Shown here: positions 1-64,000 of the stretch, piece by piece | How the letters are laid out: each line of letters starts with the position of its first letter | Position numbering within the stretch: position 1 is the stretch's first letter | Assembly (NCBI GenBank): GCA_009193035.1 | Contig: SWDT01000060.1 | Location: forward strand, 62,001 to 126,000 | Source of the DNA: Halicephalobus mephisto | Lineage: Eukaryota > Nematoda > Chromadorea > Rhabditida > Panagrolaimidae | Reading direction: 5' to 3' | DNA length: 64,000 nt | The notes under the pieces: generated by a model | Seen by the model: only the letters and a program-made list of their open reading frames with translations | Databases searched by the model: none | What the model was told of the DNA's origin: nothing | Made by a program: the position numbers and the translations under genes

Positions 1-7
1 TTTGCAG

Positions 8-58
8 AAGCCGATCGTGGTGGGAGATCCCCATTGGCCAGCTTCAGAAGGTCCATAA
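8..58 (+). CDS. Possible 3'-terminal exon of a gene entering from the left
   Basis: The window opens with TTTGCAG, a usable nematode splice acceptor. It is followed by 16 open codons (reading KPIVVGDPHWPASEGP) and a TAA at 56-58. The stretch is clearly more GC-rich than the surrounding DNA, as expected for an exon end. Nothing upstream is visible, so the frame and the product cannot be tested. It could equally be a chance open stretch in a unique island. Confidence 0.28.
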   Translation, partial: KPIVVGDPHWPASEGP

Positions 59-900
59 CAAATCAAACGAAGAAAAAAATAAAAATTTTATTTCCTCAAT
101 TTCGGCAGATTGATTATGAAGATATAGTCTGAAATTAAATTAATTTTAAACATATTAATATAAAATCACAAAAATAAAAGGAAGAAAAAACAGTTTATAA
201 TCGGTAGAACTCGATCGATGGGGCTGATAAAAATGGAAAACCGGCGAAACAGGGTTTTTAACACGAATCGGAAGGTCCCTAATTTGGCGATTACACAAGA
301 GGAGCAAAAATCGAAGCATGAGGGAGTTCAACAGATCAAAAGTAGATCAGTATTTTATCAAAAACAATTTTTAGATAAAAAAGTAAATTTCTAAATACAC
401 AAAAATAAAATTTCAAATATATAAAAAATTTAAAAAAAAACTAATATATAAAAATAAAATAAAAAAATATATAAAAATAAAATAAAAAAATATATAAAAA
501 TTAAAAATTTAAAAAATATTTAAAAATAAAAAATTTTTTAAATATATAAAAAATAAAAAAAATATATAAAAATTAAAAATTTTTTAAATATATAAAAATT
601 AAAAATTTGTAAAAATAAAAAAATAAATTCCAAAAAATTTGAAAAAATATAAAATTGAAGAAAATTAAGAAGATTAGGAAAATTTTTAAATTTAAAGAAG
701 CCAGAAAATTTGCAAATTCTACAGGATTTAGTAATCACAAAAATTTTAATTGAAAAGGATTCATTTAATCTTATCATTTAATTTTTAGAGCTAATCCAAT
801 GCTTGTGAATAAGTATTTGGTAGTACAATTTTAGTACACGTGATTGTAAAACTACGAGATTCGGTTCCTGGCTGAAGATTTCAAGTCTTGTTAATCGAGA
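59..900. other. Gene-free AT-rich stretch with A/T microsatellite
   Basis: Positions 395-700 are almost pure A/T low-complexity sequence with short AAATATATAAAAA-type reiterations. Before it, 218-394 holds an ATG-initiated 58-codon ORF with ordinary composition (starts MGLIKMENRRN) but no recognisable domain. I do not call it a gene. 700-900 holds nothing I recognise. Confidence 0.5.
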
Positions 901-939
901 AAGAGGTCTCACAAAACAAATCAACAATTAGGATCATAT

Positions 940-1300
940 AATTTTAAAATCGGATTCTAAAAACTGAGATCAACCCTAATATCAAACTCTAAAAATTCTG
1001 ATCAACTCTGAAGTTGGGCTCTAAGAACTCATATTAATCACAATGTTGAATTTATTAACCCTAATATCAAGCTCTAAAAATTCTGATCAACCCTAATATC
1101 AAACTCCAAGAACTCTGATCAACCCTAATATCAAGCTCTAAGAACTCTAATCAATCTTAATATCCAACTCTAAAAACTCTAATCAATCTTAATATCAAAT
1201 TCCAAGAACTCGGATCAACCCTAATGTTGAGTTCATCAACCTTATTACCAAATTCTAAGAACTTTGATCAACCTTAATGTCAGGTTCTTTACAATAAGCT
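940..1300. repeat. Short-unit tandem repeat (about 32-45 bp)
   Basis: About ten degenerate copies of a unit built from 'aactctgatcaaccctaata' and 'tcaaactctaag' run head to tail. The CCCTAA string resembles some telomere repeats, but the unit is not the nematode TTAGGC repeat. Confidence 0.8.
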
Positions 1301-1559
1301 AATTTATGAAAAGAAAAACCGTGTCAAAATATATCTAAGATCAAAATTGAAAATTTAAATGTCCTATTTTTGTATCGTGTAATATTGTACTGAAAAATAA
1401 AATTTGCACAATGCGGGAAAAACCCTAAAAAGAAGAATCCAATGCATATGAACGAAACAAGAACCGAAACCCTCTGGCTACAACCCGGTGTGACGTATTT
1501 GGTCGTTATTGGAACAGAAAAATCAAAAATTTTTGTTCATTTTCGTCAAGGACGCGTGT

Positions 1560-2330
1560 AGGCGAATTTTAAAAAAATCAGTATAGTCTTGTTCCAAAAA
1601 TAAAATTAATTTTTCACTCAAAATATTTCAAATTTTTTATACTTTTAAAATCACTAAAAATATTTATAAAAAAATAATTTTATTCAAAATAAAAAATTTA
1701 CTCAATTGGTCCCGAATGGAAAATTTTAAAAAAATTTTAAATAAATTAAATTTTAAAAAAAAATTTTAAATAAATTAAATTTTTTAATTTTTAAATAAAT
1801 TAAATTTTAAAAAATTTTAAATAAATTAAATTTTAAAAAATTTTTAAATTAATTTTTAACAAAAAATTGAAATTTTATATTTTTTAGAAAAAAATAAAAT
1901 TAACTAAAAATAAATTTGCAAATTTTGAAGTTAATTTTCTTTTTCGAAGATCACAAAAATTAATTTTTAACTTTATTGATTTAAACTTTTTCGAAAATCT
2001 TGATCAAACTACCGTAAGGCGTGGGAGTACATTCGTCCCCCACTTTTTTTTCATTTGTAAAATTAAATAAAATAAAAAAATAAAAGAAATAAAAAAAAAT
2101 AAAAAAAATAAAAATTAAATAAAATAAAAAAAATAAAAAAAAATAAAATTAAATAAAAAAATAATAAAAAAATCAAAATTAAATAAAATAAAAAAAATAA
2201 AAAAAAAATAAAATTAAATAAAAAAATAAAAGAAATAAAAAAAGTAAAAATTAAATGAAATAAAAAAAATCAAAATTAAATAAATAAATAAAATTAAATA
2301 AATCCACGTCAACCGGAAATAGAAATAAAT
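1560..2330. repeat. AT low-complexity tract
   Basis: 1,600-1,900 is built from AAATTTTAAATAAATT-like reiterations. 2,050-2,310 is an A-rich 'aaaaataaaattaaat' tract. There is no coding potential. A 'ggtcccgaatggaaaatt' motif at about 1,709 matches a string found in many other arrays of the window. Confidence 0.7.
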
Positions 2331-3909
2331 ATTTCGCAATTCATAAACAAGGTACCACGAGGGGGATATCTAATGGGAAATTACGGGACGGCGGAGGTTG
2401 GGTGTGGTCGGTCCTGAGTGGATATAATGAAGCTAAAAAAGGAGTTAAAATATCACACTTTCATGTAGACAAAGTTCTTCGATGTTTAGTCATTGGAAAA
2501 TCCGATGTAAACAATACAGTAATTATGAGAACTAATTAATGATTTAAATAAAAATGTTAAATCTAAGAACATTGAAATTTTAGATTCTGATGTAGTCATA
2601 TTTTTTTTCATTTTGTCGATAAAAAAAACATCATGTGAAAAAAAATATCAATTATCGTAATTATGGTAATTAATTAACGATTACTGTAAGATGAACGTAG
2701 AAATTTTAAATTCTGATTTAGTTAATTTTTATAAAAAATACACCATGTGAACAAAAATGAATTAAAATAAATATAAAAATTAACCAATAAAAACTACAAA
2801 ATAAACATAGCAAATCTAAAAAAAATGCTGAAATTTTAAGTTTTTATGTAGTCAGATTTTTGTTATTTAATCCTTCGAAAAATTTCTAAAGTAAACAATA
2901 CTATAAATTACAGTAATTATAAAAATTCATGAATAAAAACTTATAAAATAAATATAATGAAATCATAGATAACCTAAATTCAAAATTCTGATATGGATGA
3001 AATTTTTTGATTTAATTACTCAAAAATCCATATAAAAAATATTAGAATTACAATAATTACAAAAAATAATCGATACAAATTGTTACAAAATAAATATAAT
3101 GAAATCATAGATAACCTAAATTCAAAATTCTGATGTTGATAAAGTCCTTTTTCATTTAGACACTCGAAAATCAACGTAAACATTACTAGAATTACAGTAA
3201 TTACAAAAAATAATCGATAAAAACTGTTACAAAATGGATATAATAAAGTCATAAATAACCTAAATTCCAGATTCTGATGTTGATAAAGTCCTTTTTCATT
3301 TAATTACTCAAAAATCCATATGAAAATTATTAGAATTACAATAATTGCAAAAAATAATCGATAAAAACTGTTGCAAAATGAATATGATGAAATCATGGGA
3401 AGGACCCGAAGACAGATGTAGATGAAGTTCTTTTATCTTTAGTCATTAGAGAAGTTTTCGATATAATTAACATATTGAAACTACGGTAACTATAAAAAGT
3501 GGTCAATGGTTATTGCAAAGCGGATATGCTGCAACTTTGAAAAGTCCAAATTTTGGATTATAATGTAGCTAAACTCCTGTCTTGTTTGCTCATTAGAGTA
3601 ATCTGTGATGCAAGCAGATTATCGCAATCGTGGCAATTAAGAACATTAATCAATAAGGATTATTTAAAAAAACAATACATTTAAGAACGGCGTTCAAAAA
3701 CAGGATGTTCATGTGCTATGGTACTTTGTTGTGTAGTCATTAAAGAGCCCATGGTGAAGGCAGATTACCAGAATAACGGTAATTGAAAGACTAATTGACA
3801 AGGGTCACTACAAACAGATGTAGTGGAGCCAAAGTGAAAGCCTAAATATCGGATGTCGGAAAACTAAATCTGGCCTCATCTAGTCCGAAACTAATATGGA
3901 AGGAAAAAT

Positions 3910-3984
3910 GTCTCTCGGCAGGCATCGAACCCACATCGTCTTGCTATCCGGGCAAGTGCTTTTCTCTTAAGCTACGAGAGCGAC
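3910..3984 (-). pseudogene. tRNA-like sequence, probably a tRNA pseudogene or SINE head
   Basis: The minus strand gives 75 nt that nearly fold as a tRNA. The acceptor arms GTCGCTC and GAGAGAC pair at 6 of 7 positions. A perfect anticodon stem CTTGC/GCAAG encloses a 7-nt loop, and the T-arm reads GTGGG-TTCGATG-CCTGC. The GGTTCGATGCC string resembles the Pol III B box, and TAGCTTAAGAG resembles an A box. The loop has C instead of the invariant U33 and lacks a purine at 37, and the acceptor stem has a mismatch. A functional tRNA is therefore unlikely. If the loop is read literally the anticodon would be GGA (Ser), but the arm sizes do not fit a Ser tRNA. Confidence 0.4.
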
Positions 3985-4270
3985 CTTTTCCAATTCCATT
4001 CATGGAAGCAGAATTGTTTCTCCTGAACGATCGCTCCTTTCTCGCTACGCTTAATGTCGCGACATCGGATTCAGAAACAAATAACGTGCTTTATTTTTGA
4101 TTATTAGCAAAATCTATGACGTAAATAGCATATATGAAATATAGTACTTATAATAATTAATTAATGCTGACTGTAGGAGATACAATAACTCCAAGAAGAA
4201 AATATAAATCTTAAATTTTGATATAGATTTTTCTCATTAACTCTGAAAAATCTCTAAAGCGAACAATACT

Positions 4271-4434
4271 ACACAAAAAGAAACGTAACTTTCGGTTTAG
4301 TAACAACTGCAAATTATTACTAATACTTTTTAATTTTCGTCACAAAAGTCAAATATTTATAAAACATTTGACAATTATGTGACATTTTGCAATTATTAAA
4401 AAACCAAAAGTTACACTTTTTTGTACGAATTACA
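4271..4434. mobile_element. MITE-like element, family B
   Basis: About 164 bp begins ACACAAAAAGAAACGTAACT and ends with the inverted counterpart AAAAGTTACACTTTTTTGT. The interior carries 'tttcgtcacaaa' and 'acaattatgtgaca', which recur in the other family B copies (6.1, 6.4, 13.0-13.6, 23.9-24.5 and 62.7 kb). It encodes nothing. The palindromic ends suggest a non-autonomous DNA transposon, but I did not identify a clear target duplication. Confidence 0.65.
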
Positions 4435-4734
4435 GTAATTATAGAAATTCATAAATAAAGATTGTTGTAAAACATATATAATGAAATCACACAACCTAAA
4501 TCCCAGATTCTGATGTGGATAAAGTTCTTTTTAATTTGGACATTCGAACATCCACGATGTAAGAACTAGATTAAAAATACGGTGATTACGGGAATTAATC
4601 AATACAGATTATTTCAAAATAGATGTAGTGAAACCATAGACAAAACAAATTTGTAAATTCTCACGTAAAAAAAATATTTTCTTGTTTAATCATTAAGGAA
4701 TTCTTTATGAAAACAACTTATCGAATTTAGGATA

Positions 4735-5300
4735 AATAAGGAAAGTAATAAATGCAAATTACCACGAAAAACGTAAATTTAAACAACATTAATTTGCACA
4801 AACACCCCCTAATTCGTCGAACATCGTCTACAAACTCCCCCGTGTCTCCTTGATTGCCCTTTACAAAGTCCAAATTAATCCTTAATCATTTCCACAAATC
4901 TCCAATGACTCGTGAAACGTCAGAGCTTTCAAAATTAAAAAGTCCCAGACTAGATGATTGATTGCAAATATATCAAATATTCCACCAATGAACACGGTTG
5001 AAAGCCCTGGGGAAAGTTGGATATGCTTGAGGAAACATTTTTGGGTAAATCAAAAAGTAATTAATCTTTTGTTAAATAACAACTTCGAAACAAATGTCGC
5101 GGATGTATATGGTATACTTCAGCGAGTACGGGGGCAAAGGAGACCGTGGAGTTCAGAACGACATTTGGCATTTATCAACAATTAAGTCATATTTAAAAAA
5201 CACGCAAATTAATAAAAAATAATATCCTTAACGTCTGTTTAAAAAAAGTTAAATTTTAAAGAAAATCTTAAAAATCGAATTTACAAAAATAAAAATATTT
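4735..5300. other. Unique stretch, no supported gene
   Basis: Positions 4,800-5,180 are relatively GC-rich and carry a 75-codon ORF (4,958-5,185, +) with no recognisable domain or convincing splice partners. I see no repeat structure either. Confidence 0.4.
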
Positions 5301-5309
5301 ATTAAATTT

Positions 5310-5660
5310 TAACAACAATCCTAGAATGAACTTTTCGAAATTTTCCACTCAGGACCAACAACTGCGAAGTTTAGTTTTCAAGATTTTGTAAGAAGTTCCA
5401 AAACTAATAATATTATAAAATTTAAAATTTCTACCACAACAATTTGAAAAACTATCTCAGAATGAACTTTTCGAAATTTTCCACTCGAGACCAAAAACTG
5501 CGAAGTTTAGTTTTCAAGATATTGTAAGAAGTTCCAAAACTGATAATAATATAAAATTAAAAATTTCTATCACAACAACTTGAAAAACTATCTTAGAACG
5601 AATTTTCAAAATTCCACTCGAGACCAAAAACTGCGAAGTTTAATCTTTACTTGTTTCTAG
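5310..5660. repeat. Tandem repeat, unit about 130 bp, three copies
   Basis: Three copies carry 'ttttccactcgagaccaaaa' and 'actgcgaagtttagttttca'. On the minus strand the core reads GGTCTCGAGTGGAAAATT, the same core present in the unrelated arrays at 19.5-20.1 kb. Confidence 0.75.
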
Positions 5661-6094
5661 AAAATCCCAATATTGTCTAATAGATTCTGAAAATTCCTAA
5701 AATTTTTCCAACGTTCTCAATTTTATATAAAGACCGTAATAAAGGAACTTTTCAATAATAAATAACTTTTTTCTTTATAGTAAAGCCGACCTCCGTTAAT
5801 TCAATATTATATCCAAAGAGAAAGATTCAAAAACCTTCTAGTAAATCCTTCCGGAAAGTCGCTGACATACCCCGCGTTAATCCTTGTTTCGTCATAACAT
5901 CCTGGACTCCACACTTTCAAATACCGAACAAATCCACTTTATCCCGGATTTGATAAGCCAGAAAGCACCTTCGATTTTGACGGAAGTCCTAGGTGGAGAC
6001 AAATGACCTACCCTCAGGGCTTCATGATTGGACACATTTCTCAAAACGAAAACAAGAAACATGAGAATTTCGTCAAGGAAAAAAATAAATTTTG

Positions 6095-6568
6095 ACACAA
6101 AAAAAGCGTGACTTTCGGCGTAGTAAAAAATAAAAATTTTCATTATTATTTTTCATTCCCGTCACAAATGCCAAATATTCTTGCAAAATACAACAATTAT
6201 CTTCATTTTTGTCGTATTTCGTAATTGTTAAAAAGTCAAAAGTTACGTTTTTTTCTGTATAGATACATTAAAACTATTTTGATTTATTAGATATATTCAA
6301 TTTATCGATAAACTAAGTGTAGTATCAGTGCATTGTGTACAATGTACCGATATCAACTTTATCTATCAGACACATTGAAACGGTTCTAATCTACCAGATA
6401 CATTCACAAAAAAACGTGACTTTTGGCGTAGTAAAAAATAAAAATTTTCATTATTATTTTTTCATTCCCGTCATAAATGCCAAATATTCTTGAAAAATAC
6501 AACAATTATCTTCATTTTTGTCGTATTTCGTAATTGTTAAAAAGTCAAAAGTTACGTTTTTTTGTGTA
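6095..6568. mobile_element. Compound: two family B MITEs flanking a family C repeat
   Basis: Two near-identical family B elements (about 6,095-6,260 and 6,404-6,568) share 'aaaaataaaaattttcatta' and the end 'aaaagttacgttttttt'. Between them lies a family C segment built from 'ctaccagatacatt' and 'tatcgataaactaagtgtag' strings. The arrangement suggests nested or serial insertion. Confidence 0.6.
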
Positions 6569-6569
6569 T

Positions 6570-7950
6570 GGACACAAAAATAGAAAGTAAATAAAAAAGT
6601 ACGATTACTGTCGTAAGATAAACACGTTGCATTTTTTAATCTGTGAAATTGTACTTGAACAAAAAGTTCAGAAGGAGTTTCAAAAAAATGTAAATAACAT
6701 AGAAAATATAATTTTCTAATCTTGATCCAGAAAAGTTTGGATTTGTCCTAAATGAGAATCAAGATAATGAGCAAGGAATACTGTAGGCAATCTTTGGATT
6801 GGAATTTAAAAAATAAAAATTTCATATAAACAAAATAATAAAAAATACTGTAGACAACTTCCGAGTTGAGATTTGAAAAAAATTTATATCCATTTTAAAT
6901 GGTCTAAAAAAATATTCAGGATACTGTAATTTTTAATTCAAGATTGATAAAAATTGAACTTTATTCTAAATAAGAATTGAAACAATACACAAGGAATTTG
7001 GTGAAAAAAATTTCAGATTAAATTTCAAATTTATCTTTAAAATTTATCTAAAAACTCAAGATCAAAAAATGCAGAACAAATTACACTAGTCCAATTCGTG
7101 TAATTTCTTCCTCCACACCTTCTGAGTCGTAAATTCAATCAGGATTCATTGAATATTCATCTCGTAACACATCGCGAAAGTTGCGGATGCTTCAAAGATA
7201 TGCTCTCCGAAAAATTTGACTTTAGGGGATTCTTCAAAACCAAACTCAATTGAAATATAAATGAATTTTAAAATCACCATAATTGAAACCCAAATAAATA
7301 GATATTTTAGTATACTGTATTTCGTGAATTATGTTAATTAATTTTTAAAAGTTAATCATTCAAACATTGTCATTTAAGTTCGTCACGTAATCCCCTGCGG
7401 GACAGTGTGGGATAACAATGGATTTAAAAAGTATCCCAACGAGTAATTAAATTAAAAACAAAATGACTAAGAAGTTAAATGACAAAATTACCGGTTGAAA
7501 ATGTGGGGTCTTGATCTTAATTCTGAAATACAGTAATAACCAGACATACCGTCATGAAAACATCGATTAAAGTTCTGTTGAAAATTTCTGAACCTGTTGA
7601 TTTGCGAACAGTGTTAAAATCACCAGGGAGATTGAACATTACAAACGCGAAACTTACTAATAATAGTTTTCAGAAAAAATAAATCAAAATAGGTAGATAC
7701 CCCCGTGAGACAACTAATTAATGATGTTTGAACCTACTAACCTTCAAAAAATTTAAAAGGTTAGAGCTAAAAATTGACTAATAGGGGATTTTTGATATTA
7801 AAACGGTTAGTTCATAATAGGATAATATACTTTATGAAAACATCAATAAACGATCTCTATATCTAATGATCTTCAAAGGAGATTGCACTTTGCAAAAATT
7901 TTAAAACGTTAGAAATGAAATTACTAATAAGGATTTGTAATATTACGCAC
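6570..7950. other. AT-rich intergenic DNA with diverged repeats
   Basis: 6,700-7,080 contains weak 90-110 bp reiterations around 'atactgtagacaa'. 7,480-7,930 has a few diverged copies of 'gttagaaatgaaattactaa'. No ORF with coding character is present. Confidence 0.4.
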
Positions 7951-7959
7951 GAAAAATGG

Positions 7960-8290
7960 CACATGGTAAATAGTGTATGAACACATTAAAACGACTCTGA
8001 TGTACCGGATGCATTATATTCAACACATAGATGTATTGAATTGATATTAGTATATTAAATATAGTATATCTGATACAATAGAGTCGTTGTAATTCATCGA
8101 TATATTAACATAATGTTGGTGTATTAAATATAATGTATCTGATACAATAGAGTCGTTGTAATGCATCGATATATTAACATAATGTTGGTGTATTATATTC
8201 AATACATCGGTACATGAAATACAATGTATCTGATATACTAGAGTCGTTTTAATATACCTGTTTTTGTATGTAGACGAGTTAAATGTTAGG
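7960..8290. repeat. Family C palindrome-rich repeat
   Basis: Units of about 70 bp contain 'gtatctgatacaatagagtc' and 'catcgatatattaacataat'. The same vocabulary (gatacatta, atatcggtgcatt, agaaccgttttaat) appears at 6.3, 23.0-23.85, 39.9-40.3 and 51.8-52.0 kb. The minus-strand ORF that runs through it (8,047-8,325) is only the repeat read in frame. Confidence 0.7.
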
Positions 8291-8329
8291 AAATTGACTT
8301 TAGATGGATATACTTCCGCGTACAAAAAT

Positions 8330-8830
8330 CGTAAATTGTACGTGGCATAAGCGGTAGTAAATGTGTGGTAAATTGTTATGTAGGATATCGTAACTTCTTT
8401 GTGACGAAAGTTCAGTAAATTTTATGTAATACTGCATAACGAAGATTCTGTGATTCTTATATAACACTGAATAATGAGGAACACGTAAGTTTTGCGTCGT
8501 ATTTCGTCATAAAGATTCGGTAACTTTTGTATATTTCGTTATGGAAAATTACGTACCTTCTATAACATCTCGTTACAGAACATTTAGCGTCTTTGTGTTA
8601 CACTTCGTTACGGAATGCTTCATAACTTCAGTGTAGTATATCGTGATGGAGGTTTAGTAGTTTCTATGTAACTTCCAACGTAACTTTTGTCAACGTTTAC
8701 GACTGTTCGTAACAACTGATATTTTGTTACAAATGTCACCTATTTATGAAAATCGTAACAATTGTGTTACATTCTTTGTCAGAGTTGACAATTGTTACGA
8801 AAATCACGCAATAATGACGTCCGTATTTTT
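8330..8830. repeat. Degenerate repeat related to family B
   Basis: Loose 50-60 bp reiterations contain 'cgttacggaa', 'gtaacttttgt' and 'atttcgttat'. The part from 8,670 to 8,800 closely resembles a family B interior ('aacaattgtgttacattc'). Confidence 0.5.
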
Positions 8831-9034
8831 TATCACGTTGCAATTTTGTATATAACAGCATTGAAGATTTTTTAAGATAACCATTTCCAGAGGGCATTTG
8901 AAGTAGATGCAAAAGGCCAAAAGTCAGAAACACGTTAATGTGGAATTTCCACATGACAAATCAAATTGAAAAATCCTTAAGAATATCCTTTGCAAAAAAG
9001 ATAAAACTGACTAAGAATGCATCACGATGCTGGT

Positions 9035-9325
9035 TTTCAGAAGATGTATAAGAAGATTTAGAAGATATTTGAAAAGATGCAGAAGGTATATAAGGAGGTT
9101 CAGAAGATGTACAAGAAGATTCAGAAGATATACAAGAAGATTCAGAAGATGTACAAGAAGATTCAGAAGGTATTTAAAAAGATTCAGAAGGTATACAAGA
9201 AGATTCAAAATGTATACAAGAAGATTCAGAAGGTATACAAGAAGATTCAGAAGGTATTTAAAAAGCTTCAGAAGATGTACAAGAAGATTCATAAAATATT
9301 TAAAAAGATTCAGAAGGTTAAAAGT
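9035..9325. repeat. 21-bp minisatellite
   Basis: About 14 copies of a 21-bp unit (aagattcagaagatgtacaa plus g). The unit length is a multiple of three and has few stops, so long ORFs appear in several frames on both strands (KKIQKVY-type and YLLNLLV-type peptides). This is a satellite artefact and not a gene. Confidence 0.9.
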
Positions 9326-9639
9326 AAACAATTAACTAATAAGAAAATTTTATTTGATTATTTTAAAAAAGTGACTCGTTAAAGAAATAAATACATAATT
9401 ACTGACCAGAACGGATTAGGTTAGATGCCAAACCTCTGATCTTTAAAATAAAGAATTATGAAATGACTGAAAATTATTGGAAAAACATGAAATTTAATTT
9501 TCCTTAATTTTGCTGACAGTAAATTCACAATTTGCCTGAAAGCTACCACTTAATCCACTTGTTTTGTAAAATAATTTCTTAAACATTTGGAATTTCATTT
9601 TTAAATGTTTTAAAAATACAAAAATTACTTTTATAAAAA

Positions 9640-9885
9640 TTCCAAATCTGAGTCAATTTAAAAAAATTTATTTTGAATAATTTCAAAAAAGTTTATTTTT
9701 AATAATTTCAAAAAATTTATTTTGAATAATTTTAAAAAATTTATTTTGAATAATTTCAAAAAAGTTTATTTTTAATAATTTTAAAAAAGTTTATTTTTAA
9801 TAATTTTAAAAAGTTTATTTTTAATAATTTTGAAAAAATTTATTTTTAATAATTTTAAAAAAGTTTATTTTTAATAATTTCCCCT
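9640..9885. repeat. About 27-bp AT minisatellite
   Basis: Nine or so copies of 'aaaaaagtttatttttaata' plus a short spacer lie head to tail. The array is followed immediately by 'cccctcgagacaaaattgcc', a diverged copy of the window-wide GGTCTCGA-type motif. Confidence 0.85.
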
Positions 9886-10129
9886 CGAGACAAAATTGCC
9901 TAAAAAGTAGAAAATTTATGTTTTTAAAAATTAATAAAGTACTTTGAAAAGAAATAAAATCTTTTCATGACAGAAAATTAAAAACACCCTCAAGAACAAA
10001 GTCAACATGTGAGCTGGCATTAGGATTCACAAACCAAACAAATTGTATTTAATTAAACGGCTTTTTTGATGAATTAAACGGAATTGCAAACTCAAGTTGG
10101 TCAGCAGAGAACAAGGACAAACAAAGGAA

Positions 10130-10690
10130 TTACTTTGCTAAAATGGATATTTTATTGTTCCAATTTGGTCCTAACGCGAAAATATGGTTTCAGTTAAGTT
10201 CAGAAAATGATTGAAATTAGATATCATTTTAGAAATTTTTTATTTCTTAACAAATATATTACCCTGCTAAAATGGATACTTTATTATTCCAATTTGGTCC
10301 TAACGCGAAAATATGGTTTCAGTTAAATTTAAAAAATGATTAAAATTAGACATAATTTTAAAAATTTTTTATTTTTAAATAAATATATTACTTAACTAAA
10401 AATAATAATTTATTGTTCCAATTTGGTCCTAACGCGAAAGTATGATTTCAGTTAAATTTGAAATTAAACATTTTAGAAATTTTTTATTTCTTAACAAATA
10501 TAGTACTTAACTAAAAATAATAATTTATTGTTCCAATTTGGTCCTAACGCGAAAATTGATTGACGTCAGAAAATAATTAAATTTACTATTATTTAAAATA
10601 TAATTTGGATTGTTTATTTAATAAATATGTTACTTTAAAAAAAGTACTTCCTTATCCAGTTATGGTCCCGACACGAAAAATGATTTAAGT
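10130..10690. repeat. Tandem repeat, unit about 120 bp, 4-5 copies
   Basis: Copies at about 10,150, 10,275, 10,400 and 10,520 carry 'tattgttccaatttggtcct' followed by 'aacgcgaaaatatgg'. A fifth, more diverged copy at about 10,650 has 'ggtcccgacacgaaaaatga'. Confidence 0.85.
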
Positions 10691-10859
10691 TAAAGTAAAG
10701 TGAACAAATAAGTTATTTTTAAATTTTTCTAAACTTTTAAATATAAAAAAAGTAGTTTTTAGAATCAGAAAAAAAAATTCTTAAATATTAAAAAAAATTT
10801 TAAATCTAAAAAAAGTAATTATTTAGAAAATTTTTTTTTATATTTAAAAAAATTCCTAA

Positions 10860-11210
10860 ATTCAAAAAAGCAATTTAAAAATTTAAAAATTTAAAAAAAT
10901 GTTTAAGTTTGAAAATTTAAAAAAATGTCTAAGTTTAAAAATTTTAAAATTTTAAAAAATGTTTAAGTTTAGAAATTTTAAAATTTTAATAAATGTCTAA
11001 GTTTAAAAATTTAAAAAAATGTTTAAGTTTGAAAATTTAAAAAAATGTCTAAGTTTAAAAATTTAAAAATTTTAAAAAATGTTTAAGTTTAAAAATTTTA
11101 AAAAATGTTTAAGTTTAAAAATTTTAAAATTTAAAAAAATGTCTAAGTTTGAAAATTTAAAAATTTTAATAAATGTCTAAGTTTAAAAATTTTAAAATTG
11201 ATTAGTTCAA
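10860..11210. repeat. AT minisatellite (about 25-45 bp)
   Basis: Repeats of 'aaaaaatgtttaagtttgaa' and 'aaatttaaaaattttaaaat' run for about 350 bp. Confidence 0.8.
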
Positions 11211-11499
11211 AGTTAAATCGAAACTTGAATATCCAACACGGGATAAACTAAAGCCCGACTTGAGGACTTGAAAAAAGGAAATACAGTAAACATTTGGAAA
11301 TGACAAAAAATACATCTTAAGAAAGTAATTGCACTCAAAAAATATAATTAGTATTGATTTGTTTTTAGATTATATTTTGAAATTTTAACTTTACCCGATG
11401 AACCAAAGTTGAAATAAAACAGATTTATTTTTTTTAGAATCGAAACCGCGGAACCAACTGAAAATAAAATAAATTACATTCCATCGTAATTCGAAAATA

Positions 11500-12060
11500 A
11501 AAGTTTAAAAGTAATCTCGACACGAAAAACAGGAAACAGTTACAAAAAAACAATAATTATAAAATAAAAAATTTTCGTTATTGAATAAAAAAATTCATTA
11601 AGAAAAGTCCTAAAACAAAAAAGTTTTAAAAATATTTAAAAAACAATAATAATTATGAAATAAAAATTTTCGTTGTTGGATCAATGAACATTCATTTCGT
11701 ATAACACGGTCCCGGCACGAAAAATTTAAAAAAGTTACAAAAAATTTAAAACTAAAAATTAATAAAAACTTTCGTTTTGAGATCAAAAGACATTCATTTT
11801 ATATAATACGGTCCCGGCACGAAAAATTTAAAAAAGTTACAAAAATTTAAAACTAAAAATTAATAAAAACTTTCGTTTTGAGACCAAAAGACATTCATTT
11901 TATATAATACGGTCCCGGCACGAAAAATTTAAAGTCAATAAATACTTTCGTTCTGAGACCAAAAAACATTCATTTCGTATAATATGGTCCCGGCACGAAA
12001 AATTTTATAAAATTTAAAGTAAATAAAAATTTTCGTTCTGGGACCAAAAGACATCTATTA
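11500..12060. repeat. Tandem repeat, unit about 100 bp, five copies
   Basis: Copies carry 'acggtcccggcacgaaaaat' and 'aaaagacattcattttatat'. Adjacent copies are very similar, which suggests recent homogenisation. Confidence 0.85.
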
Positions 12061-12229
12061 CCTAGGGAATGGTTTTGACAAGAAAGTAGTTTCCTTTTAG
12101 AATATATTTTACATAAGTAATTAACGAAGGTGAATTTTTCAAGATGACAAATTATCATTTTTCTTTAAAAAAGAAAAGTCAACATCGGATTACTTTAACG
12201 AGCAGTTGTGAAGGGGCAATTTTCTACTC

Positions 12230-12720
12230 GGGATTTTTTTGAAGAATTTTCATTTTTATTTTCTTCAAAATTTAAAATTTTTAATAAAATTTAAAAATTT
12301 AATTTTAAAAATTTTAAATTTCTAAAAATCTTCTTATTTTAAAAAAATTTAATTTTTTAAAATTTTATGTAATTTTAGAATTTCGTAAATTTCTTTAAAA
12401 AATTTCAAAAATAATTTTTTAGAATAATCCAAATTTAATTTCTTAAAATTTTGTAACTTTATGTAAAAAATTCGAAAAAGTTTTAGAAATAATTTTTTAA
12501 ATTATTTCAATTTTAATTTTTTTAGAATATTCCGAATTTTTATTTTTTTAGAATATTTCTATTTTTTATTTTTTTTAGAATATTCTAAATTTTTATTTTT
12601 TTTAAAATATTCCAAATTTTTATTTTTTTAGAATATTCCAATTTTTATTTTTTTTAGAATATTCCAATTTTTATTTTTTTTAATTTCGTGTAATTTTAGA
12701 ATCTCATAGATTAGTGTGGC
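12230..12720. repeat. AT low-complexity with short reiterations
   Basis: Repeats of 'tttttttagaatattccaat' (about 30 bp) dominate 12,500-12,680. The rest is A/T-rich with no signal. Confidence 0.7.
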
Positions 12721-13029
12721 CAATTCGAAAAGTAATTTTTTGCAGAATACTCATTTGAATAGGACTGCCAGGGTTAGTTAATTAAAACGGCAAAAAGAAA
12801 CAAACACGAGAGAAGTTTTCTCGTTTAAAAAACCTCGAAAAAAAAACAATGATTCTGGATAAAGATCCCCAAAAAGGGATTTATTTTGACTTTTATTTAT
12901 TTCGACTTTTATTTTTTTTGAATTTTATCGAGTTACAAGATGTACTTCTAATGGATTTTCGGAAATTGCCTGAGGGGTTTGGACACACCTAGAATAACCT
13001 TTGGTTTTAGAATTTTATTTTTCAAATAA

Positions 13030-13640
13030 TTCTACAAAAAAGTAACTTTTCAACTAGTAACGAAAATCATCACTATTAAGTTATATTTTTCGTCACAAAT
13101 TTCTAATATTCATAAAAAAGTAACAATTATGTTACAATTGGTGTTTCTTAATAAAGTAAAAATTATTTTTTTTATGTTTATAAAAAAAAAATATAACTTT
13201 TAGGCCAGTAACAAATGGAAGCCATCACTATTAAGTTATATTTTTCGTCACAAATTTCTAATATTCATAAGAAAGTAACGATTATGTTACAATTGGTGTT
13301 TATTAATAAAGTAAAAATTGTTTTTTTTATGTTTACACAAAAAGTAACTTTTCAACCAGTAACGAAAATCATCACTATTAAGTTATATTTTTCGTCACAA
13401 ATTTCTAATATTTCTAAAAACATAATTATTATGTTACAATTGGTGTTTGTTAATAAAGTAAAAATTGTTTTTTATGTTTAAATAAAAAAGTACAATTTTT
13501 AGTCCAGTAAAAAATGTAAATCGTTATTATTAATTTACAGTTTTTATTACAAATATCTAATATTCATAAAAACGTAACGATTATGTTCGTTTTTGTCACA
13601 TTTCGCGATCGTTACGGGACCAAAAGTTATGTTTTTTGTG
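13030..13640. mobile_element. Cluster of family B MITE-like copies
   Basis: Four partial or complete family B units lie in tandem. They share 'agttatatttttcgtcacaa' and 'cataaaaaagtaac' followed by 'attatgttacaattggtgtt'. The last copy ends with the inverted terminus at about 13,630. The piece 13,215-13,480 is almost identical to 24,051-24,320, so the composite itself was duplicated. The ORF across it is repeat sequence. Confidence 0.7.
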
Positions 13641-14030
13641 CTTACTGTATCGCGAAGTGTATAGTTGAAAAACGAAAAATACTAGGGACATGCCTAAGGG
13701 CAATTCTAAAAACACTGAAAAAAAATATTTTTTTATATTTTTGTGTTTCAAACAACCCTACCGTATGAATGAAGTCTGTCGTTGACACGCAGGAAGAAAC
13801 CAAAAAAGGGATGTCAGAGCCAAATGGAGAGCTGTTAGAGGGTGTATCAGATTATGAAATCAGAGGACTTGGGGGCGGCCGTCTCCGGGGATCAATGTGG
13901 GAGTCAACCGAGATAAAAATGATTTATGAACAAATTTGGTTTCTGACCAAAAATACAGAATAAAAAAAACTTTTTTTTTGAAGAAAAAAAATCGAAAATT
14001 AGCAATCACCAAGATTCAGAAAACTTTAAT
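13640..14030. other. GC-richer unique island with open frame
   Basis: Positions 13,769-13,963 (+) hold a 64-codon ORF of unusually protein-like composition (segments EETKKGMSEPNGELLEG and RGLGGGRLRGSMW). A CGCAG acceptor-like site lies at about 13,791. No donor or partner exon is convincing, so it is not called as a gene. Confidence 0.35.
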
Positions 14031-15930
14031 TATTTCAGATTTAATTTGTGAAAGAAATTTGGTCTTTGGACGAAAATACAGTATGAAAATAGAAGTTATT
14101 TTGAAAATAAAATATTTAAATTAATTAACAACCAAAATTTAAAAAATGTTGATTATTTTATATATAATATATTAATAAATTTACTTTGAGCAAAAATACA
14201 GTATGAAAACAGAAAAATTATTTTGAAAATAAAATATTTAAATTAATTGATAACTAAGATTTTAAAAATGTTAACTATTTCATATATAATATATTAATAA
14301 ATTTACCTTGAACAAAAATACAGTATGAAAATAAAAAAGTTATCTTGAAAATAAAAAATCGAAATTCACCGACAACTGGTATTCAGAAAAAATTAATTAT
14401 CTCATAATTGATGTACTGTCAAATTTACTCTGAGCGGAAATACAGTATACTAACAGAAAAAATGTTTCGAAAAAATTCAAATTCATTGATGACTAAGATA
14501 AACAAAAATTATTTCAGATACAATTTACGAAGAAAATTGGTCTTTAACCGAAAAAATTAATATATAAAAAAACAGAAATTTTCTCGAAGAAAAATGACTA
14601 TTCTAATTCATGCATAACAAAGATTTAAAAAAACTAATTACTTAACACATGATTTGTGAGGGTAGTTGGCTGCTAAACGAAAACAAACGACAAAAATATA
14701 ATTTCAACAAAATTTTTAAATTCATATATAATCGAAATTTTGAAAAATTAATCACATCAGAACACTGCATATAAGTAAAAAAAGTTTCTAAACGAAAATA
14801 CAGTAAAACAAAGTTGTTTCAAAAAATATTCAAATTTATATATTTTTAAAATTTTAAAAAATTAACTAATTATAAAATAAGATTTTTGAAATTTTGATTT
14901 TTTAAACAAAAGTACAGTAAAACAAAATTATTCAAATTTATATATTATTATAATTTAAAAAAAATTAACTAACTATAAAATAAGATTTTTGAAGTTTTGG
15001 TTTTTTAAACAAAAGTACAGTAAAACAAAATTATTCAAATTTATATATTTTTAAAATTTTAAAAAATTAACTAACTATAAAATACGATTTTCGAAATTTT
15101 GATTTTTAAGCAAAAATACAGTAAAACAAAATTGTCTCAAAAAATATTCAAATTTATGTATGCTTTAAGGTTAGAAGAACAACTATCTCAAGATACAAAA
15201 TGAATGAGGTTGAGTTTTGAATAAAAGTACTATACAATAACAAAGCTGTCTCAAAAAGGGAAAATCCAAATTCACGTACGACTAAGATTTTTAAAAAGTT
15301 AATTAGCTTTAAAATTTTGTTCATAAAAAATCTTGGTCTTTAAACAAAGATACTACATAATAACAAAGTTGTCTCAAGAACAAAATACTCAATTTCACGT
15401 ACGACTAAGACTAAGAAAAATTAATTACCTCGAGATATAGTTCATAAAAAAGTCTGGTTTTTAGACGGAGATACTGTATAAAAACAGAAAAGTTATTTCA
15501 AAAAGAAAATGTTCAACTTTATATACAACTGAGATTTTTTTTAAATTAATTAATTTTGAAATTTGGTTTATAAAAAAGTCTGGTTTTTAGATAAAGATAC
15601 TGTATAAAAACAGAAAACTTGTCTTGAGAAGAAAATGTTCAACTTTATATACAATTGAGATTTTTTTAAAATTAATCCTAAGATATAGTTCATAAAAAAG
15701 CTTGGTTTTTAGACGAAGATGCTGTATAAAAACAGAAAACTTGTCTCGAGAGGAAAATGTTCAAATTTATATACAACTGAGATTTTTTTAAAATTAATTA
15801 ACTTTGAAATTTCGTTCATAAAAAAGTTTGGTTTTTAGACCGAGATACTGTATAAAAACAGAAAAGTTATTTCAAAAAGAAAATGTTCAAATTTATATGA
15901 AACTGAGAGTTTCAAAAATATAAAAAAATT
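14030..15930. repeat. Long tandem array, unit about 115-130 bp, about 15 copies
   Basis: Diverged units share 'aaaatacagtatgaaaacag', 'ttaattatctcaaaa' and 'aaattcatatataac'. Each copy carries an ACAGTA or TACTGTA heptamer. No coding signal is present in the 1.9 kb. Confidence 0.8.
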
Positions 15931-16103
15931 AAAAATTAAAGTTTATCGAACGTGATTCCAGATGGATGACAACAGGTGAAATCGACAGTAATTAAAGTCA
16001 CAAAATTTAAAATAGAAACTTTACTCTGATTTTATGGAAAATTTAACATTATTCAACTCACTAACGAGCTGATTTGAAGTAGTATTAACAGTGATAATCA
16101 CAA

Positions 16104-16736
16104 TACAGTAGAACTTGGATATCAGATATCCCCGCTATGATATATCTCTTTTTATAGCATACGGTGCGAGTGAGTTTGGTTAGTCTGCCTTCAAATTTAT
16201 CCCGGATATAACATATTCTTTCTTATAACATACGCTTTGGCCGGTCCTAAATAGATACCTTATATCCAAGTTCTACTGTAATACTATCATAAAAATGGAA
16301 ATGGAACAAGTTTATTTTGAAATTGTAATACAGTATAACTTGGATATACGATGCTCTCTCTATAACATATCCCTTCTTATAACATACCCTTTGACCGGTG
16401 CTTAGAAGTTACCTTATATCCAAGTTCTACTGTAATACTATCATAAAAATGGAAATAGAATAATTTTATTTTGAAATTATAATACAGGACTTGGATATAA
16501 GATACTTCCTCTATAACATATCCCTTCTTATAACATACCCTTTGACCGGTGCTTAGAAGTTACCTTATATCCAAGTTCTACTGTAATACTATCATAAAAA
16601 TGGAAATGGAACAAGTTTATTTTGAAATTATAATACAGGACTTGGATATAAGATATCCCCGTTATAACATATCCTTTCTTATAACATACCCTTTGCCCCA
16701 TCTCAAAGGGGTACCTTATATCCAAGTCCTACTGTA
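16104..16736. mobile_element. Array of four pogo/Tigger-like MITEs
   Basis: Four elements lie at 16,104-16,280, 16,329-16,434, 16,493-16,585 and 16,634-16,736. Each begins TA-CAGTAGAACTTGGATAT (the third and fourth have a short deletion, CAGGACTTGGATAT). Each ends ATATCCAAGTTCTACTG-TA. The CAGT termini with flanking TA are typical of Tc1/mariner-superfamily elements, and the style resembles pogo/Tigger MITEs. Copies are separated by a conserved 48-60 bp spacer ('ataaaaatggaaatggaaca'). They encode no transposase. Related copies lie at 52.0-52.35 and 57.8 kb. Confidence 0.8.
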
Positions 16737-16799
16737 TTATAAAAATTTGAAATTTTTGATTACGAATTTGAACACGAATTTTTCAACTTTTTAGAAAAT

Positions 16800-17930
16800 C
16801 CCAAAATTTAAATTTGAAATTAGTTTTAAAAATGATATTGAAAAATTAAAAATAAAATTTTCAAAATTCAAATTTGAAAATATTTTTAAAATTAATTTTT
16901 TAATATTTTTAAAATGTAAGTTTGAAAATATTTTAAAAAATGATGTTATTGCAAAAATTAGAAATCAATATTCTTACGAAATTACCCCAACGTACATTTT
17001 CTGAAGTTTTTAGAAATTCATGTAATTTGAGGTTGAAGGTAATCGTTTTAAAATGATGTTATTGTAAAAATTACTATTCTTATGAAACTGTCCCAACGCG
17101 AATTTCCTGAGTTTTTAGAAAGTTCAAAAATTCAAAATTAAAGATATTTAAAAAAAATTAATTTTTATAAAAAATAAAAAATAAAATTTTTTCGAATTTT
17201 TTGAAAGTTTGAAATTTCAAAATTAAAGTTATTTTTTTAAATAATTTTTATAAAAAATTAAAAGTTAAATTTTTTTGAAATTTCGAAATTAAAGTTATTT
17301 TTTAAAAATAATTTTTATAAAAAATTAAAAATTAAATTTTTTCGAATTTTTTTGAAAGTTTGAAATTTCGAAATTAAAGATATTTTTTAAAAATAATTTT
17401 TATAAAAAATTAAAAGTTAAATTTTTTATAGAATTGCTTCGGCACGAAGTTCCAGAATCTGACATTCAGATGTCAGTTTCAGAGTCATAATATTACAAAA
17501 ATAAAAATTTCCAAATTCGAAAATGAATAATATTTATTAAAAATTTCTAATTATTACTGTAGCCACTATCCAGTTCTATTTTTTAAAAAATTCGAATTTT
17601 AAAAATATTAAAAATATAAAAATATAAAAATATGAAAAATGAATAGTAAAAAGTAAAAAAATAAAAAATATAAAATACAAAAGTAAAAAATAAAAAATAA
17701 AAAATAAAACAAAACAAAAGTAAAAAGATTTTTAAATTAATAAATAAAAATTGGAAATTAAAAATAAAATATAAAATATAAATATAAATTTAAAGAACAA
17801 AAAATAAAAATTAGAAATAAAAAAAAATAAAATATAAAATATAAATTAAAAAAATAAAAATTAGACATCAGAAATTAAAAATTAAATTTAAAAAATAAAA
17901 TTTAAAAATAAAGAAATCAATGAAGATTGC
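16800..17930. repeat. AT-rich low complexity with two short arrays
   Basis: 16,900-17,430 has 90-110 bp diverged units around 'ttttataaaaaataaaa' and 'cccaacgcgaatttcctgag'. 17,580-17,930 is an A-rich 'aaaaataaaatataaa' tract. Confidence 0.6.
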
Positions 17931-17939
17931 ATTTTCTGA

Positions 17940-18250
17940 ATGAAAGAAATACGTGGAATTGCTACCTCAGGGGAGAGATTTTTCGGCATCATCGAGCGGA
18001 CCAGAGCGAAGGGAAGGACGGACGGCTTCGTCGAGCCCCCACCACCCGCCTCTGTGGTAACTGATGCCAGGCCAAATAAAGGAAAAAAGGACTCTGACTA
18101 AATTCTCATGATGAAAGCCGAAATGAAGAAAGGGGAAAGTTAACACGGACTTTAAACCCCATTTAATTACAGATTTTTCAACAGACGACCACACCAGGTG
18201 GATTTCGACATTCATCAACCTTGTCTGTGGAAATTTCCAAATTACATTAC
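17940..18250. other. GC-rich unique island
   Basis: About 300 bp of high-complexity sequence sits inside A/T repeats. The minus strand has an 83-codon ORF (17,967-18,218) without recognisable domains. It may be a lone exon, a pseudogene fragment or a transposon remnant. I cannot decide. Confidence 0.35.
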
Positions 18251-18299
18251 TTCAAAATTTATATAAAAATCGTTAAAAATGTCAAAAAGTAAAAATAAA

Positions 18300-19450
18300 A
18301 CTAATTAAAAATTTTAAAAATTAATTTAAATTTAAAATTTAAAATTTAAAAATAATTAAAATTTAAAAAATAATTAAAATTTAAAATTTAAAAAATAATT
18401 TAAATTTAAAAAATAATTAAAATCAAAAAAAAAATAAAAATAATTAAATTTAAGAAAAAAATTTTTGAATTTAAAAAAAATAAAAATTTTTGAATTTTAA
18501 AAATGTTTTAAAAATTATGATTTTTAGTTTTTGAAGATTTCAGAAGTTTATGTGTGATTTTGCAAGGTTTCAGACGGCTCCATAGAAGTCTAGAAACATC
18601 TGCTGGACTTTGGTTGAAAAATCAAAAATAAACTCTCGTCATGAAACGGTCTCGACACGAATTCTTAGAAGCTTTTAAACATTTTGGTCTTCAAAGTTAT
18701 TTGAAATTTTTATGAGATTCTGCAAAATGTCAGGATTTTCTATAAGATTCTCAAAAATTCCAAAAAATTTTACTGTATTTTTGGGGATTCTGAAATTCCA
18801 GAAAATTTCATAATATTTTTGGGGATTCTGAAATTTCAGAAAATTTCATAATATTTTTGAAGATTCTAAAATTTTACAAAATTTTACGATACTTTTGGAG
18901 ATTCTGAAATTCCAAAAACCTTTACTGTATTTTTGAAGATTCTAAAATTTTACAAATTTTTACAATATTTTTGAAGATTCTAAAATTCCAAAAACTTTTA
19001 CTGTATTTTTGAAGATTCTGAAATTTCACAAAATTTCAAAATTTATAAATTTTTAGAATTTTTCGAAATTTTTTATTAAAATTTTTAAATTTTTTACTTT
19101 TTTTAACTTTATAAATTTTTTCGAAAATTCCACAACCTCTCGTGGAATTCTAGTTCTAAGAAATTCAAAATTTAATCCTTAAAAAATTCTCCATGCAGCG
19201 ACTCCATTTCATTTGTCTTGTTGCCAATTTTCCTGACACGAAAACAAAATTAATAAAAAAAACATAAAATTTTAAAAATGTTTAAAAAAAACATAAAATT
19301 TTAAAAATATTAAAAAACATAAAAATTTTAAAAATGTTTAAAAAAATAGAAATTTTGAAAATATTAAAAAACATAAAATTTTAAAAATGTTTAAAAAAAT
19401 ATTTAAAAAACATAAAATTTTGAAAATATTTAAAAAAATTAAGATATTCA
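18300..19450. repeat. AT low complexity and about 40-bp repeats
   Basis: 18,300-18,500 and 19,240-19,440 are A/T-rich. 18,700-19,030 consists of 40-42 bp units around 'gattctgaaattccagaaaa' and 'ttttactgtatttttg'. Confidence 0.7.
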
Positions 19451-19499
19451 AAAATAAAAATAAATTTAAAATTTACAAAACTATCACTTTTTTCGCAAT

Positions 19500-20130
19500 C
19501 GGACCCACCCAACTTTATTATAAAAATAAAACTTGTTTTGAAATTTTTTATGATCTTTGGATATGATTAAAGAACATTTCAGAAAGTTCTAGGGCTTGCC
19601 AGAATATATTAGGTGGTTTTTGAACTTTTTAAAATTACATAAAAATTAATTTTGCAATTTCTGGTCCCGAGTGGAAAATTTTGGAAATTCGTTGTAAGAC
19701 AGTTTTCTTATTTTTTTAAATTTTAAATTTTAATAAAGATAATTATTTTTGAACTTTTTAAAATTATATAAAAATTAATTTTGCAATTTCTGGTCTCGAG
19801 TGGAAAATTTCGGAAATGTGTCATATGGTAATTTATTTAAATTTTTGAGACAGATATTTATAATTTCGATAAAAATAAAGATTTTTGAATTTTTTAGAAT
19901 TATATAAAAATTAATTTTGCAATTTCTGGTCCCAAGCGGAAAATTTTGGAAATTCGTTGTAAGACAGTTTTCTTAATTTTTTTTAAATTTTTAATAAAGA
20001 TAATTATTTTTGAACTTTTTAAAATTACATAAAAATTAATTTTGCAATTTCTGGTCCCGAGTGGAAAATTTTGGGAATTCGTTGTAAGACAGTTTTCTTA
20101 ATTTTTTAAATTTTAGTAATAATTTTTTTC
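19500..20130. repeat. Tandem repeat, unit about 120-125 bp, five copies
   Basis: Copies carry 'ttgcaatttctggtcccgag' followed by 'tggaaaattttggaaattcg' and 'ttgtaagacagttttcttaa'. Confidence 0.85.
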
Positions 20131-20279
20131 ACTTTCTATAATTATTTAAAATAATATTTTATAGTTTATGACATCAACTAGAAAATTCTCAGTCTGTGTA
20201 GGATTAATTTCTCGACCTTATGACTAACATTCTTAATTTTCTCAACATCATGATTAAAAATTTGAGAACCATTGAACCG

Positions 20280-20620
20280 CAAGTTTTTACTTTTTAGGTC
20301 CCAACTGGAAAATTACAAAATTTCCATTCAGATGATTTCTTACTTTTTATGTTAAACATTTTAAATTTCTACAGTAATAAAATTGAAAATTTTTTAAAAC
20401 GATATACTCAAAAATTTCCACTTTTTAGGTCCCAACTGGAAAATTACAAAATTTCCATTCAGATGATTTTTTACTTTTTATATTAAACTTTTAAATTTCT
20501 ACAGTAATGTAATTAAAATTCTTTAAAACGATAAAATGACAAATTTCCACTTTTTTGGTTTCAACTGGAAAATTACAAAATTTCTAAAAAATTCATGACA
20601 AATATTTCTTTTGTACAGTA
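20280..20620. repeat. Tandem repeat, unit about 120 bp, three copies
   Basis: Each unit has 'ttaggtcccaactggaaaat' followed by 'tacaaaatttccattcagat'. Confidence 0.85.
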
Positions 20621-20789
20621 ATGTAATTATCCATTTATGGCATTAGTTGTTTAAACATTTTTTTACTTTTTGCAGAATTAATTGTATTCAATAAGTCGAA
20701 AATAGCACTACGGAATCTAGTTCAGTGATGTCACCTTTAGTTCACACTCGAGAAACCAAATCAGGATTTAATCCTTTTGATGAAAAACG

Positions 20790-21650
20790 AAAATAAAATG
20801 ACTTTAAATAATTTTACAAATATGTAAAACATCGTAGAAAAGGGGTCCCAGCACGAAAATTTTTGAGAGATTAAAAAATTATTTTATATTATTTTTTTAA
20901 TAATCTTTGTATGATATTGAACAAGAATTAAATAATTTTATAAATATATAAGGCATCGTAGAAAAGGGGTCCCAGCACGAAAGTACCCCAGAAATTAAAT
21001 AGTTACTTTATATTGTATTTTTTAGTATTCTTTCTATAGTCAGATTTTTGATATTGACAAAAAAATTAAAAAACTTTAAATAATTTTACAAATATATAAG
21101 ACATCATTGAAAAAGGTCCCAACACGAAAATCCCCGAAAGATTAAATAACTACTTTATATTGTATTTTTTAGTATTCTTTATACGGTAAGATTTTCGATA
21201 TTGACAAAAAAAAATTTAAAAACCTTAAGTAATTTTACAAATATATAAGACATCATTGAAAAAGGTCCCAGCACGAAAATCCCCGAAAGATTAAATAACT
21301 ACTTTATATTGTATTTTTTAGTATTCTTTATACAGTCAGGTTTTTGATATTAACAAAAAAAAATTAAAAAACTTTAAATAATTTTACAAATATATAAGAC
21401 ATCATCGGAAAAGGTCCCAGCACGAAAATCCCCGAAAGATTAAATAACTACTTTATATTGTATTTTTTAGTATTCTTTATACGGTAAGATTTTCGATATT
21501 GACAAAAAAAAATTTAAAAACCTTAAGTAATTTTACAAATATATAAGACATCATTGAAAAAGGTCCTAACACGAAAGTTCCTGAAAGACTAAATAACTAC
21601 TTTATATTGTATTTTTTAGTATTCTTTATACAGTAAGATTTTCGATATAT
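20790..21650. repeat. Tandem repeat, unit about 140 bp, six to seven copies
   Basis: Units share 'aaaggtcccagcacgaaaat', 'gattaaataactactttata' and 'ttttttagtattctttatac'. The central copies are nearly identical. Confidence 0.9.
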
Positions 21651-21659
21651 TGTAAATAA

Positions 21660-22980
21660 TTTTGATATTTTTCATTCTAGTCCTGGTACTACAGCACCCA
21701 TAAAAAATCCGTTTCCCGTTGTCGTAAAAGAGGTGAAAAAAAATAGTTTTTTTGAATGGTTTTTTTCCGGAAAAATGTGGATTTTCTTTTTTTAGAACGA
21801 AGGTGGAAAATGACGGAACAAATTTTTTTTGGATTTAAAAATAAAGGATGTATTTACACCTGTCAATGTGGGAGTCGGATTTCCTTTTTTAGAATCCAAA
21901 ATTCGGCTAGTTTTTGATCGAAAATGAAATTAATGTTTTTTTTAAATTTATTTTTTTTTAATTAATGAGTTAATTTTTTTAAATTTATTTTTTAAAAAAT
22001 TTATTTTTTTTAATTTACTTATTTTTAAAATTTATTAATTTTTAAAATTTTTTAAAATTTATTTTTTTTTATTTTTTTAAATTTATTTTAATTTTTAAAA
22101 TTTTTTTATAACTTTTAAAAAAAATTTATTTTCGATTTTTTAAGAAATTTATTTTTAAATTTTTTCTAATATTAGTGTTCTCCTGAGATTAGCAGTTTAA
22201 GAAATTAAAAATAAATAAAATTAATTAACATTTTTAAATTTTATATCCTTACTAGGAATATACGTCAACGGATATTAAAAATTGCATGATTTGTGAGATT
22301 TCGAAAATTGACTATATTTTTGGATTTAATTAAAACAAAAAAATTAAAATTAATAAATTTTCGAAAATTAATTATCTCAATTTTTGATTTAATATAAAAA
22401 TAAAATTCACAAAAATTAAAAAAATTTAAAATAATTAAAAATTGTTATTTTTAAAATAAAAATTATTTCAAAAATAAAATTCGCGAAAATTAAAAATAAC
22501 AATTTTTAATTATTTTGAATTTTTTTAAAATAAAAAATTATTACAAAAATAAAATTCGCGAAAATTAAAAATAACAATTTTGAATTTTTTTGAATTTTTT
22601 TAAAATAAAAAATTATTTCAAAAATAAAAATAATTTTAAGATGGATTTTTGGGATTACAGTAATCTTTGTGAAGATTTTAATTTTGTGTAAATTTCGTAA
22701 TTAATTATATTTTAAAAAATAAAAAATAAACTTTTTTATAAAACTGTCTCGACGCGAATTTCTGAAGGTTTTTAGAATTACAGTAATCTTTGTGAAAATT
22801 TTATGTAGATTCTGTAATCAATTATATTATAAAAATAAAAATTACAAAATCGTCTCGATGTGAAGTTCTAGAAACTACAGTAATTTATGCAACAATTTCG
22901 GTTTTTTCACGGATATTTTGTAATTTTATATTATTTCATAATTATTTTTCCGAAACTATATTTTTCTTAGATTTAGGAAC
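21660..22980. repeat. AT-rich DNA with short repeats
   Basis: 21,670-21,900 is slightly richer in unique sequence. 21,940-22,160 is T-rich low complexity. 22,440-22,620 has about 90-bp repeats ('aaaataaaattcgcgaaaat'). 22,650-22,900 holds two units with 'gtctcgacgcgaatttctga'. No gene is supported. Confidence 0.6.
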
Positions 22981-23004
22981 TTCTGCACAGAAGAAATAAA
23001 TACA

Positions 23005-23850
23005 TGGCATGGATGAATGGACATACTAAAAAGGCTCTAATGTATCAGATACATTACATTCAATATGTCGATACATAAAGTACAATATCGATTCATTATA
23101 TTCAATATATGGACACATAAAAAAGATTCTGATTTACCAGATACGTTTTATTTAATGCACTAGTACATTAAGTTGATATCGGTGCATTGTATATAATATA
23201 TTTGATATATTAGAACTGTTCTAATATATTCAATAAATTAAGTTGATATCGGCATATTGAATATAATATATTTGATATATTAGAATCGTTCTAATGTATC
23301 CAATAAATTAAGTTGATATCGGTGCATTTTATATAATATATTTGATAGATTAGAATCGTTCTAATGTATCCAATAAATTAAGTTGATATCGGTGCATTGA
23401 ATACAATATATTTGATATATTAGAACTGTTCTAATATATCCAATAAATGAACTTGACTTCGGCATATTGAATACAATATATTTGATATATTAGAACTGTT
23501 CTAATATATTCAATAAATTAAGTTGATATCGGCATATTGAATACAATATATTTGATATATTAGAACTGTTCTAATGTATCCAATAAATGAACTTGACTTC
23601 GGCATATTGAATACAATATATTTGATAGATTAGAACTGTTCTAATGTATCCAATAAATTAAGTTGATATCGGGGTATTATATATAATATATCAATACATT
23701 GAATATATCTAGTACATCAGAGTCGTTTTAATGCATCTATGCACTACATACAATGCTTCGATATCAACTTAACTGCCGATATATTGAATATAATGTATCT
23801 AATAAATCAAAGCCGTTTTAATATACTTTTTCGTATGTAGATTAGGATCG
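23005..23850. repeat. Family C block with a 70-bp minisatellite, seven units
   Basis: Between about 23,211 and 23,700 the sequence repeats every 70 bp. Unit starts at 23,281, 23,351, 23,421, 23,491, 23,561 and 23,631 carry 'tagaactgttctaatgtatc' and 'aataaattaagttgatatcg'. The flanks (23,010-23,200 and 23,700-23,850) are single family C copies with 'ctgatttaccagatac' and 'agccgttttaatatac' ends. Confidence 0.9.
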
Positions 23851-23856
23851 TATAGA

Positions 23857-24480
23857 ATAATACACAAAAATAAACAACTTTTGACCCAGTAACAAATGGA
23901 AGTCGTCACTATTAAGTTATATTTTCCATGAATATTTGGCATTTATGATAAAAATACAACGATTTATGTTACAATCGGTGTTTATTAATAAAGGAAAAAT
24001 TATGTCATTTGTGTTTATAGAAAAAATTATAACTTTTGACCCAGTAACAAATGGAAGCCATCACTATTAAGTTATATTTTTCGTCACAAATTTCTAATAT
24101 TCATAAAAAAGTAACGATTATGTTACAATTGGTGTTTGTTAATAAAGTAAAAATTGTTTTTTTTATGTTTACACAAAAAGTAACTTTTCAACCAGTAACG
24201 AAAATCATCACTATTAAGTTATATTTTTCGTCACAAATGTCTAATATTCCTAAAAACATAATTATTATGTTACAATTGGTGTTTGTTAATAAAGTAAAAA
24301 TTATTTTTTTATGTTTACACAAAAAATTATAACTTTTGACCCAGTAACAGATGAAAGCCGTCACTATTAAGTTATATTTTTCGTCACAAATGTCTAATAT
24401 TCATAAAAAAGTAACGATTATCTTAATTTTTGTCACATTTCGCAATTGTTAGGGAGCCAAAAGTTTGGATTTCTGTGTAG
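23857..24480. mobile_element. Cluster of family B MITE-like copies
   Basis: Four tandem or nested units match the 13.0-13.6 kb cluster. They share 'ttttgacccagtaacaaatg', 'agttatatttttcgtcacaa' and an inverted 3' end at about 24,460-24,478. Confidence 0.7.
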
Positions 24481-24499
24481 GTATGTATTTAAAAATTAT

Positions 24500-24985
24500 A
24501 AATGCAAAAAATAATACGATAATAAAGTAATTTTATTTTGGCGGATTGGCATGAAGGTTGTCAAACACCCTCCTCCTGCACTTGGAGTAAAATTCTAAAA
24601 ATTACAAAATTAAAAGGCTTCCAAATCGGCTTAATTTTTGAACTAGATCAGCTTCCAAAAATATTCTTATTTTTAAAGAATATGCCTCGGGCAAAATGCC
24701 ATCATTTTCGGACACGTGAGGGACCACTTTTCCGTTTTTGTAAAAAACCGGTGTCAAATTTCTAAAAGATTTTAAATTATCCATAAAGTTAAAAATTACT
24801 CATGGTGTTAGAAAAAACGTGAACGGCGGAAATATAAGAGGATAAAATATGAAAGCGGACAAACTATAAGATCGAAAATATAAGATGGGGATAGTAAGTT
24901 CCTGTTGCTTTTTTAGGCTGGATTTAGGCTTGGGAAAATCCAGGTATGGATACAGAAATGTCTTTAAAGAGTAAAGAAAGCATAT
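24500..24985. other. Unique stretch, no supported gene
   Basis: 24,538-24,765 contains overlapping ORFs on both strands (75 and 60 codons) without domain signal. 24,800-24,960 holds 'aatataagaggataaaatat' strings that herald the following minisatellite. Confidence 0.35.
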
Positions 24986-24989
24986 TTTC

Positions 24990-25185
24990 GATCTTATATT
25001 TTATCCATTCTTATATTTTATCCATTTTTATATTTTATCTATTTTTATATTTTATCCCTTTTTATATTTTATCCATTTTTATATTTTATCCATTTTTATA
25101 TTTTATCAATTTTTATATTTTATCTATTTTTATATTTTTATATTTTGTCTATTTTTATATTTTATCCATTTTTATATTTCATCCT
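24990..25185. repeat. 18-bp minisatellite
   Basis: About ten copies of 'ttttatattttatccatt'. The apparent hydrophobic ORF is repeat translation (YPFLYFI-type). Confidence 0.9.
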
Positions 25186-25319
25186 ATTGTCTAGAAAAAA
25201 TAAATTTCTAAAAATCAAAATCGAAAACAAAGTTTATTTTTAATTTTTAAAATTGTGATTTTTATATAAAATTATTTTGAAACGAATTTTTTGAAGTTTT
25301 TAAAAAATTAAAAAATTTG

Positions 25320-25950
25320 AGATTGAAGATATTTGTTTTGAAATTTATTAGACTTTGGAAAAAGTGGGAAATTTTCATGTGATTCTGGAAAATCCCAAAA
25401 GGTGTCATAAGATTTTTAAAATTCCAGGAAATTTCACAGAATTCAGAAAATTTCAAAAGTTTATGAGATTTTTGAAAATTAAAGAACTTTCTAGTGAATT
25501 TTAGAGGATTCTGGAAATTTCACAGAATTCTGAAATTTTCGTAAACTTTTGAAATTTTTGAAAATTAAAAAGCTTTCTAGTGAATTTTAGATTCTTAAAA
25601 TTTTATAGAATTCTGAAAATTTCATAAAATTTTGAGATTCTAAAAAATTAAAGAACTTTCTAGTGAATTTTAGATTCTTAAAATTTTATAGAATTCTGAA
25701 GTTTTCATAAACTTATGAGATTCTAAAAAATTAAAAAGCTTTTTAGTGAATTTCACAGAATTCTGAAATTTTCAGAAACTTATGAGATTCTAAAAAATTC
25801 AAGAACCTTAAATTCGATTCTAGCGGATTTAAAAAATTTCATAAAATTTTGGAAGCCGTTATACGATCCCTAAATATTCCAGAACCTTCTGGTGAATTCT
25901 ACAAAATTCTAAAAATTCCATAGGATTCTCAAATGCTCCAAAAATTTATA
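25320..25950. repeat. Degenerate repeat, about 65-90 bp units
   Basis: Units are built from 'gaactttctagtgaatttta' and 'tcacagaattctgaaatttt'. They are AT-rich and noncoding. Confidence 0.7.
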
Positions 25951-26079
25951 ATTCGAAAGTTTTTTAATTTTTAAAAAAAAAAAACAAAATTGCAAACATA
26001 TTAAATTTAATTTTGAAGTCATTTTTGAATATTTTAAAGTTGATCTTTAACGAAAAAAACTAAAAAAATTAAAAACAAA

Positions 26080-26330
26080 GAGAATCCGAGGACAGAATTG
26101 CCCGAAACCTGGTCGTTGAGGAGACCGGCATCGGAATGGGAAAGTATGTCTTACGTATTCTGCAGTTGTGTAACAATCAAAAAACCAGACAAGTGGAAAC
26201 AGTGAGGTCATGTGGACTGGTCCAGAGAAGGGAAATATTTCGAACTAATAAGCTACATCAGTAAATTGAGTAAAATAAAGACTAGTATTCAATTTTTAAA
26301 AAAATAAATATAAAATAATATCCATCAAAA
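26080..26330. other. GC-richer island with open frame
   Basis: On the plus strand about 60 codons from 26,092 stay open (segments EETGIGMGKYVLRILQLC and CNNQKTRQVET). A GTGAGG donor-like site follows at about 26,200. There is no pyrimidine-rich acceptor upstream. It is a candidate exon without a gene. Confidence 0.3.
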
Positions 26331-26334
26331 AAGT

Positions 26335-26890
26335 CAATTTCGAATTAATTCTAGTTCGAAATTCAACCAAATTGTTAAATTCGAAGGTGAAACAAGTTCG
26401 AAATTCGGAAATTAAAGAAATTAATGAAGTTCAAATTTGAAAAAATTGTTAAATTTGGAATTGAAGAAATTAATGAAGTTCGAATTTGAAAAAAAGTTGT
26501 TAACTTTGGAATTTGAAAATAAAAATCTCTAAATTCGAAAATTAAAGAAATTAATGAAGCTCGAATTTGAAAAAAGTTGTTAACTTTGGAATTTAAAAAT
26601 AAAAAATCTCTAAATTCGAAAGTTGACCCAAACATTTAAATTTAAAGTTTAAAAAAAATATTTTAGGAAGTTTTAAAAAATATTTTTTATTTAAAAATTA
26701 AAAAAAAATTTTTTTAGAAAGTTTTAAAAAATATTTTTTATTTAAAAATTTTTAAAAAATTGAAAAAAATATTTTTTAGAAAGTTTAAAAAAATATTTTT
26801 TTATTTAAAACTAAAAAATTTAAAAAAATATTTTCTTAGATGTTTTTTTAAAAATAAGTTTTTATTTTTTGTATTTAAGAAAAGAAAAAA
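26335..26890. repeat. AT repeats
   Basis: 26,370-26,630 repeats 'aattaatgaagttcgaattt' and 'gttgttaactttggaatt' about every 60-65 bp. 26,640-26,880 is A/T low complexity. Confidence 0.7.
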
Positions 26891-28080
26891 AATAAAGAAA
26901 AGATCCCCAGGAAAAATTTTTATTTACATCGGCGGCTTGAATACTAAAGTTTCCCGAAGCGAAATTTATCATTCTGGCTCGAGACAGAACTCGTCTTTCG
27001 TTCTAGTCCCGTTTTTGGCCAAAAAGAACTTCGATCAATGGCAACCCGCTTTTTTGCCACCAACGCCGCCCGCAATTCAATCCTCTTTTTTGACTGTCGC
27101 TTGTGGCATTTTTCGTCCGAAAAGGCGTGACTAAATGTTCTTGTTTTAAAAAATGCCGAAAGAACCATCAATAGGGGCTGTGAAAAATCGGATTTAGATT
27201 ACAGTGCTAAATAATTAATCCACGAAAATACACATTTGAAGAATGATAAATACCCAAAGAAGGGCAAAATCCAAAATTTAATCCAACCGAAGCCACGAGG
27301 TTAGTCTGGCCTTGGCATCAAAGATTACCTCAAAACTGGGCAATTTAATTACCAAAGAAATTTCTCTTTGAAACTTATTTCTATTTAGGCTGTAATTTTT
27401 GAAACGTAAGATGCGGCAATTCCTGGAACGAAAAAAGACAATTGAAAATCAACGCGCGCGCAGAGAAACAAAAGAATATTTTAATTTTTGAAAATATTAG
27501 AATTTTTTAATTAAATATTGAACTTTTTCAATGCCTAATGTTTTTAACAACATTTTCTGTTACTTTAGCCAGTGGTAAAGATGGACAAAATTTTCCAAAC
27601 ATGGCTGATTAAATATTTTAAATTTTTTACAAATTGGAATTTTCAAAGATTCATGAAATTCCATTTTCCGCCCCCGGATTTGTGAATGAGACCAAAAATA
27701 ATCTACTTTTAAATTCCGATTTCCAAATTCGGACGTAAAAATCCGCAAAGTTCTTCTTCAAAGTTCTGGATTAAATCCGGAAAATCCCCCCAGGCTCGTT
27801 TGTCGTTTTTTTTGGAACAGAATCTGAGTTTCTTTTTTTAGAATCCGCTGTTCTGAACTCGTCTCGAGACTGAAAAGTGGGGGAGAGTCCAATTGCCCCA
27901 GGATTGGATATCCAGGACTTTAATAAAAAACACAAACCAAAAAAATAGGAAAATGCCAATTTTGGATTTGAAAAGTAAATTGGTTCAGAAATAGTCATGA
28001 GGGAAGTGTAAAAAAGTCAGGCGGAAACAGACCAAAAAACGTAATTAACGGGGTACAGGGGTACCAATGGGGATCAAAAG
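26890..28080. other. Mostly unique, moderately GC-rich stretch without a supported gene
   Basis: The sequence is of higher complexity than its surroundings. Weak possibilities include a minus-strand terminal-exon-like string after TTTTTTCGTTCCAG (about 27,445 downwards, reading ELPHLTFQKLQPK and a stop) and open frames at 26,900-27,134 (+) and 26,944-27,171 (-). I could not assemble any of these into a gene. Confidence 0.35.
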
Positions 28081-28084
28081 AAGA

Positions 28085-28950
28085 TACAAAAATATTTTTT
28101 TAATTCAAAAAAATAATCAAAAAATCTTAAAAATATTTTTTTTATTCAAAAGATCCTAAAAATATTTTTTTAATTCAGAAAAATCCTAAAAATATTTTTT
28201 TAATTCAGAAAAATCTAAAATTTTAACATTTTTTTAATTCAAAAAAATCAGAAAATGTTTAAAATATTTTTTTAATTCTAAAAAAATCAAACTTTTTAAA
28301 TATTTTTTTTTAATTTCAAAAAAATTAAACTTTTTAAAATAACTTTTTGATATTTTTATTCAATATTATTAAAACCGAAAAGTGCTCGATGACATTTTGG
28401 AAAACTTGTTTTAATGCGAATAAGATGAACTTTCCAATTGAGACCAAAAATCGGATTTAATGTTTTTATAATTCAACAAGGTTTTGAGGGAATTTAGTAA
28501 ATTCTAAAATCAATAAGTATAAAAACTCAAAAATTTCAAAGTAAAATTACAAAAAAGTTTAAAAAAGATTTTTAGAACTTTCCAATTAAGACAAAAAAAT
28601 TTTATATTTTTATATTTTTACAAAATTTTAAAACAATTTATAAAAACTAGAAAATTTAAATAACAAAAAATTTTGAAGAAGATTTTTAGGACTTTCCAGT
28701 CGAGACAAAAAAATCTTATATTTTTATATTTTTACAAAATTCTAAAATAATTTATAAAAACTAAAAAAATTTAAATTACAAAAAATTTTAAAGAAGATTT
28801 TTAGAACTTTCCAATTAAGACAAAAAAATTTTATATTTTTATATTTTTTCAAAATTCTAAAACAATTTATAAAAACTAAAAAAATTAAAATTGCGACAAA
28901 TCTTGAAGGAAATTTCCGAAAGTTTCCAGTTGAGACCAAGAGCCATGAAA
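28085..28950. repeat. Two tandem arrays
   Basis: 28,090-28,330 repeats 'aaaaatatttttttaattca' about every 40 bp. 28,380-28,950 has about five units of 115-120 bp with 'gaactttccaattgagacca', again containing the reverse complement of the GGTCTCRA-type motif. Confidence 0.8.
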
Positions 28951-29129
28951 TTTAATATTTATGTAATTCTCGGAGGTTTTGAAAATATTCATCAAGTTTT
29001 TCAAAATTCTAGACCTTATAAAGTGATCTATAGTGCAACCTAAAAAATATATTCAGGGAATTCGCCGAAGAGAATCTCAACTTCTTATTTTCAGAAAAAT
29101 CAAAAAAAAAAGTTTTTGACCACCATTCT

Positions 29130-29770
29130 TATTCCCTACCTTTTTTTTATCTCTAGTTTTGTCCCTATCCCCTGGCTCTATTCTCTAAGCTTATCTGATG
29201 TCTTTATTTCCATCCTTACTCTTATTTTTATCCCCTAGCTCCATTCTCTAAGCTTATCTGATGTCTTTATTTCCATCTTTATCCTTACCCCTATCCCCTG
29301 GCTCTATTCCCTAAGCTTATCTGATGTCTTTATTTCCATCCTTACTCTTATTCTTATCCCTATCCTTTATCCTATCTCTTGCTTTTGTTCATTATCCTTA
29401 TCCCTATCCCCTGGCTCTATTCCCTAGGCTTATCTGATTTCTTCCATCTTTACTCTTACCTTTATTCATCATCCCTATCCTTTATCTCTATCCCCCACCT
29501 TTACTCTCATCCTTACATCTGTCTATTACCCCTATCCCCCGCCTTTATTTCCATCTTCTCATCTTTACGGATATCCATTATCCCTATCCTTTATCCTATC
29601 TCTTACCTCTGTCCATTACCCTTACCCTTATCCCCTAGCTCCATTTCCTAAGCTTATCTGATGTCTTCTATCTTTACTCTTACCTTTATTCCTCATCCCT
29701 ATCCTTTATCCTATCTCTTACCTCTGTCCATTATCCTTACCCTTATCCCTACTTCCTAATCTTTTTTTTA
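29130..29770. repeat. Polypyrimidine (C/T) strand-asymmetric repeat
   Basis: About 640 bp is nearly all T/C on the plus strand. It is built from 'ctaagcttatctgatgtctt' and 'atccctatcccctggctcta' units of 60-110 bp. The extreme strand asymmetry could form triplex DNA. The 90-codon ORF inside (Ser/Leu/Pro/Tyr/Ile-rich) is a composition artefact. Confidence 0.85.
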
Positions 29771-29799
29771 TTTTCAAAGAAAGATTTACAAAATAATAA

Positions 29800-30690
29800 C
29801 TGTTTTTATAAATAAATTTTATTTTTTTACACTAAAAAGATTGATTCTACTGAAGCAAAAATAACTAAATTTAATAACATCAGAAAAGTGCTCAAGGCTA
29901 CAAAACAGCAAAAACCAAAAATTCAACTTGATTGATAAATCCGCCTCAGATGGGTGTTGTCGTTTCCGCCTACAACCATGTTCAGGCGGATGTTTATTTA
30001 ATAAAACGAAATTTTTCAAAATCAATCATTTTTGATTTTTTATTTTTCGAAATAAAACGGATTAAAAAGATCAAATCGAGGGAGGCGAGGATGCTATGAC
30101 GAAACCAGAAATTTCCGAACAATGATGATCGATAAAAATTAATTTTAAATATTTTTAATCAAAAATTTTTTATTTTACATAATTTCGAAAATTTTCATTC
30201 AATTTAAAAATATTTAAATTTTTTTAATTCTACAAAATATTTTTAAAAATTAAAATATTTTCGAAATTTTTTAAAATTAAAAAAATGTAAATTTCGGAAT
30301 TCTGGAAGATTTTAAAAATCTTGATGGAATTTTAATGAAAACAAAAAAGTAGAACTTTAATCATTGCCTGAGGGGATGGAGGGTGGCAAACTCGACGATG
30401 GTCAATTGGCTGGATCGATGGAATTGAATGGTCAGCTGTGATTTCGGGATTTTATTTTTGGAACAAGTGTGAAAACTTGCTGATTACTACATCGATAAAT
30501 ACTGACTGAAAAACACTAATTTTTTATTTTTTATTTTTAAAAATGTTTTTTTAATAAAAGTCGGAAATTTTCAAAAAAAAGAAACTCGAGAAAATTGATA
30601 AACTTAATTTAAACTTGTTTCGATTTTCAATACGGCAAGTTAGAAAATAAAAATAGCATCAAAAACGTCGAAAAATAAAATTGGATAAAT
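29800..30690. other. Intergenic; small hairpin and unique sequence
   Basis: An imperfect hairpin lies at 29,939-29,991 (arms ATCCGCCT/AGGCGGAT with an inner GTTGT/ACAAC). 30,050-30,120 and 30,360-30,480 are GC-richer unique patches. The rest is A/T-rich. No gene is supported. Confidence 0.4.
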
Positions 30691-30699
30691 TACTCCCCC

Positions 30700-32000
30700 G
30701 AGATAACTTGTTGCTATTTTTTTAAATAAAAATAATTCATCATATTTCGAAATAAGTGATGACTAAGTTTGTAGATTATCAGATATTTATTCATAATCTA
30801 CAATTAAATTTTGCTAAATACTCTTCTCAAGAATGAAAATTAGATGAAAATACAAAACTTAATACATCAGCTGTCACTAAAAATCGAGCGAATTCGCTTA
30901 CTGATGAAGCGAATTTTCGATTGACTATTTTCAAACCACTGAATTTTTGACTTTCACGTCATTAATTTTAATCAATTTTTTGTATTTAGACTTACTTTTG
31001 CTTTAATAGAATAGGACAACTAAAGGCACGAAAATATACAACTTGGGAATCAAGAAAATAAAGACAAATTTACTTACTAATGAAGCAAACTTTCAACACA
31101 CTATTTCCAAATCACTCTTTTTCTACCTTAACTTGATTCATTTTAATAAATCTTTTCATAAATAGATGCATTTTCATCCGTCGAACACAGACAAATTAAA
31201 AGCATGAAATTTCATATATCGAATGTCGCTAAAGTAAAAGCGAATTCGTTTATTTGATCAGCGAACTTCTTGATTAACCATTTTTAAACCACTTGTTTTC
31301 TATTTCAACTTGATCAATTTCATTCGATTTTTTAAAATGAGATATGATTTTATTTATCTAAAGCAAAAGGATTTAAAAAAGTACAAAAAATATATATCGA
31401 ACGTCAAAAAGTGGAAAAAAGTTTCCACGTCCTTGTGCACTTTCCAATCATTCATTTTCCGCCAGAATTTTACTGATGTCGGTGATTCGATGTGTTTTGA
31501 TTCTTCTAAAGTAGAGGAATAGGATAAAAGTACACAAACTGACATATAAGACATAGAGGAACCGAAAATGAAAACGTTTATCTACTTCTGGAACCTCCAA
31601 TCATTCATTTTCACATCGTTGATTTTCTGTCTCAACTTTGCTGTTTTTGACACTTCTTTTTTTGTAGTTATATGCATTTGAAGCATTTTGGAGAATGAAA
31701 TCACGTAAAAATGCAGAATTTGATATATGAAATTTCGAAAAAAACGAAATTCTAGTTGGAATTTTTCAAATCACTTTTTTGCTTTATTATTTTTGATGAT
31801 TTATTTTTGTAAATCAATTTTCACTTTTGTAGAATAAGATAATTAAATAAAATAATTTGATATATCGAACGTCGCTAAAACAAAAACGAATTTCGCTTAT
31901 TCGTCGACCGAACTTCCGGTAAGTTATCTCCAAATCACTTGTTTTTTTTTCATTTGATCAATTTTAATATATCTTTTGAAATTAAATGTATTTTTTGTAC
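30700..32000. repeat. Degenerate repeat block containing the left arm of a 280-bp inverted repeat
   Basis: Diverged units of about 200-250 bp carry 'cttcgtttattcgtcgac'-like, 'aatcacttgttttcta' and 'cttgattcattttaata' strings. The segment 30,923-31,202 is the near-perfect reverse complement of 42,741-43,020. Confidence 0.8.
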
Positions 32001-32059
32001 TTATTAGAATTATGTAATGTTTTTGAATAAAATCGAAAAATGTAAAAAAACGATGTAGT

Positions 32060-32710
32060 GACAATTGTCTATATCAGAGTTCGTCAATTCGTCTAAAATG
32101 ACGAACTTGCAGTTTCCACATTATTTGATTTTTAGCATTATCGATAGCAGGATTGCATTTTAACAGAAGTGTTATATTTGTCACGCTGAGTGACCCACGT
32201 CTAGATGAGAAGAAAAAATAGTATGGAAAAGGTTTACTAAATAGATGCCATAGGCATAGTACAAAAATACCATGTCGGACCAAACATAAACAACATCTAT
32301 CAACTTCCCGCCAAGAGAAACTGTATGTTCTCTTACCGGTACTAAGGCAATCCGTTCGAGACCAAATACTCCTTGTAAGTACTAAGGCAATCCGTTCGAG
32401 ACCAAGCACTCCTTGTAAGTACTAAGGCAATCCATTCGAGACCAAGCACTCCCTGTCAGTTACGTTTCCTATTAAGGACAGGTGCCCGATCCAACAGAAG
32501 ATTTACCGTAACTGAGTGTGATCAACATGTTTGGATCATGTTTGTTTTTAGTTAAAAAGCTACTAATTTTTTGATCACACTTAGTTAAAATCAATTTTCT
32601 GTTGAACTGTAGTCATGTCATCAATTTCACTGGGAATCAGATAATGTGGAAACCGTAATCAGGAGATCTTACGTGTTGATTCCATTCAGTTAAGTGTGAT
32701 TTTAGAAAAA
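32060..32710. other. Unique segment with 40-bp triple repeat and inverted repeats
   Basis: Three 40-bp direct repeats (starts 32,341, 32,381, 32,421) carry 'actaaggcaatccgttcgag' and 'accaagcactccttgtaagt'. An inverted pair ACTGAGTGTGATCAA (32,511-32,525) and TTGATCACACTTAGT (32,571-32,585) follows. A smaller hairpin GTTCGTCA/TGACGAAC lies at about 32,082-32,104. The minus-strand ORF at 32,074-32,409 has no recognisable domain. It may be a transposon relic. Confidence 0.55.
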
Positions 32711-32869
32711 ATACAATAAATAAAAAGTTGATTTTTTTATGAACAAAATCGAGAAATTTTCGAACAAATTAAATGAAAATCAAATAATTGTTTATTTTTA
32801 CTTAAAATTATAATTTTTGTAAAAAAGTAATTTTAAAATATTTGTTTTTATTTAAAAAAGCCAAAATTA

Positions 32870-33345
32870 GAAAACCATTCATTCTAATTTTTTAATGCAC
32901 ATTACCATTCATTCTTTTTTCTATGGACAAAAAATCAATACGAGTCAATCTAGGAAATCATTCATTCTTTTTTCATAGACAAAAAAATCAATGCGATTTA
33001 ATTAAAGAAACCATTCATTCTTTTTCCATAGACAGAAAAATCAATACAAGTCAATCTAAGAAATCATTCATTCTTTTTTCATAGACAAAAAAACCAATAC
33101 GAGTCAATCTAGGAAATCATTCATTCTTTTTTCATAGACAAAAAACCAATAAGAGTCAATCTAGGAAATCATTCATTCTTTTTTCATAGACAGAAAAATC
33201 AATACAAGTCAATCTAAGAAATCATTCATTCTTTTTTCATAGACAAAAAAACCAATACGAGTCAATCTAGGAAATCATTCATTCTTTTTCTATGGACAAA
33301 AAACCAATGCGAATCAATCTAACAAACCATTCATTCCTTATATCG
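32870..33345. repeat. Tandem repeat, unit about 52-53 bp, about nine copies
   Basis: Units carry 'aatcattcattcttttttca', 'tagacaaaaaa' and 'ccaatacgagtcaatctagg'. The array ends about 300 bp upstream of the MIC13 start codon, so it sits in that gene's probable promoter region. Confidence 0.9.
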
Positions 33346-33645
33346 AGTACGGAATAGATCAATTATTCTTTTTTAGAATGAAAACGAGTTAAGCCAGTCA
33401 TTCCTTTTTTTTATAAAAAATTCACGAATTATGTTGATAAAGGTGATCGACGTTTGCGTCTCGTAAACAACTCCCGCAACGAAATAGTCGCTTTTAATTG
33501 TTGTCTTTATTCTCCATGTTTTTCATTTTTATTTTCCTTTACTGAGTAAGTCTATCTTAGTTCCCTGTCAATAGTTATCCTTAATCCTGTGCTTTAGACA
33601 CTACGACCTTCAAGATTAAACCGAGCAGAACTCTGACGCGGAAAA

Positions 33646-34066
33646 ATGGGTTTTCTCTGGAGTTTGACCAAGTGAGTTTTTTCGGTATTTTTCATATATG
33701 GATTCTTTCAGATTTGCTGCCAAAGTTGGCTTAGTGGCAGGTGCCATCAAATTGTCCATCGACAATGACGTCTGGTCGCTGCAAACGGAAAAAGGATCTG
33801 AAATGTACGAAAAACTGAAAAAATACATCTTGCCCGGCACGATTGTTTATAAAGAAAAAGTAAAAATCACTTTTTTTCCGATGAATAATGCTTGGTTTCA
33901 GTTGCCGTCAACGGAGGAAGTTCATTTGAATGTAGGATCCAAATGGAACGACAACGTCAACTGCGCGTTTACGATGCTCAATGGAGCTCCAGCCAAGCTC
34001 AATTCTGGTGTGAATTCGCTCTACAGAAGTGCTCAGGATCAGATTCAGGGTACCAGCACGGCTTAG
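33646..34066 (+). CDS. MIC13: MICOS complex subunit MIC13 (QIL1) homologue
   Basis: Three exons (33,646-33,671; 33,712-33,859; 33,902-34,066) encode 112 aa, close to the roughly 118 aa of animal MIC13. The introns are 40 and 42 bp with GTGAGT...TTTCAG and GTAAAA...TTTCAG. The second intron has no in-frame stop but is treated as real because removing it restores the LPST...W alignment. The N-terminus FLWSLTKFAAKVGLVAGAI followed by KLSIDNDVW matches the family's short inner-membrane helix with G-rich face. The C-terminal half has the family pattern: LP, then KWN, an APAKLN segment and a late Tyr. MIC13 bridges the MIC60 and MIC10 subcomplexes at crista junctions in the mitochondrial inner membrane. 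The product is inferred from remembered family sequence and no alignment was run. Confidence 0.83.
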
Positions 34067-34620
34067 GATAGATAGAAGGCATTTGTTGAGGAACAGGATG
34101 CGTGTGCAAATTCAGTATAGGATTTAATTCGCGATAAAGATTCATGCTCAATCTGAGGACGATATATGAAAGCAATGATATTTAGGATAGGAGAAAACGA
34201 TGACTATTAGGAATTGATTTTAGCTCTGGTGACTTCCAAAGTTGCTGTATAGTGCCTGGAAAGAAATGATTTTGGACACTATCCGAGGTTATTAGTGAAT
34301 TTGTTCTTTAAATATGAGTAGGATAGTAACTGAAGGGAAGCGGTTTTGGACACTATCCGAGATTATTAGTGGGACATTTTTGTTTTCAGAGAAAGTGGCA
34401 ATAGTAGTCGAAAATAACTCGTTCTGAACACCATGTAAGATGGCTGTTGAGAAAACAGAAGATGGATAGTGACTGAGAATTGATTTTGGACACTATCCGA
34501 GATTGCTAATGTTATTATTTTTTACTTCAAAAAAGGATAGATAGTGACTGAGAAAAATTGATTTTAAACACTATCTGAAATTGTTAATGGTGTTTTTTAT
34601 TTTTAAAAAAATTGACAGTG
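34067..34620. repeat. Downstream tandem repeat, about 110-125 bp units
   Basis: Four copies of 'gattttggacactatccgag' with 'gatagtgactgag' lie in the 3' region of MIC13. The opening 100 bp may be its 3' UTR. Confidence 0.7.
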
Positions 34621-35029
34621 ATTTAATTGCCTTTAAAATAATCACTATGTTGACTAGTTGCATGATGCAGCAAAATTTCATCCGGAGTGGAATCCTGACT
34701 ATCCAAGGACAAAGCAGGTGTTTGACGATTTTTCTTTTCGATTGGATTTTACTGTGGTCATTTAGAATTAACGAGAAAACTGTCTGAACTGGTTGCCAAG
34801 GTGGCCATTGTGGATATTCCGCGATATTTTAAAGGAAAAGCTGGCAGGTGCTCAAAAAGCGTCTGTTGAATCTCGATCGGCACTTGTTTTGAAGATAATT
34901 GTCCATTTGAGGGACTCGAGGTAATTAGCAGCTTAGATAAAGCTGGTCCGAAAAGGATAAAAATCAGATGAATTGCCATCAGCAATTGAGGCAAAATTTT
35001 AGTTTTTCGATGGTTTTAGAACTAAAAAT

Positions 35030-35580
35030 TGGGGATCTTTTATAACTTGAAAAACAACCATCTCTGAAAAGCAACTATCTCTGGAGAATAACTATTCCTA
35101 GGGATCATTTGCCACTAAGGACCAAAGGTAATTGTTTCTTAGAAATAGTTGCTTTTTAGAGATAGTTGCTTTTCAGAAATAGTTGATCTCCAAGGATAAT
35201 TGATCTCCAAGGATAGTTACTTTTCAGAAATAGTTGCTCCCCAAAAATAATTGATCCCCAAAGATAGCTGATTCTCAAAGATAGTTACTTTTCAGAAATA
35301 GTTGCTCTTTAAGGATAGTTGATCCCTCAGGATAGTTACTTTTCAGAAATAGTTGCTCCCCAAAAATAATTGATCTTCAAAGATAGTTGTTTCTTAGAAA
35401 TAGTTGCTCTTTAAGGATAGTTGATCCCTCAGGATAGCTAATCCCCAAGGATATTTGTTTTTCAGAAATAGTTGCTCTCTAAGGATATTTGTTTTTCAGA
35501 AATAGTTGCTCTCTAAGGATAATTGATCTCTAGAAATATTTCTTCCTCAAAGATAGTCACTTCTCAAGTGAAAGCTTTTC
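35030..35580. repeat. Short-unit tandem repeat (about 20-24 bp modules)
   Basis: Modules such as 'ttttcagaaatagttgctc' and 'ccaaggatagttgatctc' alternate over about 530 bp. They form higher-order units of about 70 bp. Confidence 0.85.
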
Positions 35581-35589
35581 CTCAACGAG

Positions 35590-36690
35590 ATTTCCTTCGC
35601 CAACGATAATAGGCCCTCCTTTGACTCTCGTTGGTTTCGGAATTTTTTAAAATCAATTTCTTTAAAACTAAAACATTAAAATTATCCAAATATTAAGAAT
35701 AAAAATAAAATAAATTTTACGAAATAAAAAACAAATGCCCCAGGGAAGAATTACTGTATAGTCGATTTTAATGGATAATACAGTATTCAAAAATTTTGTT
35801 GATTTTTGTCCGATCAAAAGTCGGCGATTTCCTTTGTGGGATTTGATTATTCTTGATTTATTTGCTTGCCATGAAGATCAACTTCGAATTGCCAAAACTA
35901 AACAAACAAGGATTTTGAGGACGAAAATTAAAAACTTATTTATTAAAATTTTACAAAATAAAATTCCATATTTTTTTTGAATTTGTTAAAAAATTTCGAA
36001 ATTTTTTAGAATCCTAAAGATATTTCTGAATTTTATAAAAAATTAAGCAAAATTTTAATTTTATAGAAATTTTCAAAATTATTTAAAATTTTATAGTTTC
36101 TAAATTTTTTAAATTTTTATAAAAAATTTTAAAATATTCGAAAATTTCGAAATTTTTTAGAATCCTAAAGATATTTCTGAATTTTATAAAAAATTAAGCA
36201 AAATTTTAATTTTATAGAAATTTTCGAAATTATTTAAAATTTTATAGTTTCTAAATTTTTAAAAATTCTAAAAGTGTTTTTCGATTTTTTTTAAATCTTT
36301 AAAAATTTCCTAAAAATCATTTTAGATTTTTTATAAAAGTTTAGTTTTCAAATCAATGTGAAATAAAAAAATTGTGGAAACTTGTAAAAAATAGTTTAAA
36401 AATAATTTCAATTTTTTAAATTAAAATATTTTTTAAAAATCAATTTTAATTTTTTATTAAAGTAATTTAAGTCTTTTTTACTAAAATAATTTCAATTTTT
36501 TTTATTAAAATATTTTTAAGAAATCAATTTTTTTATTAAAATATTTTTAAAAATAATTTTAATTTTTTTATTAAAATATTTTTTAAAAATAATTTCAATT
36601 TTTTTTATTAAAATATTTTTTAAAAATCAACTTTTTTATTAAAATTTGATAGTTTTTAGTCAAATTTAAGTTTAATTATTATTTTCGAAA
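35590..36690. other. AT-rich intergenic DNA
   Basis: 35,980-36,270 contains two near-identical about 150-bp copies ('aatcctaaagatatttctga'). 36,380-36,650 is 'tttttattaaaatatttttt' low complexity. No gene is supported. Confidence 0.5.
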
Positions 36691-36699
36691 TCTTCGCAG

Positions 36700-37480
36700 G
36701 TTTCTTTTTCCAAATCCGATCCCGACCAGTACGTCCGGTTCACCTGTCTGGCTTTGTCCCGAAAGACCGTTAAGCCAATCTGGTCTGGAAACAGTTATTC
36801 ACAAGGGTCAACCATGGTCATTAAATTGACAATTAACTTGACCAACAAGTAGATTTTTGTTTTTAATCCATTTTTGGACCAAACTTGTTTGTTTAAAGAT
36901 CTTCTTTCTTTTCGGGTATTCAAAGTGTCAAGTGCTCTCGACCTCGGTTGACCTGCCAGCTTCCCACGGATGCCACGAGATTCCATTTCATTCTTTTGTT
37001 TTGGAGTGGCAAAATACGGTTTTTTCATTTTTGTTTGCAACTTTTAGTCACTATTCCAACTATTATGATAAATTTAAAAAATCAATTTTGTCTAAAATAA
37101 AATTTTAATTTTATTAAATAAAAAAAATTTTTGTCACAAAAGTTTTAAAAAATTGTGATTTTTTTAAATGTAATTTTGTGGCAAAAATAAGTTGTTCGAA
37201 AAATAAATATTAATTTTTTTATAAAATTTTAAAAAAATAGTAAGTTTGTTTTTTTTCTAAATGTGGAATTTTGCGGGAAAAATAACTTGAGAGTAGTAGG
37301 ATTAACTCTCGTCGCAAAATTTCTGAAAATCATGAAAATTATGAAAATTTCTGAAAATTATGAAAATCATGAAAAACTTGTTTTTTTTAAATAAAGATAG
37401 ATTTTGGTGGAAAAAGCAACCAGATAGGTCGAAATTTTATTTTGAGAATTCTTAATTAAAATTATTTTTTATATCGCTAT
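36700..37480. other. Unique island; candidate orphan exon, then AT-rich DNA
   Basis: After an ACTTCGCAG-like acceptor (ending 36,700) 49 codons are open to a TAG at 36,848-36,850. The segment YVRFTCLALSRKTVKPIW has the C-x11-W spacing of an Ig-fold. No neighbouring exon could be assembled, so no gene is called. 37,050-37,480 is AT-rich with nothing recognised. Confidence 0.3.
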
Positions 37481-37685
37481 TAGAGACTTGTTTACTGTAA
37501 AATGAATTAGTTGTAAAAATTCTAATACAACAAATCCATTTTCGAGATCGTTGTTGTTTTATTTTTTTTGGAAGTATATTTACCGTAAGACAAATTTATC
37601 TTTAATATGTTGAATTCATAGAATTCATGATCGTAATCATATTTTTTGTTTTCTACCATTGTAAAAAAGTACTTACTTGATCGGA

Positions 37686-37860
37686 ATAATGATAACGCCA
37701 CAGACCGGGAGAAATTGTTAATAATTTCTGAAAATTCTATAAACTTCGTTGTATTTTTACTTTATAACGCGTTTATTGTAATTGCTTAATTACCCAAGTT
37801 TGAGAGAGGAAGTAAAGTTCGAAATAAACCAAAGAATTAATACCTTCCGAACATTACCGT
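37686..37860 (+). repeat. Dispersed about 170-bp repeat, copy 1 of 3
   Basis: This segment is related over its whole length to 49,075-49,253 and 60,548-60,721. Shared strings include 'gataacgccac', 'ttttataacgcgtttattgt', 'taattacccaagtttgagag' and 'gttcgaaataaa'. All three copies have the same orientation. No coding is conserved between copies, so it is probably a mobile-element relic. Confidence 0.7.
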
Positions 37861-37877
37861 AAGATAAACCTATCTCT

Positions 37878-38149
37878 TCTTTTTTTATCCATGTTTTCCA
37901 GACTAGAGTCAGCGTTGGATTCCCGTCTGATTTGACTGTCGTCCTATCCTAATTCTGAATCCCAGTGGACCGCCACTGTAGGCATCCTATGAGAATGTGG
38001 CTCATAGTTGGGGAAAATCGTGGTTCGTTACGCCACTACCCTGAATTCCTTGACCCCTGGGTTAGGGTGGATCTGCTAGCACCGGGAGTCGAGTTTGGGA
38101 CCTTTTTTGTGTTTGCTGGAGCCACAATTATCGCGCCACGGTGCTAGTA
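37878..38149 (-). mobile_element. SINE-like retroposon with tRNA-like head
   Basis: This GC-rich 270-bp insertion is flanked by an 18-bp direct repeat (taagataaacctatctct at 37,860-37,877; one mismatch at 38,150-38,167). On the minus strand it starts with a tRNA-like module. A perfect AGCACCG/CGGTGCT acceptor stem encloses an A-box-like TGGCGCGATAATTGTGG (38,122-38,138) and a B-box-like AACTCGACTCC (38,085-38,095). The far end is an A-rich tail (ataaaaaaagaaga). This is the structure of a Pol III-driven SINE mobilised by a LINE. T-arm pairing is lost, so it is not a tRNA gene. Confidence 0.7.
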
Positions 38150-38409
38150 TAAGATGAACCTATCTCTAAAATGTTCAATTCATAGAGTTTATAATTTAGA
38201 GTTTTAAAATTTATACAATTAGTAGATGCATTTACTATGGACGGAATCCATTGTAAAAGTACCCCAGTAATCGAGTTCTGGAAGAAATCGTAAACTACAT
38301 CCAAATTCGCGATACCGGAAACCAATAAATCCCAAGGTTGAATTACTCATTTTTATTTTTATTTTCAGTAGACAGGTCCTCAGCTGCAGGTCTTCTGTAG
38401 CAACTCGAC

Positions 38410-41400
38410 ATGAAATGGCCGGCATTTCTAGTCCTTATTACTGTCGTAACGGTAAACATATAATTTTAATAAGTTAAATTAATCTGATTTTAGGTTGAAT
38501 GTATATTCATTGACGGAAACGAAATCGTCGGAGTTCCGGAAATCCAATGTAGTGATGAAGCCGTCACGTTCACCGTCAAGACGAAATCGGCTTTTAGGTA
38601 AGCTTCGAAAAATATTTAATTTACTGTAAATTATTTTCACAAAGGTTATAATTCCAAAAAAAGTAGTATTTTTGAATTTCAATGCACAAAAATTAAAAAA
38701 GATAATTTTTTACTGAAATTTGTGTTTTTATGACGACTTTGAAAATCGTTGGTAAAAAAATTTTTGCAAAATTTTGTCTGATTTTTATAATTGTTAAATC
38801 ATAGTCGGGATGGCTTTATGTGGGAGACAAGAGATAGTAACAGAGTTTTTAATATATTAAAAATGATATTAAATATATAATAACCATGTATTGATGATTA
38901 CTAACACCTTGTTTACTATGTCGACAGTATACCTATTGTTCAGTACGTAGGGTATTTTCCTTCAAAACCAATATATTCTGGCTCACTTACTCGACATTTA
39001 ATTAAAATACTAATTCAACAATATCAGTGATTTCCGAACTTTTGTGTAAAAGTGATAAAAGTAAAAACTTACGATTACAACTCAACATTCGAATAGATTT
39101 GTCCTTTTTGGTTTATTGCAATTCTTGAATTTCATCATAGTTCCAACAATTCTTCATATAATTCAACAAAAAGTACTTTGATTTTTATGATTACCCGACT
39201 TTCAGAGGAAATATTTATGTTCGAGGTCATTACAACGTTCCTCAATGTAGGCAGGAATATTTCAACAACGATTACAATGGAGCCACTTTTACAGTCAGAA
39301 TGGGGGATTGTGGAATGTCTAGAGTTCGTCAACTAGAGCCTCATGGAATGAATTATGTCTTAGTTTTTGTTGCTAATTTTCATCCAACTTTTGTGACGAA
39401 ACTTGATCGAGCGTTCAGCGTCAGATGCTTCTACGCTCAAGCAGATAAAATCGTCACAAATGAATTGGAAATAGGAGATATGACGACGGAGATGCTAGAA
39501 CAAGCCACGATGATTATGCCGACGTGTGAATACACCTTGAGATCAGAGACCCTTGACGGACCGACGATGAATCTGGCTCACATCGGGGATCAGATTGTTC
39601 ATCGATGGGAATGCGACAATGGTTTGGTTTTTCATTTAAAAAACTCGAAATAAATATCTTTAGCCAATTATGGTATGTTGGTCAAAAACTGTTACGTCAC
39701 CAATGGCGCTGGATTTTCCTTCCAAGTCATCGATGCCAGAGGTTGTCCTTTGCTGACTCCCTTGATTCAGCAAGAAGTCCAATACAACAGTGAACTAAAT
39801 CTCGCTTTCGCCACAGTGTCAGCTTATGCTTTCCCAGATGCTTCGTTGCTCAACTTCCAGTGTCAGATTCAAGTTTGTAATAAAAGAGAAGACGCTTGTA
39901 CTGGCATTACTGTAAGTTTTTCAAAAACACACACATAAATAACTAATGTACCGGTACACAAATTGAGCACAATGTACAGTGTACTACACTTAATGATCGA
40001 CGTGTAAAATATAATGCATCCGATGTATCAGAACGATTTTAATGCATCCGATGTATCAGAACGATTTTAATGCATCCGTACAATGAATATCATACATTGT
40101 TCATTGCATATACCTCCCTATAACTTTATAACTGTCTTTACATCTTCATGATTTTGTATCGCTATATCTGTCTCCATAACCTCATATATCTATCTCTATA
40201 TACACAAAAAGAGCGCTAATATACCAATGCATCAATTGAGCATAATGTAGCAGTAAATTATACTTAATGTATCGGCACATATAATATAATATGTCTGATA
40301 CACCAGAGTCATTTTAATGTTTCCAGCATAGTATGTACCATATACCATTCTTCCATTTAGTTCTTCTTTACTTTTGAGTTTTTTCAGCCTCCAAATTGCC
40401 CGAGCATCACGAAAAAGGAATTCATGCCCAGTAGTGTCATCAATACTAATGTCAATCCAACTCAAGTCATCGCCACTTTTGAAGAATCTACTCAAATCCC
40501 GACTACAGTAAAATCGATATTTACTTCTTTGAAACCAAGCTTCATTCCTAAAATGGAACAAAATCAATTTAGTAGGATTTTTTACTTTAAGGAGTTAAAA
40601 ACAACTTATTTTTTCAGCTTCTAATCAACCGTTCCAAAGCTTCCCGAAGACCAGAGATCCGTTTCCTCTGTCGACTCCTGGTGACTTCAGAAGGAGTCCG
40701 GTTAGACATTATGCTCCTGTGGCCCCGAACATGATCCAGACGGAGAGGATAGAAGCCCTCCAGAACTTCCACCGACCGTATTTCAGAAGGAAAGATTCAC
40801 CTCCTCCTGTGGATTCCAAAAACGATTCCAGTGATGCTATTCTTCATTTCGGAAATGATGGACCTGAGGAAGAAGACTGGAAAAAAGGACCTATAATCTT
40901 GGTAAATTTTTTAAAAGTCATTAATTACAAGCAAAAATAATTTAACAGAATACTGTATTGGTACAAGTTTACTATCTACGAGGACTTTAATCTGTAACTT
41001 ATCCTCTAAGACAGATAGTTTTGTACTGTACATAATTTCATTCTAGAAGTGCCCAAAGTGATTCGAACCATATATATTTCTAAAACATTAGTTACGAAAT
41101 AGTGTAGGATTACAAAACGATTACTATTTAGCTTGTTTTAGTTCCTTACAACCTTTAAAAATTCTTATTCAAACAGTTTTATAATAATTTCACTCTCAAT
41201 GTGTAATTGCGAAACTATAACATTGGAAGATAATTATTGTAAAAAACCGGAATTGTCACATAGAATATTTTAATTCTTAGAAACTTCTCAGAAGTTGCAT
41301 CAGGACAGCTTTGTAGTAATTTTTATTTTTAATTTGTACAATAATGTAACTAATCATGAAATCACACAACATTATGAAATAGTCATCATGCAAAACCAAA

Positions 41401-41981
41401 GTTGCCACATTCTTTAAGCTTTAGAAATCTGTATTGAGACAGCTTCGTAGTAATTTTGATTTTTCAATAACATTATTTTTTAGAAACGTCCAAACCGGTC
41501 TACAAAACCAGTTCTTGGTGTTTCCCCAACTACCCCAAGTTCTCCGTCGACGGATAACGGAACTGAAGAAAATTCAAAACGGACAAGAACCAGACGAGAT
41601 GAAGAAGAGACCTTAGATGTCGTTGCTGCTCCACTCTACATTGTAGGAGATCCAGAAGCGGTTGAAGTGAAATCTCCTGACTCTGGATTTCATCATCCGA
41701 TTTACAGTCCTTCAGAACTAGAAAAAGCAAGATACTGTATCGACAAGTTCGGAATCATCGCAATCGCTATTGGATTCGCTTTGCTTTCCACTTTTTCGGT
41801 TTCGACAGCTATCTACATCTTGATAGATATCGTATGCTCGAGGAGGAAGAAGGGCTTGATCGCGGATTCTGAACCTAGGTTTTGCATCGGAAGTCCAGGA
41901 AGAATCAGATCCTTCAATTCAGAATCGATTCCAAAAATCGAAATTCCACGGATATCTCCCAAACATCTGAGGGTTAATTGA
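38410..41981 (+). CDS. Cuticlin-like ZP-domain transmembrane protein
   Basis: Seven exons (38,410-38,451; 38,494-38,597; 39,206-39,621; 39,664-39,911; 40,388-40,571; 40,618-40,901; 41,484-41,981) encode 591 aa. Residues 1-16 are a signal peptide. Residues about 17-275 form a ZP module with the regular cysteines of nematode cuticlins and the hallmark YGMLVKNCYV...VIDARGCP...FQCQIQVC sequence. A Pro/Ser/Thr-rich linker follows. SKRTRTRR (about 456-463) is a furin-type site, residues about 514-542 are a membrane helix, and a short basic tail ends the protein. This matches cuticlin-like (CUTL) precursors, which are cleaved to release a polymerising ZP protein into cuticle or apical extracellular matrix. 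The exon 3 donor GTTTGG is weak but joins the frame exactly. Intron 4 contains family C repeats. Confidence 0.9.
39940..40340. repeat. Family C repeats inside cuticlin-like intron 4
   Basis: Two blocks (39,940-40,110 and 40,200-40,325) carry 'atgcatccgatgtatcagaa' and 'tgtctgatacaccagagtca'. A short 'acctccctataactttataa' segment lies between them. Confidence 0.7.
40930..41480. repeat. Diverged about 130-bp repeats in cuticlin-like intron 6
   Basis: Three diverged copies carry 'gacagctttgtagtaatttt' and 'ttgcgaaactataacattg'-like strings. No exon signal is seen in the 582-bp intron. Confidence 0.55.
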
Positions 41982-41999
41982 CTTTGTAGCAACTTAAAA

Positions 42000-42735
42000 T
42001 TAAACAAATTGTAAATGTATTTCTTTAAAATCAAATTAAATTTCTTTTTTGATTCCGTAATGTTCCATTATTAATGTTTACAGTATTTTTGAAAGTCTTC
42101 ACAATTAATTTTAAAACATTTCTGATGTAATTAAGAGTAAAAGATGATTTAAAAACGAGCAGCTTAAAGTTGAACATGTGGTTCTTTTCCGGCAGCAAGT
42201 CCCCGAGGGAGTGTTGTCGTCATGGAGATCTTACGTTTTTCTTATTTCTGGTTTCTGAATCTCGCGGGCGGCGTCTTTTTTGGTTTGTAGTTGGTCTAAA
42301 CAGGATATATCTAGAATTTTATTATATATTATATATTTCGAAAATGACTAATAATATTGATATAATTTCCTTTATTTTTTAAAATCGTTGATTTATATAT
42401 GAAATCCTAAAAAGTAACTTTGTTCGAGATAGTTTATATATCGAAATAAGTCTCTTCAAGAATAGAATTTGTAATTTATTTTTGATGGATATTTTACAAA
42501 TTGAAATAATTTATAAAATCCATGTTTGTTTTTATTTTTTCATTTTCCTAACTTATTTTTTGAAAACCGATTGAATAGGTGTAATCAGCGTAAAATATAT
42601 ATCCAATGATAAAAAAGAATAATGGAATTTTAAAAAGTTAAAAGAGAAACTGAGCGCTTTACAAATGACTAATCAGAAGTTCGGTGACCAAATAATAGAA
42701 TTTGCTTTTGTTTTTTAAATTTTCAGTTGTAAATT
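42000..42735. other. 3' region of the cuticlin-like gene and unique DNA
   Basis: The first roughly 150 bp is the probable 3' UTR. 42,150-42,300 is a GC-richer patch without a stable reading frame. The remainder is AT-rich. Confidence 0.4.
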
Positions 42736-42740
42736 TTGTA

Positions 42741-43560
42741 CTTTTAATTTGTCTGTGTTCGAAGGATGAAAATGCATCTATTTATGAAAAGATTTATTAA
42801 AATGAATCAAGTTAAGGTAGAAAAAGAGTGATTTGGAAATAGTGTGTTGAAAGTTTGCTTCATTAGTAAGTAAATTTGTCTTTACTTTCTTGATTCCCAA
42901 GTTGTATATTTTCGTGCCTTTAGTTGTCCTATTCTATTAAAGCAAAAGTAAGTCTAAATACAAAAAATTGATTAAAATTAATGACGTGAAAGTCAAAAAT
43001 TCAGTGGTTTGAAAATAGTCCATTGAAAGTTCGCTTCATCAGTAGGCGAATTGGTATTCATTTTATGGCCTATTTATACATAAACTTTTGTACTTTTACC
43101 TAATTGTCGTATTCTAGAAGAACTCAAGCGTATCTAATTTGTAGACAAAAATTACTAAAATTAGTAGAGTTGAGACAGAAAAGAGCGCTTACAAAAGAAT
43201 GATTTAAAGTTTACAAGTAAGAAGTGTTTATTCCGTATTTTGACGTCTTATATCTAATTTTTTACACATTTATTTAATTTACTCATTCACTGCAGTGAAA
43301 ATATACCTCTTTATGAAAAAACTTATTGAAATTGATCAGATTAAAGTAGAAAACGAGCGATTTGAAAGTAGTGTGTTGAATGTTTGCTTCATTAATAAAC
43401 GAATTTGTTTTTGTTTTTTGAATTTTCGAGCTGTAAATTTCCATACTTGTAACTTTACTATCTTAGACGAATAACAATATGTTTAAATGAAGAAAGATTT
43501 ATTAAAATTGATCAAGTTAAAGTAGAAAACATGATTTGAAAATTGTCGGAAATTCGTTAA
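42741..43560. repeat. Right arm of 280-bp inverted repeat plus diverged copies
   Basis: 42,741-43,020 is the reverse complement of 30,923-31,202. The arms have equal length and I see only two mismatches by eye. Diverged units of the same family continue to about 43,560 ('gtttgcttcattaataaacg'). Confidence 0.88.
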
Positions 43561-43854
43561 CCAAATAAGCGAATTGGTTTCTTAGTGACATTCGATATAT
43601 AGAATGTAGCACATTTATCCAATTTCCTCGCTCCTTAATAACATTAATCTAAAATCGGCGATGGATTTTGAATATGTATTCAGTATACTACAAATTTAGT
43701 ATAGCTTATTTTAAAGGATACTTTTGGCTTAATCTGAACTTGCAGCATTTGCAATTATTGTCTTTTACTAAGAATAGACAGTAATATAGTATAGAAGAAT
43801 ATTAATGATAAAAGCGCAACACCCGGGGGACCTTGACTAACATGGAGTTTCTTC

Positions 43855-44069
43855 CTTTGTACTTCTCAGTGGAGAGAGGACTGTTCAGCCTCAGGTGTTC
43901 TGAATATCTCCGATCGTTGAGACTACACGTCCATATTAACATTATGATATAGTAGTGTAATATTCAAGAAACATTAACATGACGTATTATTCTTTGTACT
44001 TCTCAGTGGAGAGAGGATTGTTCAGCCTCAGGTGTTCTGAATATCTCCGATCCTTGAGACTACACGTCC
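43855..44069 (+). repeat. Pair of 78-bp direct repeats, GC-richer
   Basis: 43,855-43,932 and 43,992-44,069 are nearly identical ('cttctcagtggagagaggac', 'cagcctcaggtgttctgaat', 'ttgagactacacgtcc') and lie 137 bp apart. The composition is unlike the flanking AT-rich DNA. I recognise no RNA family. They may be mobile-element fragments or a duplicated structured RNA. Confidence 0.6.
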
Positions 44070-44079
44070 GCAGCAGTAA

Positions 44080-46090
44080 TCTCGCACGTTTATCCAATTT
44101 TTTGCTTAATAAGAGTACTCCAAGATAAATACTAGTTTCTCAATATATACTGGATAAGCTAGAAAAGAAACTTTAGTCCAATTTTCAAATGTTATTTTAC
44201 TTAAATTTTGTCTTTTTTAAACACTGTTTTTACAAAATAAAGGACACGTTTTTTTAAAGTTGTTTAAAATTCAAAATTAATTTTTACCTTGAGGTTGTCT
44301 CACACAAGGGAAATTAATTATTAAAATTAGTAATCTGTTAAAATAAAAAATAAAATTTATCAATAATTTTTTGATTTTCAAACATTTTCGAGAAAATAAT
44401 TTTCTTTAATTATTTTTTTCGAAAATTAAAGTACAATAATTTTGAATATTTTTGAACTTTTATGCACTACAGACCAATTACGAAAGATAATGAAAGACTC
44501 CCCGTATTCAATCAATGGGCGTTATATCTGTAGCATGGGGTCTTCGGGGTTGCGTAGAACGTTAAATATTCAATGATAGTTACAGAATTCCGAGATCAAG
44601 TGGAGGATTGAGGTTCCTACTATAGGCAGTTTGCCAAATGAGTTTATTCAACACTATCAAGCGAATAGAAAGGAGAAGTCTCAGGTTTGTTAACCCGAGT
44701 CGACGGAGCTCTACAGACAGTTCTGTAGATTCAGTAGAACAATATCATTTCCTCTCTCCACGGGGTTCAGTTTCCTTAGTCTTATATTGTGATCTAGGCG
44801 TGTCGGCTGATAGAGCGGAGACTTCCTGAGGGAATCGTGCGATAGTTTGATTTTACGTGTATTATTTATACCACATATCCATGGGTACGGGGTGGATCAG
44901 AGTGTCTGATCATCGATGTTAATATCGGTCTCCGAAGAACATGCTTAGCATATCTTTCTCTGGCTCTATCTATTACGTCGGATTGCAAGCCCGACTGTAC
45001 GACAGATTCCCTCCAGCGACATTTTCTCTATTTCGCAAGATTTATCTCATTTATTTTGTTTTCATTTCAATTTCTTTTGTAGTTAAATTAAGTCAATATT
45101 TCAATTAGGAAAAAACTAATTTAAAAAGAAAGAATTTCGAAATCAATGCAAATTAAAAAAAAGAAAAACGGAAACAACTGTCGTACAGCCGCAAGTTGTG
45201 GCGTAGCTTTTTCGAAGTTAGGACCACCTTCGTTTATCCAGCAGTATTTCAAAATGTTGGATTGTGCACGATCTATTTGAGTGGAAGCTTGTATAACTTT
45301 GGTCCCGAAGCGAAATACCCTGAGGACCAACGAAAGACATACGATTGTGGGTTGGCGGGAATTTTAAAATTGCGCAATATTCTTGTAGAGTTGTGATTTA
45401 TCTCGTGCCCTTTGGCTCTATAAAGTCATTTCCACATATTTGTGTCTACACGCGGATCCGGATTCTCCAGCGACGATTCAACACAAAGAATAACTATATC
45501 CACAACATATCAATGAAAACTAACTTTATCTTCATGTGGAATGTTCTTAGGTCTGCCTCATTCAGGTTGGTCCAGAACCACCTTTGAAAAATAATAATAT
45601 GTGGGAAATTTTCGAACATTGTTAATTTCTACATTACGCAAATCATGTGCCACTTGAAAACCGAGAAATATATTTTTGGATTACAAACTTGTTTAATTTT
45701 GTCTTGTGATTTCCGTCATCGAATTAAAACATTTTAAATTTTTTAAAATTATTCGTTTTAAAATAATTTTTTTTTAATTTTGATTTTTTAACATTTTTTT
45801 TCGAGTTTTTTTTTCACGTCATTTTCTAATTTTCCATCTGTCTTGACTAAAGACGGTAATTTTATTAAAATCTTATTTGTCGTTTTGTGACGCACGCATA
45901 ATTGAATTTTTTCATGTTTTCCCATGGTTGCCTGAGGCAATCATACAGGTGACTGTTATTAAAAATAACGTTCATTTAACGAGTTACTTTGATTTAAAAA
46001 ATATTTTTATTATGTAAAATAAAATTTTAGAAACCTGCCAGAATTGTTCAAAAATCAAGAATGCTCAAAATTCAGATGCCTTAGGGAATG
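44080..46090. other. Region upstream of arl-13: AT-rich DNA and two unique islands
   Basis: 44,500-45,020 and 45,180-45,590 are of normal complexity and contain overlapping ORFs of 60-80 codons on both strands. One minus-strand segment (STQIDRAQSNILKYCW, then GGPNFEKATPQLAAVRQ) looks protein-like but has no partner. 'cctctctccacgg' at about 44,753 is the reverse complement of part of the 43.9-kb repeats. 5' sequences of arl-13 may lie here. Confidence 0.35.
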
Positions 46091-46093
46091 TAA

Positions 46094-49000
46094 ATGTGTT
46101 CCAGATTTTGTGAACGATTAGCTTTCTCGATTGCAGACGGGTTCTATCGGGTCATTTACAGAATCGGTTCCTGTGTTGATGGCATCAAGAGTCCCAGAAG
46201 TCTGGCCCCCTGGAGAAGACACAAAACAATCGTCGTCTGTGTCATCGGATTAGGTCAATCAGGGAAAACTACCATCGTCAAAGCCGTCCAAGGAGGTTGG
46301 TGAATTTTCAATTAAAATCTAAAATCTAAAATTTAAAGTTTTTTAAATTTACTTTCAAAATACACTTATTTAGAAAGTTTTGAAATTTTTTAGAATCTCA
46401 TAAAACATGTTTATTTTTTGAATGTTCAAAACTCCGAAATTTTCAATTTTTATTGTTTAAAAATTAAGGATTTTTTACAGTAATTTTAGTACTTAAAATT
46501 AAGAATTTTCTACACTAGTTTTATCATTTAAAAATGAAAAATTTTTTACATTAATTTTAGTACTTAAAATTAAGAATTTTTTACAATAATTTTATCATTT
46601 AAAAATGAAAAATTTTTTACAATAATTTTAGTACTTAAAATTAAGAATTTTTTACAGTAATTTTAGTACTTAAAATTAAGAATTTTCTACACTAGTTTTA
46701 TCATTTAAAAATAAAAAATTTTTTACATTAATTTTAGTACTTAAAATTAAGAATTTTTATTCCAAAGGCCAATATCCATAAACTTCTTCCATCATCTTGA
46801 CGAGTGCTTTTTTGTCTGTTTCGTTCAATTTTTGTTTTATTTCGAATATTTTTGCATTGCCTCTTCTGGAGCAGATTTGTTTTTTTCGGATTTCTGACAG
46901 CGTTTCGTGAATCTTGTTCCAGACTTCTTGGATTTTTTTGGATTGTTTTGGAAGCGAAATTTCGATTTTTTTTTCCGTTTCTTTGGATTCAGAAATCAGA
47001 TTTTTGTAAAATAATTTTGATTTACTCTGAAAATCGAAATTATTTAAAATTAAAATTATATATTTTAAAAATTGAAAATATTTATTTTTCGAAATTATTT
47101 TTGTATTTTTATAAATTAAAATTTTGCAAAAAATTACGAAATACAGTATGCCATTATTAAAGTTTTAATTCAATAAGATCTTTCATAATTTTCCTTCATT
47201 CGACAAAAATTTTTCGAATTTTTATAAACTTTTAAAATTTGAAATTTTCTGAAAATTAAAAAAAATAAATTTTATTAAATTTAAAATTTTCTGAAAATTT
47301 AAAAAATCTAAATTTTGTTAAATTTGAAATTTTATGAAAATTTAAAAAATCTAAATTTTGTTTAATTTAGAATTTTATGAAAATTTTGAGAATTAAGATG
47401 GTTTTGAAATTTTCGAAAACTTTTAATTTTTTTGGAATTTTTCGAAAACTTAGGATTTTTTTAAATTCACTAAAAACTTTTATAAATAATATTTGTAATT
47501 TCGGATTTTAAAAAGTTCTGAAAATTTGCAATAAATTAATTTTTGATTTTTATAATAATATAATTTTACAAAAAAATTAAAAATAATATACATCGTTATT
47601 TTCGAATTGATAAGTAAATTGATTTTAAAAATAATCATTAAAAATGAAAATTAAAATTAAAATTTACTCACATATCCGATTTTGCCGATCAGCCACTCGC
47701 CGAGTTTCTTCGGACTGAACTTGATGGAGTCCTTGATGGAAGCCAGTGCCCTTGTCGTGTCTGATCTCTGATGCCCCAGGGCTTCTGCCACATTGGCCAT
47801 CATCAAAAATTGATCGTATTTGTTATGAACAGGAAACAGTAAAGAAAAAACTCCAAAAATTCCAAAAATTAATAAAACAAGAAAAATTTTCATTTTCGAA
47901 AAATATACAATTGAAAAAAATTGTTTTTCTTTGGACAAAATTTATTTAATTTTTGACTAAAATTATATTTGTTTATTTTTCGTTAAAAATAGAAAATCCA
48001 TAAACTTGTTCGAAAGTGTATAGGAACATTTTGTAGTTTTCTGAAGTCAGATTCTTTAAGGAATTTTTTATTTTTTGATTTGCTTCAGATTCTGAAATTT
48101 TTCCAAGTTGAAGATCGAAGACAAATTTCCGGAAAATTTCCCATAATTCCCGGACTTCTGGTTTCTGAAGCCGAAGACCGTAATGAAGAGTTTTGTTCAG
48201 TTTTTTCGTGTCAGAAATCAGTTTAAAATTGAATATTTTGACATTTTCCTAAAATTTATATTTCAAAAATATTATTTCAGACAAAATTTTTTCAAATCCT
48301 ATATTTAAAAAAGAATTTTTAAAATCATATTGCCTGAGACAGAATAACTTTATTTTTTTTAAAAAATTATTTTTCGAATTATTTTATTAAGGAAGAAGTA
48401 TCTTTTAGATCATATTGCCTGAGAAAAAAGTACTTTTTAAGTCATATTGCCTGAGGCAGAATCACTAACTAAACTGTATTTTTTAAAAAAAATTACTTTT
48501 CGAATCATTTTATTAAGGAAGAAGTATTTTTTAGATCATATTGCCTGAGAAAAAAGTACTTTTTAAATCATATTGCCTGAGGCAGAATCACTAACTCAAC
48601 AATTTTATTTAAAAAATTACTTTTCGAATTGCTTCATTTTACGAAGTACCTTTTAGACCGTAGTGCCTGAGGTTAAAGTACTTTTTAGGCCATATTCTGT
48701 TAAGCAAGGTACTGATTTGGACTATGTTGCTTCAGGCAAAGTAATTTTATAAACTATATTACGTCAATCAAAGTAACTAAAATATTTTGTTTGAAATAAA
48801 GTAATCAAATCAAAATTCAACAGGCAAAAATTATTATTTAATTCATATTGCCTCAGGCAAAAAAGTTATTTCGATCATGTCTGGGGATAAAATAATTGTT
48901 TAGATTCTGTGATTTCAAACAAGATATGTATCTGGATAATAAAACTCAAATAAAATAATTTTTTAAAAATATTTCATAGAATTTTATTTTTGAAAAATTA

Positions 49001-52000
49001 ATTATTTCGATCATAATGCCTCAGGCAAAAGACACAGATCATGGCGTCTGAAGTGGAGCAATTATTTCCACTTTAGTGTCCCAACGATCGGAACGGCGAT
49101 AACACCACCGATCCAGAAAAAATAAACATTTTTAACAAAGATTTATCGACCGTTTTGAAGTTGTATTTTATAGCGCATTTAAAATCGATTTTAATTACCC
49201 AATTTTGAGATTTGAGTTCGGAATAAATCGAAGAAGAAACAAAATTTCGAACACCCATACATAGTACCTATCTGAACTATGATGTCTTGGGTGGAATACT
49301 CACAACATTGCCCCAGGCAAAGTGTATATTCGACCACAATGTCTCAAGGAAAACAGTTATCTCTGTCACAGTGCCTTAAATGAAACTACTCCATAGGCTA
49401 TAATGTCTCGGACAAAGTGCTTATTTAAAACATAAGACTTCAAACAAGGTACTTAATTAAATCATAGTATCTTAGGCCGGATAATTATATAGGCAACAAT
49501 ATTTCAGAAAGGTGCTTATTTGAAACATAACACATGCGGCAAAGTACTTATTAGGCCATAGTACCGCAGATAAAGTGTTTATCTAGATCATATTATCTCA
49601 AGTAAACTAATTCTTCAAACTACAGTATCCCAAGTAAAATACAGATTCGACTGTAATATCATAAACAAAGTACTTCTTTACGCTATACTATTTCCAATGA
49701 AATAACTCCCCAAACTATAATATCTTAAGAAAAATATTTATTAAGACCATAATATCATAAGAAAAGTATTTATCTAGATCATACTACTTCAAGTGAAATA
49801 GCTTTTCAAACTACAATATCCCAATGAAAATACTTATTCCATCATAATATCATAAGAAAATATCTATCTAGATAATACCACTTCCAATGAAATAACTCTT
49901 CAAACTACAATATTTTAAGTAAAGTATCTATTAAGATCATAACACTGCAAATAAAATATATATTAAGATCATACTACTTCAAGTGAAATAGCTTTTCAAA
50001 ATACAATAACCCAATGAAAGTACTTATTCAATCATAATATCATAGGGAAAATATCTATCTAGATAATACCACTTCAAGTGAAATAATTCTCCAAACTATA
50101 ATATCTTAAGCAAAGTATTTTTTTAAATCCTAATATCTCAAGTAAATTAACTTTCCAAACTATAATATCTCAAAAAAGCACTTTTCTAGACATTAATGCC
50201 GCAGACAAAGTACTTTTTTAAACCATATTATCTCAAATATTTCTTCAAAATATATTGTCCTGGACAATGTACTTACAATTCCTTTTAACTTGTCCAGAAT
50301 CCAATCAGAAGAATTTTCTCTTTTTTCTTCTTTTACTTTTTTCAGAATCTTGATGACCTTCAAAGTGTCATTTCTGTCGTATCCAATGGCTTCGGCGAAA
50401 TTACCGTAAAATACAAACGGGTCGTATTTTGTCGGATCCAACAAATATTCCACAATTTCTTCGCAAAAAATTCCAAAGAAAATTAAAAAAACCAAAACGA
50501 ATAAAATTTTTTTCATTTTTTGTTTATTTTCAGTTTTTTATTGATTTTGAAGATTGTAAACAAAAAATCTTCAGTGAAGCATACGGTAGAGTTGATTTTC
50601 GGTGAAATTGAAACCATAAAGATGGTTGAAAATTTTTGTTATTTCGTTTTTTTCATGAGGAAGAAGACGATCAAAATAAGTCCTGATTTGGTTGTGGCCC
50701 TTGCCTGAGGCTAGGAATTTTGCTTGCTTCCGGAACTCTAGCCAAGCTTCGCGGATTCTGGAGGTCTGGGAAGAAAGAACGGTATCTGTCTGGTGCCTGA
50801 TCCTGATGGTGTCAGAGGAGGCTTTGGAAAGGAATTTTCGGAAGTCATTCTAAAAATAATAAATTTAAAATTTCATCATTTTTAGTTTTTTTAAATTGTA
50901 TAAAATTAAAATAATTTTTCTCCGAAATTTTACAAAATTATAACTTTTTAAACTTAAAATCAAAATATTATAGATATTTGAAATTTTCTGAAAATTTCGA
51001 ACATTTTTAATTTTTTTAAATTTAATTTTAGAAGTTTTTATTGAATTTTGGAAAATTTTAAATATTTTTATGAAATTTTAAAAATTTTAATAATATAATT
51101 TTGTTGAAAAAAAAAATTAAAAATCAATATTTTTACAAAAAAAATTTTCCACGTATTTTTCGAAATTTTCTTATTTTTTAGAAAATTTTAAACATTTTAT
51201 GAAATTCTGGAAATTTTTACAGAAATTTAATAACATTGTCAAAAAATTTAAAATTAATGTTTTTACAAATTTTTTGAAATTTTTTAGTTTTTTTGGATGA
51301 TTCTATTTTTGAAAAAATTTTAAAATCTAAGAATTTTCTTAAAATTTATATTTTTATTCTTGATAGACAAAACACCTACAGTATCTCCGATTTTCTTATT
51401 CAGCCAATTGTAGAGTTCTTTAGATGTCTTCGTTCTCATGTCTTTGGTCATTTTGATGATCTCCTCGGAATCAGCCAGAGGGATATTGAGGGATTCAGCG
51501 AGGTTTCGGGTGATGACGATAGGGTCATAAGATGAAGGTTTACTTGTAGAACTAACTTGAATAAAGACAAAAAAGACGAAATTCAACAACACGATCTTCA
51601 TGTTGGCGAAATAAGAAAACTCGTGCAGATTGAGGTTTTTTGATTTTTATGATCTGGGCCTGGGTCAGAGATAAGTTTATTTATCTCCTTTATCCGTGCA
51701 CTTGTGTTTGACCTTAGAGAAAAAGCGATCTTCAAACATTACGAAACTTTCATGAACATTGATGATACACACAAAAAAGGCAAATTAAAACGGTTCTGAT
51801 ATATGAGGTAGATTATATTTAATATGTGGATGCATTCAGTACAATATACCAATATCAAGTTAATAATCGATATATTGGATATAATGTATCTAATACATTG
51901 GAATTACTTTACTTTATCGATAGATTATATACAATACACCGACATTAACTTAATATATCGATATATTGAATATGATGTATCTAATGCATCAGAACCGTTT

Positions 52001-55000
52001 TAATTTAGCTATACATTATACAGTAGAACTTGGATATAAGGTAACTTCTAAGAACTGGCCAAAGCGTATGTTATAACAAAGGATATGTTATAGAGAGAGC
52101 ATCGTATATCCAAGTTCTATTGTATTACAATTTCAAAATAAACTTGTTCTATTTCCATTTTTATGATAGTATTACAGTCGAACTTGGATATAAGTTAACT
52201 TCTAAGAACTGGCCAAATCGTATATTATAAGAAAGGATATATCATAGAGGGGATAAATTTGAAGGCAGACTAACCAAACACACTCACTCACACCGTATGC
52301 TATAAAAAGAGATATATCATAGCAGGGATATCTTATATCCAAGTTCTACTGTATACCATATACTCATTTTTTGTGTACAGATCAATGAAAAATTCTAGAA
52401 AACGCTTTTAATATAATATTTTTTTTAATCATTCAGTTCAAATTTAATGGATTTTAATAATTTTTATCCAAAATACTAAATTTAAAATTACCCAATATAT
52501 TTATTATTTTCAATTTTATACAATTCTTCTGTAAATTTTTTAAATTTCTAAAGAATACATAAACATGAACTGTATCTTGTCATGAGAAACAAATGTTATA
52601 AATTTAGTGATTTTATAATTTAAATTTTCAAACTTCTGCGGTGGGAATTAATTTTACTTTTTTAAAATTGTTTTTGCGCTAAATTGTAGTTACTTTTAGA
52701 AACTAACGAGCAACTCTTGATCATTAAGAATTTCGTAATAGAAGTCAATTTTGCTCTGGTTTTGGATGATTTTTTTTCATTAGTTTTGGATGACTTTTTT
52801 TGACTAGTTTTGGATTATTTTTTTTCACTGGTTTTGGATAATTTTTTCTCATTAGTTTTGGATGACTTTTTTTCACTAGATTCCACTTCGGTACGAACGA
52901 ACTTGTTGTGATTTCCAGGAAATTCTTGACTGAGTTGTACTTTGTTCTTAAATTGTTTTTTGCGCTTAATTCCACTCTCGTTGGCAAACAAGTGAGCTGC
53001 TTATGATTATTGAACTTTTGTAAAGAAATTGACCTTGTTCTTAAGTTACTTCTTGTACCTAATTTTACTCGTATCTAAGTGTAGGGGAACTCGATATGAT
53101 CATTAGGGACTTTTGTGGCGAAAGTTGATTTTATTTTTTTCTTATATAAAATTTACATTTAGTTTTGCTTTTATTTGTAAACAGGTTAGTTATGGTCATT
53201 AAAGATTTTCTTGATGAAGATAGACTTCGCTTTTTGAAGCATAATGACAAATATCTGTTTATTGACTAATTATCCAACAAAGTTCCAAACTTCCCAGGTG
53301 TTTTTTGAGATTACTCAGTGGAGGGAGTATAGTCATAGCCATAAACTTGTTTGAAATCATTTTTAAACGCAGTTTGATCTTCTAAGGACAGTTGGTTGTA
53401 AATCTGATTTAGTTGTTGTTCGTACATCGCTGGAGTCGTCTTCTCACCCATGAGACTGGCTGTGACTGAAGTCAATTGTTGCCAGGCCGTCAGAACTCCA
53501 TCTGACTGCCGATTCATCAACTCCCCTGCTTCCGTAGCTGCTTGACTGGAGAGATCCAGAAACCGTGTTCTGAACGATTCTACTTCTTCTTGATTCTGAA
53601 AAAATCAATCAATTACTTGATTCTTAGAGGAAACCTACAGTATCTTCTTTAGACAGTGCGTTATACCATTCGGCGATTTTTCCAACTCTTTGAGCTTCGC
53701 TACGACTAGAATTGGATTGGATTTCTTGGATGATCTGAGATCCATCTTGGTAGACACTTGTTAGCTCCTCAAGATGACCTAGAAGAACAAAGGGATCCAT
53801 GTATTGGGCTGCTTGGGCATCAGCTTCTTCTGGAGACATTGTTGTTGTCGATTGTTCATTATTGAAGTTTCTGTTAGAATATCCTTGGTTTCCAGTAGGA
53901 TATCTTTGATTAGGATAATATCGACCAGAATTCTGATTGGTGTAACCTTGATATTGTTGATATGGATAGTAGGCTGATTGTCGTTTCAGGAGAAATCCCT
54001 CCGAAAGACAGATTACAGTAAGTAAAACAAGAATCTTCATCGTCAAATTTCACTACTTTCTGGACGATTTTTCTCTCGTTTTATACCCTATCCGATACAG
54101 TGATTCTTGTAGAACAAGTTCAACCTCCTTACGATCAACGTTACTTTGCAGAATCTGTAAAAACAAGTCTGTAATCATTTTGCAGGTTGTTAAACATTAG
54201 TTTTTCAAAGATTTTCGAGGAAACGGTCCTTGACATGTCAAGAGGCGATTGTTTACTGGAAATAAGATTTCGACAGGGTCTGAAGAGGCGATCAGAATTG
54301 TCTCAAAGATCAAGAACGATATAGGCGTGGGATGATATCATTTTTGTCTATGGAGGAGTTAAAGAATGTAACATTGTTGAGATGTTTGCATTTGATTCAA
54401 TTCAATAACCATTATTGCTAACAATATCGAAGACAAAAATTACTGTCAATGAAGAACTCGAGGAATGTAGGATTGTTGAGTTTTGTACTTATTTCTCTTT
54501 CGAAATTATGATTATAATCAAAGAACATTAAAATTGAATTTATCGTCGATGAAGAATTTAAAAACTGTAGAAATACTAGGAGTTTTATACTTGCTTTAGA
54601 AATCACGATGTAACAAAATTAATAAAAACAGATATTGATAGAGGAACTTAGGAACGTGGATTTACCGAAAACTTGATTCTCGAACTAGATCAAATATGAT
54701 AATTATAATCAAAGAACATTCAAATTTAATTTTATCGTCGATGAGATTATTAAAAAATCAATTTTTCATCAACTTTTATGTACATTTAATATATAATATG
54801 TAACCCTTATTTAATTAGGAAGTTTCTCTGAGAATATTAACAAAGGAATATCCATAGATATCCTGGAAAGTTTTGTCAAAGATTTGCTGTTGTTCGGGTT
54901 TCAATTGAAAGAAAAGTTGTCTGATTCCGTGAACGTATTCTTGAGGATCCATTTGTTGCATCATTACTTTTTCCGTTCCAACGAGGAATTGACCGTAAAC

Positions 55001-58000
55001 AGCCGAGACTTTTACGAATGATTGGCTGTTTTTGAATTGTTGCCAAGATGCAAGAGAATTGACGGCATTTGTGGAGGAAATTTTTGCTTTTTTTGAAGCT
55101 TCAATCACGGTGTTCACCCAAGGGGCTACCGGTATCTAAAAAAAATTAAAATTATCGAGTGTTTATTTTTATAAAATTTAATATGAATTTTTCGAATTCA
55201 ACGAACCTTGTAATAAGCAAAACTTCTCGAAAACCATTCAGTCAAATTAATTACTTGGTCGATGGATATCCTAGAAGGCATGTATGACAATACAGTATTC
55301 AGGTTAATAGGTTTATTATTTCCATCGACCATTTCTGGAATCGCTCCGAGGATGACATAAGGATCCAGATAAATGTCCGTCGAGAGAGCCTCCAAGTCAG
55401 ATCCACTTATCTGATTCTGAATTTGTGGAGTAGGAGCTCCAGAAATCAAATAAATTAATTTCATAATTATAGAAATAAAAATAATTGAAGATTTCATATT
55501 TTTGAATTTTGATTTAATCGAAAAGTTTGGTCAATTTATAGTTTTTCGGGACGTGAGGAAAATTTTTGACATTCTTCGGATTATACAACCCTGCCCACTA
55601 GATCGGAAAGGAGAATTCGGTAAACAGTACCTTCGAGAATTGATTGAATGTTGTCGGATTAAAAAAGAAAAACTATGGAAGGTTTTCGTGTAGGGGTTTG
55701 TTTGAGTACATCATAAGATTCAATTCAAATTTTATTTCGTAAAAAATAGAAAATTTAAAAACATCATTTTTTTATAAAATTTATCTTTTAAATATTATAT
55801 CATAAATGACAAATTTGTTTTTTTCCAGAATTTTTTAAAGTTGATTTTGTAATGAAAAATGGAATTCGGATAAAAATTGTTTTTAGTTTACTTTCATTGT
55901 TTGAAAAGTTTCTCATTGTTGAAGATGAATCAGAGTTGTTTATACTTGTAGGAGGTATTTTGGATTTAGATACAGTAAAAGATAAAAATTCTTTGTTTTC
56001 GAAGTTGAAACAGAAATTTTCATGAAAGTTAAGATTTTTCGGACTAATGCAATTTTTGTTCAAATAGTCTTTGAGTGTTGGGACAGAAAACTAAACTAGA
56101 AAGAACCTGAAACAATAATCAAAATATCAGGGAGCGTGGGTACTGTATGTTATTACTAAGACTCTCGGTTGCATTGTGTGGGAGTCATAATAATTGCATC
56201 TGGGTCATATTATTTTAGTAGAGTATTAACATACTTCTGTTTTCTATCTTGACAGCTGGTGTTTAATAAACATAATCCGATCTATTATTAGATTACTGTT
56301 GGAATAGGAGCTATACTACAAAGGACCTGAAACGAAGGCCTGAATATCGGGGAAAAGTAGAATAATATATGTTGAGTGAGACTCTAGGTTGTCTTGTATG
56401 AACATACATAATAATTGTATTTGTCTTATTCTTCTAGTAGAGATTATTATTATACTTTTTTTCTATCTTAACAAAACTAAAACACTGATGTGATTATGAC
56501 TCATGACTGTCGTTTCAGAAGATTTTCAAAATGTTCATTCCACAATCGGGTTCTCCAGAGCAGAGATGGAAGTGAAAGGGTACAAGATTACTGCTTATGA
56601 TCTGGGTGGAGAAGAGAAAATAAGGGATATCTGGACCAACTACTACGCTGAGGTGGGTTTTCTGAAACTTTTCTCAAGATACATCTTAAATAGCGACTGA
56701 TATTGACAATAAACCATCCTCGAAATCACTCTCCAAGTTTGCATAGTAAAGGAAAATGATTGAAAGGATAGATTTATTGTTAAAATCAGTCACTATCACA
56801 TTTGACTTTGATAAATGACTTTCATGAAGGTGATATTGAATAGCATTGATTTTGGGTGATTATTTACTGTTTTCATTCGTTATTCTTGCGAAATAATATT
56901 GAAAAATTATTGAATTCTCTGAAAACAACTATTTCAGATTTACGGTTTAATCTACGTCGTGGACAGTGCAGGAGATAAATCCACGATGGACATGAACAGA
57001 CAAGTTCTTGAAACCTTGGGGAAGATCCAAGATTTGAAAGGAAAACCGTTCCTGATTTTCCTTAACAAAAAGGATCTCCCAGAAGCCTTGGATGAACTTC
57101 AATTCAGTGATGATTTCAAGCTCCACTCTCTCGCAAAGGAAATCGGGGCCGGGATCCGGGTGGAATCCGTCTGTGGGGTACACGGGACTGGAAAGGATAT
57201 TGATCCAGCAGTCATCGACGGGTTCGAATGGCTCATCGATCAGATCCTCATCAAGTACACAGAAATCGAGAAAGGAGTTGAAGTGGCTGTCAGGAAGCTG
57301 AAAGAGAGACAAGCACAAGAAAGATTGGAAAGACAACATAGATTAGCCGCTCTAACGTGAGTTTTTACATTTAAAAATCACTTTTTTCTTACTTCAAACC
57401 TGAGCAGTTAAATCAAATAAGCAAAAGTAAAAGTTATAAAATAATATAAACAAAAAATTCTATATCTTGTTATAAATCATTTTTTTGAATTTTCGATGAA
57501 ATAGTTATTTAATTTTTTTGGAAATTATTCCTTTTCAGTTTTCGGAAATGTGTGTCCATATATGTAAATTAATTATTTCATCATTTCAGAGCTGCCAGAA
57601 ATGCAGAGTCTCCAGAGAGACCAAGCACCTCGGAAATGCCGTCGGCAAATGAATTTCATGTTGTGGAAGATGATTCCAACAACGACACTGCTGGAAAAAT
57701 CTCCAATGGGAAGTTGGTTAACGTCATCGGAGATCTTCAAAACAATGAATATTATTACGATCCTCCTTCGAGGGTCCAAAGGATACTAGAACACGCGAAG
57801 AAAATGAAGCAAAATGTAAGTACAGTAGAACTTGGATATAAGGTATCTATTTAGGACCGACCAAAGCGTATGTTATAAGAAAAGAGGTGTTATAACGGGG
57901 ATGTCTCATATCCAAGTTCTATTGTATTTTATAATTGTAGAATCCATGTATGAAAACCGTTTTAGAAAGTAGCGCCAGCTCCTAATCCGGAAGCTGATTC

Positions 58001-59306
58001 TGCTTCAGGGAAAGTAACAATGAATGAGTTGCAGAAAAAAGAAGAAGGATACGACAATAAGGCCTTCGAAACAGAGGAACGACTTCAGAGGCCAAAAACC
58101 GTGTCAGAGAATTTGACCGACTCGAAGACGCTGGAGATAGAGCGACTTCAGCTAGAAAGCAGGGCCGGTTTGCCGGAGAAAACGGTGATCACGGACCGAG
58201 AAGCTGCGAGTCACAATTGGCATGAAGTAAAATCAATTTAAAATTATTAAAAATAATTACAACCAAAACTGCCAAAACATGATACAAATAAAGTTAAACA
58301 AAGATTCAAGAATCTTTGAGGAATATGGAATCATTCATTGTCTTATATCAGATCGTCTATAAACTTTTTTTGAATATCTCAAACAGATGAAATATCAATC
58401 ATGATTTTTTGAGAAATTTATGAAAATGTAAATAACAGGTAAAATAACTCGTTTTCGATGCGATATTTTGATATTAGCTATGGTGTTTTTAACTTCAAAT
58501 GATGTTGTAACATATAATCATTAACTTTTACGACGGACAGAAACTTTTGTACTCCAAACGTAGTAAGACTTCTTTTTATTCCTGATTTGTACAATACAAA
58601 AAATTTGGTTCATTCACCTTCGTGGTGGAGCAGATTCTTCAGCCTCTACTGATTTGTATTGGTTTCTTTATTGGTCCCTCAAATTTGGGTAATTAAACAA
58701 ACACAAAAACGATAAATATAAACAATCACGATAAAACAAAATATAAAGCACAATAAATTACTATTATTCAAAAGCATTGCATAATTACAGTAAAACATAT
58801 TAATCATGAAGCGTAGAGGTTCGTTTGCTTCTTTTGCGTTGATGAATCATCTGCTGTTCTTACTACTAACGTAATTTTCAATTATATCGACATACTCCAT
58901 ATAATCTTGGTTTAGAAATTTCCAGATTCATCTAAGAAAAGTATACTCGTCAACAAATGATTACAAAGTCGTGTGAGATTAAAGTATAATCATTACACGA
59001 AATCAAAACTGTCTCATAGGTTACTGTGGTTTCTAAAAACTTCCGGAAATCCACATCGAGATAATTTTACAACAATGTATATCCTGGTGTTTAATAGCAT
59101 TATTAGAAGATTTATCTATTTTCTAACATACATCCAAGTGGGTTCGAAAAAAAACCGCTAAACAGGTTACAATCGACTATCAGAACGACTTTGATAATCA
59201 ACTTCCTCTCTTGGCCAGTCATGTTGTGGCTTTTGAGAACACGACCAAAGGGCCATTTTTAAGAATAGAGTACTGTGTCAATATTGTACAATACACAAGT
59301 GTTTGA
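46094..59306 (+). CDS. arl-13: ARL-13 / ARL13B ciliary GTPase
   Basis: Exons: 46,094-46,295; 56,519-56,652; 56,938-57,356; 57,590-57,815; 57,966-58,226; probably 59,166-59,306 (about 460 aa). If the GTAAAA donor at 58,227 is unused, a stop at 58,241 ends the protein at 418 aa. The last exon is favoured because NDFDNQLPLLA resembles an ARL13B C-terminal motif I remember. N-terminal Cys2 and Cys6 suit palmitoylation. G1 is GLGQSGKT (52-59), the switch I Thr lies in HSTIGFS, and G3 is DLGGEEK, lacking the catalytic Gln as in ARL13B. G4 is NKKD and G5 is SVCG, followed by a charged coiled coil (VEVAVRKLKERQAQERLER). ARL13B is a membrane-bound ciliary GTPase needed for cilium structure and signalling. 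Intron 1 is about 10.2 kb and holds five antisense genes. Confidence 0.9.
46440..46750. repeat. Tandem repeat, about 60-bp units, in arl-13 intron 1
   Basis: Units of 'ttttagtacttaaaattaag' and 'ttttatcatttaaaaatgaa' run right up to the stop codon of the antisense gene at 46,757. Confidence 0.85.
46757..47893 (-). CDS. Small secreted helical protein, nested paralogue A
   Basis: Two exons on the minus strand (47,893-47,672 and 47,026-46,757) encode 163 aa. The start is the Met of MKIFLVLLIFGIFGVFS, an obvious signal peptide. An in-frame upstream Met exists but would bury the signal. Exon 1 ends ...LGEWLIGKIGY followed by a GTGAGT donor in phase 0. Exon 2 follows GATTTTCAG and begins SKSKLFYKNL. 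It is Lys/Glu-rich and helical, contains two Trp and one Cys, and ends EEVYGYWPLE before TAA. The YGY terminus and the Trp before the phase-0 intron are shared with the other paralogues. Function is unknown. The gene lies wholly inside arl-13 intron 1 in antisense orientation. Confidence 0.75.
47973..50516 (-). CDS. Small secreted helical protein, nested paralogue B
   Basis: Exon 1 (50,516-50,277) encodes the signal peptide MKKILFVLVFLIFFGIF, then YDPFVFYGNFAEAIGYDR and a helix ending SDWILDKLKGI before GTAAGT (phase 0). Exon 2 (48,248-47,973) follows AATTTTAG, begins ENVKIFNFKL and ends FEQVYGFSIFNEK. The total is 171 aa. The intron is about 2 kb, exceptional for this family, and is filled by a short-unit tandem repeat with GCCTGAGGC-type cores. 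A distance of 80 bp separates its stop from the start of paralogue A, so the two genes run head to tail. Exon 2 was assigned by frame, motif and order. Confidence 0.72.
48290..50260. repeat. Long degenerate tandem repeat (about 30-45 bp units) inside paralogue B intron
   Basis: Dozens of modules such as 'tcatattgcctgaggcagaa', 'aagtactttttaaatcatat' and 'ctacaatatcccaatgaaaa' occupy nearly the entire intron. The left part is better conserved. A copy of the 170-bp dispersed repeat interrupts the array. Confidence 0.85.
49075..49253 (+). repeat. Dispersed about 170-bp repeat, copy 2 of 3
   Basis: It carries 'gataacaccaccgatccaga', 'ttttatagcgcatttaaaat', 'ttacccaattttgagatttg' and 'gttcggaataaatcgaag', matching copies at 37.7 and 60.6 kb. 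It is inserted within the tandem array of paralogue B's intron. Confidence 0.7.
50571..51601 (-). CDS. Small secreted helical protein, nested paralogue C
   Basis: Exon 1 (51,601-51,380) encodes the signal peptide MKIVLLNFVFFVFIQVSS, then SYDPIVITRNLAESLN and a helix ending LYNWLNKKIGDT. It is followed by GTAGGT, a donor overlapping a TACTGTAG string that is also used by paralogue D. Exon 2 (50,849-50,571) follows TTATTTTTAG, begins NDFRKFLSKASSDT and ends FNHLYGFNFTENQLYRMLH. The total is 166 aa. Its stop lies 55 bp from the start of paralogue B. Exon 2 is Arg-rich compared with the Lys-rich exons of A and B. Function is unknown. Confidence 0.75.
51770..52353. mobile_element. Family C repeat followed by two pogo-like MITEs
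   Basis: 51,770-52,017 is family C ('gatgtatctaatgcatcaga'). Two MITEs follow at 52,019-52,124 and 52,173-52,353 with TA-CAGTAGAACTTGGATAT and ...TTCTACTG-TA ends. The pair plus its spacer is the reverse complement of the first two elements of the 16.1-kb array, in the same order and with nearly the same lengths (106 and 177-181 bp). The composite therefore moved as one unit. Confidence 0.8.
52360..53300. repeat. AT-rich DNA and minisatellite
   Basis: 52,630-53,230 contains diverged 110-130 bp units. Inside it, 52,750-52,880 is a 24-30 bp minisatellite ('ctagttttggatgacttttt') whose minus strand reads as a Lys/Pro/His repeat. No signal peptide or splice sites support a gene. Confidence 0.6.
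53311..54046 (-). CDS. Small secreted protein with Tyr/Gln/Asn-rich insert, nested paralogue D
   Basis: Two exons (54,046-53,639 and 53,595-53,311) with a 43-bp intron (GTAGGT...TTTTTTCAG, phase 0) encode 230 aa. The signal peptide is MKILVLLTVICLSEGF. Residues about 22-70 are a low-complexity Tyr/Gln/Asn/Pro region (YYPYQQYQGYTNQ...), absent from the sister genes. The family module resumes with YMDPFVLLGHLEELTS and AEWYNALSKEDT. Exon 2 ends FKNDFKQVYGYDYTPSTE. ATGs at 54,046 and 54,040 are both possible starts. The Tyr/Gln-rich part may drive self-association or cross-linking, but that is inference from composition only. Confidence 0.85.
54100..54790. repeat. Degenerate about 120-bp repeat between paralogues D and E
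   Basis: Diverged units carry 'gtcgatgaagaactcgagga', 'tgtaggattgttgag' and 'ttataatcaaagaacatt'. No exon-like sequence is seen. The D promoter would lie at the right or higher-coordinate side of D, i.e. at 54,050-54,120. Confidence 0.55.
54815..55497 (-). CDS. Small secreted helical protein, nested paralogue E
   Basis: Two exons (55,497-55,207 and 55,135-54,815) with a 71-bp intron (GTTCGT...TTTTTTAG, phase 0) encode 203 aa. The signal peptide is within MKSSIIFISIIMKLIYLISGA. The family signature is YLDPYVILGAIPEMVDG. The exon 1 end is LTEWFSRSFAYYK. Exon 2 opens IPVAPWVNTVIEASKKAK, contains a Gln-rich helix (LFFQLKPEQQQIFDKTF) and ends QDIYGYSFVNILRETS. The GTTCGT donor is non-consensus, but frame and family position support it. 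This is the first antisense paralogue upstream of arl-13 exon 2. Confidence 0.83.
55500..56518. other. Right part of arl-13 intron 1, with two copies of a 160-bp dispersed repeat
   Basis: 56,095-56,252 and 56,310-56,470 are related copies ('tgaaacaataatcaaaatat' / 'tgaaacgaaggcctgaatat'; 'ataataattgcatctggg' / 'ataataattgtatttgtc'). A third, partial copy ends the window (63,925-64,000). ORFs at 55,502-55,693 (+) and 55,800-56,063 (-) lack any family or domain signal. Confidence 0.5.
57821..57926. mobile_element. pogo-like MITE in arl-13 intron 4
   Basis: This 106-bp element runs from TA-CAGTAGAACTTGGATAT to ATATCCAAGTTCTATTG-TA. It begins within six bases of the exon 4 donor (AAT|GTAAG-TACAGTAG), so the element end forms part of the splice-donor environment. 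Confidence 0.85.
58245..59160. other. Probable last intron of arl-13, or 3' UTR and intergenic DNA
   Basis: No exon signal is seen here. If arl-13 stops at 58,241 this would be its 3' flank. Short hairpin-free AT-rich sequence with scattered unique patches; nothing recognised. Confidence 0.4.
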
Positions 59307-59541
59307 TTTCCGTCCATTAGATCTTTGATGTACAGATGGCAATGTTGTTTAAATAAGATGAAGAAAATGTGAGGTGATTATTAAGGCAAAACTAGAAAAA
59401 AGTAGTTTCCTAGGTACAAATAAAAGACTTTAAGTTGAGATAAAAGTCATGTTTGTTTTTCCTTGTTTACAATACTCTATTAAAATCCTGAGAATTGTCC
59501 CTTATAAAAGATCAGCTTTGACAACTTTAAAAAACCGAAAA

Positions 59542-60052
59542 ATGAAATTCACTTTGACAGTTTTTTTCTTTTACATTTATTTCATATTTAAATCGAAGAG
59601 CTTTCCTGTAAACAAAAACGATATTACTGAATACGATGATGAAGACTTTGATGTGGATACGATTGTTTTCATTTCCCATCTTCCTCTCTTAAGTCAGAAA
59701 TTGAATCAACAAGCCGGGACTTCATTGTTCCAAACGATTCAGAATTCACAGAACCTCGATGACGAAGAGTTCGAAGTTGTGTTGTTCTACTGGTATCACC
59801 AACAAGATCCTACTGTTCAGGTAAAAATTGTTCAAGTATCTATGTAAAATTTCCCGACTTTAGGCAAACTTCATGGACTGGTTGTCTGACGTGATTGAGG
59901 CCAGTCAAGTTGCCAAACAGCGAAGCATGCAGATATTAAATCAGAGTAGTATTTCTCCCGAAGTCAAATCCGCTTGGGAACTTTTTCAAGAACTTCTTAA
60001 TGATTCAGATGTGAATAGATTGGATGAATTCATCAGTTCGCTTTCTCAGTGA
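59542..60052 (+). CDS. Small secreted protein, paralogue F (plus strand, short C-terminus)
   Basis: Exons 59,542-59,820 and 59,864-60,052 with a 43-bp intron (GTAAAA...GACTTTAG, phase 0) encode 155 aa. The start is the Met of MKFTLTVFFFYIYFIFKSKS, a signal peptide. An upstream in-frame Met at 59,449 would precede it by 31 residues. The acidic NDITEYDDEDFDVDTIVF segment replaces the DP(F/Y)V motif. Exon 1 ends VVLFYWYHQQDPTVQ with the family Trp. Exon 2 is ANFMDWLSDVIEASQVAK... and ends ISSLSQ, without the YGY terminus. A GTGAGT overlapping the stop (60,049) could splice to 60,086 but gives only an unconvincing tail. Downstream AATAAA-type signals at about 60,207 and 60,231 fit polyadenylation. 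Confidence 0.8.
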
Positions 60053-60547
60053 GTAGAGACACAATTGGACCAAATTTTCCTCCAGATCTACAGTATTACC
60101 CCAAGTCAGTTTTTCTCGACTTTCGTCATGACTGCGGAGATGCAGACTCGTTCATGAGCTGGAACAATCTTGGATAAAAGTTAACGTTTTCAAATACTGC
60201 AATTGAATAAAGTTCGGGAATTTATTTAAAATAAAATGTTCAACAAATGTAATCTAGTGACAAGCAATGAACAACAAAAAGTAGATTCTGAAATAAACAA
60301 CTTTGATTTTTTGCTGATTGTTTTTTATTCCTGAAAAAGTTTTTTCAGAAATGATTGCAGGAATTACAATTCCATTCCAAGAACTGACATTGGATCGATG
60401 TCGATTTTGCACCATACTTATATCTAATAAGTACCTTTATTATTGGATTGCCCGTTGAACAAAGCGAAAAGCAGATTCGAACAATTGCAAATTGGGAATT
60501 TGATTTGTTATTTCTGAATTTTAAATATATTCGTTCAATATCTAATT

Positions 60548-60721
60548 GATATGGTAATAACGTCACCAATCCAGAGAAAGTGTTAACAATATTGAAAAAT
60601 TCTATCGATCGTGTTATTTTTGTATTTTATAATGAGTTTATTGTGATTTGGCTTAATTACCCAAGTCTGAGAGAGGAAGTAAAGTTCGAAATAAATCGAG
60701 GAATCAATTCCTTCCGAACAA
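60548..60721 (+). repeat. Dispersed about 170-bp repeat, copy 3 of 3
   Basis: It carries 'gtaataacgtcaccaatcca', 'tttattgtgatttggcttaa', 'ttacccaagtctgagagagg' and 'gttcgaaataaatcgaggaa'. The 125-codon ORF 60,580-60,957 begins inside it. Confidence 0.7.
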
Positions 60722-61350
60722 TGTCAAACAATCTTGATGACAATGCGTCGCAAAGTTGGATCCGTTATTTACAATCGATAGCAGTCTTTTTGTATAACAG
60801 ACAAGTTTTGATTTGTCAATCGAGAAAAGAATTGTTTTATCAAATTGGAACAAATTATTTGATGCATGGAATTTTTGTAAATGTTTTCATAAATCATCGA
60901 AATTTTTTTAATAAGATTAAATCAGTAACCAGATACGGTACTTATGAAGTACTTTGATTACTGTAAAAATGAGAAATATTTGTTAAATTATTTTGATTTT
61001 TCTATGTACTGTATTTGGGACATTAAAAACTTATTAAAATTTAATAGTTATCATTATTGACTGCAGTTGAGGATTCAAATTTGTTTTCAATTACGATACA
61101 GTATGATATTTAATAAAAATTCTAAAAATAAAATTTAAATTTTTAATTTTTACGGATTAAAATTCAATGAAAATAAAATTCAAAAATGGGCTTAATTTTG
61201 TCAGATTATGAAGTAATTAAAAAATTGTTTTTGATATTGAATATTTTTATTAAAATATAAAATTTAATTCAAATTTGAAAAAAAAGAAATTTAAACACAT
61301 TTGTACTTATACAAAATTTTACAATTTTTTGTTATCTACAGTAAACGACA
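60722..61350. other. Intergenic; doubtful ORF then AT-rich DNA
   Basis: 60,722-60,957 (+) stays open for 78 codons (starts MSNNLDDNASQSWIRYL) and ends in TGA. It has some helical character like family exon 2 but no YGY end, splice acceptor or signal peptide. It may be a decayed paralogue. 60,960-61,350 is AT-rich. Confidence 0.35.
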
Positions 61351-61358
61351 AAGAACAT

Positions 61359-63565
61359 TCATCCTTTTCTTCCTCTGGAGCTGCTTACTCTGGAAGGCGA
61401 ACTTGGTCTTGTGCTAGAAGGCCGGGATACGGTACTGGATGATGATGTTCTTGAAGCTGATCCGGAAGTCTGTGTTCCTGTAGAAGTCGTTTTCGGTTTA
61501 GTTACAGTATTCGATGAAGGAGTATTTGTTCTTGAAGTCGAGGGAGAACTTGCTGAATCTCCATTGATTCCCGTTTGAGTGGAAGCATCAGAAAAAGTTC
61601 TTGTTTGACTCGGGATTATTGAAGGATTTTGAACTCTTTGTGCTGATGATTGTTGATTAGAATTTGGTCTTTTTAGAGAAGTGGGCAAATAGTTATTAAT
61701 TCTTGTTCTGGAAGTTCCTCCAAGAAAAAGTGGCAATATTCCAGTATATCCCGGTCGAAGTCTAGATCCTCCAGTTAATCTTCCAGATGACGGAAATGTG
61801 TTGATGATGACTCCTAGATCGTATTCATAAATCTTTGAAAAAAGATCAATAAAGTCTTTTTTCTTAATGTTGGATAACTGTAAGTAAATTTTAGACAAAT
61901 CCGATTCTACAGTATTGGCGTTAATTCCACCGGACAGAGCTTTTTCTCCCAGATTCTGAGTTTGGATGAAGGCCCTTTGAACGTCGGAAGAATAACTTTC
62001 AAAAATTTCATCTTTAATGCGTGCTGCTCTTTGAGAAACCTGGATCATGGATTCAGAAGCGAGTGATTTATCGAACTGAAAAAAAACTAAATTTTAAAAA
62101 TTATCTAAAATGAAAAATTAGGAAATAAATCTAAGCACAGAAATTGAGCTCTTCAGTTGCCTTCTTGGACCTACAATCACCACTCGGTTGATGTAAACAG
62201 ATCCATTGTAGGCACAAAGATCGGACTTAAACCGGAACGGCCTAGACAGGATGCCCAAAGCTCCGTCCAGTCAGCCGACGCCTGGGAAGTGAGACTAGAG
62301 TGTTAGAGAGTCAGTTTCTGAGAAGATCCAGCTTTAGACGGGTCCGAGTTTGACTTCGGTCAAACGAGGATCCTTCCTCTTTTGTTTTATGCTTATGTTA
62401 AGATAAACAAGCTTAATTGCTAATAGTAGGAACCAACAGTTTTCTACCTAATCAAGGAGCTCCCAAGATGTCACTCCATCGACATCCCTCGTACTACTAG
62501 TCTCACTTTTACTACACCATCAATACCGTATGACAGTGTCGAGGATACTGTAGCCACTAGATCTGCGGACAACGAAGAGACACCAATAGGACAGAAAACA
62601 GTTATCGTGTATTATTTTGTGATTTTATAATTTTCTTTGTTTAACATGTCGTTAAAAGTTCAATTGCCCAAGTCTGAGGTTGGAACAAAAGTAACCATCT
62701 ACAGTAGGTAAAAGTACATAAATCTACAAGTAACCCTACACACAAAAAGTGTAACTTTCAATTTAATAAAAAAATATAAATCTTCGCTATTTTGTTACAA
62801 TTTTCGTCACAAAAGTCAAATATTTATAAAATATGTGACTATTGTGTCACATTTCGCAATTGTTACAAAACCAAAAGTTAAACTTTTTTGTAAAGTTTTT
62901 TAAAGTTTCAGAATCCTCAATTAGTGATTTCCAATCAGTAAGGACTCAGTTTTGTTCCTCTTCCTCTACTCCAGTTCTATATAAAAAAGAAATAAAATAT
63001 AACAACAAAATCGAATACAGTATGGAACTGCAATCTGTATCTAAATAGAGAAGAGATTTTCCAGATCTACAGTACTCTTATGAAGAAGAATAAAAAACAC
63101 TAATAAAGCAAACGAGTCATGACTATAATTGCCGATTTTCGAATTTAAAATTTCCAAACTTTGAATTCAATAAGTCAATTTAAATTGACACTTTTCTATT
63201 TTCGAACTCGAGTTACTTCTGAATTGATTCAAAGTTTAACTTTTTACTTTTTACTTTTACTTTTGTTCCTATATCGCACAAAATCAAAAATACCCATACA
63301 ACTACAAATTATAATTGTTTGGTCCTATGATTCAAAGTTTAATTTTGAATTAATTTGAAATCGACAGTTTTGGTCGTGATGATACAGTACTCTAGGGAAA
63401 ACTTACTTTGTAAGAATTAACCCATTGGTCAATCGCATTTTTATCAGAAGGCCCCAGAAATCCTCTCACGACGAAGTAATCAACTTCTGCAGCACGCGAA
63501 ACAGAGATTACGGATAAAATTAACAAACTTTTACAAAAAAAATAAAAATAATTAACAAAACTCAT
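61359..63565 (-). CDS. Secreted protein with Ser/Thr-rich tail, paralogue G
   Basis: Exon 1 (63,565-63,407) encodes MSFVNYFYFFCKSLLILSVISVSRA, then EVDYFVVRGFLGPSDK and IDQWVNSYK before GTAAGT (phase 0). Exon 2 (62,075-61,359) follows TTTTTTTTCAG and starts FDKSLASESMIQVS. The total is 291 aa. The family helix region ends FIDLFSKIYEYDLG (YEY instead of YGY). A sister-less extension of about 135 residues follows, rich in Ser, Thr, Pro and Arg (TNTPSSNTVTKPKTTSTGT...), ending SSSRGRKG. Such a tail is a likely O-glycosylation region if secreted, by inference. The 1.33-kb intron holds a GC-rich unique block and a family B MITE. The join rests on phase, order and family architecture. Confidence 0.75.
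62140..62640. other. GC-richer unique block in paralogue G intron
   Basis: About 450 bp of normal-complexity sequence unlike the surrounding DNA, with a small palindrome TTTGACTTCGGTCAAA at about 62,350. It has no stable reading frame. 'ggttcctactat' is shared, in inverted orientation, with the 44.6-kb island. A mobile-element remnant or structured RNA is possible. Confidence 0.4.
62738..62892. mobile_element. Family B MITE in paralogue G intron
   Basis: This 155-bp element begins ACACAAAAAGTGTAACTTT and ends AAAAGTTAAACTTTTTTGTA. The interior 'ttttcgtcacaaaagtcaaa' matches the 4.3-kb copy. Confidence 0.75.
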
Positions 63566-63575
63566 TTTAAAAATT

Positions 63576-63749
63576 TCACTTTTGTTCGAAAATTAAGAAA
63601 GTTTTCAAATTTATAATCTTGGGGTTTTTCCGAGAATTATTAAGTTCATAAGTAAACAAATTTGATGTTGATTTTTTTCCATCGTCAGTTACTTCAAAAA
63701 CTTTTATAAAAACAAGAATTAAATAAAAAATTCCAATTGTTTTAGTCAT
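63576..63749 (-). CDS. Possible tiny secreted ORF upstream of paralogue G
   Basis: A 57-codon minus-strand ORF starts MTKTIGIFYLILVFIKVFE (signal-peptide-like) and continues VTDDGKKSTSNLFTYELN. It ends 10 bp before the paralogue G start codon. A GTAACT donor after ...KVFE is possible, so it could be the first exon of another family member or an alternative first exon. It lacks the DP(F/Y)V and Trp motifs. Confidence 0.3.
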   Translation of the reverse strand: MTKTIGIFYLILVFIKVFEVTDDGKKSTSNLFTYELNNSRKNPKIINLKTFLIFEQK

Positions 63750-63924
63750 AAACGAACTGATGATGAAATTGAAGATTTTATTTCTGATGAAACGTAATTT
63801 AAAAATAAATTTTCGGAAATAATTTCGAAATAAAGATCAACATTGATGTCATTATGACGCATTAATATTATTTTAGAAAATTCGTAAAATATTTGTTTTA
63901 TAGTAAGGTTCTGTTGAGCCAGAT

Positions 63925-64000
63925 AACTATACTAGAAAGAGAGTACTTGAAGAGATAACTTGAATATCAGAGTGTAGAATACTGTAGGATAAAAGTCAGA
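63925..64000. repeat. Partial copy of the 160-bp dispersed repeat seen at 56.1 and 56.3 kb
   Basis: It carries 'ctatactagaaagagagta', 'tgaatatcagagtgtagaa' and 'tactgta' in the same order as the 56-kb copies, and is truncated by the window edge. Confidence 0.6.

Follow-up and report, generated by a model that had tools for sequence, protein, structure and literature searches.

The window, a stretch of 64,000 nucleotides of Halicephalobus mephisto DNA, raises the question of whether seven strongly diverged two-exon genes within it, designated A to G, form one family and, if so, whether this family is new or belongs to a known group of nematode proteins.

Gene models and genomic context

All seven genes could be joined to one open protein each across a phase-0 intron with GT..AG borders, and the outer ends of the array (46757 and 63565) agree with the original prediction. 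The features are listed below in window positions, together with the score in bits of each gene against a profile from which its own clade had been left out:

46757..47893, minus strand: gene A, 163 aa; exon 1 47893-47672, exon 2 47026-46757; phase-0 intron of 645 bp; 44.8 bits
47973..50516, minus strand: gene B, 171 aa; exon 1 50516-50277, exon 2 48248-47973; phase-0 intron of 2028 bp; 59.2 bits
50571..51601, minus strand: gene C, 166 aa; exon 1 51601-51380, exon 2 50849-50571; phase-0 intron of 530 bp; 52.3 bits
53311..54040, minus strand: gene D, 228 aa; exon 1 54040-53639, exon 2 53595-53311; intron of 43 bp; 74.9 bits
54815..55497, minus strand: gene E, 203 aa; exon 1 55497-55207, exon 2 55135-54815; intron of 71 bp; 43.2 bits
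59542..60052, plus strand: gene F, 155 aa as read; exon 1 59542-59820, exon 2 59864-60052; intron of 43 bp; 31.4 bits
61359..63565, minus strand: gene G, 291 aa; exon 1 63565-63407, exon 2 62075-61359; intron of 1331 bp; 26.9 bits
46296..56518, plus strand: intron of an Arf-family (ARL13-like) gene, 10,223 bp, with A to E inside in antisense orientation; boundaries read from the sequence

Pieces of the two exons following the 10,223-bp intron match the Arf family (PF00025) at E 5.3e-11 and 7e-12, and the piece upstream of it gave no match when searched alone; the host gene is regarded as ARL13-like. A search with Rfam at the gathering threshold returned one tRNA.

The modelled junctions of D, E and G are spanned by predicted proteins, namely P0001 and P0002 for D and P0004 for both G and E, whereas P0003, a relative of D, reads on beyond exon 1 unlike the modelled join. 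For A, B, C and F, the exon joins are putative and rest on the splice consensus and the continuity of the profile. In addition, a genome search with B as query returned exon 1 of A at E 6.9e-6. Gene D carries a Y/N/Q-rich stretch behind its hydrophobic N-terminal part, and G has a Ser/Thr-rich tail and largely lacks the part corresponding to the first helix.

Common descent and shared blueprint

The identity among the paralogues amounts to 17-29%, and their pairwise likeness is clear in some combinations (A-B, z 23.6; D-E, z 16.2) and absent in others (A-F, z 1.1; C-F, z -0.2; B-G, z 0.5). In the left-out profile test, for which the N-terminal parts were removed, the clade of the tested gene was absent from the model and the core boundaries were chosen by us, the real score was reached by none of 1000 shuffles for any of the seven genes, the real scores ranging from 26.9 to 74.9 bits vs. 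13.6 bits for the best shuffle of any gene. Together, the shuffle controls and the left-out profiles rule out a chance resemblance of A to G.

When the left-out models were applied to 748 open reading frames of at least 35 aa in the window, from which the 12 exons belonging to the remaining six genes had been excluded, the reading frame of exon 2 ranked first for six of the seven genes. That of A, which carries 46 codons of intron read-through, ranked 109th and gave E 3.5e-9 once trimmed to the exon. Exon 1 alone was weaker, with ranks of 5, 2, 2, 2, 12 and 24 for A to F, and exon 1 of G alone gave no row in this window scan. The top unrelated reading frame in the scans, 9062-9379, is a translated 21-bp tandem repeat.

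Common descent of the cluster and its two-exon plan are thus well supported, and the idea of one paralogous family with a common gene structure and a mostly helical core is borne out. The blueprint proposed for this family was confirmed, two of its motifs being kept in some of the genes only. A Trp precedes the phase-0 intron in all seven genes, 5-9 residues before the last residue of exon 1. The N-terminus is likewise hydrophobic in all seven, each having within its first 32 residues a 12-residue stretch with a mean Kyte-Doolittle value of 2.27-3.30 that exceeds any from residue 31 on; a signal peptide as such is probable, judging from these residues. The (Y)DP(F/Y)V segment occurs in its strict form in B, D and E and is not found as such in the other four genes, although its Asp is present in all seven. 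Similarly, the [VIL]YG[YF] end holds for A to E (5/7) and fails in G, which ends in IYEY, and in F, in which a stop codon comes first.

Extent of the cluster

The seven genes stand, with two corrections. Firstly, F is ended by an in-frame stop that leaves it some 30 residues shorter than its paralogues, and the homology goes on in frame beyond this stop. Secondly, the cluster runs past the window: eight further matching places, two of them with internal stops, were detected further along the same contig, and two family genes on another contig.

For five further members (H, I, K, P and Q), the models admitted no acceptors other than phase-0 ones, so that their intron phase is assumed. The start codon of Q is uncertain, and a later Met was taken for its Pfam test. 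Not included in the family count are a match on contig C191 (E 2.5e-6, four internal stops) that F retrieved from the genome and for which the family-profile scan of that stretch gave no row, and weak genome matches on contigs C113, C79, C87 and C157.

Relationship to the SXP/RAL-2 family

SXP/RAL-2 proteins (PF02520, DUF148) constitute a family restricted to worms and known chiefly from parasites of humans. A profile-profile comparison of 16 rows of the cluster family with 25 SXP/RAL-2 rows resulted in a probability of 97.1% (E 5.6e-11 for one comparison) over 125 co-linear columns, whereas 200 column-shuffled SXP alignments reached at most 2.08% and the reversed alignment 0.33%. A previous comparison based on 11 family rows had given 95.2% (100 shuffles, at most 0.85%). 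When the SXP side was restricted, the probability was 96.7% for four SXP genes from this genome alone (no more than 2.0% in 100 shuffles) and 95.4% for the lineage of one of them (L002) only; the F-type rows alone reached 97.5% against SXP/RAL-2.

The family could alternatively be a lineage-specific group of secreted helical proteins unrelated to SXP/RAL-2, the likeness being due to helix composition and a coincident intron. Several sub-branches indeed match SXP/RAL-2 weakly or not at all when taken alone (D+E 51.6%, A-C 24.4%, D 14.1%, G 1.5% and E 0.7%, the last lying under its reversed control of 2.1%). Moreover, PF02520 gave no match at E 1 or better in A to G, nor for B at E 10, and A to G are without any Pfam match. 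None of the family sequences tested passed the curated PF02520 cut-off of 29.3 bits; the best relative, P0002, scored 15.6 bits (E 0.017), and weak signals below the cut-off were also obtained for P0001 (E 0.44) and Q (E 0.52).

The family rows also stand apart in the tree, the 16 of them on one side of a branch and eight SXP rows on the other (99/97), in a sample of eight of the 25 SXP rows in which 9 of 21 inner branches are without resolution. On the other hand, column shuffling preserves the composition and yet reached no more than 2.1%, and the D orthologue P0002 is labelled SXP/RAL-2 Ani s 5-like protein by a UniRef source, while the database assigns it no Pfam domain.

The gene structure argues against unrelated origins as well. 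Two canonical SXP genes in this genome (L002, PF02520 E 6.6e-16, best PDB match 2mar at E 2.1e-27; L004/L008, PF02520 E 1.7e-14) have a phase-0 intron in the merged-alignment column that is shared by 10 of the 12 modelled family genes (phase assumed for H, I, K, P and Q), with D lying 2 columns and G 6 columns away. As in these two canonical genes, the intron of the cluster genes follows just past the Trp segment, and the distance from Trp to junction is 9 in both D and L002. Among the four SXP genes used, L001 and L003 have no intron at that column.

The Trp itself falls in the W43 column of Ani s 5 in all 12 modelled family genes, and the same column holds Trp in L002 and L003, Phe in L001 and Leu in L004. 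Taking both sides into account, an origin unrelated to SXP/RAL-2 seems very unlikely.

The cluster resembles Ani s 5 (PDB 2mar) as a nematode protein family with a probable signal peptide and the helix-2 Trp. It differs from SXP/RAL-2 in carrying, ahead of helix 1, an Asp-containing segment of the DP(F/Y)V type, in the mostly YG(Y/F) end, in its scores below the Pfam cut-off and in extra stretches that are Y/N/Q-rich (D, Q) or Ser/Thr-rich (G), and from L002 by lacking a proline-rich start. In its loops, Ani s 5 has acidic residues proposed to bind Mg2+. At the aligned positions in A to G these are mostly replaced; since canonical L002 also lacks most of them, they are not a family-wide mark.

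A comparable layout is known from the C. elegans DUF148 proteins F11F1.4, F11F1.5, F11F1.8 and F13E9.14, in which a signal peptide is followed by a low-complexity YGG/FGG- or LGG-rich stretch and a helical domain (PMC3853187). Gene D with its Y/N/Q-rich stretch may be likened to them by layout alone; unlike the cluster proteins, which stay under the cut-off, they carry a recognised DUF148 domain.

We conclude that the cluster very probably shares ancestry with SXP/RAL-2 (probability about 0.88), and we also hold it probable that this ancestry and a secreted helical nature apply jointly. Because the Pfam cut-off is not reached, the cluster is assigned to a divergent branch or sister group rather than regarded as a plain member, a sister family to SXP/RAL-2 and a branch within it being equally possible. 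It is an extension of a known family, not a new kind of system. The initial description of the family as "undescribed" is not supported, given the profile-profile match and the intron column and phase common to two canonical SXP genes. The main text of the H. mephisto genome paper contains neither "SXP" nor "DUF148", and we did not find the cluster described there.

Predicted structure

The model of a D orthologue, which is of fair quality, has helices at residues 120-128, 134-148, 155-180, 185-202, 208-221 and 224-238. These predicted helices resemble in order and rough length helices H1-H6 of Ani s 5 (15-27, 33-47, 51-77, 82-96, 103-113 and 118-125; PMC3945735), including the long H3. The model of the E/G orthologue is of low confidence (mean pLDDT 42.0) and appears to have a similar helix order where legible.

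At E 0.001, Foldseek found nothing for the D-orthologue model, and 2mar is absent from the best 50 of 59 matches. In a VIA-align comparison of the same model with 388 chains, all drawn from Foldseek's own list, so that the absence of 2mar is uninformative, the closest chain was Na-FAR-1. SXP/RAL-2, the cluster and the FAR lipid carriers might form one nematode-only secreted helical superfamily, in which the cluster members would carry lipids or similar small hydrophobic molecules. This seems unlikely. The FAR family (PF05823; Na-FAR-1, 4xcp/4uet) has a direct profile match with the cluster of just 3.9% over 22 columns, for a FAR profile of four sequences of which three were joined from exons by eye, and no Pfam match to PF05823 was detected in A to G.

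Searches with D against PDB sequences returned a nucleoporin alone (E 0.058), and a tblastn search of D against phages gave no match. The NCBIfam matches of P0001, P0002 and P0004 were all far under the cut-off.

Orthologues and rate of change

The queries for the protein searches were D, E aligned together with D relatives, and a canonical SXP gene. The orthologues of D are P0001 from Halicephalobus sp. NKZ332 (73% identical) and P0002 (labelled "Panagr.", 47%). In NKZ332, the orthologues of E and G correspond to the C-terminal half (64% identical) and the N-terminal half (57%) of P0004, respectively, the split point having been picked by eye. Since a canonical SXP pair of the same two species is 80% identical, compared with 57-73% for D, E and G, the latter change somewhat faster.

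The scrambled sequences of the paralogues had been taken to suggest rapid evolution, which does not agree with this conservation; the paralogues look old rather than newly scrambled. Fast-evolving effectors or antigens engaged in an arms race would fit the low identity among the paralogues, the occurrence of SXP/RAL-2 proteins as secreted antigens in parasites (PMC3945735) and the presence of one SXP/RAL-2 among the listed gland-cell proteins of a root-knot nematode (PMC8727514). However, taking furthermore into account that H. mephisto feeds on prokaryotes (PMC6872716), we regard an arms race as distinctly unlikely in view of the identities retained by D, E and G. The suggested effector, seminal or surface-coat roles are counted as not supported.

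Putative role

The cluster proteins are inferred to be secreted helical proteins of the surface, the glands or the gut lumen. The signal peptide would direct the protein out of the cell. In the part encoded by exon 1, the conserved helix-2 Trp would pack helix 1 onto helix 2, and exon 2 would contribute the long central helix and further hairpins, with the YG(Y/F) end closing most members. The folded protein may then act extracellularly, whether on the surface of the cuticle, in the secretions of glands or in the lumen of the gut, where such a small helical protein would bind a ligand or coat a surface. After duplication, the copies may have diverged in their ligand or in their site of production. 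An extracellular barrier or ligand-binding role is proposed tentatively. The most abundant transcript in the free-living panagrolaimid Panagrolaimus superbus was of the SXP/RAL-2 family, and a structural or protective role in the cuticle was proposed for it (PMC3296651).

DUF148 has been compared to bacterial lipase chaperones (PF03280), and by this analogy the proteins could instead act as secreted foldases or chaperones. A C. elegans desiccation study assigned four DUF148 proteins to the class it terms "high FCC"; it also reported an HHPRED match between DUF148 and Lipase_chap above 95% (PMC3853187). Consistent with this, canonical L002 matches PF03280 at E 3.5e-4, under the cut-off, and the database assigns PF03280 to three of 21 L002 relatives. 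However, PF03280 was not listed for A to G, P0001-P0005, H, I, K, P or Q at the limits used, and part of the bacterial domain is missing, as the same study remarks (PMC3853187). A foldase function thus appears highly improbable.

Significance

SXP/RAL-2 proteins serve as vaccine, diagnostic and allergy antigens without a settled function (PMC3945735). The cluster suggests that the family reaches well past what the Pfam model recognises, in the form of a tandem array in a probably free-living worm that is held together by a common intron and Trp. This shared intron and Trp offer a means of seeking missed members in other nematodes, and for genome annotation the cluster's affiliation assigns a set of orphan secreted genes to a named superfamily. 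The weak link between SXP/RAL-2 and FAR, if true, would provide a testable biochemical function for the SXP/RAL-2 vaccine and allergy antigens.

Gene models and common descent of A-G

Seven two-exon genes (A-G) are present at window positions 46757-63565 as described in the original prediction. Using the window's own splice sites, they encode proteins of 163, 171, 166, 228, 203, 155 and 291 residues, respectively, each with a strongly hydrophobic N-terminal stretch, and the exons are joined in phase 0 in all seven genes. The tryptophan noticed ahead of the intron was likewise found in all seven proteins, 5-9 residues ahead of the final residue of exon 1. Of the proposed motifs, a strict DP(F/Y)V was detected in three of the seven proteins and the YG(Y/F) terminus in five. 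The junctions of D, G and E are traversed as modelled by the predicted proteins P0001 and P0002 (orthologues of D from Halicephalobus sp. NKZ332 and Panagr.) and P0004 (NKZ332); the exon connections in A, B, C and F are based on the splice consensus and profile continuity.

Gene F is a shortened or decaying gene (window 59864-60139). Both exons are open, its terminus lies approximately 30 residues short of the F-like paralogues P, I and K, and the in-frame sequence beyond the stop resembles the last helix of these paralogues. The stop was also reported in the genome match of K across F.

The intron of G contains a dispersed repeat of approximately 300 bp (window about 62207-62507), which is SINE-like going by its size and spread. 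Besides short fragments, at least 41 other matches (about 190-320 bp, 82-97% identity) were found, a lower bound with 40 of 307 candidates scored.

The A-G paralogues are 17-29% identical to one another, and the scores of several pairs do not exceed those of shuffles. When profiles were built with one clade left out, the score of the left-out protein was reached by none of 1000 shuffles for any of the seven genes. Ranked against 748 ORFs of the window, from which the exons of the other genes were excluded, the left-out exon 2 came first in six of seven cases; the A exon-2 ORF, read through into the intron, ranked 109 and gave an E-value of 3.5e-9 after trimming to the exon. Exon 1 by itself reached ranks 2 to 24 in the window ORF scan, in which G exon 1 was not detected. 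Judged by these profiles A-G are clearly related as a group, and the cluster is real and well seen.

Homology to the SXP/RAL-2 family

No Pfam family scored above its cut-off for any of the seven proteins A-G. The D orthologue P0002 matches PF02520 (SXP/RAL-2, DUF148) with an E-value of 0.017 over residues 123-225, and its source name in UniRef is SXP/RAL-2 Ani s 5-like protein. Clear PF02520 members are encoded in the H. mephisto genome, among them the spliced genes L002 (E 6.6e-16) and L004/L008 (E 1.7e-14), and the best solved relative of L002 is Ani s 5 (2mar).

In a profile-profile comparison 16 sequences of this family matched 25 SXP sequences with a probability of 97.1% over 125 co-linear columns, with no more than 2.08% in 200 column shuffles and 0.33% for the reversed alignment; thinner SXP sets gave 95.4% and 96.7%. 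Single sub-branches reached 97.5% (F-type), 51.6% (D and E), 24.4% (A-C), 14.1% (D), 1.5% (G) and 0.7% (E), the latter being under its own reversed control (2.1%). E and G are thus linked to SXP solely via their relatives. The cluster represents a divergent form of an established nematode family.

The phase-0 intron of L002 and L004/L008 falls into a column of the merged alignment common to 10 of 12 family genes, the introns of D and G being offset by 2 and 6 columns, respectively; the canonical genes L001 and L003 have no intron at this position. The tryptophan column is occupied by Trp in all 12 family genes, L002, L003 and Ani s 5, but not in L001 and L004. This match to SXP accounts for the Trp-bearing helix ahead of a phase-0 intron in the original prediction, and the combination looks like an old SXP feature. 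Mapped onto the model of the D orthologue, the exon boundary would separate helix 2 from the long helix 3.

SXP/RAL-2 also matched a four-sequence profile of the nematode lipid carriers FAR (PF05823; including L045 and L046 on contig C154 and L047 on C55) with a probability of 56.7% over 108 columns, against at most 1.81% in 200 shuffles and 0.72% when reversed, hinting at a common origin of these two secreted families. The family itself reached only 3.9% against FAR. None of the titles listed in literature searches with both names (10 and 8 papers) links the two. A common origin of SXP/RAL-2 and FAR is the boldest of the readings considered.

Genomic setting and extent

Five of the genes are nested in an intron of another gene:

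46296-56518 (window), host gene on the plus strand: 10,223-bp intron containing A-E on the minus strand

The next two exons of the host, which we take to be ARL13-like, match the Arf family. F and G are situated past the last host-gene exon that was read. A tRNA was found at window 3910-3981, and AT-rich tandem repeats are very numerous in the window's left half (184 entries for the whole window).

Exon 2 of K, as genome query, matched 12 places, eight of them on the same contig right of the window:

126968: K exon-2 match
129634: K exon-2 match
130728: K exon-2 match, internal stop
132481: K exon-2 match
134437: K itself
135867: K exon-2 match, internal stop
136897: K exon-2 match
139233: K exon-2 match

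The remaining four were F, two places on contig C162 and an insignificant one on C87. Two-exon models were built for three of the eight right-hand places (H, I, K) and for P and Q on C162. Since the eight places come in addition to the seven window genes, the window holds seven of at least 15 places on the contig. Gene Q (L041, about C162:552777-554072) has long Y/N/Q-rich stretches on both sides of its helical core.

Relatives and evolution

D has relatives in P0001, P0002 and also P0003. In P0004 the orthologues of E and G are joined in one prediction, probably a gene-prediction fusion of neighbours, which suggests that E and G are adjacent in NKZ332, too. Neither "SXP" nor "DUF148" occurs in the main text of the H. 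mephisto genome paper (PMC6872716).

A tree computed from 16 family and eight SXP sequences places the family on one side of a branch (99/97), with 9 of 21 inner branches lacking resolution. Long branches lead to the paralogue clades D, E and G (0.81, 1.55 and 1.64), whereas the distance to the fork joining D with its NKZ332 orthologue is 0.15 for each; orthologue identity is 57-73%. Recent scrambling of the sequences is less consistent with this pattern than an old duplication with kept orthologues.

Possible function

SXP/RAL-2 proteins of parasites were located in the hypodermis, cuticle, gland and gut lumen (PMC3945735, Discussion). In the free-living Panagrolaimus superbus one SXP/RAL-2 is described as the most abundant transcript and a protective cuticle role was proposed (PMC3296651), and a desiccation study in C. 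elegans lists four members in its "high FCC" class (PMC3853187). The favoured reading is that the cluster encodes secreted helical surface or lumen proteins with a ligand-binding or surface-coating role, a possibility that we rate somewhat below even.
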